A stretch of DNA of 64,000 bases, from positions 2,945,001-3,009,000 of the forward strand of contig NZ_JIAL01000001.1 in the NCBI RefSeq assembly GCF_000688455.1, read 5' to 3'. The number at the start of each line of letters is the position of its first letter. Position 1 is the first letter of the stretch. A program made the position numbers and the translations under genes. Below the pieces are notes generated by a model, which saw nothing but the letters and a program-made list of their open reading frames with translations, searched no databases and had not been told where the DNA came from. This stretch comes from Pseudacidobacterium ailaaui (GTDB taxonomy: Bacteria; Acidobacteriota; Terriglobia; Terriglobales; Acidobacteriaceae). Below, piece by piece: positions 1 through 64,000 of the stretch.

Positions 1-591
1 GCAAAGTCCGCTGCCGAGGGGCATGCCATGGTGGAGGCGATGCTTGCCGGTGGAGTGACTGTGGTGGAAGTTACGATGACCGTTCCCGGAGCGGTGGAAC
101 TGCTGCGTGAGCTAAAACAAGCGCATGGGGGCAAATTGCTGCTCGGTTCCGGAACCGTGACTACGGCGGAACAGGCGGCGGCCACAATTGAGGCAGGAGC
201 AGAGTTTGTAGTCAGTCCCAGTCTGCATCCGGAAGTCATTGCAAAGACAAAAGCACTGGGAAAGATTTCCATTCCCGGGGCGCTGACTCCGACGGAAGTG
301 ATTACAGCATGGAATGCCGGAGCCGATTATGTGAAGGTCTTTCCGTGCTCGGCGGTGGGTGGCGCTGGTTATCTCAGGGCCTTGCTGGCGCCGTTTCCGC
401 ACTTGCAGCTCATCCCTACAGGCGGAGTAACGCAGCAGACCGCAGCAGATTTTCTGAAGGCCGGGGCGCGCGCGCTAGGAGTAGGCGCGGACCTGGTGAA
501 CGCAAAGGCCATTGCGGAAGGAAAGCCGGAGGTGGTAACAGATGCGGCCCGCGCGTATCTGGAAATTGTCCGTCAGGTCCGGAGCGCATGA
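1..591 (+). CDS. eda: KDPG/KHG aldolase, 5'-truncated by window edge
   Basis: The class I aldolase splits 2-keto-3-deoxy-6-phosphogluconate into pyruvate and glyceraldehyde-3-phosphate, the last step of uronate and Entner-Doudoroff catabolism. The frame is open from base 1 (AKSAAEGHAMVEAM...), so the true start lies upstream and the ATG at 28 is internal. Visible motifs are VVEVTM with the catalytic Glu, GSGTV, the Schiff-base Lys in VKVFPCSAVGG, and the phosphate loop PTGGV. It lies upstream of kduD on the same strand, which fits a pectin/uronate locus. The family assignment is secure; substrate preference (KDPG or KDPGal) is not visible. Confidence 0.93.
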   Translation, partial: AKSAAEGHAMVEAMLAGGVTVVEVTMTVPGAVELLRELKQAHGGKLLLGSGTVTTAEQAAATIEAGAEFVVSPSLHPEVIAKTKALGKISIPGALTPTEVITAWNAGADYVKVFPCSAVGGAGYLRALLAPFPHLQLIPTGGVTQQTAADFLKAGARALGVGADLVNAKAIAEGKPEVVTDAARAYLEIVRQVRSA

Positions 592-603
592 AGAAAAAAG
601 CAA

Positions 604-620
604 GTACCGGAAGGCGGTAC
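604..620. promoter_or_regulatory. Inverted repeat between eda and kduD
   Basis: GTACCG and CGGTAC face each other across 5 nt, about 13 bp after the eda stop and 90 bp before kduD. No T-run follows, so an operator (for example for the IclR protein encoded downstream) is as likely as a terminator. A TTGACA-like hexamer follows at 659-664 without a good -10 box. The function is inferred only from position. Confidence 0.3.
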
Positions 621-710
621 AAATGGTGCAAAAATAGAACGCTGATATTTTGAAAGAATTGACAATCGTTTTCCTAATAAAAAAGAATGCACACGTCAAA
701 CAGACAAGCC

Positions 711-1475
711 ATGGGAATTCTGGATCGGTTTCGTTTAGATGGCAAGACTGCCTTAGTCACAGGCTCGGCAAGTGGATTAGGTGCTGCGATTGCGATTGCG
801 CTGGCGGAAGCGGGCGCATCGGTGGCCTGTCATGGAAATCGGCGCCCGGCGGACGCCACGGTCCAACACATTCAGGGATTGGGCAAGGAAGCAAAGAGTT
901 TTTCTGCGGATTTGGGCCAGCCGGAGGGGCCGGAAAAACTCTTTGCACAGGTTGCTTCGGCGATGGGCGCGCCGGAGATCCTGGTGAACAACGCTGGAAT
1001 GATTTATCGCAATGCGGCGGAAGACTACGAGCTGGCGGCATGGAATACTGTGCTGCAGGTAAATCTGACGAGTGTCTTTCGGCTTTCTCAGCTTGCGGGA
1101 AATGAGATGCTGAAGCGTGGCAGCGGCAAGATCATCAATATAGCTTCCTTGCTCTCCTTTCAGGGCGGAATTCGTGTACCTGCCTATGCGGCTTCCAAAG
1201 GGGGGGTGGCGCAGCTGACCAAGGCGCTGGCCAATGAGTGGGCCGGACGCGGCGTGCAGGTCAATGCAATTGCCCCCGGTTATTTTCGAACAGAAAATAC
1301 GACCGCCCTACAGCAGGATGAAACAAGAAACCGGCAGATCCTGGAACGTATTCCGGCACAGCGCTGGGGCGAGCCGGAAGATCTTGCCGGAGCAGCAGTT
1401 TTTTTGGCCTCTTCAGCAAGTAACTATGTGAACGGTGAAGTGCTGGTAGTTGATGGCGGATGGATGGCGCGATGA
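711..1475 (+). CDS. kduD: 2-dehydro-3-deoxy-D-gluconate 5-dehydrogenase (SDR)
   Basis: This is a classical short-chain dehydrogenase. It has the dinucleotide motif TGSASGLG near residue 17, NNAG near residue 90, a catalytic Ser in NIASLLS, YAASK, and the C-terminal VDGGW. In pectin breakdown KduD reduces 2,5-diketo-3-deoxygluconate to KDG with NADH. The start at 711 (MGILDRF) gives 254 residues, the usual KduD length; an in-frame ATG at 687 would add 8 residues, and neither has a clear ribosome site. Its stop overlaps the next start (ATGA). Nearby kduI, eda and GH105 support KduD over a generic SDR. Confidence 0.85.
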   Translation: MGILDRFRLDGKTALVTGSASGLGAAIAIALAEAGASVACHGNRRPADATVQHIQGLGKEAKSFSADLGQPEGPEKLFAQVASAMGAPEILVNNAGMIYRNAAEDYELAAWNTVLQVNLTSVFRLSQLAGNEMLKRGSGKIINIASLLSFQGGIRVPAYAASKGGVAQLTKALANEWAGRGVQVNAIAPGYFRTENTTALQQDETRNRQILERIPAQRWGEPEDLAGAAVFLASSASNYVNGEVLVVDGGWMAR

Positions 1476-1723
1476 GTGAAATCAAGGGCGTCGGCCAGCA
1501 ACAGACTTTGACGAGCGCTCCGGACGCGCAGGGCCTGGAAGACCATGCCTTCTTTGTCAAGGCGACAGGCGTTGCGCAGGACACGCTGAATGGTCCGCCT
1601 GCTGCGGAGCAAATCAGCTGGGCAAAGCTGCTGGCTCAGGCCAAATCATTCAGCGATCCGTATCTGGGCGGACTGCCGCCCCAGCGGACCGCCAAGTCCG
1701 GCAGGAAAAGGAGGAGCATATGA
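1472..1723 (+). CDS. Small protein translationally coupled between kduD and iclR
   Basis: This frame encodes 83 residues of unknown function. ATGA overlaps tie it to kduD upstream (1472-1475) and to the IclR gene downstream (1720-1723), which argues that it is translated. It is soluble, with no signal peptide or membrane segment, and has a central stretch FFVKATGVAQDTLNG and a basic C-terminal tail. No known domain is recognised. A role in uronate catabolism or as a regulator partner is only positional inference. It could also be a spacer frame kept for coupling. Confidence 0.6.
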   Translation: MSEIKGVGQQQTLTSAPDAQGLEDHAFFVKATGVAQDTLNGPPAAEQISWAKLLAQAKSFSDPYLGGLPPQRTAKSGRKRRSI

Positions 1724-2577
1724 ACACGGTAGCATTCACGCCGTCTGCAACCGGAATCCATAAACACGCCGATCCGTATCAATTACAAAGCATTGATCGC
1801 GTGGTGGCCATGCTGGAGATGCTGAGCGAAAGCGATGTTCCGCTCAGCCTTGCGGAAATCTGTACGCGCATGCGACTGCACAAAAGCACGGCCCACCGTT
1901 CGCTGATTGTGCTGGAGCGCACTGCGCTGGTTGAACGCACGCCGGAGGGCCGCTTTCGACTGGGTCTGAAGTTGTATGAACTGGGCAACAGGGCAGTGGA
2001 GCAGATGGACCTGCGCGAACGGGTACAGCCATTTTTTCGCAGGCTCTCGATGGAAGTGGGAGAGACAGTGCATCTGGGCGTTTTGCAGAAAACGCGCGTG
2101 GTCTATCTGGACAAAGTAGAGCCAAATCGCAGAGTATGCATGACGTCGCGAACGGGCACTTCAAACCCGGTGTATTGCACGTCACTCGGAAAAGCGATGC
2201 TGGCATTTTTGCCAGAGGAGCTGCGCGAGGAAATCATCAACAAGATCAAATTCACTCGCTTTACGCCAAAGACGCTTTGTTCGCGGGAAGCATTGATGAA
2301 GTCACTGGAACGGGTGAAAAAGCGCGGCTTCGCCATTGATGATGAAGAGATTGAGACCGGAGTTCGCTGTGTGGGTGTGCCGATTTTTGATGTGAACCGC
2401 TATCCCATTGCAGCAGTCAGTGTTTCCGGTCCGGCCTCGCGCATTACCGTGCAGAGCGTGCCGGGGATTGCGGAAAAACTGATGCGCTGCAGCTCAGACA
2501 TCTCAAAAACCCTTGGCATTCATGACAGAAAGAGGTCCAGATACACGTCACCGCTGTTCCATCATTACAGCAACTGA
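1720..2577 (+). CDS. IclR-family transcriptional regulator (KdgR-like)
   Basis: The 285-residue protein has an N-terminal winged helix (about residues 22-85, with LAEICTRMRLHKSTAHRSL as the recognition region). An IclR effector domain follows (about 100-265, with VCMTSRTG, TSLGKAMLAF and the C-terminal IAAVSVSGP). A strong ribosome site (aaaggagg) precedes the ATG inside the upstream gene. Members of this family such as KdgR sense 2-keto-3-deoxygluconate, so control of the kdu/eda genes is the likely job. That link is inferred from context. Confidence 0.88.
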   Translation: MNTVAFTPSATGIHKHADPYQLQSIDRVVAMLEMLSESDVPLSLAEICTRMRLHKSTAHRSLIVLERTALVERTPEGRFRLGLKLYELGNRAVEQMDLRERVQPFFRRLSMEVGETVHLGVLQKTRVVYLDKVEPNRRVCMTSRTGTSNPVYCTSLGKAMLAFLPEELREEIINKIKFTRFTPKTLCSREALMKSLERVKKRGFAIDDEEIETGVRCVGVPIFDVNRYPIAAVSVSGPASRITVQSVPGIAEKLMRCSSDISKTLGIHDRKRSRYTSPLFHHYSN

Positions 2578-2966
2578 TGGATAGACCGGAAGGGAGAGGA
2601 TATGGGCCACTTGATTTCCTGGCGCCACAGACGAACGGCGATACGATCGATCAATCAGGCCTGTATCAGGTGCGGCGCTCAAATTCCGCCAGCTTTCCGC
2701 AGACCGGGAACACGCTTTCCATGCATATTGATTTCTGGCCGGGAGAAGCTGCGGCCAGCGCTCTCAATCCGAGGGTGAAGTCGGTGCATTTGCTGAAGAC
2801 CCGAACAGATATGAAGTCTCCACAGAATGAATTTAAGGCGAGGTTTTTCGGATTACCGAAGAAGGCCCCGGATTTTCCTGTCACGACGATTGTGATTGAA
2901 TGCGATTCTGAGCCAATGCAAGACATGGATTTTGTTCGTATCCATCAGCCAAGGGATGGAGTGTAG
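2577..2966 (+). CDS. Hypothetical protein resembling a GH29 fucosidase C-terminal end
   Basis: This 129-residue frame starts in a TGATG overlap with the iclR stop. Its second half (RVKSVHLL..., then GLPKKAPDFPVTTIVIE) resembles the C-terminal beta-sandwich of GH29 alpha-L-fucosidases, where VKSV.LL and LP.KAPD..V..I recur. There is no catalytic domain, so it may be a remnant fused to a new start rather than a working enzyme. The similarity is from memory of the family and is weak. It may not be expressed. Confidence 0.35.
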   Translation: MDRPEGRGYGPLDFLAPQTNGDTIDQSGLYQVRRSNSASFPQTGNTLSMHIDFWPGEAAASALNPRVKSVHLLKTRTDMKSPQNEFKARFFGLPKKAPDFPVTTIVIECDSEPMQDMDFVRIHQPRDGV

Positions 2967-3015
2967 GAAGAAGGCCGGCCGCAAGGCGATTGTGGAATCA
3001 TCCGGGCGGCCGAAA

Positions 3016-3483
3016 TCATTCCTTGACTTTAATGACGATGGAGCTGAATAGCACTCCTTCGGGTATCTTCAACTGATGCGGAGTGCCGGCGGGAATATTC
3101 ACAATGTCGCCCGCGGAAATTTCCTGTGTTTTTCCGCCGGTAATTTCGGGACCTTTGGTTTCACCATCGGGGCCTGTTTGGGGGTCTGGAATGGTTCCTC
3201 CGGTGATCAGCGTAGCATGTCCCTGTTTCACTAAAAAGACATCGTCATAATGGGCGTGGATCTCTGCGCCTCCGCTTTTGGTGCGTAAAGAAAGCTGGAT
3301 TTTATAGCTTCCGTAATCACCGAGAGTTGTGCCGCTGCTCCCGGCGGATTCTGCCTTTGCGGTAAGTCCAAGAAGCTGTTTCTGTATTTCCTGGGTAGAA
3401 AAGAAATCAGCTTTGCCAGATTGCTGTGCGTAGCTGGCAACCGTGAGGAGGAAAAATACGGTAAGAAGGAAGATTCGCTTCAT
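3016..3483 (-). CDS. Secreted cupin-domain protein
   Basis: The 155-residue protein starts at the ATG at 3483, preceded by AAGGAA; the longer frame has no better start. A signal peptide (MKRIFLLTVFFLLTVASYAQ) indicates export. A single cupin follows with metal-ligand-like residues in EIHAHYDDVFLV and GDIVNIPAGTPHQL. It lies 81 bp after kduI on the same strand, so it probably ends the GH105-kduI operon. Substrate and activity are unknown; a sugar-binding or isomerase role would be inference. Confidence 0.75.
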   Translation of the reverse strand: MKRIFLLTVFFLLTVASYAQQSGKADFFSTQEIQKQLLGLTAKAESAGSSGTTLGDYGSYKIQLSLRTKSGGAEIHAHYDDVFLVKQGHATLITGGTIPDPQTGPDGETKGPEITGGKTQEISAGDIVNIPAGTPHQLKIPEGVLFSSIVIKVKE

Positions 3484-3564
3484 GGTCATTTCCTTAATAG
3501 AGATGATGGTTTCCTGCCTGTAGCGCAAGCCGCGGCTTGGAAGCAGGAAACCGCAAACCATGCT

Positions 3565-4395
3565 TTATAACAAGCTCTCGACGGGTACTGGATCCATATC
3601 TGCGTAGTCTTGATTTTCGCCTCCCATGCCCCAACAGAAGCTGTAGGCGCTGGTGCCAGCACCGGCATGAATCGACCATCCGGGCGAGACGACGATTTCC
3701 CGGTCCTTCATTACCAGATGCCGGGTTTCCTCCCCTGGCCCCATGAAGTGAAAGACGCGCGCACCTTCTGCCAGATGGAAATACATGTAAACTTCCGAGC
3801 GGCGCATATGTGTATGCGGAGGCATCGTGTTCCAGATGCTTCCTGCTGCCAGATGCGTTACACCCATCACCAACTGGCAACTTCGCGCGCCTTGCAGATG
3901 GATGTATTTATAAATGGTCCGTTTATTGCTGGTTTCCGTTGCACCAAGCTCGGTGGGATTCGCCTCTGCTTCTTTCACGAGTGTGGTCGGAAAAGCTGTA
4001 TGCGCGGGATAGCTCAACAGATAGAAGGCCGCTGGCCTGGATTTGTCTTCGGAGACAAATTGTACCTCACGGTTTCCTTTACCGATGTAGAGGCAATCAA
4101 GATGGGCAAGATCATATCGCTGTCCATCGACAAGGATGCTTCCGGCACCGCCAATGTTCAGAGCGCCAAGCTCGCGGCGTTCGGTGAAGTAGGCAGCTTT
4201 CAGTGCATCATCGGTGGGCAAGTGCAGAGGAGAGGCTTCCGGCACAGCAAAACCGACGACGGCGCGGTCCAGGTCAACATACGCAAGCTGGATGCTTCCC
4301 GGCTGGTAAAGGTTTTCGAGCAGAAAACTGTTCCGTAGCTCAGCCGTGGTCATGCGTGGATATCTTACGGGGTCGGCAAGCAGAAGTGTCTTCAT
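3565..4395 (-). CDS. kduI: 5-keto-4-deoxyuronate isomerase
   Basis: KduI converts 5-keto-4-deoxyuronate to 2,5-diketo-3-deoxygluconate, the step before KduD. The 276-residue frame from MKTLLLADPVRYPRM has the family length. The zinc site is visible: the two His and Glu in PPHTHMRRSEVYMYF and the distant His in PGWSIHAGAGT. An AGGA ribosome site sits before the ATG at 4395, so the 10-residue upstream extension is unlikely. It follows the GH105 gene by 26 bp, consistent with one transcript. Confidence 0.95.
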   Translation of the reverse strand: MKTLLLADPVRYPRMTTAELRNSFLLENLYQPGSIQLAYVDLDRAVVGFAVPEASPLHLPTDDALKAAYFTERRELGALNIGGAGSILVDGQRYDLAHLDCLYIGKGNREVQFVSEDKSRPAAFYLLSYPAHTAFPTTLVKEAEANPTELGATETSNKRTIYKYIHLQGARSCQLVMGVTHLAAGSIWNTMPPHTHMRRSEVYMYFHLAEGARVFHFMGPGEETRHLVMKDREIVVSPGWSIHAGAGTSAYSFCWGMGGENQDYADMDPVPVESLL

Positions 4396-4421
4396 GTGTG
4401 TCCTATGCAGTAAAAATCCAA

Positions 4422-6347
4422 TCAATGTTTTGGAAGCTGTTTCAGCAACCAGAGAATGTACTCTTTGCCGCCCGCAAAGTTATCGTAAGGGGGTGGAAGT
4501 TTTCTTCCATCTGTGTATTCGTTGTAAAGCCATGGGTCTACCAACCCAACCACGATGCCCTTTCCATACCGGGCTTTTGCCATCAGCACGTTGTTCTTCC
4601 ATGTCCATACCGGAACAGACGGGGCCGTGGGTGAGATGGTGCAGATCTCTTTCATGAACAGGACATGCGGAAGACGGAAGACGGGGCCGTTTCCCGGTAC
4701 GTCAATCCGCGCCATTTCAAAATGGTTTCCTACTTCAGCGTTCAGCTGCACGTTGTTGAAGTGCATTCCAAATTTGTCCGCGAGGACATTCATGTGCTCG
4801 ATGTCAGCATGGGTCGGGTCGTTCTGCATGATCACGAGCATTCCTCCACCTCTGACCCAGTCTGCAATCACCGCGGCATCGTCCTCATTCATGTAGTGAG
4901 GACTTTTGTTCCACTGTGGGTTGTCCGGGGAGGCGATGAGATAGATTTGCGCCTTGTTGAGGTCCGCAAGTGAAGGGGCTTTCGTCAGGGTATCGGTTTT
5001 CAGCCCATACTCGCGCAACATATGACCAAAAATAGAGTAGCCACTGTTGGCGTAGTCGTCCCACTTGTAGTGGTAAAGGACCATCTGGCCCGCCGCATTC
5101 TTTCGGGTCTGGCTGTTATACCAAGCGTCAAGCAGGACCGTTTTGCCGCGCCCCAGCTTTGCGGTTTGCGCAGACTCAATCTCGGTAGCAGCCATCAGAA
5201 ATGCCCCCACACCTTTCGGGTCGTTGCTGACGACTTCCTGCGTTGTGTAGTAATTGAAGCTTCCATCGTTGCCTATACCCGCTCCCAGGCCGATGGCATG
5301 GACAGTCCCGGTAAGCGTTACTTCTCCGTTCGGCTCTGTTTTTACAAATTGTTTTCGTATGCCTTGCCAGGCATGTTCCGCATTTTGTAGGTATGACGGT
5401 TGCAAATAGCCCAGGCGGACACCTTTTGCCATAGCATAGGTAAACATACATGCGGCGGAGGATTCGAGGTAATTGCCTTTCTCATGTGGCTTGTCAACCA
5501 CTTGGTACCAAAGGCCGGTATTTTTGTCCTGATACTTAGTGATCGCCGCAGCAAGCCTTTGCAGGATCGCAAGCAGCTTCGCGCGGCCTGGGTCATTTTC
5601 CTGATAGTAGGGAAGCGTATCGACCAGCGCCATCATGTACCAGCCCATACCGCGCGCCCAAAAGCTGGGAGAGGCCCCGGTGTCCTTGTTGGCCCAGCGC
5701 TGCTGTCGGGTTTCATTCCATCCGTGATATAGGAGGCCGGTCTTTGGATCGCGCGCGTGCTCTTCCATCAGAACAAACTGCTTCGTAATGTCTTCAAAGT
5801 CCTGAGGCTGATGAAACGTTACGGCGTAGTCGGCGTAAAAAGGTTCCGCCATATAGAGACCGTCGAGCCACATCTGGTTGGGGTATCGCTGCTTATGCCA
5901 GAAGCCGCCGTCAGAGGTACGCGGATGGGTCCTGAGCTGATCGCGCAGGAGTGTTGCCGCTTTGTAATACTTAGCGTCCTGCGTAACTCCGTAGAGCACC
6001 AGAAGCGTGCGTCCCAGGGCCAGGTCGTCCAGCTCATTGTCTTCGGGCCTGTAGGTAGGGATGGAGCCATCGCTGCCGACCAGAGTATCTACTGAGTTTT
6101 TCATGTATCTGTAGTAGGTTGCATCTCCGGTGTGATACCAGACATCGTCCATGCCCTGCAGCAAAACCCCGAGTTCATAGTTCCATTTCCAGGGTTGATT
6201 GCCGGAAACAAACTTGCCATTGGGCCAGCGTTTGATGGCGGTGTTTGCCATGCGCTGCGACCAGGGCAGTTCCTGGGCGTGGCTGAAGGAAAGCGGATTG
6301 CCAGCAAGAACGAAGAGAAGCAGAAGGCAAAGCGGTCGAATACGCAT
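4422..6347 (-). CDS. Secreted GH105 unsaturated glycuronyl hydrolase with DUF4350-like C-terminus
   Basis: The 641-residue protein from the ATG at 6347 has a signal peptide (MRIRPLCLLLLFVLAG...SFSHAQ). An (alpha/alpha)6-barrel typical of GH105/GH88 follows over about residues 30-400, with LDGLYMAEPFYADYA carrying the catalytic Asp and WARGMGWYMMALVD. The C-terminal part (about 430-640) resembles DUF4350, a glutamine-amidotransferase-like fold, with IADWVRGGGMLVIM. Such enzymes release unsaturated uronic acids from rhamnogalacturonan or pectin oligomers, which then feed KduI. Periplasmic location is inferred from the signal. Confidence 0.88.
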   Translation of the reverse strand: MRIRPLCLLLLFVLAGNPLSFSHAQELPWSQRMANTAIKRWPNGKFVSGNQPWKWNYELGVLLQGMDDVWYHTGDATYYRYMKNSVDTLVGSDGSIPTYRPEDNELDDLALGRTLLVLYGVTQDAKYYKAATLLRDQLRTHPRTSDGGFWHKQRYPNQMWLDGLYMAEPFYADYAVTFHQPQDFEDITKQFVLMEEHARDPKTGLLYHGWNETRQQRWANKDTGASPSFWARGMGWYMMALVDTLPYYQENDPGRAKLLAILQRLAAAITKYQDKNTGLWYQVVDKPHEKGNYLESSAACMFTYAMAKGVRLGYLQPSYLQNAEHAWQGIRKQFVKTEPNGEVTLTGTVHAIGLGAGIGNDGSFNYYTTQEVVSNDPKGVGAFLMAATEIESAQTAKLGRGKTVLLDAWYNSQTRKNAAGQMVLYHYKWDDYANSGYSIFGHMLREYGLKTDTLTKAPSLADLNKAQIYLIASPDNPQWNKSPHYMNEDDAAVIADWVRGGGMLVIMQNDPTHADIEHMNVLADKFGMHFNNVQLNAEVGNHFEMARIDVPGNGPVFRLPHVLFMKEICTISPTAPSVPVWTWKNNVLMAKARYGKGIVVGLVDPWLYNEYTDGRKLPPPYDNFAGGKEYILWLLKQLPKH

Positions 6348-6494
6348 GGCTGGAATGCACGGACATACGCTTGTCCTGACGGCGTTTTCCGGTCTTAAAG
6401 ATGGTGTATCAAAGAAGAGCACCTTGTGTCTTCATAGAGAACAGCGCTTTGTCCCGCCCTCGGAGACAAGGTTTTTGTTTTTTTCCGGAGCTTG

Positions 6495-6534
6495 GTGGGC
6501 GAAAAAAGAAATTGCCCTGGTCAAAGACCAGGGC
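6495..6534 (-). terminator. Rho-independent terminator after the glutamine synthetase gene
   Basis: A 9-bp perfect stem, GCCCTGGTC at 6514-6522 and GACCAGGGC at 6526-6534 with a 3-nt loop, is followed on the minus strand by a T-rich run. It lies about 30 bp past the stop of the gene at 6566. Confidence 0.85.
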
Positions 6535-6565
6535 GAAAGCAACAACGCAGTCTGGCTGTTTATTT

Positions 6566-7996
6566 TTAGAACTGGTTCCAGAGGAACTGATTATAGACCT
6601 CATGGTGGAACTGGACCTCGGGCGCTTTCACAAAGGTCCCCAGCAGGCGTGGGCAGCGGTCGGCTGATGCTTGTTTCAGGTCAGCGTAGCGCGCCTTCAC
6701 GTCTTCGCCGAGCAGCTTGGTGGTCCAGGTGGCGTTGCGGAAGTTTTCAATTGCCGTGTAGATGTTGTCCGGCAGGTACCGCTCTGCCTGGCGAAGATTG
6801 GCTATGGTCGCTGTTTCGCCTTCAAGACCGGACTTGAAGATGGAGTAGAGCACCAGGTAGGGGTTTGCGTCCGGGGCCACCGAGCGTACTTCCACGCGCA
6901 TGCTCTTTTCATTGCCGATGGGGATGCGCACCATCGAGCCACGGTCCGTAGCAGAAGCCTTGATCTGGTTCGGGGCCTCAAAATGAGGATCGAGACGGCG
7001 GTAGGCATTCACACTGGAATTCAGCAGCAGGCAGATATCATTGCCGTGCGTCAGAATGCGGTCGACAAAGTCCCAACCGAATCGAGAGAGCTTTTCCTCT
7101 CCCTGAGCGTCCCAGAAGAGATTTTTGCCATCTTTACTGATGGAGACATTGGTGTGCATACCGCTGCCGTTGACGCCAACGACCGGCTTGGGCAGGAATG
7201 AGGCCGTCATTCCCAGTTTTGTGGCCACCTGACGACAGACCAGCTTGTAGATCTGGATCTGGTCGGCAGCACCGAGCACCTCACCGTAGCCGTAGTTAAT
7301 TTCAAACTGCGAGGGGGCGACTTCAGGGTGGTCTTTCTCGTTTTCAAAGCCCATGGCGCGCAGCACTTCGGCAGTTGTATCAATAAAGGTGCGCAGCGGA
7401 TCGCCGGGCAGCGAGTGATAATAGCCGCCAGTGTTTACGTATTCAAACTTTCCGGTTTCTGGAAAGCGGCGCTCGGCGTCAGTGCCAGCGAAGATGAACC
7501 CCTCAATTTCATTGGCGGCATTCAGCGTATAGCCATGCTTCGTGTGCAGGCTGTCGGCAAATCCTTTCAACAGGCCGCGGACGTCGGCCGCATAAGGTGT
7601 TCCGCCCTTATCAATCACGTCACCAAAGACGAGCACCTTGCCAGGACCGAAGACGTCCGCTGGCGCCCAGTAGAAGGAGGCCCAGTCAATGCCCAGGCGC
7701 AGGTCGCTCTCGCGCTGTGCGGTGAAGCCGCGAATGGAAGAGCCGTCAAAGGTAAGGTTGTCGAAGCTCTTAATCAGAAATTTCTTGTCATAATCCAGCA
7801 TGTGCAGACGGCCTTCGAGGTCGCTGAACAGCACAGTGACGGCCTTGATTTCCTTGGTGTCGGTGAGGTACTTGAGGCGTTCTTCCTGGATTTTTCCCGG
7901 ATCCACGCGCTTTTTGCGCTGTTCTTTGGCTTGCAGGTTCTTTTCTTCCAGCTCCGCGTAGGAGAGTGAAAGGAAATTACGAAGTTCGTTGGACAT
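6566..7996 (-). CDS. glnA: Glutamine synthetase
   Basis: The enzyme makes glutamine from glutamate, ammonia and ATP. The 476-residue protein from the ATG at 7996 (GAGGAG ribosome site 6 nt upstream) has the beta-grasp domain with TFDGSSIRGF and the catalytic domain with EIEGFIF, NGSGMHTN, and the ATP/metal region FEAPNQIKASATDRGSMVRIP. The adenylylation motif NLYDLPP of GSI-beta enzymes is not seen, so adenylyltransferase control is unlikely. HTN after NGSGM recalls type II rather than the common HxH form. It is transcribed alone with its own terminator. Confidence 0.92.
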   Translation of the reverse strand: MSNELRNFLSLSYAELEEKNLQAKEQRKKRVDPGKIQEERLKYLTDTKEIKAVTVLFSDLEGRLHMLDYDKKFLIKSFDNLTFDGSSIRGFTAQRESDLRLGIDWASFYWAPADVFGPGKVLVFGDVIDKGGTPYAADVRGLLKGFADSLHTKHGYTLNAANEIEGFIFAGTDAERRFPETGKFEYVNTGGYYHSLPGDPLRTFIDTTAEVLRAMGFENEKDHPEVAPSQFEINYGYGEVLGAADQIQIYKLVCRQVATKLGMTASFLPKPVVGVNGSGMHTNVSISKDGKNLFWDAQGEEKLSRFGWDFVDRILTHGNDICLLLNSSVNAYRRLDPHFEAPNQIKASATDRGSMVRIPIGNEKSMRVEVRSVAPDANPYLVLYSIFKSGLEGETATIANLRQAERYLPDNIYTAIENFRNATWTTKLLGEDVKARYADLKQASADRCPRLLGTFVKAPEVQFHHEVYNQFLWNQF

Positions 7997-8208
7997 GCTT
8001 CTCCTCTGGATGGGGTTCAACCGAAGCCCACCGTGGCTCTGCCCGCAGGGAGCAGGCAAGCTCGACCTGGCTCGATGGTTTTCTCTGCCAACAGGGTAAC
8101 GCGAGCGGTATAAGAAATCTTTAGTATCAGTAAAAGTAATACTGCTGATAGAACTTATTTATTTACACCCTGCCTTTTTCCTGCTCGCGCACAGGAAAAC
8201 TTTCTCCC

Positions 8209-8240
8209 TTGACCCTGTAGTTCACTCCAGGGTCTAAGCT
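8209..8240 (+). promoter_or_regulatory. MerR-family promoter/operator
   Basis: A TTGACC -35 box (8209-8214) and TAAGCT -10 box (8235-8240) are 20 bp apart, the over-long spacing that MerR activators correct by DNA distortion. The spacer holds a dyad, ACCCTG (8212-8217) with CAGGGT (8228-8233), very like CadR/PbrR/ZntR operators. The merR start codon lies only 6 nt after the -10 box, so the transcript should be leaderless or nearly so. Confidence 0.8.
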
Positions 8241-8246
8241 GAAATT

Positions 8247-8675
8247 ATGAACGGGCTTACTCGGGGCCAGCTTGCACAACGTGCTCAGGTACACATGGAG
8301 ACCGTGCGCTTTTATGAACAGGCAGGGTTGTTACCTAAAGCGCCGCGGACTGCGGCCGGGTATCGCAAGTTTCCGGAAGAGGCCGTGGACCGGCTGATGT
8401 TTGTAAAGAGGGCCCAGGGGCTGGGTTTCTCCTTGCGGGAGATACGCGAGCTGCTTCTGGTTCAGGACGGACACACGGACACATGTGCAGAGGTCAGAGA
8501 CCTGCTGAGAAAGAAATTGTCCCTGATACGCGACAAAAAAGCCGAGCTGGAAAAGCTGGAGGTCCATCTGCAATCAGCGTTGCGCAAGTGTAACCGGGTA
8601 CTAAAACAGCAGGGAGAACATGCAGAAGGGTGCCCTGTCCTTGAACAGATGACAGCGGAAGAAGGAGATGCCTGA
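8247..8675 (+). CDS. merR: MerR-family metal-responsive regulator
   Basis: The 142-residue protein has an N-terminal winged helix (TRGQLAQRAQVHMETVRFYE, then AGYRKF), a dimerisation coiled coil (about residues 80-120) and a metal-binding end. Cysteines at about 80, 115 and 129 match the three Hg(II)-binding Cys of MerR. The operator just upstream looks like those of Cd/Pb/Zn sensors, so the metal is not settled. MerT at the end of the operon favours mercury. The stop overlaps the next gene (TGATG). No ribosome site is visible, as expected for a leaderless start. Confidence 0.9.
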   Translation: MNGLTRGQLAQRAQVHMETVRFYEQAGLLPKAPRTAAGYRKFPEEAVDRLMFVKRAQGLGFSLREIRELLLVQDGHTDTCAEVRDLLRKKLSLIRDKKAELEKLEVHLQSALRKCNRVLKQQGEHAEGCPVLEQMTAEEGDA

Positions 8676-9034
8676 TGGCGGAAAAGAGCTGCCGGAGCGA
8701 TGACCTGGTCTGTGGACGGTCTGCCATTGTGCTGTGGTACTTGCCAGTAATTGCTCTGGTTGTCGGCGCCTATCAGCAGGAGTTTTTACCTTATTTCTGG
8801 GTCCCGGCTTTTCTGCTGATGGGGGGTGCATGTGTGGTCAATGCTGCGCGGTGCCGAAGGGTGCACTGCTACATGACCGGACCTGTGTTTCTGCTTTCTG
8901 CGCTGTATGTTGTGCTGGCGGGCCTTCACAAGGTACCCATGCAGCCAGGAAAATTTCTGATTTTTGTTTTCGCGACCACAGTTCTGGCCCACCTGCTGGA
9001 AATTCCGCTGGGCAGGTACTCAAACAAAAAATGA
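8675..9034 (+). CDS. Small membrane protein of the mer-like operon
   Basis: The 119-residue protein has about four hydrophobic segments. Its cysteines are at the N-terminus (KSC, LVC) and in a CRRVHCYMTGP motif between segments 2 and 3. An AAGGAG ribosome site lies in the end of merR, and the start overlaps the merR stop. Small membrane proteins with a C-x4-C-x2-TGP loop occur beside MerR regulators in other soil bacteria. The paired Cys suggest metal handling, but transport or binding is unproven and no established name applies. Confidence 0.7.
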   Translation: MAEKSCRSDDLVCGRSAIVLWYLPVIALVVGAYQQEFLPYFWVPAFLLMGGACVVNAARCRRVHCYMTGPVFLLSALYVVLAGLHKVPMQPGKFLIFVFATTVLAHLLEIPLGRYSNKK

Positions 9035-9062
9035 AAGATCGAAGACAGACGAAAGGCCACAA

Positions 9063-9374
9063 ATGAAAATCGATGTTCTCTATGTTGAAGGCTGTCCAAA
9101 TCACCTGCCTGCCGTGCGGCGGATTCAGCAGGTGCTTCAGGACGAAGATTGTCAAGCCGTCATCACCGAAGTGCTGGTGCCCGATGCGGAGACGGCGCAG
9201 CAGTTGCGGTTTCCTGGGTCCCCGACGGTCCGGATCAACGGACTGGATGTGGAACCGGATGTCCAGAATGCTCATGCATTCGGATTCATGTGCCGCCGCT
9301 ATGCAGATGGTGCGCCGTCCTATGACCAGATCCGCGCGGCCGTGCGAGCTGCCTTGAAGCATGGAGGGAAGTAA
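9063..9374 (+). CDS. Thioredoxin-fold-like small protein (GCPN motif)
   Basis: This cytosolic 103-residue protein opens with a beta strand and the motif YVEGCPNHLPA, followed by an alpha/beta pattern and FPGSPTVRING, where the cis-Pro typical of thioredoxin folds would be. The single Cys rules out a classical CxxC redox centre. Similar small proteins accompany mer genes and are sometimes annotated as alkylmercury-lyase-like, though true MerB features are absent. It might hand metal to a partner or act as a thiol buffer. The start at 9063 fits the conserved core. Confidence 0.65.
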   Translation: MKIDVLYVEGCPNHLPAVRRIQQVLQDEDCQAVITEVLVPDAETAQQLRFPGSPTVRINGLDVEPDVQNAHAFGFMCRRYADGAPSYDQIRAAVRAALKHGGK

Positions 9375-9376
9375 CA

Positions 9377-9718
9377 ATGCGGCGCATTTCTGTCGTGATT
9401 GGTTCCTCGCTGGGCGCAATTGGTTCGAGCCTTGCCGCCACAGTAACTGCATTCTGTTGTGTTGGGCCTGCGGTTGTCGCAGTCCTGGGAACAGGAGGTA
9501 TGCTTGCCGCTGCCAGACTTGCTCCATACCGCCCCTACTTTTTGCTGGGGTCCGTGGTGATGCTGGCGCTGGCATTCTGGATGGCCTATCGTCCACAAGG
9601 CGGCTGCCTGGGCAAAACATGCGCAACACGCAGCGCCAAGGCCACGCGTGCCCTTCTATGGTTGGCTTTGGCCGTGACCGTGGCGGCCGCTTTGGTTCCT
9701 GAGTTTATACAAGGGTGA
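9377..9718 (+). CDS. merT: MerT-type mercuric ion transporter
   Basis: The 113-residue protein has three hydrophobic segments. The first carries the vicinal pair FCCVGPAV and the loop carries CLGKTC, which are the two Cys pairs that pass Hg(II) inward in MerT. A GGAGGGA ribosome site precedes the ATG, 2 nt after the upstream stop. It ends the four-gene operon, and neither MerP nor mercuric reductase MerA is encoded nearby. Import without reduction is usually harmful, so MerA may lie elsewhere or the operon may serve another purpose. Confidence 0.8.
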   Translation: MRRISVVIGSSLGAIGSSLAATVTAFCCVGPAVVAVLGTGGMLAAARLAPYRPYFLLGSVVMLALAFWMAYRPQGGCLGKTCATRSAKATRALLWLALAVTVAAALVPEFIQG

Positions 9719-9890
9719 GCCGTATTTTCCATGCGGAGAGGAGAAAGGTCAGGGCAGTGAAGCTGGTTTTAGCAACGTGCGGAGAGGGTCTGCGAGGAGC
9801 GCAAGAGGGATCCGGGATCGTGGCGAGCCTTCATGCGGCGAAGAGAAAACAGTTCCTGAGAGGGTGAATTTGTCGTGAGACAATGCCGCT

Positions 9891-10787
9891 GTGACTGCAG
9901 CTCTTGAGTTCCAGGCAACAACGAAGAAATTTGGTGCGTTTGTGGCACTCGACCATCTTACGCTGGCCTTGCAACCGGGGGAAATTCTCGGCTTTCTTGG
10001 CCCTAACGGGGCCGGAAAGACTACGGCCATCCATTTGGCACTTGGATTTTTAAAGCCGAACGCCGGTGGTGGATGGATTTTGGGCAGGCCCTTTGGTGAC
10101 AAGGACACACGCTCGCGCATTGGATATCTGCCAGACCTTCCTGCCTTCTTTGCCGAAAATGCGCGCAGCGCCATGTCCTTTGCCGGAAGGCTGAACGGGA
10201 TGCGAAATCCGCGGCTGCGTGAGCGGACACTGGAACTGTTGGGCCGCATGGACCTTCTTTCTGCCGGAAAAGATGCGCGCAAATTTTCTCGCGGAATGCA
10301 GCAGAGACTTGGACTGGCGCAGGCCCTGGTACATGATCCTGAGGTGCTGATTCTGGATGAACCGACCTCGGCCCTCGATCCTGCGGGAGTACTGGAAGTC
10401 CGCGAACTTCTGCGTGCCGCTCGCCAGGAGGGAAAGAGCATCTTTTTCAGCTCTCACCAATTGTCTGAGGTCGAACAGGTTTGTGATCGGATTGCCTTTC
10501 TTCATCAGGGAAGGCTCCTGCGGCATGGTCCTCTGGATTCTTTTCTTCATGACAGCAGACGTTCGGAGATCATCCTGCGCAACCAGCCTGGGGACGCGGA
10601 ATTGCTGCGCCGTTACGAGCACTGTCTGCAAGGCAGGGAAGATGGAAATCTACGGTTCGTGGTCCCCGCGGCTGCACAGCGCGAAGTCATCGAGCAGGCA
10701 TGGTCTGCGGGAGCAGAACTGGTCAGCGTGGCGCCGCTCCGGCGGACCCTGGAAGAGCTTTTTATGGAATGGAGCGAGAAGTCGTGA
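9891..10787 (+). CDS. ABC transporter ATP-binding protein
   Basis: The 298-residue ATPase starts at GTG (9891). It carries Walker A GPNGAGKTT, Q-loop region IGYLPD, signature FSRGMQQRLGLAQAL, Walker B VLILDEPTSALDP and the switch His in SSHQ. A C-terminal extension of about 80 residues is typical of drug or natural-product exporters. The stop overlaps the permease start as GTGA, so this is a two-gene exporter operon. Substrate unknown. Confidence 0.9.
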   Translation: MTAALEFQATTKKFGAFVALDHLTLALQPGEILGFLGPNGAGKTTAIHLALGFLKPNAGGGWILGRPFGDKDTRSRIGYLPDLPAFFAENARSAMSFAGRLNGMRNPRLRERTLELLGRMDLLSAGKDARKFSRGMQQRLGLAQALVHDPEVLILDEPTSALDPAGVLEVRELLRAARQEGKSIFFSSHQLSEVEQVCDRIAFLHQGRLLRHGPLDSFLHDSRRSEIILRNQPGDAELLRRYEHCLQGREDGNLRFVVPAAAQREVIEQAWSAGAELVSVAPLRRTLEELFMEWSEKS

Positions 10788-11479
10788 AAAAGTGCTGGTG
10801 GATCGCGAGACGGCTTCTTTGGCAGAACCGTTGGCTTTTTCTGCTGCTGACGCTTTGGCCCAGTGTGATGGCCGCTCTTCTGCTGGCTGGAGGCAGTCCG
10901 GACCCAGACGATGTGCTCTGGATGCTCCATCAGGAATGCTTTGCCGGGCTGGCGCTGGTTGCAGTGACGGGAAGCACTCTGCTGGGCAATGAGCAGCGCT
11001 CGCGGCGGATACTGACCGTGTTGTCGCGTGCCGTGAGTCGGCCCATGTATCTGCTGGCCATGTTACTGGCAGCCTGGCTTCCACTGGTACTCTATGCCGG
11101 TGTGTTCCTGTTGAGTGGGACCGTACTGGCTGACTCTGTGCACTCCGGAGGTCGTGGTGTTGTATGGATGGCCGGGATGCAGGTCCTTCTTGGATTATGG
11201 GTGGGAGCAATCAGCATCTTCTGGTCTGTGCTGCTGCCGCAGCTGATTGCCTCGCTGGCTTCGGTAGCAACAGTGGCGGCCGCCACCTATGCAATCCGGC
11301 TCGGTCTACCCGGGCCGGAGATGCTTCTGGTGGGCCTCTTCCAGATCACCATCCCCGGAGGGCATCTACCGCATTCTATCGGGCTGGCCACAGGGACAAC
11401 CTTGGCCGCTGCTGCGGTTTGGTTCGCAGCGGCATCCTGGATTTTCCGTCGCCGGGACCTGAGGACCGTGACAGATTAA
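10784..11479 (+). CDS. ABC-2 type membrane permease
   Basis: The 231-residue membrane protein has about six hydrophobic segments, including WLFLLLTLWPSVMAALLL and LLAMLLAAWLPLVLYAGVFLL. The GTG at 10784 overlaps the ATPase stop; an in-frame ATG at 10769 would add 5 residues. It pairs with the ATPase to form a transporter. Its TAA stop interlocks with that of xylB on the other strand through the shared TTAA at 11476-11479. Confidence 0.78.
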   Translation: MKKCWWIARRLLWQNRWLFLLLTLWPSVMAALLLAGGSPDPDDVLWMLHQECFAGLALVAVTGSTLLGNEQRSRRILTVLSRAVSRPMYLLAMLLAAWLPLVLYAGVFLLSGTVLADSVHSGGRGVVWMAGMQVLLGLWVGAISIFWSVLLPQLIASLASVATVAAATYAIRLGLPGPEMLLVGLFQITIPGGHLPHSIGLATGTTLAAAAVWFAAASWIFRRRDLRTVTD

Positions 11480-12960
11480 TTTTCTCCCCGGATGCTCCGG
11501 ATGGCTGGATAGAGCCGCCGGTAGACCTCATAGCCGTCGGCGTAGATTTTTGCCGCCTCAGGATCCGGCGCAATCTGCTCGGCCACACGGATCGCAGCAG
11601 CGCAGGCGGCGTCGGTGTCCTGCCATGCACCGGCCCCGGTTCCGGCAAGCAGGGCCGCGCCGAAGGCTGCGCCTTCTTCCGCTTCCAGAACATCGCAGGG
11701 AAGTCCATACGTACTGGCCTGGATGCTGCGCCAGAGCTGCCCGCGTGCACCGCCCCCGCCCAGCCTTATGCCTTTGACCGGTATGCCGAGTTCCGCGAAG
11801 AGGGTCAGGGTGTCCTTAAGAGAATAAGCGACGCCTTCCAAAACAGCGCGGACGAGATGCCCGCGGGTATGGGTTGCGGTAATGCCATAGAACAGGGCTG
11901 TTGCATGAGAGTCAAGATGTGGAGTGCGTTCTCCCAAAAGGTAGGGGGCCCACAGAAGCCCATCGCTGCCGGGCTGCGTTTTTTCGGCTTCAGCGGTAAG
12001 AGCATCATAGCTGGCGCCGGGCGCGATGATGTCGCGGAGCCAGCGCAAAGAAAGCCCGGCCGCCTGGGTCACGCCCATTACATGCCAGCGACCGGGAACA
12101 GCGTGGCAGAAGGTGTGCAGACGCCCCTCGGGGTCTTTCGTCGGGGCCGCCGTAGCAGCAAAGACCACGCCGGAGGTCCCAATGGTGGCTGAAACCGATC
12201 CGGGCTGCAGAATGCCCATTCCGACTGCTCCTGCCCCTTGGTCGCCGGCCCCGGCAACAACAGGGGTCCCGGCCAACAGGCCAGTGCGTGTCGCCGCTTC
12301 TTCCGAGATGTGTGCGCAGACCTCGGGAGACTCAAAGAGCTGTGGCAGCCAGGATGTTTCGACACCGGAGGCGCGCGCCACTTCTTCCGACCAGCGCCGA
12401 TGGGTCACGTCCAAAAGCAGGGTCCCGGATGCCTCCTGGACATCGATGGCATAGGTTCCGGTCAGGCGGTAGCGGACGTAATCCTTGGGGCAGAGAACAT
12501 GGGCAATCTTGCGATAGACCTCCGGCTCATGGTCACGGACCCAGAGCAGCTTGGTCAGGGTGAAATTGGGCAGCGCGGGATTGCATGTCAGCTCGATGAG
12601 GCGTTGGCGTCCAATCTGTTGATGCAGCCAATCACATTGCGGTCCAGTGCGCTGGTCGCACCAGATGAGTGAAGGGCGCAGCACACGGCCTTCCTGGTCC
12701 AACAAGACAGCGCCGTGCATCTGCCCGGTGAGGCCCACGGCCGCGACGGCATGGCCGGCCAAGCCGCTGGTCGACAGGGCGGTGCGGACAGCTTCTTGAG
12801 CAGCACGCCACCAGTCTTCCGGGTCCTGTTCGGCCCACCCCGGATGCGGGCTGCGGAAAGGAGCGTGCTCGCTTACGCCTGAGGCGATGACCTTGCCTTG
12901 CTCATCCACCAGCACCGCGCGGGTGCCTCCTGTTCCTACATCAATCCCAAGAAAAGCCAC
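11476..12960 (-). CDS. xylB: Xylulokinase
   Basis: The FGGY-family kinase phosphorylates D-xylulose to xylulose-5-phosphate for the pentose phosphate pathway. The 494-residue protein opens with the ATP phosphate-binding loop IDVGTGGTRAVLVD. It carries the xylulokinase hallmark GLTGQMHGAVLLD near residue 78, and the C-terminal GGGARGQLWRSIQA. Length and motifs favour XylB over other FGGY kinases. A symmetric operator candidate lies just upstream. No xylose isomerase is adjacent; the sugar porter at 55.6 kb could share the pathway. Confidence 0.93.
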   Translation of the reverse strand: MAFLGIDVGTGGTRAVLVDEQGKVIASGVSEHAPFRSPHPGWAEQDPEDWWRAAQEAVRTALSTSGLAGHAVAAVGLTGQMHGAVLLDQEGRVLRPSLIWCDQRTGPQCDWLHQQIGRQRLIELTCNPALPNFTLTKLLWVRDHEPEVYRKIAHVLCPKDYVRYRLTGTYAIDVQEASGTLLLDVTHRRWSEEVARASGVETSWLPQLFESPEVCAHISEEAATRTGLLAGTPVVAGAGDQGAGAVGMGILQPGSVSATIGTSGVVFAATAAPTKDPEGRLHTFCHAVPGRWHVMGVTQAAGLSLRWLRDIIAPGASYDALTAEAEKTQPGSDGLLWAPYLLGERTPHLDSHATALFYGITATHTRGHLVRAVLEGVAYSLKDTLTLFAELGIPVKGIRLGGGGARGQLWRSIQASTYGLPCDVLEAEEGAAFGAALLAGTGAGAWQDTDAACAAAIRVAEQIAPDPEAAKIYADGYEVYRRLYPAIRSIRGEN

Positions 12961-12970
12961 AGACTTCGTC

Positions 12971-12981
12971 CTTTAGTAAAG
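12971..12981 (-). promoter_or_regulatory. Candidate operator upstream of xylB
   Basis: CTTTA-G-TAAAG is a perfect odd palindrome 11 bp before the xylB start. A related half-site (ATACTTTAC) lies about 25 bp further out. The TTTA...TAAA core also appears before the TonB receptor (27258-27268) and the secreted esterase (41178-41188), which suggests a shared sugar regulator. The regulator is not identified. Confidence 0.4.
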
Positions 12982-13071
12982 CGAATTAGTACCGGAAAAT
13001 ACTTTACCATCCTGGAAACCAGCTGGGGCAGAGAATTTGCGTCCGTTATGGTTCCAGCGCACACTAGAGGC

Positions 13072-14307
13072 ATGAAGCGCGTCCGGTATACCAAATACGA
13101 TGGCAGCCTGGCCGATGAGATCAGCATGGAGGACCTGCTGCATGCACTCTCGGATTTTTTGTTGGATTCCGGCTTTCAGAACCCTTGGACGCAGTTTCAG
13201 GACCTTGAGCAGACCATAGAGGCCTTAAAAGAGGCGATCCGGCAGGCGCTGGAATCAGGAGAATGGTTGGACGAGAGGATGCAGGAGAAGATCGAAGAGC
13301 TTGCCGCGCAGAACAAGCTCGACGAACTGATTGACCAGATGATCCAGCGCATGGAGCAGGAAAATTACATCTCTATGGACCGCCCCCAGGACTTCACGCA
13401 GGCGTCCTCTTCTTCCGGACAGATGGGAGAAAATGAATCCCAGATCCGGTTTGAGGTTACCGACAAGAGCCTGGATTTTCTTGGCTATAAGACCCTGCGT
13501 GACCTGCTGGGCTCGTTAGGTAAGTCCAGCTTTGGACGCCACGACACCCGCGACTGGGCCACCGGGATCGAAGCCAGCGGAGCGTCGCGGCCTTATGTGT
13601 TTGGAGACACGCTGAACCTAGATGTCGTCACTACCCTGAATTCTGCCATTGCACGCGAGGGGCTGACCTTGCCGCTCAATCTGGAGTATGGCGATTTATA
13701 TGTGCATCAGTGCGAGTATCAGAGCTCCTGCGCCACGGTTGTCATGCTGGACTGCTCGCATTCGATGATTCTCTATGGAGAAGACCGCTTTACCCCGGCG
13801 AAGCGCGTCGCAATGGCGTTGTCGCATCTCATCCGCACGCAGTATCCCGGCGATTCACTTTCGCTGGTGCTCTTTCACGATTCGGCGGAAGAAGTGCCGG
13901 TCTCCCAACTGGCGCGGGTGAAGGTTGGCCCTTACTACACAAATACCAGGGAAGGGCTGCGCCTGGCGCACCGCATCCTCGACCGCCAGCGGAAGGACAT
14001 GAAGCAGATCGTGATGATTACCGACGGCAAGCCCTCGGCGCTTACGCTTCCCGATGGCCGTATCTACAAAAACGCATTTGGGCTTGATCCTCTGGTGGTA
14101 AACGAGACGCTGGAAGAGGTTTCCCGCTGCAAGCGGTCCGGCATCATGATCAATACCTTCATGCTGGCCTCCGACTTCGGCCTGGTACAGTTCGTGCAGC
14201 GCGTGACGGCGATGTGCCGAGGAAAGGCATACTTCACCACGCCACATACCCTGGGGCAGTATCTGCTCATGGACTATATGCAGCGCAAGATGAAGACGGT
14301 TCACTGA
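13072..14307 (+). CDS. von Willebrand factor A domain protein
   Basis: The 411-residue soluble protein has a charged alpha-helical N-terminal half (about residues 1-150) and a C-terminal VWA domain (about 220-400). All MIDAS elements are visible: DCSHS (DxSxS), Thr in YYTNTREG and Asp in MITDGKP. Such proteins usually work with a MoxR-type AAA+ ATPase, but none is encoded in the window. The start at 13072 was chosen over upstream in-frame ATGs because those would run into the xylB promoter. The 3' end overlaps the next, convergent gene by 7 nt. Confidence 0.85.
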
Positions 14308-14810
14308 ATTGCAGAGGGCGAATGGTCGCCCAGTTTTTGCCGCAGCACGCCGGCAAGCTCTGCCACGGTCCTGAGGCGCTCAGAAAGCCTGGGTGCCGTT
14401 GTGGCCTCGGCCAGGGCCAGTTGTGAATGCAGGATCAGGCCCGTCACGGTGTCCCGCAGTTCATTTTCCACAGTCTGGGTCGCAGCGCGCATGGCCAGCG
14501 CCTGTTCTTGTTCCCTTCGCTGAAGCGCGGAGCGCACCTCGCGCGCCAGTCGTGCCGTGCCAGAGATGGCAAAGTTGAACTGCATGGGGATGGCCAGTCC
14601 GGAGTGCTTCCAGATAAGCTCGGCTGCCGCTGGTTCAGATTCAGCCAGACCATCATCGAGCACAACAATGGTATATTCCCTGCGGCGCAACAATGACAGG
14701 GCCTCGCGGCGGTTCGAGGCGGTTTCGACTGTAATGCCCAATTGCTTGGCCAGAACCGAGGCGCAGTTTTCCGCGCCGGAAATCGAAGTAATCATCAACA
14801 TGGTTTGCAT
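14301..14810 (-). CDS. Degenerate receiver-like protein with a DHp-like C-terminal helix pair
   Basis: The first ~110 of 169 residues follow a response-regulator receiver pattern, with VVLDDG at the phospho-acceptor strand. The acidic pair expected after strand 1 is missing (MLMITSISGAEN). The C-terminal helix NELRDTVTGLILHSQLAL resembles the dimerisation helix of histidine kinases, but the phospho-His position is not occupied by His. It starts 15 bp after the NtrC-like gene and is probably cotranscribed. Both would be atypical signalling partners; function unknown. Confidence 0.6.
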   Translation of the reverse strand: MQTMLMITSISGAENCASVLAKQLGITVETASNRREALSLLRRREYTIVVLDDGLAESEPAAAELIWKHSGLAIPMQFNFAISGTARLAREVRSALQRREQEQALAMRAATQTVENELRDTVTGLILHSQLALAEATTAPRLSERLRTVAELAGVLRQKLGDHSPSAIQ

Positions 14811-14825
14811 AGGGATTGCCCTTTC

Positions 14826-16211
14826 TCATGCATTGCCGAGGCCATATTCCTTGATTTTGCGGTAGAGGGTGGTTTTGCCAATACCGAGCAGCCTGGCCGC
14901 GGCCAGCTTATCGCCCTGCAATGCCTGCAAAGCACTCAGGATGGCCTGTTTTTCCAGTTCCACCAGAGGGGTTACCGAGGGAGAGAGCAGCGAAGTATCC
15001 GATGGAGCGGCATCTGTAGTCAGGGGACGCGGACGTGTGTTTGCATAGAATTCAATGAGCGCCGTCGGGGCATCGCCCAGCTGAAGCAGGTTGCCGGAGC
15101 AATACGCGCAGGAACGGTCAATCAGATGTTCCAGTTCACGGACATTTCCCGGCCAATCGTATTCCATCAACACGCGCATCATCTCATCACTCACACGGAA
15201 GGTCTTGCCGTACTCACGGTTTTTGCGCTCCAGAAAGTGGGCAATGAGCAGGGGAATGTCCTCGCGCCGCTGCCGCAGAGGCGGCAGCCGCAGATTGACC
15301 ACATTCAGGCGATAAAAAAGGTCTTTGCGAAAGCGTCCCTGTTCCACCATTTCCGGAAGGTTTCGGTTGGTAGCAGCCAGAATGCGGACGTGAATGGGGA
15401 CGCGGTGCGTGGCCCCTACCGGTCGCACCTCTTTTTCCTGCAGGGCGCGCAGAAGTTTTGCCTGAAGGTCCAGTGGCATTTCACCAATCTCATCGAGAAA
15501 GACCGTGCCCCCGGCAGCAGAAACCAGCAGACCGTCCCGCGAGCGGTTTGCCCCGGTAAATGCTCCCTTTACATGCCCAAAAAGCTCATTTTCGATCAGC
15601 GTGGGTACAATCGAGCTGCAGTCCACCGGGACGAATGGTTTTCCGGCATTCGGGCCGTGATTGTGAATGGCCCGCGCCACCAGCTCCTTGCCCGTGCCGC
15701 TCTCTCCCATAATGAGGACCGGGTGCGTCGTCAGCGCCACTTTGGAGAGGATGCGGTAGATCCTGTCCATTTCCGCACTGCGGCCTATGATGTTGCTCAG
15801 ACCCTGCTGCGTGCGTAGCTTTTCTCGCAGACGCCGACTGGCAATGTCCAGCGCACGTTTCTCTGCAGCACGGTCCAGGACCGCCAGCAGCTCATCCATG
15901 GTAAAGGGCTTGGTAAGGTAATCAGAAGCACCCAGACGCATGGCTTCTACCGCAGAGGGGACCGTGGCATAAGCGGTCATGACGACGATGGCCGTTTCCG
16001 GGTGCAGGTCCCGCACCTGCTTCAGGAGTTCCAGTCCAGGAATGTCCGTGCCCTTCAGACCAAGAAGCACCACATCCATACTGTTTCCTCTGAGAAGAGC
16101 AAGCGCAGAGGCTGTGTCCTGGGCGCTGTAGGTGGCCCATCCTTTGGATGAAACAATTTCACAGCAGGCTGAACGCACCGCTGCATCTTCATCCACAATC
16201 AGAACAGACAT
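14826..16211 (-). CDS. Sigma-54-dependent NtrC-family regulator lacking the receiver Asp
   Basis: The 461-residue protein has a receiver (about 1-120), an AAA+ domain (about 140-370) and a Fis-type helix-turn-helix (about 420-460). The AAA+ part is intact: GESGTGKE, the sigma-54 contact loop GAFTGA and Walker B VFLDEIGE. In the receiver the acidic pair (DED), Thr (MTAYAT) and Lys (LTKPF) remain. The phospho-acceptor position reads [10 protein letters not shown], Gly (GGT) instead of Asp. Phosphorylation at the usual site is thus excluded. The start at MSVLIVDED is preferred; two in-frame ATGs lie upstream. Confidence 0.88.
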
Positions 16212-16657
16212 CAAGATACAGATTTCTTCAGACATAGTGGAAAAGGGGGTTGTGGTTAGCATTCTAGGGAACCTCCTGCCGAACGTCGGATGGAAAAGCC
16301 ATCCCCGAGGTCACTTGGGCAAAACATTCGTAACTCTTCACGTCTTGCAGAGTTGGCAAAAATGTGCATGACGGTCACTCAGTAGGAAAATTGGACATCC
16401 TCTGCTGCAAAGATGTGCAGGTGTGCTGCCAAAAGGGGAGACGCTGGTAAGTTCATAAAAATAAAGGAGATGTTTGGAATCTGGAGGACAGGAAGGCAAC
16501 GCAAGAATTCCCAAAATGGGAAGCCTCAAGAGGGCGGCTGATTCGAAGCGCTTGATTTATCTAGCTTTCTCTCTGGTTCCAAATTGGGACACCAGGAAGC
16601 ACCTGTCCTGTTTTGGGACCAGTAATCGGTCTTGCTGTCGTTGCATACAATGAAGGA
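16212..16657. other. Divergent intergenic region, NtrC-like gene / rph
   Basis: These 446 bp separate two divergent genes. No RNA gene, convincing ORF or terminator is seen. A TTGGCA...TGCAT pair near 16355 recalls a -24/-12 promoter, but the spacing is one base short. Confidence 0.5.
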
Positions 16658-17395
16658 ATGCAAACATCTGCTGCTTCTTTTTTCCGGCAGGGGGGCCGTG
16701 CGGTCGATTCCCTGCGTCCTGTACGTCTGGTTCGTGACTATGTTGCCGTAGCGGAAGGATCCATATTGATGGAGCTTGGCAACACACGGGTATTGTGCAA
16801 CGCATCGGTGGAGCAGACGGTGCCTGCGTGGCTCCGAAACAGCGGACGTGGCTGGGTCACTGCAGAATACGGTATGCTGCCACGGGCCACCCTCACGCGC
16901 ACACCGCGCGAGGCGGAGCGCGGAAAGGTGAGCGGCAGGACGCAGGAAATTCAGCGTCTGATTGGCCGCTCCTTGCGTGCTGTGGTTGATATGGAAGCCC
17001 TGGGTGAGCGGACCGTGGTGCTGGATTGCGATGTATTACAGGCCGACGGGGGTACCCGCACGGCAGCCATCACCGGGGCCTGTGCAGCCCTGGCGATTGC
17101 TTTCGAGCGCATGGTGGCAGCAGGAACACTGGCCCGATCTCCGTTGAAGCAGCTGGTGGCGGCAACCAGTGTGGGGGTCGTGGAGGGCGTTACTTTGCTG
17201 GATTTGGCCTATGAAGAGGATTCACAGGCGGAAGTAGACATGAATGTGGTCATGACGGAAGACGGCGGCCTGGTGGAGGTGCAGGCAACGGCAGAGCGTA
17301 CTCCTTTTGCCCGGGAGCGGATGCTGGAAATGATGCAATATGCACAGCAGGGAATCGAGCAGTTGCTGGCAGAGCAGAGAAAAGTTTTGGGTTAA
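16658..17395 (+). CDS. rph: Ribonuclease PH
   Basis: RNase PH trims tRNA 3' ends phosphorolytically. The 245-residue protein from MQTSAASFF has the family landmarks [42 protein letters not shown], the tRNA-binding region [19 protein letters not shown] and [19 protein letters not shown] short AAGGA precedes the ATG, and the longer upstream frame has no support. It lies directly before a tRNA gene, a natural substrate class. Confidence 0.95.
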
Positions 17396-17555
17396 GGAAC
17401 CATCAGATTTGTGTCGATATCGTCTCTGTTTTCCTCAACAAATTTGTTATCGATGTCGTCCGTAACTCGTGTTGTATCTGCTACAATGGATTTATTGAGT
17501 GAACAACTCAAGGGATAAACTTGCGCTGCCGTACCCGGTAATGCAGGTCATCAGT

Positions 17556-17632
17556 GGGGACGTAGTTCAGTTGGTTAGAATGCTGCCCTGTCACGGCAGA
17601 GGTCGCGGGTTCGAGCCCCGTCGTCCCCGCCA
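17556..17632 (+). tRNA. tRNA-Asp (anticodon GTC)
   Basis: A complete 77-nt cloverleaf with encoded CCA. The acceptor stem pairs GGGGACG with CGTCCCC (17622-17628), followed by discriminator G and CCA. The anticodon stem CTGCC/GGCAG encloses loop CTGTCAC with anticodon GTC at 17590-17592. The T-arm reads GCGGGTTCGAGCCCCGT. A TACAAT box at 17482-17487 may be its promoter. Its 3' half recurs at 42557. Confidence 0.97.
17588..17626 (+). repeat. 39-bp direct repeat inside tRNA-Asp (candidate attL)
   Basis: This stretch from the anticodon loop to within the acceptor stem is identical over 39 bp to 42557-42595. Partial tRNA 3' copies of this kind are the classic product of tRNA-targeted integration. 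The intact tRNA is at this end. Confidence 0.75.
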
Positions 17633-17700
17633 TAAATCAAAGAAAATACAAGGTTTATGGGACAGTGACAAGTTGAGTTTTACCCCGCGAGGGTGCGGAA

Positions 17701-17729
17701 GGGCGCTGAGAGTTCTCAGCGCCCTTTTT
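17701..17729 (+). terminator. Rho-independent terminator after tRNA-Asp
   Basis: The perfect 10-bp stem GGGCGCTGAG / CTCAGCGCCC (17701-17710 and 17715-17724) has a 4-nt loop and is followed by TTTTT. It lies about 70 bp after the tRNA. Confidence 0.92.
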
Positions 17730-17919
17730 GCTGCTTTCGAGCAACATCGTACCCTGCTCCGAGAGTGCTGGGGAGCTTGGCAGTGCTGAACAGAGCGAAC
17801 TTCGAATTGTTCATCAGTCGTCTGATTGCCAGGCCACGTTTCGAAGCGAAGGCACTTTGGAACGCGTGAGCGATCAACATCAGGGTTGCGCAATTCGTGC
17901 AAGAGCGAATCAGGAGTGA

Positions 17920-18327
17920 TTACGCTTCTAAGACCTGACGCTGACGTATGGGTTTGCTAAGCCGTTCCGCATCTGCTTCACAGAGCGTCGCGGCGAGGTG
18001 CCCAGGCAAGATGCGAAACGTTCCTAGTCCTCCACAGACCTGGCAAGTCCGCGCTGATTCAACACGGGCCTCTTCGATCCATGAGAGAACTTGGTCATCG
18101 GCGTTGTTGCATGATATTCGAAGTTGGCCCATCTTTTCCTTAACGGCAGTGATTCGGCATCCAATCCGAAGAGTAGCGATCTTCTGAAAGAGACGATCCA
18201 GAAGATCAAACCAGCCATCCGCGCCGACGCGATAGGTAAAGCTCATGCCTGGCCTCCAAGGCCCGGCCTCAAGGTCCAAGAGATCGGGATAGCGATCAAC
18301 GAGGGTTTGCTTTAGCTCAGCGTGCAT
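17920..18327 (-). CDS. Hypothetical protein with C-terminal zinc-ribbon-like CxxC, mobile-element type
   Basis: The 135-residue protein from MHAELKQTL has the pattern GWFDLLDRLFQKI, VKEKMGQLRISC, WIEEARVESARTCQVCGG, then a downstream Cys in ATLCEADAERL. This arrangement is common in small proteins of prophages and genomic islands, which often read VKEKFG.LRFY...C..CG. The Cys set (CxxC plus a later C) may bind zinc. Function is unknown. Its place just inside the left repeat suits mobile DNA. Confidence 0.6.
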   Translation of the reverse strand: MHAELKQTLVDRYPDLLDLEAGPWRPGMSFTYRVGADGWFDLLDRLFQKIATLRIGCRITAVKEKMGQLRISCNNADDQVLSWIEEARVESARTCQVCGGLGTFRILPGHLAATLCEADAERLSKPIRQRQVLEA

Positions 18328-18438
18328 GATCAAGAATTGTAAGGCCACTTTTCCAGGTTGACCTGAGCCGGTCGCACCTACGACATTTAGCTAACCAGAG
18401 CTAACCAGTCGATTTGGATTATAGATGACGGCACGCAC

Positions 18439-18972
18439 TTGGTAGGTGCGTTTTCGTTAAAAACCCGCGGGTCGCTTCAATACGACCGGCGGCTTTTTGT
18501 ACAAGGAAGTGCGGTCATCGTTGTTTGTCGGGACTACTGCAACAAGCTCTCTGCCAAGACGATGATCAATGGTTTGATCGAAGCGTTCCAGCCGGATTAT
18601 GTAGTGGAAACCCGCGACGGGCAAATCAAGGAATATGGCGTCAATTTTCCCGAAATGCGTTCGATATCTTTCGCCGAGCTGTTGGCTCGTGATGAACAGA
18701 ACCGGTGCCAGATCGGTATAGACCTCCGAAGCATTTGCCATGATATGTACCAAGAGCGGTTCCAATTCGTGCAACGGCATGGGCCTGAAGTCGTGATTCC
18801 AACATGTAAAGACAGCCGCTATGCGCTGCTCTTCTTGGTAATGTTCGGAGCTTTTCCGGAAAACTCTGACGTGGCGCAGGTTTACATCAATGCTCTCGAC
18901 GGGGAATACAAGGAATCCGCAAAGATCAGGCTTTGCCGATTTGAAAACCAGATCGAAAATTTGTCGCCTTAA
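18439..18972 (+). CDS. Hypothetical protein, possibly 5'-truncated
   Basis: The 177-residue frame has only a TTG start at 18439 and no ribosome site. The frame stays open to 18391 and reads on sensibly (WIIDDGTHLVGAF), so the N-terminus may be lost or misplaced. A tandem CTAACCAG repeat lies at the upstream edge. The protein is soluble and mixed alpha/beta, with no domain I recognise. Codon use looks natural across the frame, which is the main support. Confidence 0.45.
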   Translation: MVGAFSLKTRGSLQYDRRLFVQGSAVIVVCRDYCNKLSAKTMINGLIEAFQPDYVVETRDGQIKEYGVNFPEMRSISFAELLARDEQNRCQIGIDLRSICHDMYQERFQFVQRHGPEVVIPTCKDSRYALLFLVMFGAFPENSDVAQVYINALDGEYKESAKIRLCRFENQIENLSP

Positions 18973-19367
18973 GTAACTCTCAATGGCCCAATGTCACACT
19001 TCTCATCTCTGTACTGTCACGGGAGATTGAGCGTTATTGACAGCGCCCGTGAAACTCATGCTACAATTCGCCCAATGCGATAACGTTTGCAACATCTGTC
19101 TGGGGTGTGGCAGTCGCCAAACTTCCGAAGTAGCAAGGATGACGAAGTTCAAGTGATTGTCTCATGCAGTATTGTTCAGACTTATCGATAAGAAGAAAGT
19201 TTAGTCGTCTGCGTATCTTATTTCCTCTTATCTATCTGTTTAGCCCAAACACGCAATTCTCTCTCTTTGCGGTCTAGTCTTCGCTAGAAGATACACTCTT
19301 GTGTCACTCACGAGAGCGAATGTGCACGTGTCAAACCGTTGTTGTTCAACAAACTGCAGGAGAACCC
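18973..19367 (+). promoter_or_regulatory. Gene-free 395 bp with one sigma-70-like promoter
   Basis: TTGACA at 19037-19042 and TACAAT at 19062-19067 are separated by 19 bp. A transcript from here would have a leader of about 300 nt before the small gene at 19368. No convincing ORF or RNA fold was seen in the rest. Confidence 0.35.
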
Positions 19368-19622
19368 ATGAAGGCGAAAATTCTTCGTGTAAGCATGTTT
19401 CTTTTCGTTCTGGGCGTGACGATGAACTTCTTGGTTCACCAACAGGTCTTTCAAGCTGCTCCGCACGCGGCATCATTCCTGGTCGGTGGCAGCAAATTTT
19501 GGGCTGGGCTTGCATGCGGCGCGACCGTAGGCGGCTTGGTGTTTGCCGCGCCAACAGGAATACTGCTTGTCGCAGGTGTCGTTGCTGCTGTTGGGACATG
19601 CGGCGATGCTTTCTTCGGATAA
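19368..19622 (+). CDS. Small hydrophobic Gly/Ala-rich peptide, bacteriocin-like
   Basis: The 84-residue peptide has an AGGAG ribosome site before the ATG at 19368. It has a hydrophobic N-terminal segment (MFLFVLGVTMNFLV), a linker with Trp, and a Gly/Ala/Val-rich hydrophobic end of about 40 residues. That end contains two Cys in GLACGATVGGL and AVGTCGDAF. Size, GxxxG-like spacing and paired Cys recall precursors of pore-forming class II bacteriocins, though no GG leader is evident. A small membrane protein gene overlaps its end. A simple membrane peptide of other function is equally possible. Confidence 0.45.
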   Translation: MKAKILRVSMFLFVLGVTMNFLVHQQVFQAAPHAASFLVGGSKFWAGLACGATVGGLVFAAPTGILLVAGVVAAVGTCGDAFFG

Positions 19623-19836
19623 TCAACCCTTGATCAGTGGATTCACTCCCGCAAAGCGGCTAGGGTATGCGGTTGTCTTCATAGGGTTGGTAGGCGCGTT
19701 TTTCTATTTGAGCAATCTGTTCTTTGAACGAGTTCATCGAGAAGTGCGCGTTTACTCCACCCTAAGAGGACAATCCCTTGACACTTATCTGGCCGGGGGG
19801 ATTTCGTCAACTGAGCAACTGCCTGTGGAGACGTAA
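19606..19836 (+). CDS. Small single-span membrane protein overlapping the bacteriocin-like gene
   Basis: The 76-residue protein starts 17 nt inside the preceding gene. It has one transmembrane segment (RLGYAVVFIGLVGAFFYLSNLFF) and a hydrophilic C-terminal tail, like many bacteriocin immunity proteins. The overlap suggests coupled translation. The role is inferred from position and topology only. The IS256 remnant begins 7 bp after its stop and may have removed further genes. Confidence 0.42.
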   Translation: MLSSDNQPLISGFTPAKRLGYAVVFIGLVGAFFYLSNLFFERVHREVRVYSTLRGQSLDTYLAGGISSTEQLPVET

Positions 19837-19842
19837 CTTCGA

Positions 19843-20637
19843 TTGTGTAAAAGGCAGGAGGGTGTAAGGTGGCTTTGGCCTGACGAGCTAAAGCCGAACC
19901 TGAAAAGGAGCCTTACACCCATGGCGAAGATTGTATCGATCACCGAGCAATTTCAGCAGTTCTTGACCAACCTGAAGGAGAGCTTCTGGGGCGATCTGGA
20001 GCAAACGCCAGTGCGTGCAAATGCTGGTGGCTTATGGGGTGCGGCAGGATAAAAGGCGCAAGTTACTGGCCTTTCTGCGCACCCAGGGGGAGGGTCAGGC
20101 TCACTGGGAGGCGTTGCTTGAGGATCTCTACCGGCGCGGTCTGAAGGGCGACAAGCTGCTGCTGATCGTCACCGACGGCTGCCCCGGATTGGCTGCCGCC
20201 ATCCAGACCGTGTATCCGCGCGTGGCCCATCAGCGCTGCTGGGTGCACAAGATGCGCAACATCTTGGACAAGGTCCGCAAGCGCGACCACGACGCCGTCA
20301 AAGCCGATGCCCAGGCCATCTATCTGGCCGAGGGAAGACGGCAGACCGAAGCTGCCGCACGCATCTTCTGCCGCCGCTGGCGTCGTGAGTATCCCACCAT
20401 GGTGCGGCAACTGGAACGCGATCTGCCCGACCTACTGGCCTTCTACCGTTTTCCCAAGCACCTGTGGCGCAAGCTGCCCACCACCAATGTCATCGAACGC
20501 TGCTTCGTGGAAGTCCGACGCCGTACTCGACCCATGGTCTGTTTCGTCAATGTGCAGTCCGTGGACCGCATCATCTACTCCATCTTCCAGAGATTCAATC
20601 TGGAATGAAAACCCGCACCCTCCAAATATTTACACAA
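19843..20637 (+). mobile_element. IS256-family element, internally deleted
   Basis: Imperfect terminal inverted repeats are visible: TTGTGTAAA-N5-GGAGGGTG at 19843-19864 and its complement at 20616-20637. At 795 bp the element is about 500 bp shorter than a full IS256 member. No matching 8-bp target duplication was found on either side. Confidence 0.85.
19921..20608 (+). pseudogene. IS256-family transposase, deleted and frame-disrupted
   Basis: The first ~30 residues (MAKIVSITEQFQQFLTNLKE) and the catalytic C-terminal half (LIVTDGCPGLAAAI, HQRCWVHKMRNIL, TTNVIERCFVEVRRR) belong to one transposase. The middle, about 150-200 residues including the first catalytic Asp, is missing. The halves lie in different frames, joined near 20015-20050. 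The product cannot be active. Confidence 0.9.
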
Positions 20638-20668
20638 GCTGCTTGACGTCACCATGATGTTCATTTAC

Positions 20669-20686
20669 TTGAAACAATCGTTTCAA
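20669..20686 (+). promoter_or_regulatory. Palindromic operator of the TetR gene
   Basis: TTGAAACAATCGTTTCAA is an 18-bp inverted repeat (7-bp arms) ending 2 bp before the first ATG of the TetR gene. TetR proteins commonly repress their own promoter through such sites. Confidence 0.65.
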
Positions 20687-20688
20687 TA

Positions 20689-21282
20689 ATGTATTTTGAA
20701 TGGATGAGCCGTCCAGTCGACGAAGAGCGCCCGGTAGAACTGCGCGCAGCTATTCTCCAATATTTGATCGAGCACGGGATCACAGATCTATCCCTTCGAC
20801 CATTAGCGAAAGCCGTCGGATCGAGCCCCCGCGCTTTGCTCTATCATTTTGATTCGAAAGAAAATCTTGTCATATCCGTCCTGGCCGACATGAGGCAACA
20901 GCAAGGGGCGCTTTTCGCTCAAATACGGACCAAGACATTAGCTGAGGCGTGCGGCGAGATGTGGAAGATTTTGAGTTCTCCGAACTTTGAGCCGCAAGTG
21001 CGCTTGTTCTTTGAGCTTTATGGAATCGCCCTGAGACAGCCTCTGCTGTACAAGGAATTTCTCGCGTCCGCCGTCGACGACTGGCTTGAGTTTACCGTGA
21101 AGCAGTTACGGGAAGACGGCTATCAACGCCGCGAGGCGATGTTGGTTGCGACCACGGTACTCGCTGGTTTTCGCGGTTTCTTACTGGATCTGTGCGCAAC
21201 GCAAGACCGCCTGCGTGTAAATCGTGCGGTTTCCGCGTGGCTGCAAACCCTCGACACAATCGTGCCGACGAGTAAGGCGTAG
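20689..21282 (+). CDS. TetR-family transcriptional regulator
   Basis: The 197-residue protein has an N-terminal helix-turn-helix (about residues 20-65: ILQYLIEHGITDLSLRPLAKAVGSSPRALLYHF). A helical ligand domain follows. In-frame ATGs at 20689 and 20704 are both possible. A palindrome sits directly upstream, and a CPBP membrane protease follows after 5 bp, its likely target. The ligand is unknown. Confidence 0.88.
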   Translation: MYFEWMSRPVDEERPVELRAAILQYLIEHGITDLSLRPLAKAVGSSPRALLYHFDSKENLVISVLADMRQQQGALFAQIRTKTLAEACGEMWKILSSPNFEPQVRLFFELYGIALRQPLLYKEFLASAVDDWLEFTVKQLREDGYQRREAMLVATTVLAGFRGFLLDLCATQDRLRVNRAVSAWLQTLDTIVPTSKA

Positions 21283-21287
21283 CAAAA

Positions 21288-21932
21288 ATGCTCAGAACAG
21301 ACCAGCGATCTGCACCGACGATAGTTGCACTTTTGCTTATTCTGACGATCCCGGGCCTGCCGTTGTCGAAGTGGGAAAACGAATTCGCTGGAGTAGGTCA
21401 CCTTGTTGGCTACGAGATCATCTGGTGGATTCTCACCCTCTCAGTTCTCTTTTACGTTCAATACGTAGAACTCCGTTCGCTGAGTTCGATCGGGTTTCGG
21501 AATGTCAGTTTGCAGGATTTGCTGATCGGTCTCGGTGCAGGGATTGTAATGATTGCCGGATTTGCCGGAATTTACTACGGCGTGCTTCCCGCCATGCATT
21601 TGTCCGAAAGCTCGCAAGTAAATCAGTTGATCGCTACCCCATTCTGGTGGCGACTCATCTCCGTAGTCCGAGCAGCCATTGGGGAGGAAGTAATTTTTCG
21701 AGGGTTCGCTATCGAACGAGGCCGTGAAGTTTTTGGAAGCCTGCGCATCGCAAGCGCACTCTCCTGGATAGTGTTCACTTTGGAGCACATCACCACATGG
21801 GGGTGGTCGCACGTGCTCATCGCGGGGTTCGGAGGTTTGCTTTTAACACTTCTTTATGTTTGGCGAAGAAATCTCTGGATCAACATCATTGCCCATTTCA
21901 TTGTTGATGGAGCCTCTGTCCTGTTGGCATAA
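21288..21932 (+). CDS. CPBP-family intramembrane metalloprotease
   Basis: The 214-residue membrane protein has about six hydrophobic segments and the three CPBP/Abi motifs: GEEVIFRGF (EExxxR), FTLEH (FxxxH) and HFIVD (HxxxD). Family members include CAAX-processing-like proteases and bacteriocin self-immunity proteins. A bacteriocin-like pair lies about 1.5 kb upstream, but the IS element separates them. It is cotranscribed with the TetR gene. Confidence 0.85.
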   Translation: MLRTDQRSAPTIVALLLILTIPGLPLSKWENEFAGVGHLVGYEIIWWILTLSVLFYVQYVELRSLSSIGFRNVSLQDLLIGLGAGIVMIAGFAGIYYGVLPAMHLSESSQVNQLIATPFWWRLISVVRAAIGEEVIFRGFAIERGREVFGSLRIASALSWIVFTLEHITTWGWSHVLIAGFGGLLLTLLYVWRRNLWINIIAHFIVDGASVLLA

Positions 21933-22385
21933 AACTCCAAGGAGCTCGACCAATCTGTGGCGCGATTGGGCGCTTCACCAATATGGATGAACTTCTATAC
22001 GGAATAGCGATCCGCTAACCTTCATCCGGCGCTTAAAGCGCTTGAGCTAGGTATTAGCGTGTTGTCATGCCTTCGAGCTACACGTTGCGCATCAGTGATT
22101 GTACGATCCCATTACAGCGGAGTCCGCGCATTGCGGCAGTGCGCAAGGGGAAAATGCCTGATTGCGGGTTGAAGACAAATCATCAGTGGCTGCTGGCCGC
22201 CTTCTTCGCCCTGCTAAATTCACACCAGCATCGCAAACGTCTGGGGCCGCCGGGCGTACTCTCTTCAGATAACAGAGGAAAGAGATTCCGAGACACCCAT
22301 CCACATACCATTTCGCAAAACTCCCCTCAAAAACCTGCTCGAAAAACCACCATCATGAGCGTCCCACTCCGGACCAGAGATAACT
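21933..22385. other. Gene-free 453 bp
   Basis: No frame with plausible composition was found. A short palindrome around 22030-22045 (GCGCTTAAAGCGC) is the only structure seen. It is probably island filler between convergent genes. Confidence 0.5.
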
Positions 22386-23546
22386 TTACTTAGATTTTGG
22401 CGGAAACGGTGCCTCTTGGGGAAATAGCTGCGAAGCCAACTTGTCAACTTGTCCTTTCTGTAGTGTTTTGGTTTTTGCATATAGTTTCTCCGCCTCCGGC
22501 CTATTCCCTGAAGCCTGATACGCGCGTCCCAGCAGAAAATAAGCCTCTGGCTGTGTAGGGTCCAGGTCCACGGCGCGCTTCAAGGCCTGAATTGCCTCTG
22601 GATAGCGGTGTTCTTGCGTTAGGATGGCCCCAATATCGAGATAAGCAATACGGATATTGTTCCGCAGATGCAACGCCTTTTGCAGCAGCTCCAGGGACCT
22701 CTTTAGATTGCCAGTCTTATATTCCACGTCACCCAGATACGCCAGTGCCTGGGCCTGATCGGGATAACGGGCCAGTTCCTCCTCAAATTCTTCTCTGGCC
22801 TTCTCAAACTGAAACATTTTCCAGTAAAGAAACCCTAGTCCGAAATGAACATCGGGTTGCTGCGGAGCGGCCTGAGCGGCCGCCTGAAATTCTGTAATGG
22901 CCTCCGGGGTACGGTCAAGGCCATCCAAAGCTTCTCCATACAGAACATGTACCGCTGCCGAATCCGGTTTTTGCTGAAGAATTTTCCGGAATTCCTCAAG
23001 CGCGCAGGAGTATTTTTTAGCGAAGAGGCAACTTTGAGCCAGCACCTGCCGCAGTTCCAGATTTTCTGGATCGGCTTTTACCGCGGCAGCCAATTGTTCG
23101 GTAGCTTTTGCAAATTGCTCAGAGCCATAATAGCTCATCCCCAGCAGTACGCGGATCTGCAGGCTATGTGGATCTGCCGCTTGCGCAGCACGCAACGGTG
23201 GTATAGCAGATTCAAAATGCCCCTGTTTGAATTCAGCAAGCCCAAGATTAAGTTGTAGAATACGCAGCGTTGGTTTGATTGCCAGGGCTCGATGATATGC
23301 AGAAACTGCTTCAGCATATTGGCCCTCCTCTGACAGTACAAGACCAAGACTGGCGTAGGCCTCAGCATCGTTCGGATTGGATCTTATGATTGCGCGCCAT
23401 ACGTCAGCGGATTCGGTGAGTTTTCCCTGAGCTTTCAGTTCCATGGCTCTCTTTGCGTCTGAGCTCACTATCTGAGCCCCCATCCAAAGAGCGAGAATGA
23501 ATGGTGTCAAGAAAATCAGTTTCTCACGATGCATGTAACCAATCAT
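22386..23546 (-). CDS. Secreted TPR-repeat protein
   Basis: The 386-residue protein has an N-terminal signal-anchor (LIFLTPFILALWMGAQ) and about nine tetratricopeptide repeats, seen as recurring A..LG......A...F..A....P modules. The ATG at 23546 directly abuts the T-run of the terminator behind the TonB receptor gene; MHREKL at 23534 is an alternative start. It probably gets its transcript by read-through from that gene. TPR partners of acidobacterial TonB receptors are common, but the role is unknown. Confidence 0.82.
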   Translation of the reverse strand: MIGYMHREKLIFLTPFILALWMGAQIVSSDAKRAMELKAQGKLTESADVWRAIIRSNPNDAEAYASLGLVLSEEGQYAEAVSAYHRALAIKPTLRILQLNLGLAEFKQGHFESAIPPLRAAQAADPHSLQIRVLLGMSYYGSEQFAKATEQLAAAVKADPENLELRQVLAQSCLFAKKYSCALEEFRKILQQKPDSAAVHVLYGEALDGLDRTPEAITEFQAAAQAAPQQPDVHFGLGFLYWKMFQFEKAREEFEEELARYPDQAQALAYLGDVEYKTGNLKRSLELLQKALHLRNNIRIAYLDIGAILTQEHRYPEAIQALKRAVDLDPTQPEAYFLLGRAYQASGNRPEAEKLYAKTKTLQKGQVDKLASQLFPQEAPFPPKSK

Positions 23547-23582
23547 AAAAAGCCTGCTTCTCGCTTGTTGGCGAGAAGCAGG
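23547..23582 (-). terminator. Terminator between TonB receptor and TPR gene
   Basis: The 12-bp stem CCTGCTTCTCGC / GCGAGAAGCAGG (23553-23564, 23571-23582) has a 6-nt loop and, on the minus strand, a five-T run that ends at the TPR start codon. It should reduce transcription of the TPR gene relative to the receptor. Confidence 0.9.
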
Positions 23583-23606
23583 GTATAAGCAGGAGGCTTA
23601 CTACGA

Positions 23607-26600
23607 CTACCAGATGATCTTGGCACCGAACTGGAAGACTCTCGGATCATAGGCTGAATTGATCTTGCCGAAGTCGGTACCATTCACTGAGCTGCTAATA
23701 CCACCGCTGGCCCCTCCGCCAACAGTGTTTGCAGAAAACTGGGTGTGATTGAAGACGTTATAGCTTTCCGCACGCAATTCAATGTGCTGCTGTTCGCGCC
23801 ACAATGGAAACTGCTTAAAGAGGGCCAGATTCCAGTTGTCGCGCCCTGGCCCGCGTAATGCGTTGTGACTCAAATTTCCGAAGGTCCCGATACTGGAAGT
23901 GCCCGGCAGAATCGCGGCCGAAAACGGCGTCGGGTCAAACCAAAGAACGGTGTTGTTGCCGCTGGACAGAGTGGCCTTTGACTTGGGATAAGTAATGCGC
24001 CCGTTCACATTAGGTCTGATGGAACAGTTTGGAACGACATTGCAGATGTTGTTCGACACATTGCCACCATTGTTCACTCCAAGGTTGAGAGGAGCGCCCG
24101 TCATCATGTTGACGATGCCGGACAGCTGCCATCCTCCAATCGTAGACTTCAAGAAGGAATTCGACGAATTGCGGAAGAAGGGCATGTCATAGATAAAATC
24201 AGCAAAGCCGACATGGGTGCGATCGAAAATGGACGGTCCCATGTCGTAGGTCCACCCTATATAGGGATTTGAAACTTGGTCCAGATCAAAGCCGTCGCCG
24301 CCAGTGCCCGTAGTGGCGTCCATGGCTTTGGAATAGGTATAGCCTAGTTGCAGTTGCAGCCCCATTCTGAAGTTGGAATTGAGCGATACCTGCAAAGAGT
24401 TATAGTTGGAGTTTGCCTCGTTTTGGTCCATCAGGATGGAATGATATCCGAGATAAGGAAGCGAGCTGTTATAGGTTGGCTTGGTGCTCGGACAGTTTAC
24501 TCCCCCTACTAAGCAGGCAAGCGAACTGAAGGCAGGAAGGTTGATATTCGCAGCATCGCTCTGGAATCGGTTCACGTTTCCTACATAAGAAACATTTAGT
24601 ACCGCCTGCGGCGCTAGCGCATGCTGGATGCCGAGACTGTACTGCATGCTCATGGGCAGACGGTATTTGTCGGAATTCAATGCCGTGATGGTGGGAACAA
24701 CCACCGGAAGTTGCTGGGCATTGATCACGCTGCCGTTCGCAATGTTTAAGTGTGGGTCAGAGAGAGAGACATTGTTGAGCGTTACATTAGAACTAAAGGG
24801 CACGTTCGCACCGGACTGATACATATCGTTGCCTTGGATGCGCTCATACATAATGCCAAATCCGCCGCGGAATACCGTGTTGCCCGTACCGGTCGCATCA
24901 TAGGCAAACCCAATGCGTGGGCCAAAGGCAAGCCAATGATTTTTTACAAGCCCACGGGGAACACCGGGTGTTACTCCACCAATTCCCATACCATTCAGAT
25001 AAAACTCGTATCCCTGCAGAATGGGGTTGGGGCTGGTACCAAGCCCTGGGCTATTGAGCGCTATCTGATTATCGTTGCTTCCCGGATAAAAGATCGGCGT
25101 CTTTGACGGATCATACAGATTTGGGTAAAAGTTCGCATGTTGTTTGTTGGCTTCATAGGTATGCGGAATTCCGTCCCAGCGCAACCCGAGATTGAGCGTG
25201 AGCCGTGAGGTTGCGCGCCAGTCATCTTGGAAATACAACGCATAAGACATACTGTTCCAGTGCCGTGTGTCCTTCAGCGCAGCTTCACTATAGCTTTGTG
25301 TCAAACCAAGCAGGAAATCAGCAAAGTCATAACCTGTAAATGCGCCGTTGAAAGTGAAGCTTCCCTGGGGAGAAACTTGAAGAGGCTGGGCCTTGAGGAA
25401 ATAAAGCCAGCTTCCTCCAACCTTGAACTGATGACCTCCCTGCGTCCATGAAAAATCATCAGAAATCCCGTAGGAATCGGCGGTGTTTTGCCATGGCTCC
25501 CAGTTGTTATTGTAGGTAGCACCGGTCTGGCTCCCAAGGCTGATGGTTGGGGTCACGCTGACCGGTCCGTTGAAGATGCGGTTTTGCTGGAATCCGGAAA
25601 CGTTGCTCAGCCCCAGCGGCAGAATGTTAATCCTGTTTCCGCCATAAGTAAACCTCGCCTCATTCAGCATATGGCTGTTGATTGCGTATGTCGCACCCAC
25701 AACAGCGCTGTAAGAAGGATTGCCAAAGGTATCACCCACCGTGGGCAGATTGGCGCTACTCCAGCGCGTTGGAATATCGGTCTGCGAAACCTGTTCTGCG
25801 ATGTAATGGCCGAAAATCGAGAATTTCTGCGTAAAGGTATGGTCGATGCGGACAATTTCCTCGCGTACATTTGTTGGCGCATTCGCCGGTCCTACAAAGC
25901 GTGCTCCGGAGTTCGGCGCAGGAAAGATGCCAGCCTTCAACAATGCCTGTGCATTGGGATCGAGCAGACTAGCAGGAATCGTGTTGTTCGTGAAGTAATT
26001 TAGCGTTGCGCCTTTGGATGTATCGGTCGTTCCTCCCGGACCGCATTGACTAAGAGTTTGACCTGCAGCGGCAAACTTGTTGGCGACTTCCTGGGACACC
26101 TGGCAGTTGAACGGCGTATGCACGCTCGTCACAATACCCGAGTTGATGGCCTGCGCCAGATTGCCTCCATACGTGGAGGTAAATGGTACGCCTACGTTAA
26201 AGTTGTTGCCCTGGATCAGACTGCGCCATTCCATGTTGTAGAAGAAGAAGGTCTTCGGATTTCCTCCTCCATGCAGCGCAACCGGGCCTCCTACGTTGAA
26301 TCCCCAGAGGTTGAACCGAAGCTTTGCCACCTCATTATGCGAGCCGTTGGCGTTGTACTGCGGATTGAAATAATTGCGCGCATCAAAAGCGTCATTGCGC
26401 CCGAACCACCATCCTGATAGATGAAAGTTTCGGGTGCCCGACTTAATCACTGTGCTGATCGTCGCAGCGGAGGAAAGTCCATACTGCGCACTGTAGTTCG
26501 AGGTAAGCTGTCGGAACTCTGCCAACGCATCTTCTGAAGGCATGACAATTGCACTGCCGCCGCCCCCGCGATCGTCAATCTCGCCGCCATCCAGCAAAAA

Positions 26601-27221
26601 AAGATTGTGGCTCGTGCGCATTCCATTAAAGCTAACGTTGGAATCGCCCCCCATCGGCGTAGGAACCTGAAAGTCTGACTGAAGACTCGATGATCCTGTC
26701 GTGAGGTTCATGAGCGAATACAGGCTGCGGCCATTCGATTCCAATTGCGTGATCTGCTTACCGGAAATGACATTACTCACTTCTCCAGAATCGGTTTGCA
26801 GTTTAATTCCGGCAGCAGATACAGTAATCGTTTCCTGAGTGGCACCAATTTGGAGGGCAAAATTTTCACGGGCGCGATCGCCTACGTTGAGGACGATGCC
26901 GTTTTTTGTTTCCGCCTTAAATCCCGGCGCTTCTACCTTTAAGTCATAAGTGCCAATCTGCAGGGCAGGAAGTACATATTGCCCTGTCTCATTCGAGGTG
27001 GCGTTGTGCATAATGCCTGTTGCAGTGTCCGTTGCCGTGATAACGGCATTGGGAATGGCCGATCCGGATGGGTCCGTGACCGTTCCCACAATGGTTGCTG
27101 TGGCCGACGTCTGTCCAGTTGCGCGGAAACCCACGGTCAGCAACAAACAGGCGATAAAAATCCTGTTCGTCATGCTTAGCACCCTAAGGATTCTGGCCTG
27201 CCTGGAAATGGGCTGCATCAT
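23607..27221 (-). CDS. Oar-like TonB-dependent outer-membrane receptor
   Basis: The 1204-residue protein has a signal peptide, then a carboxypeptidase-regulatory-like domain (about 40-125: IVGTVTDPSGSAIPNAVI, YVLPALQIGTYDLKVEAPGF). A plug domain (about 150-260) and a long beta-barrel ending in FQFGAKIIW follow; the terminal aromatic is typical of outer-membrane proteins. This architecture is abundant in Acidobacteria, where it imports oligosaccharides or other large ligands. A clear AGGAGG site precedes the start. Adjacent esterases and GH9 suggest plant-polymer uptake. It is divergent from the esterase at 27471. Confidence 0.92.
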   Translation of the reverse strand: MMQPISRQARILRVLSMTNRIFIACLLLTVGFRATGQTSATATIVGTVTDPSGSAIPNAVITATDTATGIMHNATSNETGQYVLPALQIGTYDLKVEAPGFKAETKNGIVLNVGDRARENFALQIGATQETITVSAAGIKLQTDSGEVSNVISGKQITQLESNGRSLYSLMNLTTGSSSLQSDFQVPTPMGGDSNVSFNGMRTSHNLFLLDGGEIDDRGGGGSAIVMPSEDALAEFRQLTSNYSAQYGLSSAATISTVIKSGTRNFHLSGWWFGRNDAFDARNYFNPQYNANGSHNEVAKLRFNLWGFNVGGPVALHGGGNPKTFFFYNMEWRSLIQGNNFNVGVPFTSTYGGNLAQAINSGIVTSVHTPFNCQVSQEVANKFAAAGQTLSQCGPGGTTDTSKGATLNYFTNNTIPASLLDPNAQALLKAGIFPAPNSGARFVGPANAPTNVREEIVRIDHTFTQKFSIFGHYIAEQVSQTDIPTRWSSANLPTVGDTFGNPSYSAVVGATYAINSHMLNEARFTYGGNRINILPLGLSNVSGFQQNRIFNGPVSVTPTISLGSQTGATYNNNWEPWQNTADSYGISDDFSWTQGGHQFKVGGSWLYFLKAQPLQVSPQGSFTFNGAFTGYDFADFLLGLTQSYSEAALKDTRHWNSMSYALYFQDDWRATSRLTLNLGLRWDGIPHTYEANKQHANFYPNLYDPSKTPIFYPGSNDNQIALNSPGLGTSPNPILQGYEFYLNGMGIGGVTPGVPRGLVKNHWLAFGPRIGFAYDATGTGNTVFRGGFGIMYERIQGNDMYQSGANVPFSSNVTLNNVSLSDPHLNIANGSVINAQQLPVVVPTITALNSDKYRLPMSMQYSLGIQHALAPQAVLNVSYVGNVNRFQSDAANINLPAFSSLACLVGGVNCPSTKPTYNSSLPYLGYHSILMDQNEANSNYNSLQVSLNSNFRMGLQLQLGYTYSKAMDATTGTGGDGFDLDQVSNPYIGWTYDMGPSIFDRTHVGFADFIYDMPFFRNSSNSFLKSTIGGWQLSGIVNMMTGAPLNLGVNNGGNVSNNICNVVPNCSIRPNVNGRITYPKSKATLSSGNNTVLWFDPTPFSAAILPGTSSIGTFGNLSHNALRGPGRDNWNLALFKQFPLWREQQHIELRAESYNVFNHTQFSANTVGGGASGGISSSVNGTDFGKINSAYDPRVFQFGAKIIW

Positions 27222-27257
27222 AACGTTTTCCTCCTAAATCAAGGCTTCGCTAACTCG

Positions 27258-27268
27258 ATTTACTAAAT
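27258..27268 (-). promoter_or_regulatory. Candidate operator upstream of the TonB receptor
   Basis: ATTTA-C-TAAAT, an odd palindrome 37 bp upstream of the receptor start, shares the TTTA...TAAA core seen before xylB. A neighbouring ATTTAAT continues the AT-rich site. Common control by a sugar regulator is an inference. Confidence 0.35.
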
Positions 27269-27470
27269 TGATTTAATCACCGCCATACACGATAATCACA
27301 GAACAGTACATCTGTCAATCTTTCGCTTTTGTCGGGTAGAAATACTGGAGGATGAACTTGAAAAACGAGCGCCAAAAGCGGTACCTGATAACATCGCGAT
27401 CCGGCGTCCGGAGTACCCATCGCGATTTGTCGTGTATATGGCTTGAGGCCTTCATTAAAGGATGACTCTC

Positions 27471-28538
27471 ATGAAAATGAAATTTCTGCTTGTCTGCGTC
27501 ATGACCGCGGCCCAAGGGGCAAACCTTACGGCGCAGGTTGAAACAGAAGTGCCTCCTGTGATCCCCCATGCCAAACCCATTACCATGGAGCACATAAAAG
27601 TACATGGAACGTCACTGGAAGGTAACTTGGAGGGTGAAGCTGTGGACCGCGAAGTGTTGGTCTTTCTGCCCCCCAGTTACCAAAAAGATCGCCATCGGAG
27701 ATATCCGGTGGTCTATGCGCTGCATGGTTATTCCATAGGAGCTGAGCAGTGGACGCGAGAAATTCACGTGCCGCAAACAATCGAAGGGGCCTTTGCGCAG
27801 GGCGCACAAGAGATGATCATCGTGCTTCCTGATTCGAAAACAGTCTATGGTGGATCGATGTACTCCAGCTCCGTCACCACGGGAGACTTTGAGGACTTCA
27901 TCGCGCACGATCTGGTCTCCTACATAGACGCCCACTATCGCACGATTCCCAATCGCATGGCGCGTGGGTTGGTCGGCCACTCTATGGGTGGATATGGCGC
28001 AACCCGCATTGGCATGAAGCATCCCGATGTCTTTGGAAGTCTCTATATCATGAGTCCATGCTGCCTTTCTGCGCGGCTTGCTGGCCCTTCCAATCCTGAA
28101 TTTGAAAAGCAAGTGGAATCTGTAAAAACACCTGCCGATACGGCCAACCTTCCCTTCTTGGTGCGCGCGCAGTTTGCCACCGCGGCCGCATGGTCTCCTG
28201 ACCCGAAAAGACCTCCTCTGTATCTGGACCTGCCAGTGAAGGATGGTGTTGCTCAGCCTGATGTCCTGGCCAAGTGGGCCGCAAATGCGCCACTGGCCTT
28301 CGTGGACCAGTACATTGGCAATCTTCGCCGCTATCGCGCCATCGCTATGGACGTCGGTGACCAGGATGGCTTGCGCTTGGATGCAGGCAAGCTGCACGAA
28401 GTTCTTGATAACTATGGAATCGCAAACAGCTTTGAAATCTATCACGGCACTCATACCAGCGCTGTGGCAGACCGCTTTCAGAACCACGTGCTCCCGTTCT
28501 TCAGTCGGAACCTTTGCTTTGAGGAGAGGTGCCAATGA
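27471..28538 (+). CDS. Secreted CE1/esterase-D-type alpha/beta hydrolase
   Basis: The 355-residue protein has a signal peptide and the esterase D fold. The nucleophile is in GHSMGGYGATRIG, the oxyanion region is YALHGYSIG, the acid is the Asp of DVGDQDG and the His is in YHGTHTSAV. Such enzymes in acidobacterial loci remove feruloyl or acetyl groups from plant polymers. The ATG at 27471 has AAAGG at 9 nt, better than the ATG at 27462. A terminator follows at 28725. Part of this gene recurs, damaged, at 37072. Confidence 0.85.
   Translation: MKMKFLLVCVMTAAQGANLTAQVETEVPPVIPHAKPITMEHIKVHGTSLEGNLEGEAVDREVLVFLPPSYQKDRHRRYPVVYALHGYSIGAEQWTREIHVPQTIEGAFAQGAQEMIIVLPDSKTVYGGSMYSSSVTTGDFEDFIAHDLVSYIDAHYRTIPNRMARGLVGHSMGGYGATRIGMKHPDVFGSLYIMSPCCLSARLAGPSNPEFEKQVESVKTPADTANLPFLVRAQFATAAAWSPDPKRPPLYLDLPVKDGVAQPDVLAKWAANAPLAFVDQYIGNLRRYRAIAMDVGDQDGLRLDAGKLHEVLDNYGIANSFEIYHGTHTSAVADRFQNHVLPFFSRNLCFEERCQ
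28214..28320 (+). repeat. Segmental repeat A, left copy (inside esterase)
   Basis: This part of the esterase gene recurs at 37072-37177 with a few substitutions and a 1-nt deletion. It ends in GGCA, which is also the start of repeat B. Confidence 0.92.
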
Positions 28539-28724
28539 TTTTCTCCTCGATCACTGCCACAAAACACCCGTCATGATATTTTTCAGAATGCCTGCTGCTG
28601 TGGCATCACCGAACTATAGGCTTAAGTACTCGGTTAAATATGTAGGCCGGGGATTTCGTCGCGTTCTGGTTTTCGCCGTCCATGAGCGAAGTACAGTAGG
28701 AGTAGGGGCAAAGTCGGCAAAAGC

Positions 28725-28758
28725 ATTCGGCGCACATTGAGGCGCCGAATCACTTTTT
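28725..28758 (+). terminator. Bidirectional terminator after the esterase
   Basis: ATTCGGCGC (28725-28733) pairs with GCGCCGAAT (28742-28750). TTTTT follows on the plus strand and TTTT on the minus strand. It originally lay between the convergent esterase and GH9 genes. Confidence 0.85.
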
Positions 28759-28761
28759 CCG

Positions 28762-28968
28762 GGCACTGCTTCGCTTCTTTCGTGATCGCATCGGCAGCAT
28801 TGCCGGCAATAACCCAGCTTGCCGATTCGGCCACCACAGCTTCATCCTCGAACCAGAGAAATCCGAAGTCGTCAATGCACTCGGGAAAATCCGGCTTGAT
28901 GATGATGTATCCCGGAATCACGGCGCCCGGAATGTAGGAGTTATCGGCTCGGTTATTGCTGTAGGTCT
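28762..28968 (+). repeat. Segmental repeat B, left copy
   Basis: These 207 bp match 37174-37380 with one substitution seen. They encode, on the minus strand, the last ~67 residues of the GH9 cellulase. Confidence 0.95.
28766..28968 (-). pseudogene. Orphan C-terminal fragment of the GH9 cellulase
   Basis: The minus strand reads the GH9 end (YSNNRADNSYIPGAV, FGFLWFEDEAVVAESASW, ITKEAK) with no upstream catalytic domain. The stop codon TAG of the intact gene is CAG here, consistent with decay. The fragment is cut off on its 5' side at an IS3 remnant. Confidence 0.93.
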
Positions 28969-28970
28969 CG

Positions 28971-29135
28971 GTGGCAAGTCGCGAAGCCGGCATCGCTGAG
29001 CAAACCCACTGCCGCTGGTGCAAGGATTATGGCAGTCTGAAGGTGAATCAGGCCAAGCGCCTGAATGAGCTTGAGGCGGAGAACGCGAAGCTGAAGTGTT
29101 TGCTGGCGACTCTTAGCCTAGTAATCTCGTGTTGA
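28971..29135 (+). pseudogene. IS3-family OrfA transposase remnant
   Basis: The frame reads SREAGIAEQTHCRWCKDYG, then LKVNQAKRLNELEAENAKLK and a stop at 29133. It matches the helix-turn-helix and leucine zipper of OrfA from IS407-like IS3 elements. Both ends and all of OrfB are missing. It begins 2 bp after the end of repeat B. Confidence 0.85.
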
Positions 29136-29522
29136 AAAACTTCCCCTGGGGAAATGGGTGGTCTACTCCGTTTTTGCAAGCGCAGAGATGCTAGTGACAC
29201 ACAGCAGTTTGCGCAAATCTATCCAGCCACTTGCGAGTCAGCTGCTTTTGGCAATCAGCCTGGCGTGCTGCTTGTTCCGCATATTACAGGTGGCTTGCCC
29301 ACATCCAGCTTGTAATCTATGTTGTGTTGTCACCGTTTCTATGCGGTTAAAGCTACGGCGGACATCTGCTGCTCGCTGTACAGCTTCTTGTGCACGTTGA
29401 CTCCTGGTCATTGCTGCAGAGGGGGCTTAATTGTTAAAGTACACCAGTTCGATTGCGCTATCTGCAATTGTTATTGCTCAATAGTAAAATTGCGTTGTCT
29501 CACGCCAACCGCTGGAGTGCCC
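29136..29522. other. Gene-free 387 bp upstream of the carotenoid regulator
   Basis: No plausible ORF or RNA was seen. It probably contains the promoter of the gene at 29523. Base composition is AT-richer than the flanking chromosome. Confidence 0.45.
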
Positions 29523-30146
29523 TTGAGAAAAAGACGTACAGGTTCCGCTGGTACTGCTGATCCTACTGTCGTTGAGGAATCCATTCGGCCTTACGCGATC
29601 GCAGATAAACTGCGGACATTGCGGCTTCGCCGAAGTATGGGATTAAAGCAGCTAGCACAGCATACAGGCCTTTCACCTGCAATGCTTTCACGTCTGGAAA
29701 ATGGAAGGCTTATGCCAACTCTGCCAACACTTGTGCGAATCGCCCTCGTATTTAATGTGGGACTCGATTACTTTTTCACCGATCCTCGCAAACGGCATAT
29801 TGTTGCCATTACTCGTAGAAGCGAACGCAAACTCTTTCCCTCTGATCCGGAAGCACCGCTCGTTCCCTGGCATTTTGAAATATTGGATTTCCGCGCAAAC
29901 GAACGTAAGCTGAACTGTTATCTTGGGCATTTCCATTACCTCCCCGAAGATAAGGTCCCCTCGCACGCACACCCCGGGATTGAATTCCTCTATCTGATAA
30001 AAGGGCATCTGGAGATTGGCATAGGAGTAGACAAGTTTCGCCTAGGGGCAGGAGACGCTATCTACTTCGATGCGATACAAAGGCACTCTTACCGGAGCGT
30101 AAAAAAGTCTGCATGTACAGCACTCGTGGTCACATCTAGGACTTAA
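29523..30146 (+). CDS. XRE-family regulator with C-terminal cupin
   Basis: The 207-residue protein combines a helix-turn-helix (about 25-80: LRTLRLRRSMGLKQLAQHTG, LSRLENGRLMPTLPTLVRIA) with a cupin sensor domain (about 120-200: SHAHPGIEFLYLIKG, GAGDAIYFDA). No ATG is available. TTG at 29523, with GGAG 5 nt upstream, is the best start; GTG at 29517 is an alternative. It lies 147 bp before the carotenoid operon on the same strand and is its likely regulator. The cupin ligand is unknown. Confidence 0.82.
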   Translation: MRKRRTGSAGTADPTVVEESIRPYAIADKLRTLRLRRSMGLKQLAQHTGLSPAMLSRLENGRLMPTLPTLVRIALVFNVGLDYFFTDPRKRHIVAITRRSERKLFPSDPEAPLVPWHFEILDFRANERKLNCYLGHFHYLPEDKVPSHAHPGIEFLYLIKGHLEIGIGVDKFRLGAGDAIYFDAIQRHSYRSVKKSACTALVVTSRT

Positions 30147-30293
30147 GGAACACCCTATAGTCTGACAGCCATGGTCGGATCACTTTTCTTTCTGCGCAAA
30201 CAAAAGCGGTCTGCTTTGCATCCCAAGCAACAAATCCTACTTTTCACTCTTTGAATCAGATCAATTTCCAGTAGGTACGCCTAGCTTATAAGT

Positions 30294-31826
30294 ATGGCAT
30301 CTACTTCAAAGCGGCGGGTTGTTATTGTCGGAGGCGGCCCTGGCGGTCTTGCGGCAGCCATGCTCTTGGCGCAGCGTGGTTTTAACGTTCAGCTTTTTGA
30401 AAAACAGACTGTGATCGGTGGCCGCAGCGCTGAGGTTCGCCTGGGACCATATCGCTTCGACCTCGGCCCCACATTTCTTATGATGAAGTTTCTCCTGGAC
30501 GAGCTTTTTATAGAGGGCGGGCGCACATCACAGCAATATCTCGAGTTCAGGCGGCTGGATCCAATGTATGCGCTGAACTTTCCTGACAAAACACTTCTTG
30601 CTCGTTCTCACCCGGAAGCGATGAAGAAAGAGATTGAAAAGCATTTTCCGGGTGAAGGCCAACACTTTGACAACTTTTTGACGAAAGAGGGTCGACGCTT
30701 CGCGAAGTTATATCCTTGCCTTCAGAAGCCCTACGGTACATGGACTAGCCTTATCAGTCCCACTCTAATTGCTGCCACTCCATATATAGCTGCGGGCAGA
30801 TCTCTCCATGATGTATTGGCAAACTATTTCACTTCAGAGCAATTGCGCTTGGCATTTACTTTTCAGTCAAAGTATCTGGGCATGTCTCCCTGGGAATGTC
30901 CCGGATTATTCACGATGATTCCGTACACGGAGCACGCTCATGGTGTCTATCACGTCATGGGTGGTCTTTGCCGCATAGCAGATGCTTTCGCCCGAGTAAT
31001 TAGAGAAGAAGGCTCTGACATCTACACCGGGACACCTGTAAAGCGAATTCTGCTTGACGGACGGCGGGCCCGCGGCGTCGAACTGGAAGATGGCGAAAAA
31101 GTTGAAAGTGATTACGTTGTCATCAATGCTGATTTTGGTCATGCCATGAGCACACTTTTTGACGCATCACTGTTAGGCCGTTATAGCCCCCAAGCTCTGC
31201 GTCGCCGACGCTTTTCCTGCTCAACATTCATGATGTATCTGGGTCTGGATCGTTCTTATACAGCACCACATCACAGCATCATTTTTGCGAACAATTACAG
31301 ACAGAACTTGGAAGCGATCGCACGAGGAAGAGAAGACTTTGAAGATATGTCCGTATATGTTCGGAACTCGGTTGTAACTGATCCTTCCGTAGCACCACCT
31401 GGTCACAGTGCTCTATACATTCTGGCCCCGGTAGCGAATAACACCAGCAATATTGATTGGTCCCGCCACAAACAGAAGTGTCGTTCAAGCATACTTCGAA
31501 TCCTGCGTGAACGTACTTCATTCGGAGACATCGAGCGACACATTCAAACTGAACTGATCATTACACCGGAAGATTGGGAGAAGCAGTATTCAGTTTTTCT
31601 TGGCGCTACATTCAACATGGCGCACAGTTGGAGCCAGATGCTCTATTTTCGTCCTCACAATCGATTTCAATTATTCGAGAACTGTTATCTGGTCGGCGGC
31701 GGAACACATCCTGGTAGCGGGCTGCCAACTATCTTTGAATCTGCAAGGATTTCGTCCAATTTGATCTGTCGTGATAGTGGGGTCGCATACCCAAAGGCGA
31801 CACACTTTCAAATGGCGCTTGTATGA
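30294..31826 (+). CDS. crtN: Carotenoid desaturase (diapophytoene desaturase, CrtN-like)
   Basis: The 510-residue FAD enzyme opens with the dinucleotide fold VVIVGGGPGGLAAAMLLAQ, continues with GGRSAEV...FDLGPTF, and ends with the flavin motif LVGGGTHPGSGLPTIFESA. These are hallmarks of the CrtI/CrtN phytoene desaturase family. The neighbours (AldH, CrtP, CrtQ, CrtO) argue for the C30 enzyme CrtN, acting on diapophytoene or squalene. It is the first gene of the operon, and its stop overlaps the next start (ATGA). No CrtM synthase is present. Confidence 0.87.
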   Translation: MASTSKRRVVIVGGGPGGLAAAMLLAQRGFNVQLFEKQTVIGGRSAEVRLGPYRFDLGPTFLMMKFLLDELFIEGGRTSQQYLEFRRLDPMYALNFPDKTLLARSHPEAMKKEIEKHFPGEGQHFDNFLTKEGRRFAKLYPCLQKPYGTWTSLISPTLIAATPYIAAGRSLHDVLANYFTSEQLRLAFTFQSKYLGMSPWECPGLFTMIPYTEHAHGVYHVMGGLCRIADAFARVIREEGSDIYTGTPVKRILLDGRRARGVELEDGEKVESDYVVINADFGHAMSTLFDASLLGRYSPQALRRRRFSCSTFMMYLGLDRSYTAPHHSIIFANNYRQNLEAIARGREDFEDMSVYVRNSVVTDPSVAPPGHSALYILAPVANNTSNIDWSRHKQKCRSSILRILRERTSFGDIERHIQTELIITPEDWEKQYSVFLGATFNMAHSWSQMLYFRPHNRFQLFENCYLVGGGTHPGSGLPTIFESARISSNLICRDSGVAYPKATHFQMALV

Positions 31827-33691
31827 AGACAACAACCGCACACACCATGACTATTGAGGCTCGCGCCAATCAGCCTGAATGGGCCGGATTACCGGTTCCA
31901 GTGCGCTGTAGTTATCTCACGAAGCTTCGGCATATTCTCGCAAAAGAATGCGACGTGATTTCTCATCTCATTGCTGAAGAATGTAACAAGCATCCCCTGG
32001 ATGCACTTGCCGGAGATATATTTGTCACCCTTGAGTATTTGCGCTTTGTGGAACGCAACGCACCCCGAATTCTAAGACCACGTGCTCTATCAAAGCCACG
32101 GTTCTTTTTCTCCGGTACGCAGTTTGAACTACGTTATGAGCCTTATGGGGTCGTACTAATTTTTGCGCCATCCAACTATCCTCTCCAGCTTTCGCTCGTA
32201 CCAGCTGTCACTGCTCTGGCGACAGGAAACGCGGTGATTTTAAAGCTGTCTGACCGGACTCCGCGGACATCAGCCTTGCTTTCACAGCTTTTTGTTAAGG
32301 TTGGACTGCCATCGGGACTTGTTCAGATATGTAGCGTAAAGCCAGAAGAAGCCTCCGCTTTCGTGGAGGGAAAACCCGATTTTATCTTCTTTACTGGAAG
32401 CAGCTGCAACGGCCGAACGGTGGCCCAACAAGCAGCCAAGCACTTAATTCCTGGGGTATTCGAATTAGGAGGAAAAGACGCAAGCATTGTTTTCGCTGAC
32501 TGTGACATTCAGCGTGCAATAGAGGGCATAACATATGGGGCATTCACGAATACCGGCAGGCTTTGTGTAGCTGTAAAGCGGGTTTATGTGGAGGCTTCAA
32601 TCTACGCGGATTTCCTTATCAGGATCCGAGACCGGATCAAAGATTTGCGTATTGGCTGTACTGGGAACGAGTGTGATTTTCTACCCATGCCTGAGATTGA
32701 CAGAAAGCACCTTCGATTACAGGTCGAGGATGCGCTGAGTCGCGGTGCTCAACTTATTTGGCCGCAGGATCTCGTTGAGGCACTTGATCAACCAGTCGTC
32801 CTTGCAAATGTTTCTTCTGCATCGACCTTGCTTACCGAAGAGTCTTTTGGCCCTGTGCTGTGCGTTGGCTCCTTTACGAGTGAAGATGAGGCCATACAGC
32901 TAGCCAATTCTAATCCGTTTGCTTTAAGCAGCAGTATCTGGACCAAAGATCGCGCTCGGGCTGATAGAGTCGCTACTCAAATGAGTGCAGGAAGCTGCAT
33001 GATCAATGATGTTGTGCGGGCCATAGCGAATCCGTACATGCCTTTTGGTGGTAACGGCCTGAGCGGATACGGGCGATATCGCGGTCCTGAAGGGCTTCTT
33101 ACTTTTTCGCGTTGCAAAAGCATCATGAAAACATACACCCACCGCACACGTGAAAGGAATTGGTTTCCATACCGCGCACACACTATGCGTCAACTTTCAT
33201 TTCTCATGCGAATACGCCATGACATCGCTGGTTTTCTTCGTAACACTTCACAGATGTTTGTAGCGTGTCTGCTTATGATAGTTTTGCATCCATTCCTAAC
33301 GGCACAAGAGTTTTCAAAGACACAGTTGACCGTTATTGCTCAACTCACATCTGAAGCACAAGGGAATCTTGGATATCTCGTATTTGCGTCACACAACGGA
33401 TTTCCTGACGATCGGAACCGGGCAGTCCAGCACGGTTTCTATTCAATTCCGCGAGGAACTACACAAATGAATTTTACCCTGGCTCTGTCTCCAGGCACCT
33501 ACGCGATCGCCTTGTATGAAGATTTGAACGGGAATCATAGGCTCGATCGCAACTGGATTGGAATACCCAAAGAGCCAGTTGGTGTTTCGAAGAATCCTTC
33601 TACTCATTTTGGTCCTCCCAAATTTGACGATTGTTCATTTCTCGTCACGAAACAGCGAATGACCATAGTGATTCGATTGGTGCGTCCATGA
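31823..33691 (+). CDS. Aldehyde dehydrogenase (AldH/CrtNc-like) fused to DUF2141
   Basis: Residues about 1-440 are an aldehyde dehydrogenase, with GVVLIFAPSNYPLQLS, the general base in FELGGKDA and the catalytic Cys in TNTGRLCVAVKR. It resembles AldH of staphyloxanthin synthesis, which oxidises diaponeurosporenal to the acid. After a linker, a signal-like hydrophobic segment (MFVACLLMIVLHPFL, about 475-490) leads into a DUF2141 domain (about 495-620: YAIALYEDLNGNHRLDRNWI, GIPKEPVGVS). The frame is continuous. The two halves would face opposite sides of the membrane unless an internal start separates them. ATGA overlaps lie at both ends. Confidence 0.85.
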   Translation: MKTTTAHTMTIEARANQPEWAGLPVPVRCSYLTKLRHILAKECDVISHLIAEECNKHPLDALAGDIFVTLEYLRFVERNAPRILRPRALSKPRFFFSGTQFELRYEPYGVVLIFAPSNYPLQLSLVPAVTALATGNAVILKLSDRTPRTSALLSQLFVKVGLPSGLVQICSVKPEEASAFVEGKPDFIFFTGSSCNGRTVAQQAAKHLIPGVFELGGKDASIVFADCDIQRAIEGITYGAFTNTGRLCVAVKRVYVEASIYADFLIRIRDRIKDLRIGCTGNECDFLPMPEIDRKHLRLQVEDALSRGAQLIWPQDLVEALDQPVVLANVSSASTLLTEESFGPVLCVGSFTSEDEAIQLANSNPFALSSSIWTKDRARADRVATQMSAGSCMINDVVRAIANPYMPFGGNGLSGYGRYRGPEGLLTFSRCKSIMKTYTHRTRERNWFPYRAHTMRQLSFLMRIRHDIAGFLRNTSQMFVACLLMIVLHPFLTAQEFSKTQLTVIAQLTSEAQGNLGYLVFASHNGFPDDRNRAVQHGFYSIPRGTTQMNFTLALSPGTYAIALYEDLNGNHRLDRNWIGIPKEPVGVSKNPSTHFGPPKFDDCSFLVTKQRMTIVIRLVRP

Positions 33692-35187
33692 AAAAAGAGA
33701 TCATTGTCATCGGCGCTGGGCTGGGTGGAGTATCAGCAGCCATTATGCTTGCGCAGAGAGGTTATCAGGTTACTGTCTTTGAAAAAAACGGTCATGTTGG
33801 CGGAAAACTTAACCTGCTTAAAACCCAAGGATTTAGTTTTGATCTCGGCCCTTCCATTTTTACTTTGCCCCAGATGTTTCGGCCACTTTTTGATCATGGC
33901 AATCGACGTATGGAAGATTATCTAGACCTAAAACGCGTTGATCCTCAATGGCGCAATTTTTTTGAAGATGGCACTGTACTCAACTTGTGGGAAAAACCTG
34001 AAAGGATGCAATCTGAGCTAAGTCGCTTTGGACCACACACATGGGAGGAGTACTGTGAGTTTCTGAAATATTCTCGTCAGCAATATCGCATTCTTGAGCG
34101 AGGCTATTTTCGGAAGGGGTTGGATAATTTCTGGCAATTCCTTCAATTTTACGGTCTGCGGGATGCAAGAGATCTGGATTATTCCAGGACCATGTCGGGG
34201 AGTATTTATCAAAGACTGAGTAACGCATATCTGCGGGACATATTCGAATACTTTATTAAATATGTTGGTTCGAGTGCGCTGGATTCACCAGGGTTCATGA
34301 ATTTGATGCCCAACATACAACTTGAATTTGGACTGTGGTATATCTCGGGTGGTCTTTATCAGCTGGCGCATGCCCTGAACTGCCGGATGAAGGAATTGGG
34401 AGTCACTGTATGTCTGGAGCACACAGTGGAACAGATCCAGACGAAAAAGAGTGTCGCAGTTGGAATTCAATATCGCGATCCATCTGGTGACTTACATACG
34501 CTGACCGCAGATTATGTCATCTCCAATATGGAAGTCATACCTGCAATGAGGCGACTTCTTAAAGTTCCATCTCATGTGATGAAACGGCTACAGCGCTTTG
34601 AACCTGCCTGTTCTGGAATCGTACTGCATCTTGGACTTGATCGCATTTACCCACAATTGGCGCACCATAATTTTTTCTTCTCTCGGGATCAACATGCACA
34701 TTTTCATCGTGTATTCAGGAAAAAACAGTTACCGGATGACCCAACAATTTATCTTGTGGCCCCTACCCGCACAGATCCATCACAGGCGCCGGCAGGATGT
34801 GACAATTTGAAAATTCTGCCACATATTCCTCATCTTGATGAGCGCCGGCCATATTCGAGTTCAGATTATGCAGCGCTCAAAAACATATGCCTGGACAAGC
34901 TCGAACGTATGGGGTTGAAGGATTTACGCAAACACATCATCGTAGAAGACTTCTGGACTCCGTTGGATATCGAGCGTCGCTACTTATCGAATTGCGGATC
35001 CATATATGGAGTTGTATGTGACCGACGAAAAAACTTCGCCTTTAAAGCCCCTCGCAAAAGTTCTAGATACAAAAATCTCTACTTTGTTGGTGGAAGCGTA
35101 AATCCGGGGGGTGGAATGCCCATGGTTGTTTTAAGTGGACAGCATGTAGCAGATGCAATCGCAAAAGAAGATGGGTTGGCGTCATGA
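33688..35187 (+). CDS. crtP: Diapolycopene/diaponeurosporene oxygenase (CrtP/CrtNb-like)
   Basis: This 499-residue FAD protein of the CrtN superfamily starts with IIVIGAGLGGVSAAIMLAQ. It carries CrtP-type signatures: HHNFFFSRD, LPDDPTIYLVAPTRTD, APAGCDNLKILPHIP and the end motif GGGMPMVVLSG. CrtP oxidises the terminal methyl of C30 carotenes to an aldehyde, which the upstream AldH then converts to an acid. The ATG at 33688 lies in an ATGA overlap, so the earlier in-frame ATG is rejected. Confidence 0.88.
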   Translation: MKKEIIVIGAGLGGVSAAIMLAQRGYQVTVFEKNGHVGGKLNLLKTQGFSFDLGPSIFTLPQMFRPLFDHGNRRMEDYLDLKRVDPQWRNFFEDGTVLNLWEKPERMQSELSRFGPHTWEEYCEFLKYSRQQYRILERGYFRKGLDNFWQFLQFYGLRDARDLDYSRTMSGSIYQRLSNAYLRDIFEYFIKYVGSSALDSPGFMNLMPNIQLEFGLWYISGGLYQLAHALNCRMKELGVTVCLEHTVEQIQTKKSVAVGIQYRDPSGDLHTLTADYVISNMEVIPAMRRLLKVPSHVMKRLQRFEPACSGIVLHLGLDRIYPQLAHHNFFFSRDQHAHFHRVFRKKQLPDDPTIYLVAPTRTDPSQAPAGCDNLKILPHIPHLDERRPYSSSDYAALKNICLDKLERMGLKDLRKHIIVEDFWTPLDIERRYLSNCGSIYGVVCDRRKNFAFKAPRKSSRYKNLYFVGGSVNPGGGMPMVVLSGQHVADAIAKEDGLAS

Positions 35188-36254
35188 TCTGGACGGCAAT
35201 TAGCGCAGCAGGCATTCTTGCCGGAGCCCTGCTGCTTCGTCATGTCCCAAAATGCGGCCCTGTCGCTCACTGTGATTTTCCAGAATTTTCCATCATTATT
35301 CCAGCACGCAATGAAGCCACAAATCTGCCAATCCTGCTGGGTTCCATTGCCCAATCAAGACTGCAGCCTGTGGAGACTCTCGTAATTGATGATGCTTCAA
35401 CAGACAATACTGCCGCCATCGCAAAAAGCTTTGGGGCGCGAGTCCTACCTTCCAACGCTCTGCCGCATGGGTGGACGGGCAAGACATGGGCCTGTTACCA
35501 AGGTGCAAAACAATCGAAAACTGATCTGCTCTTGTTTCTTGATGCCGATGTCTCATTTCTTCCCGGTGGTCTTGAACGAGTCATTACAACATGGAGTTTG
35601 CAGTTTAATCCAAAGACAGTCCTTTCAATCCTGCCTTACCACAATGTGTCGGCTGTTTACGAGCAATTATCGATCATTTTCAATCTACTCATGGCGGCGG
35701 GAGCCGGAAGTTTCGGAGTATTTTCTTCTCCGAGACTATTTGGCCAATCCCTTCTGATTCCAAAACAACTGTACTTTGAGGTTGGCGGGCATCAATCTGT
35801 CAAAGGTTTTGTTCTTGAAAATCTTCGGCTTGCCCATTTGCTTCACCGCAGGCAGGCAAACATTGTGCCTCTTGTCGGTCAAGGAACGATTCAAATGAGG
35901 ATGTTTTCTAAAGGTTTTCAACAGATGACAAGAAGTTGGTCGAAAGCTTTTCTTCAAGGGGCCAAAGATTCAAGCAAGCTAGTTGTTTTTTTGTCGGTCT
36001 ATTGGATTTCAGCATTATGGTTCTGCCCGCTTCTTGTGATAGGCCACTCAAGCCAAGAGCTCATGTCACTGGTTGTTGTTTACTTGGTTTTGGCATTGCA
36101 ACTATACCTGGTTGCCCGGCAACTGGGTAAATATCATTTGTTGACTTGTCTTCTCTATCCCATACCTCTGGCTTATTACTGCATCGTGTTCGGGATGTCC
36201 ATGATTAATCAGGCAACTGGTCGAAAAACACTTTGGAAAGGGCGTCAAGTATGA
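35184..36254 (+). CDS. crtQ: GT2 glycosyltransferase (CrtQ-like)
   Basis: The 356-residue protein has a GT-A domain with FSIIIPARNEATNLP, VIDDASTDNT and the DxD-type LFLDADVSFLPGG. HGWTGKTWACYQGA is like the segment of CrtQ that handles the carotenoid acid. About four C-terminal membrane segments follow. CrtQ esterifies glucose to 4,4'-diaponeurosporenoate. It is coupled by ATGA overlaps on both sides. Confidence 0.87.
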   Translation: MIWTAISAAGILAGALLLRHVPKCGPVAHCDFPEFSIIIPARNEATNLPILLGSIAQSRLQPVETLVIDDASTDNTAAIAKSFGARVLPSNALPHGWTGKTWACYQGAKQSKTDLLLFLDADVSFLPGGLERVITTWSLQFNPKTVLSILPYHNVSAVYEQLSIIFNLLMAAGAGSFGVFSSPRLFGQSLLIPKQLYFEVGGHQSVKGFVLENLRLAHLLHRRQANIVPLVGQGTIQMRMFSKGFQQMTRSWSKAFLQGAKDSSKLVVFLSVYWISALWFCPLLVIGHSSQELMSLVVVYLVLALQLYLVARQLGKYHLLTCLLYPIPLAYYCIVFGMSMINQATGRKTLWKGRQV

Positions 36255-36751
36255 AGCTGATTGGCTATACCGCAAACATTCTAGGGTGGCCAATACTCCA
36301 GTTAACCATCGGATTCGCAGTGACACATTTCCCAGACCGGTTATTTGCTCGGGATTGTTGGCTCACTGCTAGTCGCGCCTGGGAAGACAACGGTGAATTC
36401 TACGCAGGCCGCTTAGCAATCCGTCGGTGGAAACATCTACTTCCTGACGGGTCTTCATGGTTTGGGGGATTTCCAAAGCGAAAGCTTATCTCGCATCATA
36501 CGGGATATTTAGCCAGATTTGTGACTGAAACCCGGCGCTCAGAGATCGCACACTGGTGTATGTTATGTTGTTTCCCGCTCTTCTTTCCCTGGAATCCCAC
36601 TTGGGCATGCCTCGTGATGGGGACCTACGGCCTTGCCGCTAATCTTCCTTGCATTATCGTACAGCGGTATAACCGGTTAGTTTTATTACGCATTCTTACC
36701 ATGCGCTTTGAGAAGAAGAAAATTGCACGACATTGCGGAGTACATAGATGA
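36251..36751 (+). CDS. crtO: Glycosyl-carotenoate acyltransferase (CrtO-like)
   Basis: The 166-residue membrane protein matches staphyloxanthin CrtO in length and landmarks: AIRRWKHLLPDGSSWFGGFPKRKL, a middle ETRRSEIAHW, and the end NLPCIIVQRYNRLVLLRI. CrtO attaches a fatty acyl chain to the glucose of the glycosyl carotenoid, the last step of staphyloxanthin formation. It is unrelated to the beta-carotene ketolase also called CrtO. The start at 36251 overlaps the crtQ stop (ATGA). Confidence 0.88.
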   Translation: MKLIGYTANILGWPILQLTIGFAVTHFPDRLFARDCWLTASRAWEDNGEFYAGRLAIRRWKHLLPDGSSWFGGFPKRKLISHHTGYLARFVTETRRSEIAHWCMLCCFPLFFPWNPTWACLVMGTYGLAANLPCIIVQRYNRLVLLRILTMRFEKKKIARHCGVHR

Positions 36752-37047
36752 AGGTATCGAGTCAAAAACGACGTTACCTTATCCATATAATGAGTACCTA
36801 TGATGAGCGAACCGGCACCCGCAGCTACATTGTACGGACGCGACGTTGGTCAACGCGACCAACTCAGATAGTCAGAGCTGCGGAACGACAGTTTGCAGAC
36901 GAATGTGAGCTTATCAAAGTCCTGAATCCCCTTCTGCCGCAGGGATCTGATGTACGAGATGTTTTGAACGATGTGGAAGGACCCGAAGGATTTATTTATC
37001 TTCTTCATCTAAACCATACCCAGGCAGCGAGTCTTGGATGCATTTGA
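36748..37047 (+). CDS. Small unknown protein ending the carotenoid operon
   Basis: The 99-residue soluble protein starts in an ATGA overlap with crtO. Its first third is basic (QKRRYLIHIM, RTRRWSTRPTQIVRAAERQF) and the rest acidic and hydrophobic. It has no membrane segment or recognised domain. The strict coupling suggests that it is expressed with the pathway. The operon ends 24 bp before the duplicated esterase fragment, so it may have lost a native 3' end. Confidence 0.55.
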   Translation: MKVSSQKRRYLIHIMSTYDERTGTRSYIVRTRRWSTRPTQIVRAAERQFADECELIKVLNPLLPQGSDVRDVLNDVEGPEGFIYLLHLNHTQAASLGCI

Positions 37048-37071
37048 AAGAATATAGAACCCGTCTGAACG

Positions 37072-37177
37072 TCCTCTGTATCTGGACCTGCCAGTGAAAG
37101 ATGGTATTGCTCAGCCTGATGTCCTGGCCAAGTGGGCCGCAATGCGCCACTGGCCTTTGTGGACCAGTACATTGGCA
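37072..37177 (+). repeat. Segmental repeat A, right copy (esterase fragment)
   Basis: This is a decayed copy of 28214-28320 with a 1-nt deletion (GCAATGCG for GCAAATGCG) that breaks the esterase frame. Its last four bases, GGCA, are also the first four of repeat B. Confidence 0.92.
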
Positions 37178-37380
37178 CTACTTCGCTTCTTTCGTGATCG
37201 CATCGGCAGCATTGCCGGCAATAACCCAGCTTGCCGATTCGGCCACCACAGCTTCATCCTCGAACCAGAGAAATCCGAAGTCGTCAATGCACTCGGGAAA
37301 ATCCGGCTTGATGATGATGTATCCCGGAATCACGGCGCCCGGAATGTAGGAGTTATCGGCTCGGTTATTGCTGTAGGTCT
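37174..37380 (+). repeat. Segmental repeat B, right copy (end of intact GH9)
   Basis: It matches 28762-28968 over 207 bp and forms the true 3' end of the GH9 gene. The single difference seen makes the TAG stop (CAG in the left copy). Confidence 0.95.
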
Positions 37381-39841
37381 TGATCTTTGAGACCGTGCCC
37401 ACACCGGCTACGTACGAAGTGCTGGACACCGGATGTGTACCAAGAATGTAGTTAATAGCTCGAAGTGTGTATTCAGGGCCCACAAGGTCGGGAAATGCCT
37501 TGTGCAGAAAGTACATCCGGATAGCCATGTTTACCACGGCACCTGAGCCGCCCCATGTGCCCAGACTGGGAGGCACTCCGAACGGTGTGGCATCCAGCTG
37601 CTTATCCAGACTCGCCATATAGTTCTTCACTGCTTCCCGCATTTGTTCTTTTGCGCTGGTGTCCAGATAAGGCAACGCACGGACCGCGGTCCAGCCATAC
37701 ATGTCCATCTGCTGTGGCATGATCATCTGAGGAAAGAGCTCCCTCACGCGGGACTTATAGGGCTCAGCGCCATGGGTGGTTATAGTTAATTCCAGGGCCG
37801 CCGCCCAATCAAGTCCAACATTGACTCCGGGAGGGCCGAAACCGGCGGGAGGTGTTGCCGGTGCGCTTGTCATGCCGGAAGTTGTCGAAGCGCCCGAGCT
37901 CCTCTGTCCTGGATGAGACACCGCGCCCTGAGACGCCGCAAGAACTCCACTCCCGGTAAGACGCGCCGGGTACTGCGTAGGGTGGGCCTTCTCCTCGTTC
38001 CACGCTTTGATCGCGGTATCGAGGCAGTCTTTAGCGAGTGCGTCGTCCCAGCCTTTCAGCACGTCGGCGGCTGCGGCCAGAGCCGCAATAGCATTCCATT
38101 GGAAAAATGGATTGTTCGTCGTGAAAATCCAGCGGTCGTCCGGCTTTCCGGAGAAGTCGCCTTTGACTTCATTTGGCCCGAGCTTTGGATCATAGATGCG
38201 GTTATCGGTCTTCGATGCTCCGTCGCCAATCTGCGTATACTGGCGCAGATCTGGTTCGTGAGTGCCGCGAATGGCGTGGCCGATATTGTGGAACTGCGCC
38301 AGAATATACAGCGCACCGTGCTTGACTTGTTCAACCGTATCGGGGACACCGTCCGGGCGGTGCATCTCAACTTCTCGCGCAGCTTCGTTCACCGTCAGTT
38401 CGTCATATTTGAGATGGAATTCACGATAGGCCAGCGCTAAGGACTGAATCACGCTGAGCTGCGCAGGTTCCTCCAAATCAAAGTCGCCTGCATCGTACCA
38501 GCCGCCTACGTTCATTCCTGGGATGTGGTCGCCGCCCTTATACTTCCCGTCCGTTGCCTTGTCTTGATACCATCCGTCGAATTGTTCGCCGACCACTGGC
38601 GCCATGCGCCCATCGTCCAGATGCGAAGCGCCGTGCCACATATGGTAACCCTCGCGCACCGAGACGTGGTCCATCTGCTCGGCGAGGTGATGGTCCAGGC
38701 TGTCCTGCCAGATGTTCGCATAAACATCCTTCGCAATTGGAAAGGGTGCCGTACGCTGGTCTGCATATTCGATGACATACAGACCCGGCTCCCGGACCGA
38801 GGTGAAATCAAATTTTGAGTAAACATAGCGCAACCAAGGCATTGCGGGCGTAATCGGCCCCTCAAAAACCTGCTTGTAAGATCCGTTTTCCGTCAGGCGC
38901 AGAACTTTGGCTGTCTTTGGACCCTTGTACTTCGGATCGAGCTCAAGCACCGCAACTTTGGAAAAATCTGGTGCATAACCAACCTGGCTGTGCGCAATCA
39001 TCGGCGGCCTTGTCCAGTTCGGAATCACGTCCGGTCGGACATGCCAGACGATGGCCCCTGCGGTCTTGCCAGAAGGAATCAACGAGCGCAAAACAAACCA
39101 ACCGTTCTGCGCCCTGTCACGACCGTCAAACAACATAAGGTCGGTGGTGTCTGACGTAACCTTGACTCGGGCCAGCGCGTCGTCAACTCCCAGGGTAATG
39201 CTCGTGCCTTCAGCAAAGGGCAGCGGCTGCATATATCCTTTTGCTCTGTCCCAGTCCTCCAGATAGTATGCCTTTTTCGGCTCGTCGGGCAGCGGCAAAA
39301 CCTTGACCATGGGATCATTCGGTGTGCGAGGGAAGATGCCGGCCTTGGTTCCGTCCACCAGGTAGGCTTTTCCCATATAGATCGAAGGCAGGAACTCCAG
39401 GTTAAAACCTGCTCTTCCAACCAACTTCTGCGGCAGCGGCTTGTCCAGATTCACACTGACCCTCACACCACCTGGCTCCGCCGCGACTTCCAATGTATAG
39501 CTGAAATCAAAGCTCGGAAACGCGAGATCTGCCGTAAGGCGGTTATTGGCCTTATCGGCATGTCTTCTTTTAAGGGTCGCTACCAGGTCCCACTGCTCGG
39601 GGGTCGGCACCAGTCGCACATCGCCATTGGTGGCGATGCGCTGGTCGTGAAGGATCATCTCTAAGGCCGCATTCTTCTGGTCTACGAAAACTGGGTGATA
39701 TGTACTGTCGTACAGAAATACGCTGAAGCCCTGAGCGTCCAGGTAATTCTTGTCGTTCACCCTCATGGTGAAATCAGCACCGAACAGGCCAGGGCCAGAG
39801 ATCAGGATAAAAAGAAGACAAAACTTGATCGTGTTAAGCAT
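37178..39841 (-). CDS. Secreted GH9 cellulase/endoglucanase
   Basis: The 887-residue protein has a signal peptide (CLLFILISGPGLFGA) and an N-terminal extension of about 270 residues. An Ig-like cellulase N domain (about 280-380: IAHSQVGYAPDFSKVAVL) and a GH9 (alpha/alpha)6 catalytic domain (about 400-885) follow. The nucleophilic Asp pair is in GGWYDAGDFDLEE, and the acid Glu lies near WFEDEAVVAESASW. It hydrolyses beta-1,4-glucan or related polymers outside the cell. A Ser/Gly/Pro-rich insert sits near residue 650. The stop lies exactly at the microhomology junction, so the gene survived the nearby rearrangement intact. Confidence 0.9.
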   Translation of the reverse strand: MLNTIKFCLLFILISGPGLFGADFTMRVNDKNYLDAQGFSVFLYDSTYHPVFVDQKNAALEMILHDQRIATNGDVRLVPTPEQWDLVATLKRRHADKANNRLTADLAFPSFDFSYTLEVAAEPGGVRVSVNLDKPLPQKLVGRAGFNLEFLPSIYMGKAYLVDGTKAGIFPRTPNDPMVKVLPLPDEPKKAYYLEDWDRAKGYMQPLPFAEGTSITLGVDDALARVKVTSDTTDLMLFDGRDRAQNGWFVLRSLIPSGKTAGAIVWHVRPDVIPNWTRPPMIAHSQVGYAPDFSKVAVLELDPKYKGPKTAKVLRLTENGSYKQVFEGPITPAMPWLRYVYSKFDFTSVREPGLYVIEYADQRTAPFPIAKDVYANIWQDSLDHHLAEQMDHVSVREGYHMWHGASHLDDGRMAPVVGEQFDGWYQDKATDGKYKGGDHIPGMNVGGWYDAGDFDLEEPAQLSVIQSLALAYREFHLKYDELTVNEAAREVEMHRPDGVPDTVEQVKHGALYILAQFHNIGHAIRGTHEPDLRQYTQIGDGASKTDNRIYDPKLGPNEVKGDFSGKPDDRWIFTTNNPFFQWNAIAALAAAADVLKGWDDALAKDCLDTAIKAWNEEKAHPTQYPARLTGSGVLAASQGAVSHPGQRSSGASTTSGMTSAPATPPAGFGPPGVNVGLDWAAALELTITTHGAEPYKSRVRELFPQMIMPQQMDMYGWTAVRALPYLDTSAKEQMREAVKNYMASLDKQLDATPFGVPPSLGTWGGSGAVVNMAIRMYFLHKAFPDLVGPEYTLRAINYILGTHPVSSTSYVAGVGTVSKIKTYSNNRADNSYIPGAVIPGYIIIKPDFPECIDDFGFLWFEDEAVVAESASWVIAGNAADAITKEAK

Positions 39842-39879
39842 GGATGGAAATCCCGTTTCCGATTGCTAGAGAGAGGCTT

Positions 39880-41118
<1,239 letters not shown>

Positions 41119-41429
41119 TTAAAGTGAATTTGCTGGCTACCTTCTTCGAGCAAAACGAATACTAAACCAAGGAAATATTTACAGTAAAGCGATTTATCTA
41201 AGAAATTATCGCGTGCTGAGTGATGGACTTCGGATCCACAAGTGCTGTTCTGTGGCAACGTACTCATACAGAAGGAGAAGCACAGGAGAAGAAGCGTTCT
41301 CTGGGCAGTTCCCATGGGATGAGAACTATAGACTCTAAATAAATGTAAATAAACGCAATAACGTTTTTAATATTTACCTATAGCTGTGGCCTGTTAAGCG
41401 CCTGATTGATCGGTAACGGTTCTCGTCGC
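41119..41429 (-). promoter_or_regulatory. Promoter region of the esterase-GH9 operon
   Basis: About 310 gene-free bp, AT-rich. TTTAC-A-GTAAA at 41178-41188 is an odd palindrome related to the sites before xylB and the TonB receptor. No -35/-10 pair is clear. Confidence 0.4.
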
Positions 41430-41738
41430 CTAGTCATGGTTGCTCACCGTCCCATCTGTTGTCCGGTGAGCGAGCAATCCAACCTGATCCCAACCCAGAA
41501 CTCCGGCGCCGGACAGCGCGCCGAACAGGCCGGGAATGGCATCCTAAAACCTCCCGGTCATCATGCGAATTCCGGCAAAAATCAGGCCACCGAGGCGGAT
41601 GACTTCTCCGGCATACATGGCGAACGTCTTAAACGTGTCGATCAGGGTGGTTGCCCCGGAGAAATCCATCATTCTCTGAGCATGGGCGACGGCACTGCTG
41701 GCACCCGCGAACAGGAGTGCAGTCAGAGTCGGCTTCAT
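41430..41738 (-). pseudogene. VirB2/TrbC-type conjugation pilin remnant
   Basis: From MKPTLTALLFAG a signal-like segment ending in AHA is followed by FAMYAGEVIRLGGLIFAGIRMM, the first membrane helix of a TrbC/VirB2 prepilin. A TAG at 41544-41546 interrupts the frame. Beyond it the same frame resumes DAIPGLFGALSGAGVLGW, like the second helix, then runs into unrelated residues and a stop at 41430-41432. It lies about 0.8 kb inside the right tRNA repeat and marks a former conjugative element. Confidence 0.65.
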
Positions 41739-41944
41739 TGTGTGTGCGGCGCGGAGAAGGCTTTCTTTGGTGAGGAGTCTTCTCAAGCTTCGGGCAGGCT
41801 GAATTGGCTGCCGGGAGGCAGCTTTTATGGCTTCCTTTCGAACAAGTCAGAGGCATGCAATAGCCAAAAATGCTAATTTGGCTGCCCGGCCGCGTGATAG
41901 AATCGCTGCTGCTTCAGCAGTGTACGACCCGGCGCTTCCTGCGT

Positions 41945-42346
41945 TCACGAAGCAGATGACTTTGCTTCCGTTTCGATTCGTTCACAGAAGCTGAGCATGT
42001 TTCCAAAAGGATCTATCGCCACAGTCTCGAGCGTGCCCCATTCGGTGGTGTCCAAGCCTGGACGCATGTAGCGATACCCTTTCTCGCTGATCTCGCAATG
42101 AAACTCGCGAACGCCGCGCATCATCACTCGAAGCCGTGCGCCAGGCGAGCCATCACCATGATGTTCGCTCAGATGCAGGACAAGCCCGTTCCGAGAAATC
42201 TGCCGGTACAGCGGAGCGTTCTCGTCGTAGCGGTGGTCCCAGTCGACGGCGAAGCCCAGGAAACCGAGGTAGAATTCGTCGGCTTTCTGAACGTCAAAAA
42301 TGCGCAGGATTGGTACGACCTGCTGAAATTGGATGGCCTCCACCAT
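41945..42346 (-). CDS. VOC-superfamily (glyoxalase/bleomycin-resistance-like) protein
   Basis: The 133-residue protein has the beta-alpha-beta-beta-beta pattern of one VOC module duplicated: VVPILRIFDVQKADEFYLGFLGF at the start and VAIDPFGNMLSFCER at the end, with His and Glu at typical metal positions (LVLHLSEH, FCE). Members include bleomycin-binding proteins and lyases; the substrate cannot be told. GAGG precedes the ATG. It is the last gene before the right tRNA repeat. Confidence 0.82.
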   Translation of the reverse strand: MVEAIQFQQVVPILRIFDVQKADEFYLGFLGFAVDWDHRYDENAPLYRQISRNGLVLHLSEHHGDGSPGARLRVMMRGVREFHCEISEKGYRYMRPGLDTTEWGTLETVAIDPFGNMLSFCERIETEAKSSAS

Positions 42347-42705
42347 CTTTCCTCACCGCCTCATTACACGCAAATGCGTATGTGAAATGGATGATGCACC
42401 TTGCATTGCAGCCGAACCGCAGATAGATAATACGCATACTCTTACTAACTCGCAACCCCTTGAGCCAGCCGGACTGCGTGCTCTGATCATCAAGGCTGCA
42501 GGCACACTTCGGGTCGGGTGGCACATGAAGATCACGAATTCAGTAACCTGCGACTTCTGTCACGGCAGAGGTCGCGGGTTCGAGCCCCGTCGTCCAAGCG
42601 GCCATCTTTCACAGCTTCTCTTTCTCTATTTCAACAAAGAGCTGCGCCGTTTCCTGGCATAACGGGAGAACAAGCTGTCCGTGTCACCATCCTGCGCGCC
42701 CCAGA
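42347..42705. other. Gene-free 359 bp at the right island boundary
   Basis: It contains the 39-bp tRNA-Asp fragment (42557-42595). The ORFs crossing it are composed of repeats or shadows. The tRNA fragment has no 5' half, so it is not a functional gene. Confidence 0.6.
42557..42595 (+). repeat. 39-bp tRNA-Asp 3' fragment (candidate attR)
   Basis: It is identical to 17588-17626, running from the anticodon loop into the acceptor stem. It is followed by AAGCGG instead of the tRNA's CCGCCA end. With the intact tRNA it brackets the probable island. Confidence 0.75.
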
Positions 42706-45297
42706 TCAGGCCGGTTGCTCGACCAGAGGAGCATGGGTTTCGGCCTTGGGACGGTCTGCTTCCGGAGCATCTGCGATTCGCTTTGAATAGTTGCAGGCCA
42801 CCGTTGGTTCTTCCTCCCCTTTCCGTCTACGTTTCCTGGTGCCTTCTTCCTCGTCAGATGCAGCCTTGCGGTTGGGGCAGACAAGGTAGATGCCCGACTT
42901 TAAGGTCTTCTCCAGCAGATAGGAGGAACCGCATTCCGGGCACTTCTGGTCCACGGGTTTATAGTTTGCTGTGAAGTCGCACTTCGGGTAGTTCTCGCAT
43001 CCATAAAAGATGTTCCCGCGACGCGCCTTTTTCTCGACGATCTCGCCTTCATGGCACTTCGGGCATTTCACGCCGATGGTGTTCTGTTTGATGTATTTGC
43101 ATTTCGGGTAGCCAGAGCAAGAGATGAACTCGCCGTACTGGCCCATGCGTTTCACCAACTGCTTGCCACACTTTGGGCAGCTTTCATCGATCGGTTCTGG
43201 TGGCTTCTGTTGCTGCTTTTGGTTCAAGCGGCGAACGGTCTTGCACGGTGGGTCCTCGTTATAGCCGGGGCAGGCCATGAATGGCCCCCAGGGGCCGTTG
43301 CGCAGGACCATGACACGGCCACAGTTTTCGCAATATTCCTCTTCTTGCTCTTCCTGGCCCTCGGTCTGAAGATGAGGCTTGGCTTCGAAGTTCTCCCGGG
43401 TGTAGTCGCAGCTGCCCTTCTTTTTCTTGTCGTAGGAACTGCAAGCATAAAAAGAGCCAAATTTGCCCCATTTCAGCACCAGCGGAGAGCCACACTGAGG
43501 ACACTTCTCATCTGTCGGCTTCTCCATCCGCTTGATGTTCTCCATGTGCTTACTGGCGTCTTTCAGCTCTCCCTCAAAGTGGCCATAGAAGCCTTTAAGG
43601 AGGTCGGTCCACTTTTCCCGACCGTCTTCGATGTCATCCAGTTCTTCTTCAAGTTTTGCCGTATATTGGGTGTCGAAGATATAGGGGAAATTTTTTACCA
43701 GCAGGTCGTTGACCACGGTACCAATTTCCGTGGGGACAAAACGGCCGGACCGGCCGCCAATCTTCTGCACGTACTCACGGTCCTGGATCGTGTTGATGAT
43801 GGAGGCATAAGTGGAGGGACGGCCAATGCCGCGTTCTTCGAGCTCCTTGACCAGCGACGCTTCGTTATAGCGCGGAGGCGGTTCGGTGAAATGCTGCTCG
43901 GGCTTCAGTCCGCGGAGTGAGAGGGACTGGCCTTCACGGAGTGCAGGAAGCTTGTTGGCGAGTGCTTCATCTTCCTCATCCTTTGTGTCCCTGGCCTCTT
44001 CGTAGACCTTGAGGTAGCCGTCAAAGCGGAGCACCGATCCGGTAACACGGAAGTCATAGCTGCGGTCAGCGCGGGCGACGATGTCCACTGTGGTCTGATC
44101 AAAGACGGCCGGAGTCATCTGCGAGGCCACAAAGCGCCGCCAGATGAGCTTATACAGTTTGTACTGTTCTTCACTCAGATACTTGCGGATCTCGTCCGGG
44201 TGCAGGTCCACATTGGTCGGACGAATGGCCTCGTGTGCATCCTGTGCGTCCTTTTTGGACTTAAACGTATTTGCAGATGCTGGCAGATAAGCATCGCCAA
44301 GGTTGGACTTGATCCAGTTGCGCACGGCGGTGATGGCTTCAGGTGCGACACGGGTAGAGTCCGTACGCATGTAAGTAATCAGACCGACGGTCTCATTGCC
44401 GATGTCGACGCCTTCATAGAGGCGTTGTGCTACGCCCATCGTGCGCTTTACGTTGAAGCCCAACTGGCGGGCCGCATCCTGCTGGAGCTTGCTGGTGGTG
44501 AAGGGCGCGGCAGAATTGCGCCTGCGCTCTTTGCGCTCCACGGAGCGGACCGACCATGAGGCACCTTTCAATTGCGCGATGACCTCATCAGTCAGCTGCT
44601 GATTGGGGAGCGCAGGTGCGTCCACTGTTTCCACGCGGGCGCGCTGGCCGTCGATACCGACAAAGCGTGCGGTGAAAGGGGCCGATTTGTGTGCTTCCAG
44701 CTCGGCGTCAATCGTCCAGTATTCCACTGGTTTGAAAGCTTTGATCTCACGCTCGCGCTCGACGATGAGGCGGACGGCCACTGTCTGCACGCGGCCAGCA
44801 GAAAGGCCGCGGCGGACCTTGTCCCACAGCAGGGGAGAAACCTGATAGCCTACCAGCCGGTCCAGGACGCGGCGCGTGGTCTGCGCGTCCACCAGATGGG
44901 AATCAATTTTGCGCGCGTGCTGAAAGGCATCGCGCACGGCCTTGGGTGTGATCTCGTTGAAGGTGACGCGATGGATGGCGTTCTTTTTGACGACCTTGCT
45001 CAGTTCTTCCGCCAGGTGCGCGGCAATGGCCTCGCCTTCGCGGTCGGGGTCAGGCGCAAGGTAGACCGCTTCTGATTTAGCGGCCAGCTTTTTCAGGCGG
45101 TCCACGACCTTTTCCTTGCCGGGGATAATGACCAGTTCCGGCTCAAAGGTGCGGTGTTTTAATTCAACGCCAATTTCGTTTTTGGGCAAATCCTTGATGT
45201 GACCGAGGGATGCCTCGACCGTGTAGTCTTTGCCCAGATATTTGTTGATCGTCTTGGCTTTTGCGGGAGACTCGACGATCACAAGTGATTTACTCAT
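42706..45297 (-). CDS. topA: DNA topoisomerase I
   Basis: Type IA topoisomerase, which relaxes negative supercoils. The 863-residue protein has an N-terminal TOPRIM domain (SLVIVESPAKAKTINKYLG, DPDREGEAIAAHL) and the catalytic Tyr in GLITYMRTDSTR. Five C-terminal zinc-ribbon units follow (CPQCG, CENCG, CPKCG, CPKCH, CPECG starts). A Lys/Arg/Glu-rich tail ends the protein. Full length and well conserved; it forms the first core gene to the right of the island. Confidence 0.97.
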   Translation of the reverse strand: MSKSLVIVESPAKAKTINKYLGKDYTVEASLGHIKDLPKNEIGVELKHRTFEPELVIIPGKEKVVDRLKKLAAKSEAVYLAPDPDREGEAIAAHLAEELSKVVKKNAIHRVTFNEITPKAVRDAFQHARKIDSHLVDAQTTRRVLDRLVGYQVSPLLWDKVRRGLSAGRVQTVAVRLIVEREREIKAFKPVEYWTIDAELEAHKSAPFTARFVGIDGQRARVETVDAPALPNQQLTDEVIAQLKGASWSVRSVERKERRRNSAAPFTTSKLQQDAARQLGFNVKRTMGVAQRLYEGVDIGNETVGLITYMRTDSTRVAPEAITAVRNWIKSNLGDAYLPASANTFKSKKDAQDAHEAIRPTNVDLHPDEIRKYLSEEQYKLYKLIWRRFVASQMTPAVFDQTTVDIVARADRSYDFRVTGSVLRFDGYLKVYEEARDTKDEEDEALANKLPALREGQSLSLRGLKPEQHFTEPPPRYNEASLVKELEERGIGRPSTYASIINTIQDREYVQKIGGRSGRFVPTEIGTVVNDLLVKNFPYIFDTQYTAKLEEELDDIEDGREKWTDLLKGFYGHFEGELKDASKHMENIKRMEKPTDEKCPQCGSPLVLKWGKFGSFYACSSYDKKKKGSCDYTRENFEAKPHLQTEGQEEQEEEYCENCGRVMVLRNGPWGPFMACPGYNEDPPCKTVRRLNQKQQQKPPEPIDESCPKCGKQLVKRMGQYGEFISCSGYPKCKYIKQNTIGVKCPKCHEGEIVEKKARRGNIFYGCENYPKCDFTANYKPVDQKCPECGSSYLLEKTLKSGIYLVCPNRKAASDEEEGTRKRRRKGEEEPTVACNYSKRIADAPEADRPKAETHAPLVEQPA

Positions 45298-45441
45298 CGT
45301 TTTCCTTTAAGGGCCGGTACCTACAGACCCAATGCTTCTGGAAGCTATCACGGTTGGCCGCACAGAATCCAGAGCCAGACATCTTAGAGACGCAAAACAT
45401 TCGTGAACGATGCATGACAAATGCTCATACTCACGCGGGAA

Positions 45442-46605
45442 TCAAAAACTTTTGACGTAATTTTTGCCCGGAAGTTGTTTGATGCGTCCTGCGAGCTCCA
45501 ATTCAAAAAGCGCGGTAAACACTTCTGACGAACTCAGCTCTGGCTCCAGCTTCTCCATGATCTCGTCCAGTTGCAATGCTTCGTCATGCCGAAGCACACT
45601 CATCAGACGGGACTCAGCGGGCGGCAAGGGAGCTTCCTGAAATAACGATGCACCAGGTTGCGGTTTTGATGCAAGCTCCCAGGTGGATTCGATTTCCAGA
45701 CGAACCTGTGTAGGCAGCTCTTCCCAGACGTCCTCCCAGGTGGCGACAAGTTTAGCTCCCTGTTTTATCAACGTGTTAGGGCCCCAGGCGTTTCTGGTGG
45801 TCACGTTGCCGGGAACGGCAAAGACGTCACGGTCCTGTTCAAGAGCACAACGGGCGGTCACACGTGTTCCGCTATGCTCGCCCGCTTCGACGACCAGTAC
45901 GCCGATACTCATTCCGCTAAGGATGCGATTGCGCTTTGGAAAGTTTTGCGGAGCAGGAAAGGTTCCCATGGGAAACTCAGAGACGATGGCTCCGCCGGTG
46001 GCGATGATCTGCTCAGCGAGAGACTTGTTTTCCTTGGGATAAATGATGTCAAGGCCCGTTCCCCAGACGGCTATGGTTTTACCGTTGGCGGCCAGGGCGC
46101 CTTTGTGGGCGGCAGTGTCTACACCGCGCGCCATTCCGCTAAGAATGACCATTCCACGAGCGGCCAGGTCCCGGGAAAGCATTTCGGCCATGCCAGTCCC
46201 GTAGGGGGTGGGATGACGAGTGCCAACGACGGCAATGGCAGGTTTAGAAAGCAGGGATGTGTCGCCACGGACCCAGAGCAGAGCCGGCGGGTCAAAGATC
46301 TGTTGTAAGCGCGGCGGGTATTCCGGGTCCTGGCAGGTGAGAAATGTGATGCCGGCCTTTTGCATGGCTTCCCACTCCTGACTGGCCGCGCGGAATGCCT
46401 CTCCATCTGCGATGAACTGCACGGACTGGGCAGGGAAGTTGAGCGCTTCCAGTCCGGTAAGAGGTAGGCGAAGGACTTCTTCAGCAGATTGAGTCTGACG
46501 GACAGCAGCGCGGATACGACGGGGGCCAAGACCCGGAGTCAGTGCAAGGGCGAGCCAGGCGAGGCGTTCTCCCGCGACGGCTTCATAGGAAGCAGCAGTG
46601 GTCAT
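45442..46605 (-). CDS. dprA: DNA processing protein DprA
   Basis: DprA loads RecA on incoming single-stranded DNA during natural transformation. The 387-residue protein has an N-terminal helix-hairpin-like region (LTPGLGPRRIRAAV) and the Rossmann core with VGTRHPTPYGTGMA, GMARGVDTAAHKGAL and FPKRNRILSGMS. It ends in a winged-helix DML1-like domain (about 320-385). It lies next to topA, an arrangement frequent in bacteria. Confidence 0.95.
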   Translation of the reverse strand: MTTAASYEAVAGERLAWLALALTPGLGPRRIRAAVRQTQSAEEVLRLPLTGLEALNFPAQSVQFIADGEAFRAASQEWEAMQKAGITFLTCQDPEYPPRLQQIFDPPALLWVRGDTSLLSKPAIAVVGTRHPTPYGTGMAEMLSRDLAARGMVILSGMARGVDTAAHKGALAANGKTIAVWGTGLDIIYPKENKSLAEQIIATGGAIVSEFPMGTFPAPQNFPKRNRILSGMSIGVLVVEAGEHSGTRVTARCALEQDRDVFAVPGNVTTRNAWGPNTLIKQGAKLVATWEDVWEELPTQVRLEIESTWELASKPQPGASLFQEAPLPPAESRLMSVLRHDEALQLDEIMEKLEPELSSSEVFTALFELELAGRIKQLPGKNYVKSF

Positions 46606-46755
46606 CTCTATTTTGCTCTCTTGTGCTTTTGTGGAATTAGCAGGGAGAGTAGCGGGGGCGGCAATGCAGAGTCAAGTTACGGAAGAATCAGTATGGGGCT
46701 GCTCTCATGCCGCGCGCAGGTCCTTTGCAGGACCCACCCCGCAGACGAGAGGCTG

Positions 46756-47553
46756 TTATTCGCCGAGCAGCAGCCTCTGGATCCCCTTTGCCCTGCCTGT
46801 TTCTCCGTCGCATTCAATGATTGTGGCGGCCATGCGCGGGTCGCCTTTCGCCGCCTCAAACTTTCCTGGCATTCCAGTAAGAAAGCGCTGTAGGACGAGG
46901 TCTTTTTCTACGCCAATGACGCTTTCATAAGGACCGCTCATTCCTGCATCCGTCTGATACGCTGTGCCTCCTGGCAGGATGCGATCATCTGCGGTCGGCA
47001 CATGGGTATGGGTGCCGATGACTGCTGTTACCCGGCCATTGAGGTACCAGCCGAGGGCGGCTTTTTCAGAAGTTGCTTCGGCATGGAAATCGACAAAGAT
47101 GACCCGGGCAGTGATGTGTTTCAGCAGGGCGTCGGCCGTGCGGAAGGGGTCGTCGCTTTGCCCCATAAAAACGCGGCCCTGGAGATTCATCACAGCATAG
47201 GGCTGACCGGAGGGAAGCTGCCCCTGATAAAAACCATGTCCCGGGGTGCCGGACACATAATTTGCCGGGCGGAGAACACGACGAGGTCGCTCGTGGCTGT
47301 CTGCAGGGACGGATTGCAGATACTCCAGGATTTCGCGTTTGTCCCAGACATGGTTTCCCGTGGTGATGACGTGGGCGCCCATGTCAAAAAGCTCATCGGC
47401 GATGGCCGGGGTCAGTCCGAAGCCACCGGCAGCGTTTTCACCGTTCATGATGACCAGATCAATGTGTCGTTCTTCGATAATGTGGCCGATGTGCTCGCGC
47501 ACGATGCGGCGCCCGGCACTGCCGAAAACATCTCCTACGAAAAGAATGCGCAA
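46756..47553 (-). CDS. ymdB: YmdB-family metallophosphoesterase
   Basis: The 265-residue protein from the TTG at 47553 (AAAGG 7 nt upstream) opens with ILFVGDVFGSAGRRIV. It carries the metal ligands of the family: GD, NGENAAGGFG, TTGNHVWD, VDFHAEATSEK and GTHTHVPTAD. YmdB homologues hydrolyse 2',3'-cyclic nucleotides and affect colony and biofilm behaviour in Bacillus. The longer frame to 47649 adds 32 residues unlike the family. Confidence 0.92.
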   Translation of the reverse strand: MRILFVGDVFGSAGRRIVREHIGHIIEERHIDLVIMNGENAAGGFGLTPAIADELFDMGAHVITTGNHVWDKREILEYLQSVPADSHERPRRVLRPANYVSGTPGHGFYQGQLPSGQPYAVMNLQGRVFMGQSDDPFRTADALLKHITARVIFVDFHAEATSEKAALGWYLNGRVTAVIGTHTHVPTADDRILPGGTAYQTDAGMSGPYESVIGVEKDLVLQRFLTGMPGKFEAAKGDPRMAATIIECDGETGRAKGIQRLLLGE

Positions 47554-47684
47554 AAAAGCAACCTTTCTAGAACATAAAAAATTCTGATGCCGCGCGGGGA
47601 TGCGGCGCAATCTCTCATTGTCGCATGAAGGATTTCTGTCAATTTGCAATACGCATTCGACACGAGCTATGGTAGCGTGGCTCT

Positions 47685-48095
47685 ATGGCCGTCAATACCC
47701 GATTCGCAACCGGAGTACACGCATTGCTTCTGCTCGCTGCCGAACCGGATGTACTACAAACTTCAGAAGACGTAGCGCGCAAGCTCCATACCAATCCCGT
47801 CGTTGTCCGCCGCGTATTTCTGCAATTGCAGGAGGCTGGTCTGGTAAAGAGCGTCAAAGGGCCCAACGGCGGCACCCGTCTTGCGCGGTCAGCCAAGGAC
47901 ATCACACTGGCCCATGCCTGGCGCGCCCTCGATGGCGGCGAGCTTTTCCATGTTCCGCCAGACGGGAAAATCAATTCTTTTCTCGAACAGGAATTCAAGA
48001 GCGTCCGCAAGGCACTGGAAAAAGAGCTGGCCAAGACCACCCTGAGCCAGATTGCGAAAAAGGCAGGGAAGGGCGGGAAGAAAGAAAAACGCTGA
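47685..48095 (+). CDS. Rrf2-family transcriptional regulator, Cys-less
   Basis: The 136-residue protein has the Rrf2 winged helix (about 5-75: RFATGVHALLLLA, SEDVARKLHTNPVVVRRVFLQL, VKGPNGGTRLA) and a basic Lys-rich end. The three Cys that hold an Fe-S cluster in IscR/NsrR are absent, so it probably does not sense iron-sulfur status. A larger frame covering this region is a shadow of the next gene. Confidence 0.9.
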   Translation: MAVNTRFATGVHALLLLAAEPDVLQTSEDVARKLHTNPVVVRRVFLQLQEAGLVKSVKGPNGGTRLARSAKDITLAHAWRALDGGELFHVPPDGKINSFLEQEFKSVRKALEKELAKTTLSQIAKKAGKGGKKEKR

Positions 48096-48193
48096 CCGGG
48101 CTTTGCAGTCATAGACCAGAAACACATCTCCGTCGTAGTCTGAATAGCATTGTCAGATTTCAGACGGAGTACACGGTTGCTGGACGCCCATTC

Positions 48194-50227
48194 ATGGCCC
48201 TGCTCACATTTCTCTATGCCGTTGCGGTTTTCCTGAGCGCATTTCTGCTTTTTGTGGTGCAGCCCATGGCGGCCAGGCAGCTTCTTCCGGTGCTGGGTGG
48301 ATCGGCGGCGGTCTGGACAACCTGTCTGGTGTTTTTTCAAACCGTCCTTCTGCTTGGCTACCTTTATGCGGACCAGGTGGCCACGCGGCTCGCGCCCAAA
48401 AGACAGGCAATGGTGCATGTGGTTGTCTTGGCGTCTGCACTGGCAGGTCTGGGAATCCGAATCCATCCCAGCCCGTGGGCGGCCACATGGCACCCGTTTC
48501 TTACGATCTTTGTTCTGCTGGCACTCATCGTGGGAGTGCCCTATTTTGCCCTCTCGGCCACAACTCCGCTGCTTCAGGCATGGCATGTGCTCAGTTTCCG
48601 CAGTGAGATGCCGTACCGGATGTTTGCTTATTCCAATGCGGGAGCATTGCTGGCACTCGTGCTCTACCCTGTGCTGATCGAGCCGTACCTGAGTCTTCAT
48701 CTTCAGACCCGCTGCTGGTCTGCGGGTTTCTTCCTGTTCGCCGTACTGTGTGGCGGTATTGCCTGGAGTGTGCGTCATACCTTGCCGGTCCGTGCAACCG
48801 GGCCGATGGACAAAGAATGCATCCCTCTGCGACGGAAGCTACTGTGGGTCTCTCTGCCGTGCTGTTCTTCGTTGTTGCTATGCGCCTTCACCAGCCAGTT
48901 GAGTCAGAACATTGCTGCCATCCCGCTGCTTTGGATCCCGCCGCTGTCGATGTATCTGCTGACTTTCATTCTGGCCTTCCACTCACCACGCGCCTACCCG
49001 CGGTGGTTGATGCTGCGACTGACGGCTTGTACGCTTGGGGTCCTGGGATATGTGGCCTACGGAACAAAGACGACATGGCCAGTCCAGGTACTGGTTCCGC
49101 TCTATTGCATTTCTTTGTTTGTCATCTGCTTTTTCCTACATGGGGAGCTGTACAGGATGCGGCCGACGGCCGAGACGGCCACCCGGTTTTATCTGGCCCT
49201 CTCTCTGGGGTCTGCCATCGGGGCCATGTTTGCCGGAGTGGCCGCACCTGTTTTCTTCCGCGCCAACTATGAGCTGGTGGTTGGGCTGGCGCTGACCTCC
49301 GCTCTTGCCCTGGTGGTTACCTGGAATTTTGGCCTGGGTGCGCGCCTTTTCTGGACAGCAGCGGTGCTGGCCCTGGTATGGGTGGGTGCAGTGCAGGCGC
49401 GTGTGTGGCAGCAGGACACCATTGCGCAACTGCGCAGCTTTTATGGAATTCTTCGTGTGACCCAGACCCACTGGCCGCCCCGGGCCGAGATCACGCGAAC
49501 TTTGTATCATGGGACCATCCAGCATGGGACCCAGATGTTTGGCAATGGTCTGCGTATGCAGCCCGCCTCTTATTACGCCCCTGACTCAGGGGTCGGGCTG
49601 GCGTTGCGTTTCTGCTGCTCAGGACGGCCGAAGCGGGTGGGCGTAGTTGGCCTGGGAACGGGTACGCTTGCGGTCTATGGCCAGCCTGAGGACTCATTCC
49701 GTTTTTATGAAATTGACCCACTGGTAGAGCGGCTGGCGCGCGAGCTGTTCACGTATCTGCGCGAGACCCCGGCCCGGGTCGATGTTGTTCCTGGAGATGC
49801 GCGGTACTCTCTGAACGTGGACCGCGGGGCCCCGTTTGATGTTCTGGTGCTCGACGCCTTCTCCGGGGACGCGGTGCCGGTGCATCTTCTCACCACGCAA
49901 GCGCTATCCCTGTATCAAAAGCATTTGACGCCGGATGGCATTCTGGCCTTCCACATATCGAGCCAGTATCTGAATCTGGAGCCAGTGCTGGCGCGCGAGG
50001 CGCAGCAGGCAAGGCTGCACGCGGTCACCGTCTTTTCCTCAGCAGAAGAATCTTCAGGAATCTTTGCTGCGGAATGGGTCTTGCTCACGCGCAATGAGCG
50101 TTTTCTGGCCCAGCCCGAGGTCGCGCGCGCCTCTCGCCCTGCACAGATACAAAAGAACGTAAGACTCTGGACGGACGATTATGCCAGCGTGTTGCCGATT
50201 CTGAAATGGGGACCGCACACCCGCTGA
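48194..50227 (+). CDS. Membrane protein with spermidine-synthase-like C-terminal domain
   Basis: The 677-residue protein has about ten membrane segments (residues 1-410), then a methyltransferase-type spermidine synthase domain (about 420-670) with VGVVGLGTGTLAVYG, YEIDPLVERLA and VLDAFSGDAVPVHLLT. Such fusions are common in soil bacteria and are annotated as fused MFS/spermidine synthase. Whether they make polyamines is unproven. The ATG at 48194 fits the first membrane helix; 600 bp of open frame upstream overlaps the Rrf2 gene and is not part of it. Confidence 0.87.
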   Translation: MALLTFLYAVAVFLSAFLLFVVQPMAARQLLPVLGGSAAVWTTCLVFFQTVLLLGYLYADQVATRLAPKRQAMVHVVVLASALAGLGIRIHPSPWAATWHPFLTIFVLLALIVGVPYFALSATTPLLQAWHVLSFRSEMPYRMFAYSNAGALLALVLYPVLIEPYLSLHLQTRCWSAGFFLFAVLCGGIAWSVRHTLPVRATGPMDKECIPLRRKLLWVSLPCCSSLLLCAFTSQLSQNIAAIPLLWIPPLSMYLLTFILAFHSPRAYPRWLMLRLTACTLGVLGYVAYGTKTTWPVQVLVPLYCISLFVICFFLHGELYRMRPTAETATRFYLALSLGSAIGAMFAGVAAPVFFRANYELVVGLALTSALALVVTWNFGLGARLFWTAAVLALVWVGAVQARVWQQDTIAQLRSFYGILRVTQTHWPPRAEITRTLYHGTIQHGTQMFGNGLRMQPASYYAPDSGVGLALRFCCSGRPKRVGVVGLGTGTLAVYGQPEDSFRFYEIDPLVERLARELFTYLRETPARVDVVPGDARYSLNVDRGAPFDVLVLDAFSGDAVPVHLLTTQALSLYQKHLTPDGILAFHISSQYLNLEPVLAREAQQARLHAVTVFSSAEESSGIFAAEWVLLTRNERFLAQPEVARASRPAQIQKNVRLWTDDYASVLPILKWGPHTR

Positions 50228-50300
50228 TGCAGGGCCGCCCTTGAGGCGGAAAGATGGCACCAGCGTGGGCCCTCCTCAAAGGGCAAAAGATTGCATGGCC

Positions 50301-51110
50301 TTATTTCGGCATGGGCCTCGGCTGAGGAGCAGGAAGATTCGGTATCGGACGCCCCTGAGGCTCGGATGGATGCAGGATGGAAGGTTCGCTGTAAGAATGC
50401 TGCTCACTGCTGGCCGCGATGATATGCCCGTCGCTGTTATAGGTAATATTCCATAGCCAGTAGCCCGTGTTCCACAGCGGTCCGGTAAAAAGCACCTGTT
50501 GCTGGTCTCCTCCTACGCTGACGCGCAGGGTGGGAGGAATGGCGGAGATCAGACGCAGATCGACGCCGGGATTTTTGAGGACCTGCAGGCTGTTCCCCGT
50601 CATTTCTGCATAGCACACGGAGAGCAGCAGCCATTGTCCGTCCTCATGGCTGTTCTTCCTTGCGACCTCGTGGGGGACCACTTCACTGAATAGCTGAAAG
50701 TTTCTGGGGTCCTGAGGGGCCGGCTTGAAGCGGGTCACGCCATGATCAAGGACCGGAACGATGCGGACGCGGCCCTTCTGGCGGGGGACCAGAGCGGTGA
50801 AGACAGATTCCGCTCCAGAGGCGTCTTTGCGTGTGTAGTGCATCAGCAGGTAGTCCGGAATCAGAGGGCACACGGCCTGTTCCTGCGTCCATGGTCCCAT
50901 TTGGAAGTCGAAGCCATAAAATTCGGCAGCTTCCTGGACCCTTCTTTGCTCTTTCTTAAGCAATGCAGCGTCCGCAGGATCCATTTGCTCTGGCGAGAGA
51001 TGCTGAAGAGAAAAATACTCAGGCTGCTGCGCACCCTGCTGAGCGAAAATCCATGAAGAGGAAAAAAGAAAAAGAAGTGCAACGGGAACCAGACGCAGAC
51101 GTTTCTTCAT
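50301..51110 (-). CDS. Secreted protein of unknown function
   Basis: The 269-residue protein has a signal peptide (LVPVALLFLFSSSWIFA) and a Pro-rich C-terminal tail (PNLPAPQPRPMPK). No enzyme motif is seen. Two Cys (VCPLIP, SVCYAEM) might form a disulfide. It follows a terminator and is transcribed separately from the gene upstream. Confidence 0.75.
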   Translation of the reverse strand: MKKRLRLVPVALLFLFSSSWIFAQQGAQQPEYFSLQHLSPEQMDPADAALLKKEQRRVQEAAEFYGFDFQMGPWTQEQAVCPLIPDYLLMHYTRKDASGAESVFTALVPRQKGRVRIVPVLDHGVTRFKPAPQDPRNFQLFSEVVPHEVARKNSHEDGQWLLLSVCYAEMTGNSLQVLKNPGVDLRLISAIPPTLRVSVGGDQQQVLFTGPLWNTGYWLWNITYNSDGHIIAASSEQHSYSEPSILHPSEPQGRPIPNLPAPQPRPMPK

Positions 51111-51147
51111 GCGCTTTTACTCTATATCATTCTTCGATTATGCCAAA

Positions 51148-51179
51148 ACAGAAAAGGCAGCCGAAGCTGCCTTTTCTGT
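51148..51179 (-). terminator. Terminator after the 51194 gene
   Basis: ACAGAAAAGGCAGC pairs with GCTGCCTTTTCTGT (51148-51161 and 51166-51179) across a 4-nt loop. T-rich sequence follows on the minus strand. It separates the two secreted-protein genes. Confidence 0.85.
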
Positions 51180-51193
51180 TGAGTCCCAGGGGA

Positions 51194-52525
51194 CTACTGG
51201 CGTGTCCGGTGGGTGGTCGTGGCCCGCCGCGCGGGGGTCTTTTTCGCAGGGGCCGGAAGCTCACCATCCTTCATGGTGATCATCAACGGATTCTGCGTGT
51301 AGGAGTCAAAGGTGGCAATATAGGTCACCTGCGTGTTGGGTTGCGGCACTTCCTTGAGCGGCGTCTTCATGTTGATGGTGAAGTCCGCTTTTTGTGACTG
51401 CTTGGCATCATCGGAAACTGCGAGTTGGACCGAATCGGCCGTAGCAGAGATGACCGTGCCCGGGACCTCCACGGTCTGGCCTTTCAAGACGTCCCAGACC
51501 TTTCCTGAATCTTCCGGCGAGCCATTGGCCAGGATGAACTCCTTGTCGCCGAGGGCCAGCGTCTTCAGGTCAGGTGTGCTGACAACAGCCTGGTGCGCCA
51601 GGTCCTGTGGTGATGGCGGCGGAGGCGCTGCTACAGGCTTATAATCAGCCGGCGGAAAGAGATTGGTGCGGGCAAGCTGCTGGATCTGCGCATATCCATC
51701 CAGATTGGTCTGGCAGGCCGTGTCGGTCTGGGCGCAGTGGTATTTCTTATACCAGTATTCGGCAGCCTTTTCAATCTGGTCTTTATAGGGCGGCTGGGCG
51801 AACTGGGCGGCACGTGTGAGGAACCAGATGCCGTTGACCAGGTCCTTCGGGTCCTGCTGAAGGTAGGCATTTCCCAGATTGTAGACAGCCAGCAGACCGG
51901 GGCCGGGCTTTTCTGTGTCCGCCTGGTTTATGGCCTTTAATTCGGCCGTGTAGGCATCGATGGCGCCTTTGTAATCTTTTTTGGCCACATCATCAGCGCC
52001 AATGATGTCTTCAAAGACCGGCGTAGTGGTCGCCTTCAGCTTCTGATAATCCGCATCCGACATGCTTGCCGGCTTGGGAGCATTCAGGCCAGCCTGGGCC
52101 TTGGCTGCCGCGTCATCGAGCTTCGACTGATCACCGTTGGCCGTCTGCTTCTCGATATAGGCGACAAAAAACAGAGCACGAAGGTTATTGGGGTTGACTG
52201 CCAGCAGACGCTTGGCCGCATCAAGGGTTTTGTTGGCGTCGCCAGTCTGCTGGTAGGCGGCCATAAGCTGCTCCAGCATCTCTTCTTTAACCACGCTGTT
52301 CGGATACTGTTGCAGAAACTGCTCAATGGCTGCGGCCTTTGCTGCGGGAGACGACTGGCCCATCGCATTGGTGTAGGCATTGTACTCAGCCGGGTCTTTG
52401 ATGGTGATGGTTTGCCCCTGCTGCGCACCCTGACTCTGGCCATCATCGAGAGCCAGAGCTGCAGGGACGAGCGGCGCTGCCCCGGCGGTGACGGCCAAGA
52501 CTGAAGCAAATACGACCTTCTTCAT
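51194..52525 (-). CDS. Secreted TPR-like protein with C-terminal beta domain
   Basis: The 443-residue protein has a signal peptide and a helical-repeat region (about 45-270: FLQQYPNSVVKEEMLEQLMAAY, LLAVNPNNLRALFFVAYI). A Pro-rich linker (PVAAPPPPSPQ) leads to a small beta domain (about 320-425) and a basic tail. An AGGAG ribosome site lies 7 nt before the ATG. Similar proteins are frequent in Acidobacteria without known function. Confidence 0.8.
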   Translation of the reverse strand: MKKVVFASVLAVTAGAAPLVPAALALDDGQSQGAQQGQTITIKDPAEYNAYTNAMGQSSPAAKAAAIEQFLQQYPNSVVKEEMLEQLMAAYQQTGDANKTLDAAKRLLAVNPNNLRALFFVAYIEKQTANGDQSKLDDAAAKAQAGLNAPKPASMSDADYQKLKATTTPVFEDIIGADDVAKKDYKGAIDAYTAELKAINQADTEKPGPGLLAVYNLGNAYLQQDPKDLVNGIWFLTRAAQFAQPPYKDQIEKAAEYWYKKYHCAQTDTACQTNLDGYAQIQQLARTNLFPPADYKPVAAPPPPSPQDLAHQAVVSTPDLKTLALGDKEFILANGSPEDSGKVWDVLKGQTVEVPGTVISATADSVQLAVSDDAKQSQKADFTINMKTPLKEVPQPNTQVTYIATFDSYTQNPLMITMKDGELPAPAKKTPARRATTTHRTRQ

Positions 52526-52848
52526 TCAACGCTCCTAGGAAAAATCCTGAAATATTGCTGATGCGGATTGGAGGGTGCTCCACTTGCATGGAGCATATCA
52601 TTCTTTCCTGCGAGAGAACCGGTCATGTCCATGCATTGTGCTGAATTATAGAAATCCACAGCTATGAGTGACAAGTAAACGCTTTTCGCGTCTGCGTCAA
52701 TCGGAAAATGTGATGCATCTTCAACACAAACCGTTGACTTGATTTCCTCTGTTTTCCTGAGTGTAAAGAAAAACAGTTTTGGCAAAAAGGAAAAGGTGCG
52801 CCCCGGCTATACTCAAATTCGCAATCTTATCCCGCAAGAGGAGTTTCT
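52526..52848. promoter_or_regulatory. Divergent promoter region, 51194 gene / CDGSH gene
   Basis: 323 bp without an ORF of plausible composition. The stretch near 52740-52790 is AT-rich and probably drives the CDGSH gene, but no clear -35/-10 pair was defined. Confidence 0.4.
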
Positions 52849-53082
52849 ATGCCAGAAAACGAAGTCAAGATTACTGTCCGTCCGAATGGGCCATTTCGAG
52901 TGGAAGGCCCGGTAAAGCTGATGGATGCAGATGGAAAAGAATGGGACCTTTCGGGAAGACCAGCCTTTTCCCTTTGCCGCTGTGGCGGATCGACCAACAA
53001 GCCGTTCTGCGATGGCACCCATTCGAGGATCGGATTTCAGGCGGCCGAGGCCGCTGTGGCCAAAGCAGAAGCAGAGAAATAG
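52849..53082 (+). CDS. CDGSH iron-sulfur domain protein
   Basis: The 77-residue protein carries LCRCGGSTNKPFCDGTH, the full C-x-C-x2-S-x3-P-x-C-D-G-T-H motif that binds a 2Fe-2S cluster through three Cys and one His. A strong GAGGAG ribosome site precedes the ATG. The C-terminal tail is Ala/Lys/Glu-rich. Small bacterial CDGSH proteins act in redox or cluster transfer; its partner is unknown. Confidence 0.95.
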   Translation: MPENEVKITVRPNGPFRVEGPVKLMDADGKEWDLSGRPAFSLCRCGGSTNKPFCDGTHSRIGFQAAEAAVAKAEAEK

Positions 53083-53242
53083 CCTGTCCGCGCCCGACCG
53101 GAGTGATCAAGGCATCTTTTTGCGGCCCTTGATGGGCCGCAGGGGCGGGCGTACGCTGAATTTTCCATTCTCGCTGCCACTTCATTCCATACCAAAGAAT
53201 TGACAGCAACCGTGCCTGCCTGAATACTGATGCAGAAGCACG

Positions 53243-54298
53243 ATGATAAAACCAGGCTCGCATCCAACGCTCGCCGATGTGGCGCGCAAAGCCGGGGTCG
53301 GCACAACCACTGTCTCGCGCGTGATCAATGGCGGACACCGGGTCAGTCCCCGAACGCTGAAACGTGTCCGCGCAGTGATTGAGCAGCTCGGATATATGCC
53401 CAACCAGGCGGCGCGCATCCTGAAAGGCGAACGCACCAAAACGATTGGGCTTGTCGTGCCGAGTATTGCGGACCCCTTTTTTTCAAGCTGTGCTGAAGCG
53501 GCGCAGGAGATCGCCCGGGTCCATGATTCGTTGCTGATTGTTACGGTCACGAACAATGATCCGCATGTGGAAATGGAAAACCTGAATGTGCTGATGCGGC
53601 ACCGGACCGACGGCCTGTTGCTGGCCCCGGCCAACTACCAGAGTGACGCTCTGGCTGAATATCTAGGGCGGATTTCGACCCCGGTGGTCACCTTTGACCG
53701 TCCTGTGCCGAAAACGGGGATTCCCAGCGTGGTGGCTGATAACTACAATGGCGCGCGCATTGCCACCGAGCACCTCATCAGCCATGGCTATAAGCGGATC
53801 CTGTGCCTGGGCGGAGAGCCGACCCTTTATACGCTGCGGGAACGCCTGCGCGGATATCGCCATGCGGTTGAGGAGCACGGCCTGACGCCGATTATTGATA
53901 TGTCGGTAAAGGACTACAAGTCGGCAGAATATGCCATCGAAAGCCACCTGGCTACGGCACAACCGCCGGAGGCCATTTTTACTCTGAAAAACAGCACAAC
54001 CATCTACGCGTTTGAGACCCTGCAAAAGCTGAAAGTAGCCATTCCTAAAAGCGTGGCCCTGCTGGGCTTTGACGATTTCGAGCTGGCCGCCACGCTCCGG
54101 CCCTCGATCAGTGTCATCCAGCAGCCGATTGAAGACCTGGGGCGCATTGCCGCCGAGATGCTGTTTGAACAGCTATTGCCTGCCAAGAAGGGCAAACATC
54201 CAACTGCAAAAAAGCGTCAGGACCAGGTAAAGCTTGAAACGAAGCTGGTGCTTCGCCATTCCTGTGGGTGCAATCCGGTGCCAGAGCCAGCTGCCTGA
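53243..54298 (+). CDS. LacI-family transcriptional regulator
   Basis: The 351-residue protein has the LacI helix-turn-helix (PTLADVARKAGVGTTTVSRV, then the hinge helix NQAARILKGERT). A periplasmic-binding-protein-like sensor domain follows (about 60-330: TIGLVVPSIADPFFS, GFDDFELAATLRPSIS). It stands 239 bp before a ROK kinase and sugar porter on the same strand, probably its targets. The ligand is unknown. Confidence 0.93.
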   Translation: MIKPGSHPTLADVARKAGVGTTTVSRVINGGHRVSPRTLKRVRAVIEQLGYMPNQAARILKGERTKTIGLVVPSIADPFFSSCAEAAQEIARVHDSLLIVTVTNNDPHVEMENLNVLMRHRTDGLLLAPANYQSDALAEYLGRISTPVVTFDRPVPKTGIPSVVADNYNGARIATEHLISHGYKRILCLGGEPTLYTLRERLRGYRHAVEEHGLTPIIDMSVKDYKSAEYAIESHLATAQPPEAIFTLKNSTTIYAFETLQKLKVAIPKSVALLGFDDFELAATLRPSISVIQQPIEDLGRIAAEMLFEQLLPAKKGKHPTAKKRQDQVKLETKLVLRHSCGCNPVPEPAA

Positions 54299-54537
54299 TT
54301 CTCGCAGCAGCATTCTGACGGAAGCCGAAAAGGAGAGGCGGGTTTCCGGAGAGGGAATTTCCCCCCGGAACATGATGGAATCGTTTCCACCTATCAAAAT
54401 TTTCGTGTATATTGCAAAGGGCTGCTCCCGGCAGTGTGCAGCACGACCGGAAAGGTTTTCCAGGCTGCCTTTGTGGATCCTGTTCCGGCACCTGACTGCC
54501 AATTTGCCGTCTGTCTCAGTAGGGCTTTTTACGATAT

Positions 54538-55584
54538 ATGAGTTCTTTTTCGATTGGTGTGGACCTAGGTGGCACGAACCTTCGCATTGCGGCCTACAAC
54601 CGCGCATCCGGTATTCTTGAGACCATCCTTCTGCCGACGCGGTTAGCGGCGGGCCGCCACGCAGTGGTGGAAGACATCTGCACCGGGATCCGTGGGCTGC
54701 TGGAAAGGTGGTCCGGAGAGTACAGTCTGACCGGGATTGGGATTGGTACACCGGGGCCGCTGGAGCTGCCGGCGGGCCGCCTGCACAGTCCCCCGAATCT
54801 TCCAGGCTGGGACGGTTTTGGCCTGCGCAACGAAATTGAAGCTTGTTTGGGAATGCCGGTCATTGTGGAAAGCGACGCCAATGTCGCCGCGCTGGCGGAG
54901 TGCGTGCTCGGCAGCGGGCGGAGCCTGGGACTGGACTCGCTTTGCATGTTGACGCTGGGGACGGGTATTGGCAACGGCATCATTCTCGAAGGCAAGGTCT
55001 GGCATGGTGCCAATGGCATGGCCGGGGAGGCCGGACATCTCACCATTGATCCGGATGGGCCAGCCTGCGGCTGCGGCAGCTATGGCTGCCTGGAAGCATA
55101 TGCCTCGGCCACTGCCGTCAGGCGGATTGCTCTGGAAGCGGCTGCTGCAGGAAGGGCGCCGGGGATTGCGGCGCTGGCTGGGCGAAATCCCGAGTTCACC
55201 ACTCTTGACCTGTCGGATTTGGCAGAGCAGGGGGACGCCGACGCAAAGCGTATTTTTGAAGATGTGGGAAGGGCCCTTGGCATTGGGATTGCGGATCTGG
55301 TAAATACCCTGAATCTCCCGCTTTATGTCGTGGGCGGAGGGCTAGCAAATGCCTGGAGGCTTTTCGCTCCTACGCTGTTGGCTGAGGTGCGTCGCCGGAG
55401 CTACGTCTACCGTTTAACCGAGCCGGGAAGCTCGGTGCTGGACAGCGGGGCCTCCGAGGGCACACGTATTATGGCTGCAGAACTAGGCGCGGATTCCGGG
55501 CTGCTGGGGGCCTGCATCCTGCCCTACACGATGAGCAAAACAAAGCAAGACGGACTGGAAGCAAGATCAAGTCGGCGGGCATGA
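54538..55584 (+). CDS. glk: ROK-family glucokinase
   Basis: The 348-residue protein has the ROK phosphate loop SIGVDLGGTNLRIAAYN, the catalytic Asp in VIVESDANVAALAE, and the zinc/substrate motif GHLTID followed by CGCGSYGCLEAYAS. No N-terminal helix-turn-helix is present, so it is a sugar kinase rather than a ROK repressor. Glucose is the likely substrate, though ROK kinases for other hexoses look similar. The stop overlaps the porter start (ATGA). Confidence 0.88.
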   Translation: MSSFSIGVDLGGTNLRIAAYNRASGILETILLPTRLAAGRHAVVEDICTGIRGLLERWSGEYSLTGIGIGTPGPLELPAGRLHSPPNLPGWDGFGLRNEIEACLGMPVIVESDANVAALAECVLGSGRSLGLDSLCMLTLGTGIGNGIILEGKVWHGANGMAGEAGHLTIDPDGPACGCGSYGCLEAYASATAVRRIALEAAAAGRAPGIAALAGRNPEFTTLDLSDLAEQGDADAKRIFEDVGRALGIGIADLVNTLNLPLYVVGGGLANAWRLFAPTLLAEVRRRSYVYRLTEPGSSVLDSGASEGTRIMAAELGADSGLLGACILPYTMSKTKQDGLEARSSRRA

Positions 55585-56909
55585 AAATCAATTTCTATCT
55601 CTTTAAAAGCACCATCGTTGGCGCATTGGGCGGGCTGCTCTTTGGATTTGACACTGCTGTCATCGCGGGTACCACCCATCAGCTAACGGAAGTCTTCCAT
55701 CTTTCCCCTTTTGCACTGGGGGTGACGGTTTCCATCGCACTGTTTGGGACTGTAATCGGCGCCATGTCCGCCGGTGCGGTGGGACAGAAAATCGGCAGCC
55801 GGGAGACGCTGCGCATCATGGCCGTGCTTTATGTGATTTCGGCCATTGGGTGTGCGTTTGCCTGGAACTGGGCAGCTTTAGTGGCCTTTCGATTCATTGG
55901 CGGGCTGGGCATTGGCGGGTCCTCGGTCCTGGGGCCGGTGTATATTGCAGAACTGGCCCCGGCAAAGTGGCGGGGCCGTCTGGTAGGTCTGTTTCAGATC
56001 AACATTGTGATCGGGATTTTGCTCGCGTATGCCAGCAACTATCTTATTGCCCGGCTTGACCTTGGAGTCTTGCAGTGGCGGTGGCAGCTCGGCATCGCCG
56101 CCGCTCCGGCCCTGCTTTTTCTGATAATGCTTTTTGGCATACCGCGCAGCTCTCGCTGGCTGGTTACTCAGAACCGGATTGATGAGGCCCGTCAGGTGCT
56201 GCAGCTGATGGGGTCACCGGATTCAGAGGCAGAATTGCGCGAAATTGTGGATTCCATCCATCTGGAACGCAGCGAGAAGACGGAGCCATTGTTTCAGTTC
56301 AAGTACAGACTGCCGATCTTTCTCGCGATTTCCATTGGCATGTTTAACCAGCTTTCGGGAATCAACGCCATTTTGTACTACATGAATGATATTTTCCGTG
56401 CCGGCGGCTTCAGTGCTGTTTCCGGAGACCTGCAGGCGGTGCTGGTGGGTGCGATGAACCTCGTCGCCACACTGCTGGCCATGACCGTAATTGATAAACT
56501 CGGCCGCAAGACACTCCTGCTGGTAGGATCGGTGGGAACGACGATCTGTCTTGCCGGAGTCGCTTCCATTTTCTTTATGAACCAGCACCAGAATTATCTA
56601 GTGTGGCTGCTGGTTGCTTATATCTTCTTCTTTGCCATTTCGCAGGGAGCGGTCATCTGGGTCTACATCAGCGAGGTCTTTCCAACGCGGGTGCGCTCCA
56701 AAGGGCAGAGCCTGGGCAGCTCCTCGCACTGGATCATGAATGCGCTGATTTCGCTCACCTTTCCGGTTCTGGCGAAGCATTCCTCAGGAACGCCCTTTGT
56801 CTTTTTTGCGGCCATGATGGCGCTGCAGTTTTTTGTAGTGCTGTTTGTCTATCCTGAGACCAAAGGCCACACACTTGAAGAGATGCAGCACCGGCTGGGT
56901 ATTGAATAA
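55581..56909 (+). CDS. Sugar porter (MFS, XylE/AraE-like)
   Basis: The 442-residue protein has 12 membrane segments and sugar-porter marks: GFDTAVIAGT in helix 1, RGRLVGLFQ after helix 4, GINAILYYMNDI in helix 7 and the terminal PETKGHTLEEM. Coupling to the kinase by an ATGA overlap argues that the imported hexose or pentose is phosphorylated at once. Substrate specificity (glucose, xylose, arabinose) cannot be read. Confidence 0.92.
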   Translation: MKINFYLFKSTIVGALGGLLFGFDTAVIAGTTHQLTEVFHLSPFALGVTVSIALFGTVIGAMSAGAVGQKIGSRETLRIMAVLYVISAIGCAFAWNWAALVAFRFIGGLGIGGSSVLGPVYIAELAPAKWRGRLVGLFQINIVIGILLAYASNYLIARLDLGVLQWRWQLGIAAAPALLFLIMLFGIPRSSRWLVTQNRIDEARQVLQLMGSPDSEAELREIVDSIHLERSEKTEPLFQFKYRLPIFLAISIGMFNQLSGINAILYYMNDIFRAGGFSAVSGDLQAVLVGAMNLVATLLAMTVIDKLGRKTLLLVGSVGTTICLAGVASIFFMNQHQNYLVWLLVAYIFFFAISQGAVIWVYISEVFPTRVRSKGQSLGSSSHWIMNALISLTFPVLAKHSSGTPFVFFAAMMALQFFVVLFVYPETKGHTLEEMQHRLGIE

Positions 56910-56922
56910 CAGACTGAAACAA

Positions 56923-56962
56923 GGTCCGGGAAAGATACGGGAAGGAGACCCCATCCCGGACC
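56923..56962. terminator. Hairpin between convergent porter and hemQ genes
   Basis: GGTCCGGG (56923-56930) pairs with CCCGGACC (56955-56962) over a 24-nt loop. No T-run follows, so it is a weak terminator candidate. Confidence 0.4.
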
Positions 56963-56984
56963 CCGAGGCTGTAGGCTGCGGAGT

Positions 56985-57794
56985 TCAGACTGACTGGCCT
57001 GCAAGCCACGCCTCTATGCTGGCGGCCGGAATCCTTTGGCCCAGAAAGAAGGGACCAAAAAGAGCATATATGGCACTGACGCGGTCAAAACGCATTTCAT
57101 AGATGAGTTTTTTAAAGACGAGAGGGTCGTCGGCGAAAAGATCCACTCCCCACTCCCAGTCATCAAATCCGATGGATCCAGTGATGATCTGGCGTACCTG
57201 GTCGGCATAACGGCGGCCGATCATGCCGTGCTCGTGCATCATCTGCTGGCGGCTGTTCATTGGCTCTGTGTACCAGTTCACCTGCTCGCCGCGCTTACGG
57301 TCCATGGGATAAAAGCAGAGATAGCGGGCGTCGGGTATGGCTGGATACAGGCGCTGCGACATGGCCCTGGACTGGCGGTCCACGACTTCACGGACCCCTG
57401 CGTCCCATTCTGCAGTTCCTGGTTCGATGCCCTGTTGGGCCAGTGCACCGTAAGTCTTGGCGGAAGACTCGTAAAGCCCCAGCTCGACGACCGAAAGATA
57501 GGAATTGGATGGCCTAAGGAAGTCGTGCAAAGTCGTCTGGGCCAACTGATGCTGTGTACGGTCCAGATCGGCAAAAGAGGGGCGGAAATGGAGTAGCAGC
57601 AGGTCTCCCTTATGTCCGAGAAGGGAGTATGCGGCAGAATGCTCCCAGCCGGCCAGCAGGGTTGAGAACTCTTTGGCTGCGGCCTGCCTTGCTTCCGGAG
57701 CAAGTTTTTTCCATGATGCCCAGTCGATGTGGAACATCTGGTGCAGGACGCAGGAGCCTTCAAGAGTGATGGGTACGGCAGGTAACTCTACCAA
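56985..57794 (-). CDS. hemQ: Coproheme decarboxylase (chlorite-dismutase family)
   Basis: HemQ makes protoheme from coproheme in the coproporphyrin-dependent pathway. The 269-residue protein shows the family core: FYPMDRKRGEQVNWYTEPM with the catalytic Tyr, MMHEHGMIGRRYADQV with the axial His, GSIGFDDWEWGVDLF and FGPFFLGQ. The chlorite-dismutase Arg is not evident. The start is a TTG at 57794 with GAGG 9 nt upstream; an internal ATG at 57737 would cut the first strand. Confidence 0.9.
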   Translation of the reverse strand: MVELPAVPITLEGSCVLHQMFHIDWASWKKLAPEARQAAAKEFSTLLAGWEHSAAYSLLGHKGDLLLLHFRPSFADLDRTQHQLAQTTLHDFLRPSNSYLSVVELGLYESSAKTYGALAQQGIEPGTAEWDAGVREVVDRQSRAMSQRLYPAIPDARYLCFYPMDRKRGEQVNWYTEPMNSRQQMMHEHGMIGRRYADQVRQIITGSIGFDDWEWGVDLFADDPLVFKKLIYEMRFDRVSAIYALFGPFFLGQRIPAASIEAWLAGQSV

Positions 57795-57805
57795 GGGAAC
57801 AAACC

Positions 57806-58264
57806 TCAGAATGGAATATCGTCATCGCTGATTTCAGCCGCCTGACTCAGGTCGTCCGGGCCTGGGGTGCTCTGATTGAATGCGCCAGCGCCTGAGGAGC
57901 GCGAGTAGCTGCCGCCTTCGCCTTCTCCGCGTCCACTCAAAAGAGAAAGATCATTGATGACAATCTCAGTGCGGTATTTCTTCTCCCCGGTATTCTTGTC
58001 GTCCCAAGACCGGGTCTGAAGTTTGCCTTCCACGTAAAGTTTTGAGCCCTTTTTCACGTAGTCGCGAATAATTTCAGCCGTGCGCTGAAAGGCGACAAGA
58101 TTGTGCCACTCGGTTTTGTCCGTCCAATTTCCGCTCTGGTCCTTGGTGCGATCGGTGGTGGCCAGAGAAAAGCTGGCAACAATTGTGCCATTGGGGGTGG
58201 CGCGGATCTCCGGGTCCTTGCCTACGTTGCCGAGCAGGATGACTTTGTTGACGCTCTTTGCCAT
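57806..58264 (-). CDS. ssb: Single-stranded DNA-binding protein
   Basis: The 152-residue protein from MAKSVNKVILLGNVG has one OB fold (about 1-110: EWHNLVAFQRTAEIIRDYVKKG, KLYVEGKLQTRSW). A Gly/Ser-rich linker follows, and the acidic tip DDDIPF recruits repair and replication partners. The longer frame up to 58399 has no family resemblance. It lies 11 bp upstream of hemQ on the same strand. Confidence 0.95.
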   Translation of the reverse strand: MAKSVNKVILLGNVGKDPEIRATPNGTIVASFSLATTDRTKDQSGNWTDKTEWHNLVAFQRTAEIIRDYVKKGSKLYVEGKLQTRSWDDKNTGEKKYRTEIVINDLSLLSGRGEGEGGSYSRSSGAGAFNQSTPGPDDLSQAAEISDDDIPF

Positions 58265-58430
58265 AGAATCTTCGCTTTCTCCTGAAGCATAACAGAAGAA
58301 GGAACCATATCTTTCCTGTGCCTTCCGAGGGGGGAAAGCTGGCGCCAGGCAGGGCCAGATTGTTCCGGCGACTTCATGCGTTTCATAAGACAAGGCCAAG
58401 TTTTCAGGGGAAGAAAAAAATCTGAGAAAA

Positions 58431-58492
58431 GTAACAAATTTTTATGTGGATAATGGTAACTTTTTTTTGATAATTATAATGACTTAAGTAAC
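58431..58492 (+). promoter_or_regulatory. AT-rich promoter with three GTAAC repeats
   Basis: GTAAC occurs at 58431, 58456 and 58488, each with A/T-rich continuation. TATAAT at 58475-58480 is a good -10 box. The repeats may be an operator for the ribbon-helix-helix protein encoded downstream, as such proteins often bind iterated short sites. Confidence 0.4.
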
Positions 58493-58573
58493 ATTTCTGC
58501 CAGCGGTTCCGATTCGCAAGGAAAGGTGCTGGTGTATTTCAACGATACATGCTTACAAGAGGATGCGTTTCCA

Positions 58574-58816
58574 ATGCCGGAAGAATATAAGCAGCGCCAT
58601 TGTTTCCCCCTGCGCCTGTCCGCAACGATGCGGCGGCAAGCCAATGATCTTGCGCATCGCGAAGGAATTTCACTGAACCACTTCATCAGTCTGGCCATCG
58701 CGGAAAAAATCAGCCGCATGGAATATCAGGTGTGGCTGCAAGAGCAGGCAAAGCCGGACACGCTGACGTCTGCTACGCCAATTTCCCGTCCACCATCCTT
58801 TGACAAGCGAATGTAA
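58574..58816 (+). CDS. Orphan ribbon-helix-helix (HicB/Arc-like) protein
   Basis: From MPEEYKQRH the protein has 80 residues. FPLRLSATMRRQANDLAHREGISLNHFISLAIAEK, read in pieces, is a ribbon-helix-helix with a beta strand, a helix, the SLN turn and a second helix, like the DNA-binding part of HicB. No HicA or other toxin gene is adjacent, so it is probably a free-standing regulator. A GTG at 58526 could add 16 residues. Confidence 0.75.
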   Translation: MPEEYKQRHCFPLRLSATMRRQANDLAHREGISLNHFISLAIAEKISRMEYQVWLQEQAKPDTLTSATPISRPPSFDKRM

Positions 58817-58837
58817 GCACCCTTTGCGCCAGCCACC

Positions 58838-60397
58838 TTAGCGCAGGCGGCTGGCGAAGCCTGCTTTCAGGCCATGCCGGAGAAGTTCGAGAAGGTCTTT
58901 GAGCGGTACGGGCCGACTATAAAGGTATCCCTGCGCATAGAAGCATCCACACTCCATCAGGGCCTGGGCCTGGGCGGGTTCTTCAACCCCTTCAGCTGAG
59001 ATCCGCATTCCGGTACTGCGCGAAAGCTCAACCAGAAACTGGACGATCCCTGAGCTCACGGCGTCCTTTTGCATGTTCCGGACGAAGCTCTGATCAATTT
59101 TGATGGCGTCGATGGGATATTTCTGAAGATAGAGCAGGGAAGAGTAGCCGGTCCCAAAATCGTCGAAGGCGATGCTGACTCCCATGGCCTGGATCTGCTG
59201 AAAGAGCGCGCCGGTCTGTCCTGCATCTTTCAGCGTGATGCTCTCTGTTACTTCAAGTTGTACGGATTGGGGTGGGACCTGATACTTTGCCAGTGCATCG
59301 GAAAGCCCGGTGAGAAACCCCGCCTTTTCCAGCTGCTGGCTGGAAACATTGATGCTGGCCAGCAGGTCTGTTTTCAGTGTCTGCCGGATGGTCTGCATGT
59401 CGGCACATGTCTGCTCAAGGACCCAGGAGCCCAGAGGAACGATATAGCCGGTCTCCTCGGCCAGGCGGACAAACTCACCCGGAGAGATCATGCCGCGAAT
59501 GGGATGTCGCCAGCGGACCAGAGATTCAACGCCATAAATGGAAAGGTCGCGCAAATCCACAATGGGCTGATAGTGCAGTTCGAACTCTTTGCGCTCCAAG
59601 GCCTGCTTCAGTTGCAGTGTGGTTTGCAGTCGGAGAAAGATTGCATCGCCTTCGGCGGCATCATAAAAGCTGTAGGTGTTTCCCCCCGCCTTTTTTGCGT
59701 GTTGGAGTGCAACATCGGCTCCGCGCAGCACCTCTTCAGCACTTGTGCGGTCGGCATCAAGAACGCACAGGCCAATGCTGGCTGTTACGGAAAAGGAGAT
59801 GCCCTCCAGGTCAACTGGTTCTTCAATGACGCCCAGGAGGCGTTCTGCCATACGCGCTGCCTGCTCGCGGTCGTAAATCCTTGTGATAAGAATGGCAAAC
59901 TCATCGCCTCCCAGGCGGATGAGAATGTCTTCACTCCGTGTACTGACCCGAAGGCGATGGGCGACTTCCTTGAGTAAAAGGTCGCCGATGTGGTGTCCCC
60001 AGAGGCCATTCACGGTCTGGAAGCGGTCCAGATCCATGTAGAGCAGAAATCCTCGTGTTTTTGCTGCGCCTCTTGCGGAATTCAGCTCATCCCCCAGCAC
60101 ATTCAGCAAGTATGCGCGGTTGCTCAGGCCAGTAAGGGGGTCGTGATAGGCAAGGTGGCGCAGTTTCTCTTCTACCCGCATCCGCTCACGAATCTCTTCG
60201 TACAAGGCCTCATTCTGCCGCGGGATCCTCTGCTGGCTGAAGTTTTCTACCAGACGGCGCTGCTGCTGGAGCAGTTCCTCGTCCGACTGCTGCATCGAAG
60301 ACCGCTTTTTCCATTTGAGAATGGCAAGAGTGGTCCTGGCGAGAAGTAGCAGAAGAGCGAGACATACAAGTATCCAGACAGCGAAACCAAAGGACAT
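58838..60397 (-). CDS. Membrane-anchored GGDEF-EAL protein
   Basis: The 519-residue protein from MSFGFAVW has one membrane helix (FAVWILVCLALLLLLA), a short coiled coil, a GGDEF domain (about 85-250) and an EAL domain (about 265-510). The GGDEF is intact (RLGGDEFAIL), with an RSED inhibitory site five residues upstream. The EAL motif reads ESL (GVESLVRWRHP), but other catalytic parts such as DDFGTGYSSL are kept. It may make or degrade cyclic di-GMP. A TTG at 60415 could add 6 residues. Confidence 0.9.
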   Translation of the reverse strand: MSFGFAVWILVCLALLLLLARTTLAILKWKKRSSMQQSDEELLQQQRRLVENFSQQRIPRQNEALYEEIRERMRVEEKLRHLAYHDPLTGLSNRAYLLNVLGDELNSARGAAKTRGFLLYMDLDRFQTVNGLWGHHIGDLLLKEVAHRLRVSTRSEDILIRLGGDEFAILITRIYDREQAARMAERLLGVIEEPVDLEGISFSVTASIGLCVLDADRTSAEEVLRGADVALQHAKKAGGNTYSFYDAAEGDAIFLRLQTTLQLKQALERKEFELHYQPIVDLRDLSIYGVESLVRWRHPIRGMISPGEFVRLAEETGYIVPLGSWVLEQTCADMQTIRQTLKTDLLASINVSSQQLEKAGFLTGLSDALAKYQVPPQSVQLEVTESITLKDAGQTGALFQQIQAMGVSIAFDDFGTGYSSLLYLQKYPIDAIKIDQSFVRNMQKDAVSSGIVQFLVELSRSTGMRISAEGVEEPAQAQALMECGCFYAQGYLYSRPVPLKDLLELLRHGLKAGFASRLR

Positions 60398-60523
60398 AGG
60401 CAGTTTTCCGATCAAGCTACAAGCGGGACAAACTTTGGTAATTGATCACTTGCGCTGATTTTACGCTGCAGGTGGGAGAGCGTGTTCCGAAATTTGTTTT
60501 GAACTTCGGAACACGGCCCCATT

Positions 60524-61735
60524 TTAACGAAAGAGAGACAGGTCGATGGCATCGCCCATGGCTTGATATCCGGCATCTTTGGGATGTAGATGGTCGCCGG
60601 AATCGTATTCGGGCAAGAATGTGTCAGGATGGGCGGGGTCCTGGGTGACCTTATCAAAGTCTATGACGCCGTCAAAGACTCCGCTGGTCCTGATCCAGTG
60701 GTTATAGGTCTGACGGATTTGTTCCCCTTCGGGAGTGGAATACCCCGCACCCATGTAGGGTGTCAGTGTGGCACCAAAGACCTTGATTCCGTGCTGATGG
60801 GCGCGAGTGACAAGCTGTGAGAGACCAAAAATCAGATCATCGGCGGTAATGGGCTTGTCCGCAGCATTTTCCGGACGCTTCAGGTGGCCGATGTCGTTAA
60901 TGCCTTCCAGGATGATGAGGTATTTCACTCCGCTTTGTGCGATGACGTCCCGGTCAAAACGCGCAAGGGCGCTGGGTCCGTAACCATCGTGCAGGACGCG
61001 GTTTCCACCGATGCCTTCGTTAAGTACACCAAGATGGGCAGTGCGCTTGTCGGCCTGAAGGCGGGCGGCAAGAACATCGGGCCAGCGGTGGTTGGCATCG
61101 CGCGTGGAAAGTGCTCCGTCCGTAATGGAGTCGCCAAAGGTGACGATGGATGCGGCATGGTCTTGTGCGCTGGTGCTGACGTCTACGCCTTTCACAAAAC
61201 ACCACGAATAGAGGGGGCTGGAGTTGTCCGGATTTGAGGCGGCAGTGGCATCGCCCTTCAAAATATAGTTGGTTTGGTCGGCGAAGGAGTGGCAAGTCAT
61301 GGTGTGAATGTACTGTTCCGGCAGGTAAACGCTGACGATCAGGTCAGACAATGGCGGGACCTGCATGGGGACAGGGTCGCTCACAATAAAGGCCCCTGCG
61401 GGAATGGTTGCTGAAGGTTTCCCCTGAAAGGTGAGCGCGCGATCGGAACCGGGCCGGGAAGACCCTCCACCTGCGCTGATGGCCACATGGGCTGCGCCAA
61501 TGACTAGCGGATCGGTGCCAAATTCATTGCTCAGCTGAACGCGAACCGCATTTCCTCCAATACTGATATGAACAATGTTCCGATAGGTGGAGTTTGACGG
61601 GGACACCTGTACCGGATTTACGGCATGAGGAAGCGGCGAGGCGGCCCAGGTCCCGGTCCAGGTTGCAGAGGTCTGGGCGAAGGCCGACAGGCCGGTCAAG
61701 GCCAGGACAGCACATGCGAGCGTTTTCTTTGGCAT
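60524..61735 (-). CDS. Secreted SGNH/GDSL hydrolase
   Basis: The 403-residue protein has a signal peptide (CAVLALTGLSAFA) and an N-terminal beta domain (about 25-180). The SGNH hydrolase domain has block I VTFGDSITDG with the nucleophile, Gly in GIGGNRVL, Asn in LEGINDIG and the Asp/His pair in DSGDHLHPKD. Members remove acyl or acetyl groups from carbohydrates. It fits the polysaccharide-degrading profile of the window; the exact substrate is unknown. Confidence 0.9.
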   Translation of the reverse strand: MPKKTLACAVLALTGLSAFAQTSATWTGTWAASPLPHAVNPVQVSPSNSTYRNIVHISIGGNAVRVQLSNEFGTDPLVIGAAHVAISAGGGSSRPGSDRALTFQGKPSATIPAGAFIVSDPVPMQVPPLSDLIVSVYLPEQYIHTMTCHSFADQTNYILKGDATAASNPDNSSPLYSWCFVKGVDVSTSAQDHAASIVTFGDSITDGALSTRDANHRWPDVLAARLQADKRTAHLGVLNEGIGGNRVLHDGYGPSALARFDRDVIAQSGVKYLIILEGINDIGHLKRPENAADKPITADDLIFGLSQLVTRAHQHGIKVFGATLTPYMGAGYSTPEGEQIRQTYNHWIRTSGVFDGVIDFDKVTQDPAHPDTFLPEYDSGDHLHPKDAGYQAMGDAIDLSLFR

Positions 61736-61921
61736 TCGGTTCCTTTCTCAGATGAAAATTGGAGCAAGGCCAGCATAATGCAGAGAAGCGTATGCATGTG
61801 CAGGTTTTGCATTTCAAGACGTTATTTTATGTGGCGAAGGGGGCCTGTAAGGGAATGCAGGCCTGGGGCAACAGGGCGATGCTGCTCGTAAAATGAAAGT
61901 AGTGAGGGAAATCAATTATCT

Positions 61922-62515
61922 ATGAAACTGAAACTGCCGGAGGGCACATTCCAGGCCTATCTTTTTGACTGTGACGGGACCATTGCTGATTCCATGCCTC
62001 TGCACTATGTGGCTTGGAGGACGATTCTGGGAGAGTGGGGCTGTGAGTTTGACGAAGAGCTGTTTTATTCCCTGGGCGGGATGCCGGTGCGTGAAATTAT
62101 TGCTCTTCTCAACCAACGTCATGGCCTGGAGATGCCGGTAGAAGAGATTGCTCGCCGCAAGGAAGGCATGTACTACGAATTGCTGCCGCAATTGAAAGCG
62201 GTACCTGAGGTGCTGGAGCACATTGACGAGGCCTATGGAAAGGTGCCCTTTGCAGTGGTATCGGGAAGCACGCGGCACTCAGTGATCGCCTCACTCTCGG
62301 CGCTGAACCTGCTGGAGAAGTTTGACACCCTGGTCTGCGCAGGAGACTACAAACAAAGCAAGCCGCACCCGGAGGGTTTTCTGCTGGCGGCCGAGAGACT
62401 GGGAGTGCCTCCGGAGCAGTGTCTTGTCTTTGAGGACACTGAGATGGGGATCCAGGCGGCGCAGGCCGCAGGAATGGCCTCGGTAAAGGTCCCGTTGCCG
62501 TGGGAGCGGGTGTAG
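61922..62515 (+). CDS. HAD-family phosphatase (beta-phosphoglucomutase-like)
   Basis: The 197-residue protein has HAD motif I LFDCDGTIADS, a helical cap (about 20-85), motif II VVSGSTRHS, the Lys in YKQSKPHPEGF and motif III VFEDTEMGIQAAQAAG. This is the subgroup of small sugar-phosphate phosphatases and beta-phosphoglucomutases. The mutase-specific residues cannot be confirmed, so a phosphatase is the safer call. Confidence 0.88.
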   Translation: MKLKLPEGTFQAYLFDCDGTIADSMPLHYVAWRTILGEWGCEFDEELFYSLGGMPVREIIALLNQRHGLEMPVEEIARRKEGMYYELLPQLKAVPEVLEHIDEAYGKVPFAVVSGSTRHSVIASLSALNLLEKFDTLVCAGDYKQSKPHPEGFLLAAERLGVPPEQCLVFEDTEMGIQAAQAAGMASVKVPLPWERV

Positions 62516-62585
62516 AAACAGACTGCATTTCACGGTATTGTAGGAATCATTTGGAGGGGCAGGGACCGTAAGCACCACCCACACA

Positions 62586-63938
62586 TTGGCGAGGCGTAAC
62601 TCCCGACACGGGCGTCTGGGTCTGCTGCCTTTAATTGCGGCGACCTACTTCATGGTTTCTGGCGGGCCTTATGGAATTGAGGACATCCTGGGCGGCGCTG
62701 GTTACGGCAAGGCGCTGCTCATCCTCATTCTGTTTCCCTTTCTGTGGAGCTTTCCCACGACCCTCATGCTGGGAGAACTGACCAGCGCCATTCCTGCCGA
62801 AGGCGGCTTTTATGTCTGGGTGCGGCGTGCACTTGGCCCATTCTGGGGATACCAGGAGGCCTGGCTCTCCCTGACGGCCAGCATCTTTGACATGGCCATC
62901 TATCCAACGATTTTTGTGCTTTATCTGGGAAAGTTATTTCCAGCCTGGACGGCAGGCGGGCGCGGCATGATATGGGAGCTGGCACTGGTTGCGGCATGTT
63001 GCGTCTGGAACCTCTATGGTGCTCCAGCCGTGGGGGAAGGCTCTGTGGTCCTTTTTGCCGCGCTGCTGACGCCTTTTGCCGTGCTTGTGGTCCTTGGATT
63101 TCTTCATGGCCTGCACGGAAGCCGCGGAAGTACGCTTTACAGCGGAGGCAACATCAGCACGGCCATTATTGTTGCTTTGTGGAACTACATGGGATGGGAC
63201 AACGCCTCCACGGTGGCTGGAGAGGTGCAAGATCCGCGCCGCAACTATCCGAGGGCGATGTTATGGAGCGCCACACTGGTGGCCGTCTCCTATGTTCTTC
63301 CTGTGCTGGCCGTGGCCTGGGCCGGGGTTCCCGTGGAGCAGTTCTCGACCGGCTCCTGGACAGATGCGGCACGCTCTTTGGGAGGGCCGATGCTGGCCGG
63401 CGCTGTGGTCTTATGCGGGACTATCAACGGACTGGGCATGTTCAACGCGCTGGTGCTTTCTTACACGCGCCTGCCCATGGTGCTGGCGCAGGAGGGGATG
63501 TTGCCCTCATGGCTTGCAGTGAAAAATCGCCGTGGCGTGCCCTGGGCCGCCGTGTTGGTGTGCGGAGTAGCGTGGGCCGCTGCTCTCGGGTTCCGTTTTG
63601 AAGAGCTGATTTCGCTTGATCTGATGCTGTATGGCAGCAGCCTCATCCTGGAGTTTCTGGCGCTTGCCGTGCTGCGCTTCAAAGAGCCGGATCTGCGGCG
63701 CCCTTTCCGCGTAGGAAATACGTTTCTGGCCTGCAGTCTGGGCGTTCCTCCACTGCTGCTGATTGGCTACGTTCTCTATGCGGCGCGGGAAGAGCGCATG
63801 GCGCATATGCCGGCCCTGTTGTTTGGGCTTCTGATCGCGCTGACCGGGGCGGTTTTTTACCCAATTTCGCGCCGGAGATGGGGGACAGGGGCCATGACAG
63901 GGGCTGCGGCCTATCTTTCCGAGGCGGGTCCATCCTAA
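62586..63938 (+). CDS. APC-family amino acid permease
   Basis: The 450-residue protein has about 12 membrane segments. The APC signature in helix 1 reads FMVSGGPYGIEDILGGAGYG, and helix 6 has LWNYMGWDNASTVAGEVQDPRRN, close to polyamine/amino-acid permeases. No ATG exists in the open frame, so TTG at 62586 is the likely start. A GGAGGGG lies 30 nt upstream, rather far. The substrate is unknown. Confidence 0.82.
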   Translation: MARRNSRHGRLGLLPLIAATYFMVSGGPYGIEDILGGAGYGKALLILILFPFLWSFPTTLMLGELTSAIPAEGGFYVWVRRALGPFWGYQEAWLSLTASIFDMAIYPTIFVLYLGKLFPAWTAGGRGMIWELALVAACCVWNLYGAPAVGEGSVVLFAALLTPFAVLVVLGFLHGLHGSRGSTLYSGGNISTAIIVALWNYMGWDNASTVAGEVQDPRRNYPRAMLWSATLVAVSYVLPVLAVAWAGVPVEQFSTGSWTDAARSLGGPMLAGAVVLCGTINGLGMFNALVLSYTRLPMVLAQEGMLPSWLAVKNRRGVPWAAVLVCGVAWAAALGFRFEELISLDLMLYGSSLILEFLALAVLRFKEPDLRRPFRVGNTFLACSLGVPPLLLIGYVLYAAREERMAHMPALLFGLLIALTGAVFYPISRRRWGTGAMTGAAAYLSEAGPS

Positions 63939-64000
63939 AGTACTGCGGCTTGCTGAAATTTTCCTCTAAAACCTGCTAAAATCGATTGAATCCACTCCAT

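Follow-up and report, generated by a model that had tools for sequence, protein, structure and literature searches.

A candidate squalene-based C30 carotenoid operon with staphyloxanthin-like tailoring genes, apparently inserted recently in Pseudacidobacterium ailaaui

Background

The closest described systems are the staphyloxanthin pathway of staphylococci, examined here in the operon of Staphylococcus equorum plasmid pC2014-2 with the gene order crtO-crtP-crtQ-crtM-crtN, and the C30 pathways of Methylobacterium extorquens AM1 (PMC10448405) and Azospirillum brasilense Sp7 (PMC13274349), where squalene is reported to be supplied by hpnCDE. In A. brasilense Sp7, deletion of hpnCDE or crtNPOQ abolished carotenoids, and squalene accumulated on deletion of crtNPOQ (PMC13274349). 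M. extorquens carries out sugar and acyl tailoring, but a search there is reported to have yielded neither a homologue of CrtO nor the AldH (PMC10448405). In both species the acylating enzyme is of the lysophospholipid acyltransferase (LPLAT) type. For subdivision 1 Acidobacteria, a survey describes hpnCDE as generally detected, with exceptions (PMC5462960).

The locus described here lies in a 64,000-nucleotide stretch of the P. ailaaui genome, the whole of which was analysed and is called the window. It has the CrtP clade, the CrtO family (PF18927), a family 2 glycosyltransferase (GT2) and a presumed AldH step in common with the staphyloxanthin pathway. However, the gene order differs from that of S. 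equorum, no CrtM was found, CrtN groups elsewhere, orf99 and an XRE-cupin regulator are added, and AldH is fused to a DUF2141 domain, of which the S. equorum operon showed no sign. The CrtN clade is common to the window and Azospirillum, and the A. brasilense operon holds a DUF2141 gene, but A. brasilense CrtP falls into another clade whereas the CrtP of the window is of staphylococcal type. Squalene supply, as in M. extorquens and A. brasilense, and the sugar and acyl tailoring of M. extorquens are also what we propose for the window, with CrtO instead of the LPLAT-type enzyme.

The same gene order recurs within the Acidobacteriaceae. At least 11 relatives of the operon exist besides the window, in KBS 146, BP5.bin56, bog_172, ZG23-2 and seven further genomes, all with the window's order, and the CrtN proteins of the four named are 67-74% identical to the window CrtN among the matches listed. 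A second acidobacterial kind, here type B (crtN-aldH-crtP-LPLAT-GT), has the crtN-aldH-crtP order and, in 12 of 14 cases, the bacterial family in common with the window, but both its CrtN and its CrtP are Azospirillum-type, an LPLAT replaces CrtO, and DUF2141 was not seen in any of the 14 operon stretches fetched.

Gene layout and proposed pathway

The features are as follows (window positions).

28762-28968, no strand assigned: left-hand member of a pair of 207-nt direct repeats, a stray copy of the neighbouring GH9 gene's 3' end
29319-30146, + strand: XRE-cupin regulator (Pfam HTH_3 and Cupin_2)
29453-29467, + strand: TTGC-N7-GCAA, candidate regulator site upstream of a possible later regulator start
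30216-30230, + strand: TTGC-N7-GCAA, candidate regulator site in the XRE-crtN gap, conserved in relatives
30294-31826, + strand: crtN, desaturase of the CrtI family that groups with CrtN of the squalene route (TIGR02734, 432 bits, cut-off 238; trees)
31823-33691, + strand: aldH::DUF2141, 622 aa (Pfam, hydropathy, alignment)
33688-35187, + strand: crtP, putative terminal oxidase, a CrtI-family protein of staphylococcal type (TIGR02734, 353 bits, same cut-off; identity; trees)
35184-36254, + strand: crtQ, family 2 glycosyltransferase (Glycos_transf_2; conserved position)
36251-36751, + strand: crtO, glycosyl-carotenoate acyltransferase family (PF18927, 96.3 bits, cut-off 27.3)
36748-37047, + strand: orf99, conserved small protein of 99 aa (nothing found in Pfam and NCBIfam searches at E 0.001)
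37069-37177, + strand: copy of an esterase gene fragment (of 28211-28320), aligning as two ungapped stretches with 96% and 97% identity
37174-37380, no strand assigned: right-hand member of the repeat pair, at the 3' terminus of the intact GH9 gene

The gene positions and the leading XRE-cupin gene of an earlier sequence-only reading were confirmed, as were its five ATGA overlaps of 4 nt (31823, 33688, 35184, 36251, 36748), each re-read with both partners in frame. Across 12 homologous operons, window included and the near copies L109 and L111 both counted, such an overlap is possible with an ATG, GTG or TTG start at 54 of 57 junctions; the other three are crtO/orf99 in L018, aldH/crtP in L031 and crtN/aldH in L114. 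Overlaps of 4 nt are frequent in bacterial operons and are therefore unremarkable by themselves.

That reading had also proposed a staphyloxanthin-like C30 set. An operon of the kind expected for a glycosylated and acylated C30 carotenoic acid is supported, with CrtP of staphylococcal type and CrtO; the CrtM not found, the grouping of CrtN, the NCBIfam scores of the GT2 and the AldH fusion do not support a plain staphylococcal set. In the profile check that it called for, both CrtI-family proteins, CrtO, Aldedh and the GT2 exceeded family cut-offs, but the GT2 stayed under every NCBIfam cut-off, scoring best with HpnB, then TIGR04283 and CruG, all far below. The position of the GT2 beside crtO is kept in 11 of 11 other operons. 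Among 396 genomes of the phylum, the small orf99 was found in five, each of which carries a window-type operon; its model (4 sequences, pLDDT 85) resembled no PDB fold at E<=0.001.

We put the probability at roughly 0.8 that the operon has moved horizontally and serves to build, from squalene, a C30 carotenoic acid bearing a sugar and a fatty acyl chain. The best reading of the genes is staphyloxanthin-like tailoring on a squalene-derived C30 carotenoid. Chromosomal hpnCDE would provide squalene, also feeding hopanoids, and CrtN would desaturate it. CrtP would then convert a terminal methyl group into an aldehyde and AldH the aldehyde into the acid, after which CrtQ would attach a sugar and CrtO a fatty acyl chain. 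DUF2141, which would lie in the periplasm, may bind or pass on the finished carotenoid lipid.

The AldH::DUF2141 fusion

The second gene had been read as aldH, and its Aldedh domain does exceed the Pfam cut-off, but the fusion had been overlooked. The protein consists of AldH (residues 6-434, with the ELGGK and GRLC motifs retained), a hydrophobic segment (478-494), signal-anchor-like by hydropathy only, and DUF2141 (511-615; PF09912, 99.1 bits, cut-off 24.4). Many AldH models score, each below its own NCBIfam cut-off. The fusion is present in 10 of the 12 operons including the window, that is in 9 of 11 others. The hydrophobic segment behind AldH probably anchors the enzyme in the inner membrane, which would place DUF2141 on the periplasmic side.

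In a plausible account, though one we rate below even odds, the operon is as proposed and the fusion carries no meaning for export: the segment would do no more than hold AldH at the membrane, with DUF2141 carried along as a passenger. That no DUF2141 was seen in the type-B stretches fits this, as does the operon of G278, where AldH lacks DUF2141 and the genome has no PF09912 match. Against it, G326 keeps DUF2141 without the AldH domain, with a hydrophobic stretch ahead of it (by eye); the fused copy is the sole PF09912 match in the window genome; and in A. brasilense, Gluconobacter, Palleronia and a Bdellovibrionales MAG the C30 operon holds DUF2141 as a gene of its own. More tentatively, and as a rather unlikely proposal, DUF2141 could be a periplasmic carotenoid-handling domain which in Acidobacteriaceae is fused across the membrane to AldH, so that the acidic carotenoid lipid would be captured and handed on in step with the final cytoplasmic oxidation. 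Staphylococci have no outer membrane and would need no such export step.

DUF2141 lies within the operon in three of seven fetched alphaproteobacterial C30 plasmid loci (L067, L072 and L105; not L071, L104, L106 and L107), and a Microvirga copy lies about 8 kb beyond crtP. The 37 plasmid records that carry DUF2141 include at least 5 in which a CrtP match, among the matches listed (60 of 240 records), lies no more than a few kb away. DUF2141 also adjoins a metallophosphoesterase, in 13 plasmid records of Roseomonas, so the family is not specific to carotenoids. The DUF2141 model (6 sequences, pLDDT 71, pTM 0.66) is all beta. Its best PDB match is a fimbrial tip protein (Foldseek E 1.3e-4; VIA Z 8.9, rmsd 3.2, 115 aligned), and four unlike proteins lie within 1 Z of it, so that no function can be deduced from the fold. 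Sequence searches of the PDB with DUF2141 and orf99 gave nothing useful.

Regulator and candidate sites

An XRE-cupin gene precedes crtN in 9 of 11 other operons. The window gene may start at about 29490-29523 rather than at 29319, judged by eye from the part common with L018 and the available start codons. The interrupted element TTGC-N7-GCAA emerged only through comparison of operons; an exact inverted repeat with arms of at least 6 bases and spacers up to 7 was not found in the XRE-crtN gap of the window. In this gap the element is exact in seven of nine XRE-bearing operons tested, and the remaining two match 7 of 8 bases. Single-base shuffles of 150 bases per gap reached the observed score in at most 0.3% of cases for six of the nine operons, in 4.6% for L030, in 5.7% for L112, and in 44% for L110, where the site falls at the margin of those 150 bases. 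The pattern is not rare, with 5 found in the window against 2.7 expected and 13 of 100 shuffles reaching 5, and the evidence is therefore its conservation.

In operons lacking XRE, the element occurs once in exact form ahead of crtN in L114, and L031 reaches at best 6 of 8 bases. On the upstream side of XRE itself, the eight relatives score 7 of 8, the shuffle control being confined to the XRE-crtN gaps; six of them read TTGAC-N6-GCAA, which could be a -35 box. The XRE-cupin protein probably regulates both its own gene and the operon by way of TTGC-N7-GCAA sites.

Insertion of the operon

The operon appears to have been inserted recently: the direct repeats flanking it are 206/207 identical and its DNA is low in G+C. 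GC3 of the seven genes is 0.40-0.49 versus 0.567-0.691 in 12 of the 13 other window genes measured, the exception being 22386-23546 (0.481, as low as the operon). Related acidobacterial operons have a G+C near that of their flanks. The GH9 gene had no match in one same-genus and 21 other same-family genomes searched, and an empty site was not obtained.

The recent-looking duplication and foreign base composition would also suit an operon silent or decaying since its insertion, but we regard this as improbable, as every frame is intact with the overlaps preserved, and the AldH motifs and the TTGC-N7-GCAA element are likewise kept.

Precursor supply and desaturases

Only two SQS_PSY genes were found in the genome, both beside hpnE. 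HpnC and the adjacent HpnE exceed their cut-offs; HpnD, assigned by best match and position, is below its own (247.1 vs 278.6). The genome has one squalene-hopene cyclase. Exactly two adjacent SQS_PSY genes occur in seven of eight genomes with a window-type operon, the synthase type being assigned in the window genome only; in the eighth, G003 (84% complete), no SQS_PSY gene was found. The SQS_PSY search found no crtM in operon or genome, and the precursor should therefore be squalene from HpnCDE.

The crtN and crtP products are the only CrtI-family proteins over the cut-off in the genome. The main tree had 74 rows, chosen for small size; rows below 100 bits or 400 aa were left out, and it was built without L039, L040, L043, L049-L052, L074-L080, L082, L084-L098, L100, L101, L107, L111, L117-L123, L125 and L127. 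The second tree, by a quick method, was built without L073, L102, L103 and L108. CrtN falls into one clade with Azospirillum CrtN (100/100), including the genetically verified squalene-route CrtN of A. brasilense Sp7, and apart from S. equorum CrtN, the staphylococcal protein being a single long-branch row. CrtP falls into one clade with a staphylococcal CrtP (100/99) and is 46.7% identical to that of S. equorum. Both groupings recurred in the second tree. The squalene-route CrtN clade is nearer to C40 CrtI than to staphylococcal CrtN, with weak support (94/77), so CrtN phylogeny alone is no proof of C30.

A true staphyloxanthin pathway, with dehydrosqualene (4,4'-diapophytoene) made by a CrtM-like SQS_PSY enzyme and the operon a transplanted staphylococcal set, would agree with the CrtP clade, the CrtO match and an HpnD candidate under its cut-off. 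It is nevertheless very improbable: a third SQS_PSY gene was not found, the existing pair lies within an hpnC-hpnD-hpnE cluster, CrtN groups with the Azospirillum type, and gene order and AldH fusion are unlike the S. equorum operon. The staphylococcal pathway as such is rejected because no crtM candidate was found in the genome.

A C40 pathway, both desaturases acting on phytoene-derived carotenoids, could draw on the breadth of the CrtI family, on the adjoining C40 CrtI clade and on solo genes of unassigned role in the CrtN clade (Verrucomicrobia and other phyla, among the matches listed), but we hold it highly unlikely because the genome has no phytoene synthase candidate beyond the hpnC/hpnD pair, besides only two polyprenyl synthases, because CrtO and CrtP are of C30 type, and because of the trees, in which CrtN keeps to the verified clade and neither desaturase joins the few C40 rows (Pantoea and Thermus CrtI in both trees, one CrtD in the main tree), a placement that would have counted against the sequence-only reading.

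Conclusion

The preferred reading, tailoring of a squalene-derived carotenoid, points to staphyloxanthin-like genes working on squalene in a Gram-negative phylum, and to two distinct C30 operon types within one bacterial family. If it is true, squalene would be contested between carotenoids and hopanoids. The conserved AldH::DUF2141 fusion places DUF2141 concretely, and testably, in carotenoid chemistry or transport; should the periplasmic role be true, a dedicated carotenoid export step would be common to some Gram-negative C30 (and some C40) producers.

Gene content

The operon is real. All six forward-strand genes claimed within 30294-37047 were located as open reading frames, the 4-nt ATGA overlaps that the sequence-only reading had given for all five junctions were read at their positions in the sequence, and the XRE-cupin regulator expected ahead of the crt genes was recognised by Pfam and NCBIfam profile matches. 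Two CrtI-family proteins both score above the TIGR02734 cut-off (NCBIfam), a single frame of 622 aa holds an aldehyde dehydrogenase (AldH) followed by DUF2141 (PF09912, 99.1 bits; Pfam), one protein matches the family 2 glycosyltransferases (Pfam/NCBIfam), and CrtO matches PF18927 with 96.3 bits against a cut-off of 27.3 (Pfam). No family was found for the 99-aa protein (orf99) in Pfam or NCBIfam. These domains agree well with the function proposed for the crt genes; the precursor, however, needs correcting, as two squalene/phytoene synthase (SQS_PSY) genes sit with hpnE. The operon is a variant of known C30 carotenoid gene sets, with squalene as the probable precursor.

A candidate operator was matched as a pattern at two positions before crtN:

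29453-29467, TTGC-N7-GCAA
30216-30230, TTGC-N7-GCAA

In the gap between the XRE gene and crtN the pattern is exact in 7 of 9 operons tested, and 7 of its 8 bases are present in the remaining two.

Precursor supply

Exactly two SQS_PSY genes exist in the genome. They adjoin each other and hpnE, and are preceded by hpnA, two alcohol dehydrogenase genes and a match to hpnG that stays under its cut-off. The squalene-route profiles scored as follows:

HpnC, 363.8 bits, cut-off 250.45
HpnD, 247.1 bits, below the cut-off of 278.6
HpnE, 477.9 bits, cut-off 283.05

One squalene-hopene cyclase is encoded elsewhere in the genome, which has two polyprenyl synthases. An adjacent SQS_PSY pair, and no more, is found in 7/8 operon-bearing genomes, the eighth (84% complete) having none. 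Because only these two genes are present, beside hpnE and with the same pairing in most of the carriers, squalene is the expected C30 unit, unless either enzyme acts like CrtM, the staphylococcal dehydrosqualene synthase.

Related systems have been described. M. extorquens AM1 converts squalene to glycosyl octadecenoyl diapolycopenedioic acid, and in the same text no CrtO homologue was found and the AldH was left unidentified (PMC10448405). The squalene route is backed by deletions in A. brasilense (PMC13274349) and planctomycetes become white after hpnD deletion (PMC11958385). Methylomonas uses a squalene synthase for its C30 carotenoids without hpnCDE (PMC10745290). A 2010 survey named the Acidobacteria as carotenogenic, then without sequenced genomes (PMC2889829). 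No account of this operon appeared among the papers listed by literature searches on acidobacterial C30 carotenoids, one of which listed 20 of 634 matches.

Phylogeny of CrtN and CrtP

A maximum-likelihood tree of 74 rows was used. One group (support 100/99) holds the 11 operon CrtPs, the CrtP of S. equorum and three sequences from MAGs; it is separate from the Azospirillum-type CrtP. The 11 operon CrtNs form one clade (100/99), nested with the Azospirillum-type CrtN in a larger group (100/100); next outside is a pair of Pantoea and Thermus CrtI (94/77), and staphylococcal CrtN, on a long branch, lies still farther out. A quick tree with four rows fewer gave the same groupings. In these trees CrtP goes with S. 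equorum, and CrtN with the Azospirillum type rather than with the one staphylococcal CrtN used. Judged from these groupings, the operon looks like a mosaic of a squalene-route CrtN with a staphylococcal-type CrtP and CrtO. A different operon, of Azospirillum type (crtN-aldH-crtP-LPLAT-GT), occurs at 14 fetched loci of the phylum; of these, 12 belong to the same family as the window.

Conservation and distribution

Twelve operons were mapped: that of the window and those of loci L018, L028-L031 and L109-L114, where L109 and L111 are near copies. All share the order crtN, aldH (or the DUF2141 part of it), crtP, crtQ, crtO, and 54/57 junctions permit a 4-nt overlap. The XRE gene precedes ten of them (none detected in L031 and L114). 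Nine have orf99; none was detected in L031 and L114, and the L113 contig ends beside crtO.

The distribution is patchy. Among 396 genomes of the phylum, CrtP relatives of at least 67% identity occur in 7 (window counted), all of the same family, CrtO-family genes in 14, and orf99 in 5, each a carrier of this operon. A CrtO-family gene is present in 3 of 61 genomes (own genome and relatives). That of genome G018 (locus L019, approximately 8475-8945) showed no crt neighbours when the ORF list was judged by eye. Among the matches listed by a scan of named genomes (at least 25 loci), four acidobacterial contigs carry CrtN relatives of 67-74% identity, and those in Verrucomicrobia and others reach at most 55%. 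The label acidobacterium is based on these named CrtN relatives. Matches of 51-52%, also among those listed, lie in contigs labelled Woesearchaeota and Bathyarchaeota (L041, L047), by transfer or by misbinning. In a MAG labelled Deltaproteobacteria, a 1146-aa open frame (L037:7054-10491) has CrtN in its second half (636-1131), which may be fused to some 600 further residues.

AldH::DUF2141 fusion

The fusion is found in 10 of the 12 mapped operons. In genome G326 the place of the fusion between crtN and crtP is taken by DUF2141 (L113:3087-3875), with no AldH domain; G278 keeps AldH without DUF2141. The motifs ELGGK and G[RQ]xC, which we take to be those of AldH, are intact in 9/9 fusions tested. 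By hydropathy, residues 478-494 form a hydrophobic stretch between the two domains. A stretch at this place is the highest peak in 8/9 fusions tested (L028 peaks elsewhere), and in L031 the peak is a modest 1.65.

A separate DUF2141 gene is found inside or beside the C30 operons of A. brasilense Sp7 and Palleronia, adjoining aldH in Gluconobacter, and between crtP and aldH on the opposite strand in a Bdellovibrionales MAG; it is missing from several other C30 operons examined. A different context is seen on Roseomonas plasmids, where 13 records show DUF2141 next to a metallophosphoesterase. The parts available of PMC5989583 and PMC9241875 place DUF2141, of unknown function, beside crtG in Sphingomonadales and Qipengyuania, with no mention there of an AldH fusion; PMC3597751 also names the domain.

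Probable insertion and flanks

Among the segments below, direct comparison of the left and right copies of a repeat showed 206/207 identical bases, and no third copy of it was found in the genome:

28762-28968, left copy, within a stray GH9 3' end
37174-37380, right copy, the end of an intact GH9 gene
37069-37177, esterase fragment, duplicating 28211-28320 of the esterase gene

In the intact GH9 gene the sole mismatch falls within the stop codon, TAG (37178-37180), and the stray left end (28634-29023) reads through at this position; the present GH9 end may therefore come from a rearrangement. Elsewhere in the window, 47600-50227 is an 875-aa frame with no Pfam match at 1e-5.

The operon has a G+C of 0.479, the remainder of the window 0.552. 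In the 11 relatives, by contrast, operon and flanks differ by 0.001-0.041. The flanking repeats, the esterase fragment and this G+C contrast, unlike that of the relatives, fit a recent arrival of the operon at its present spot.
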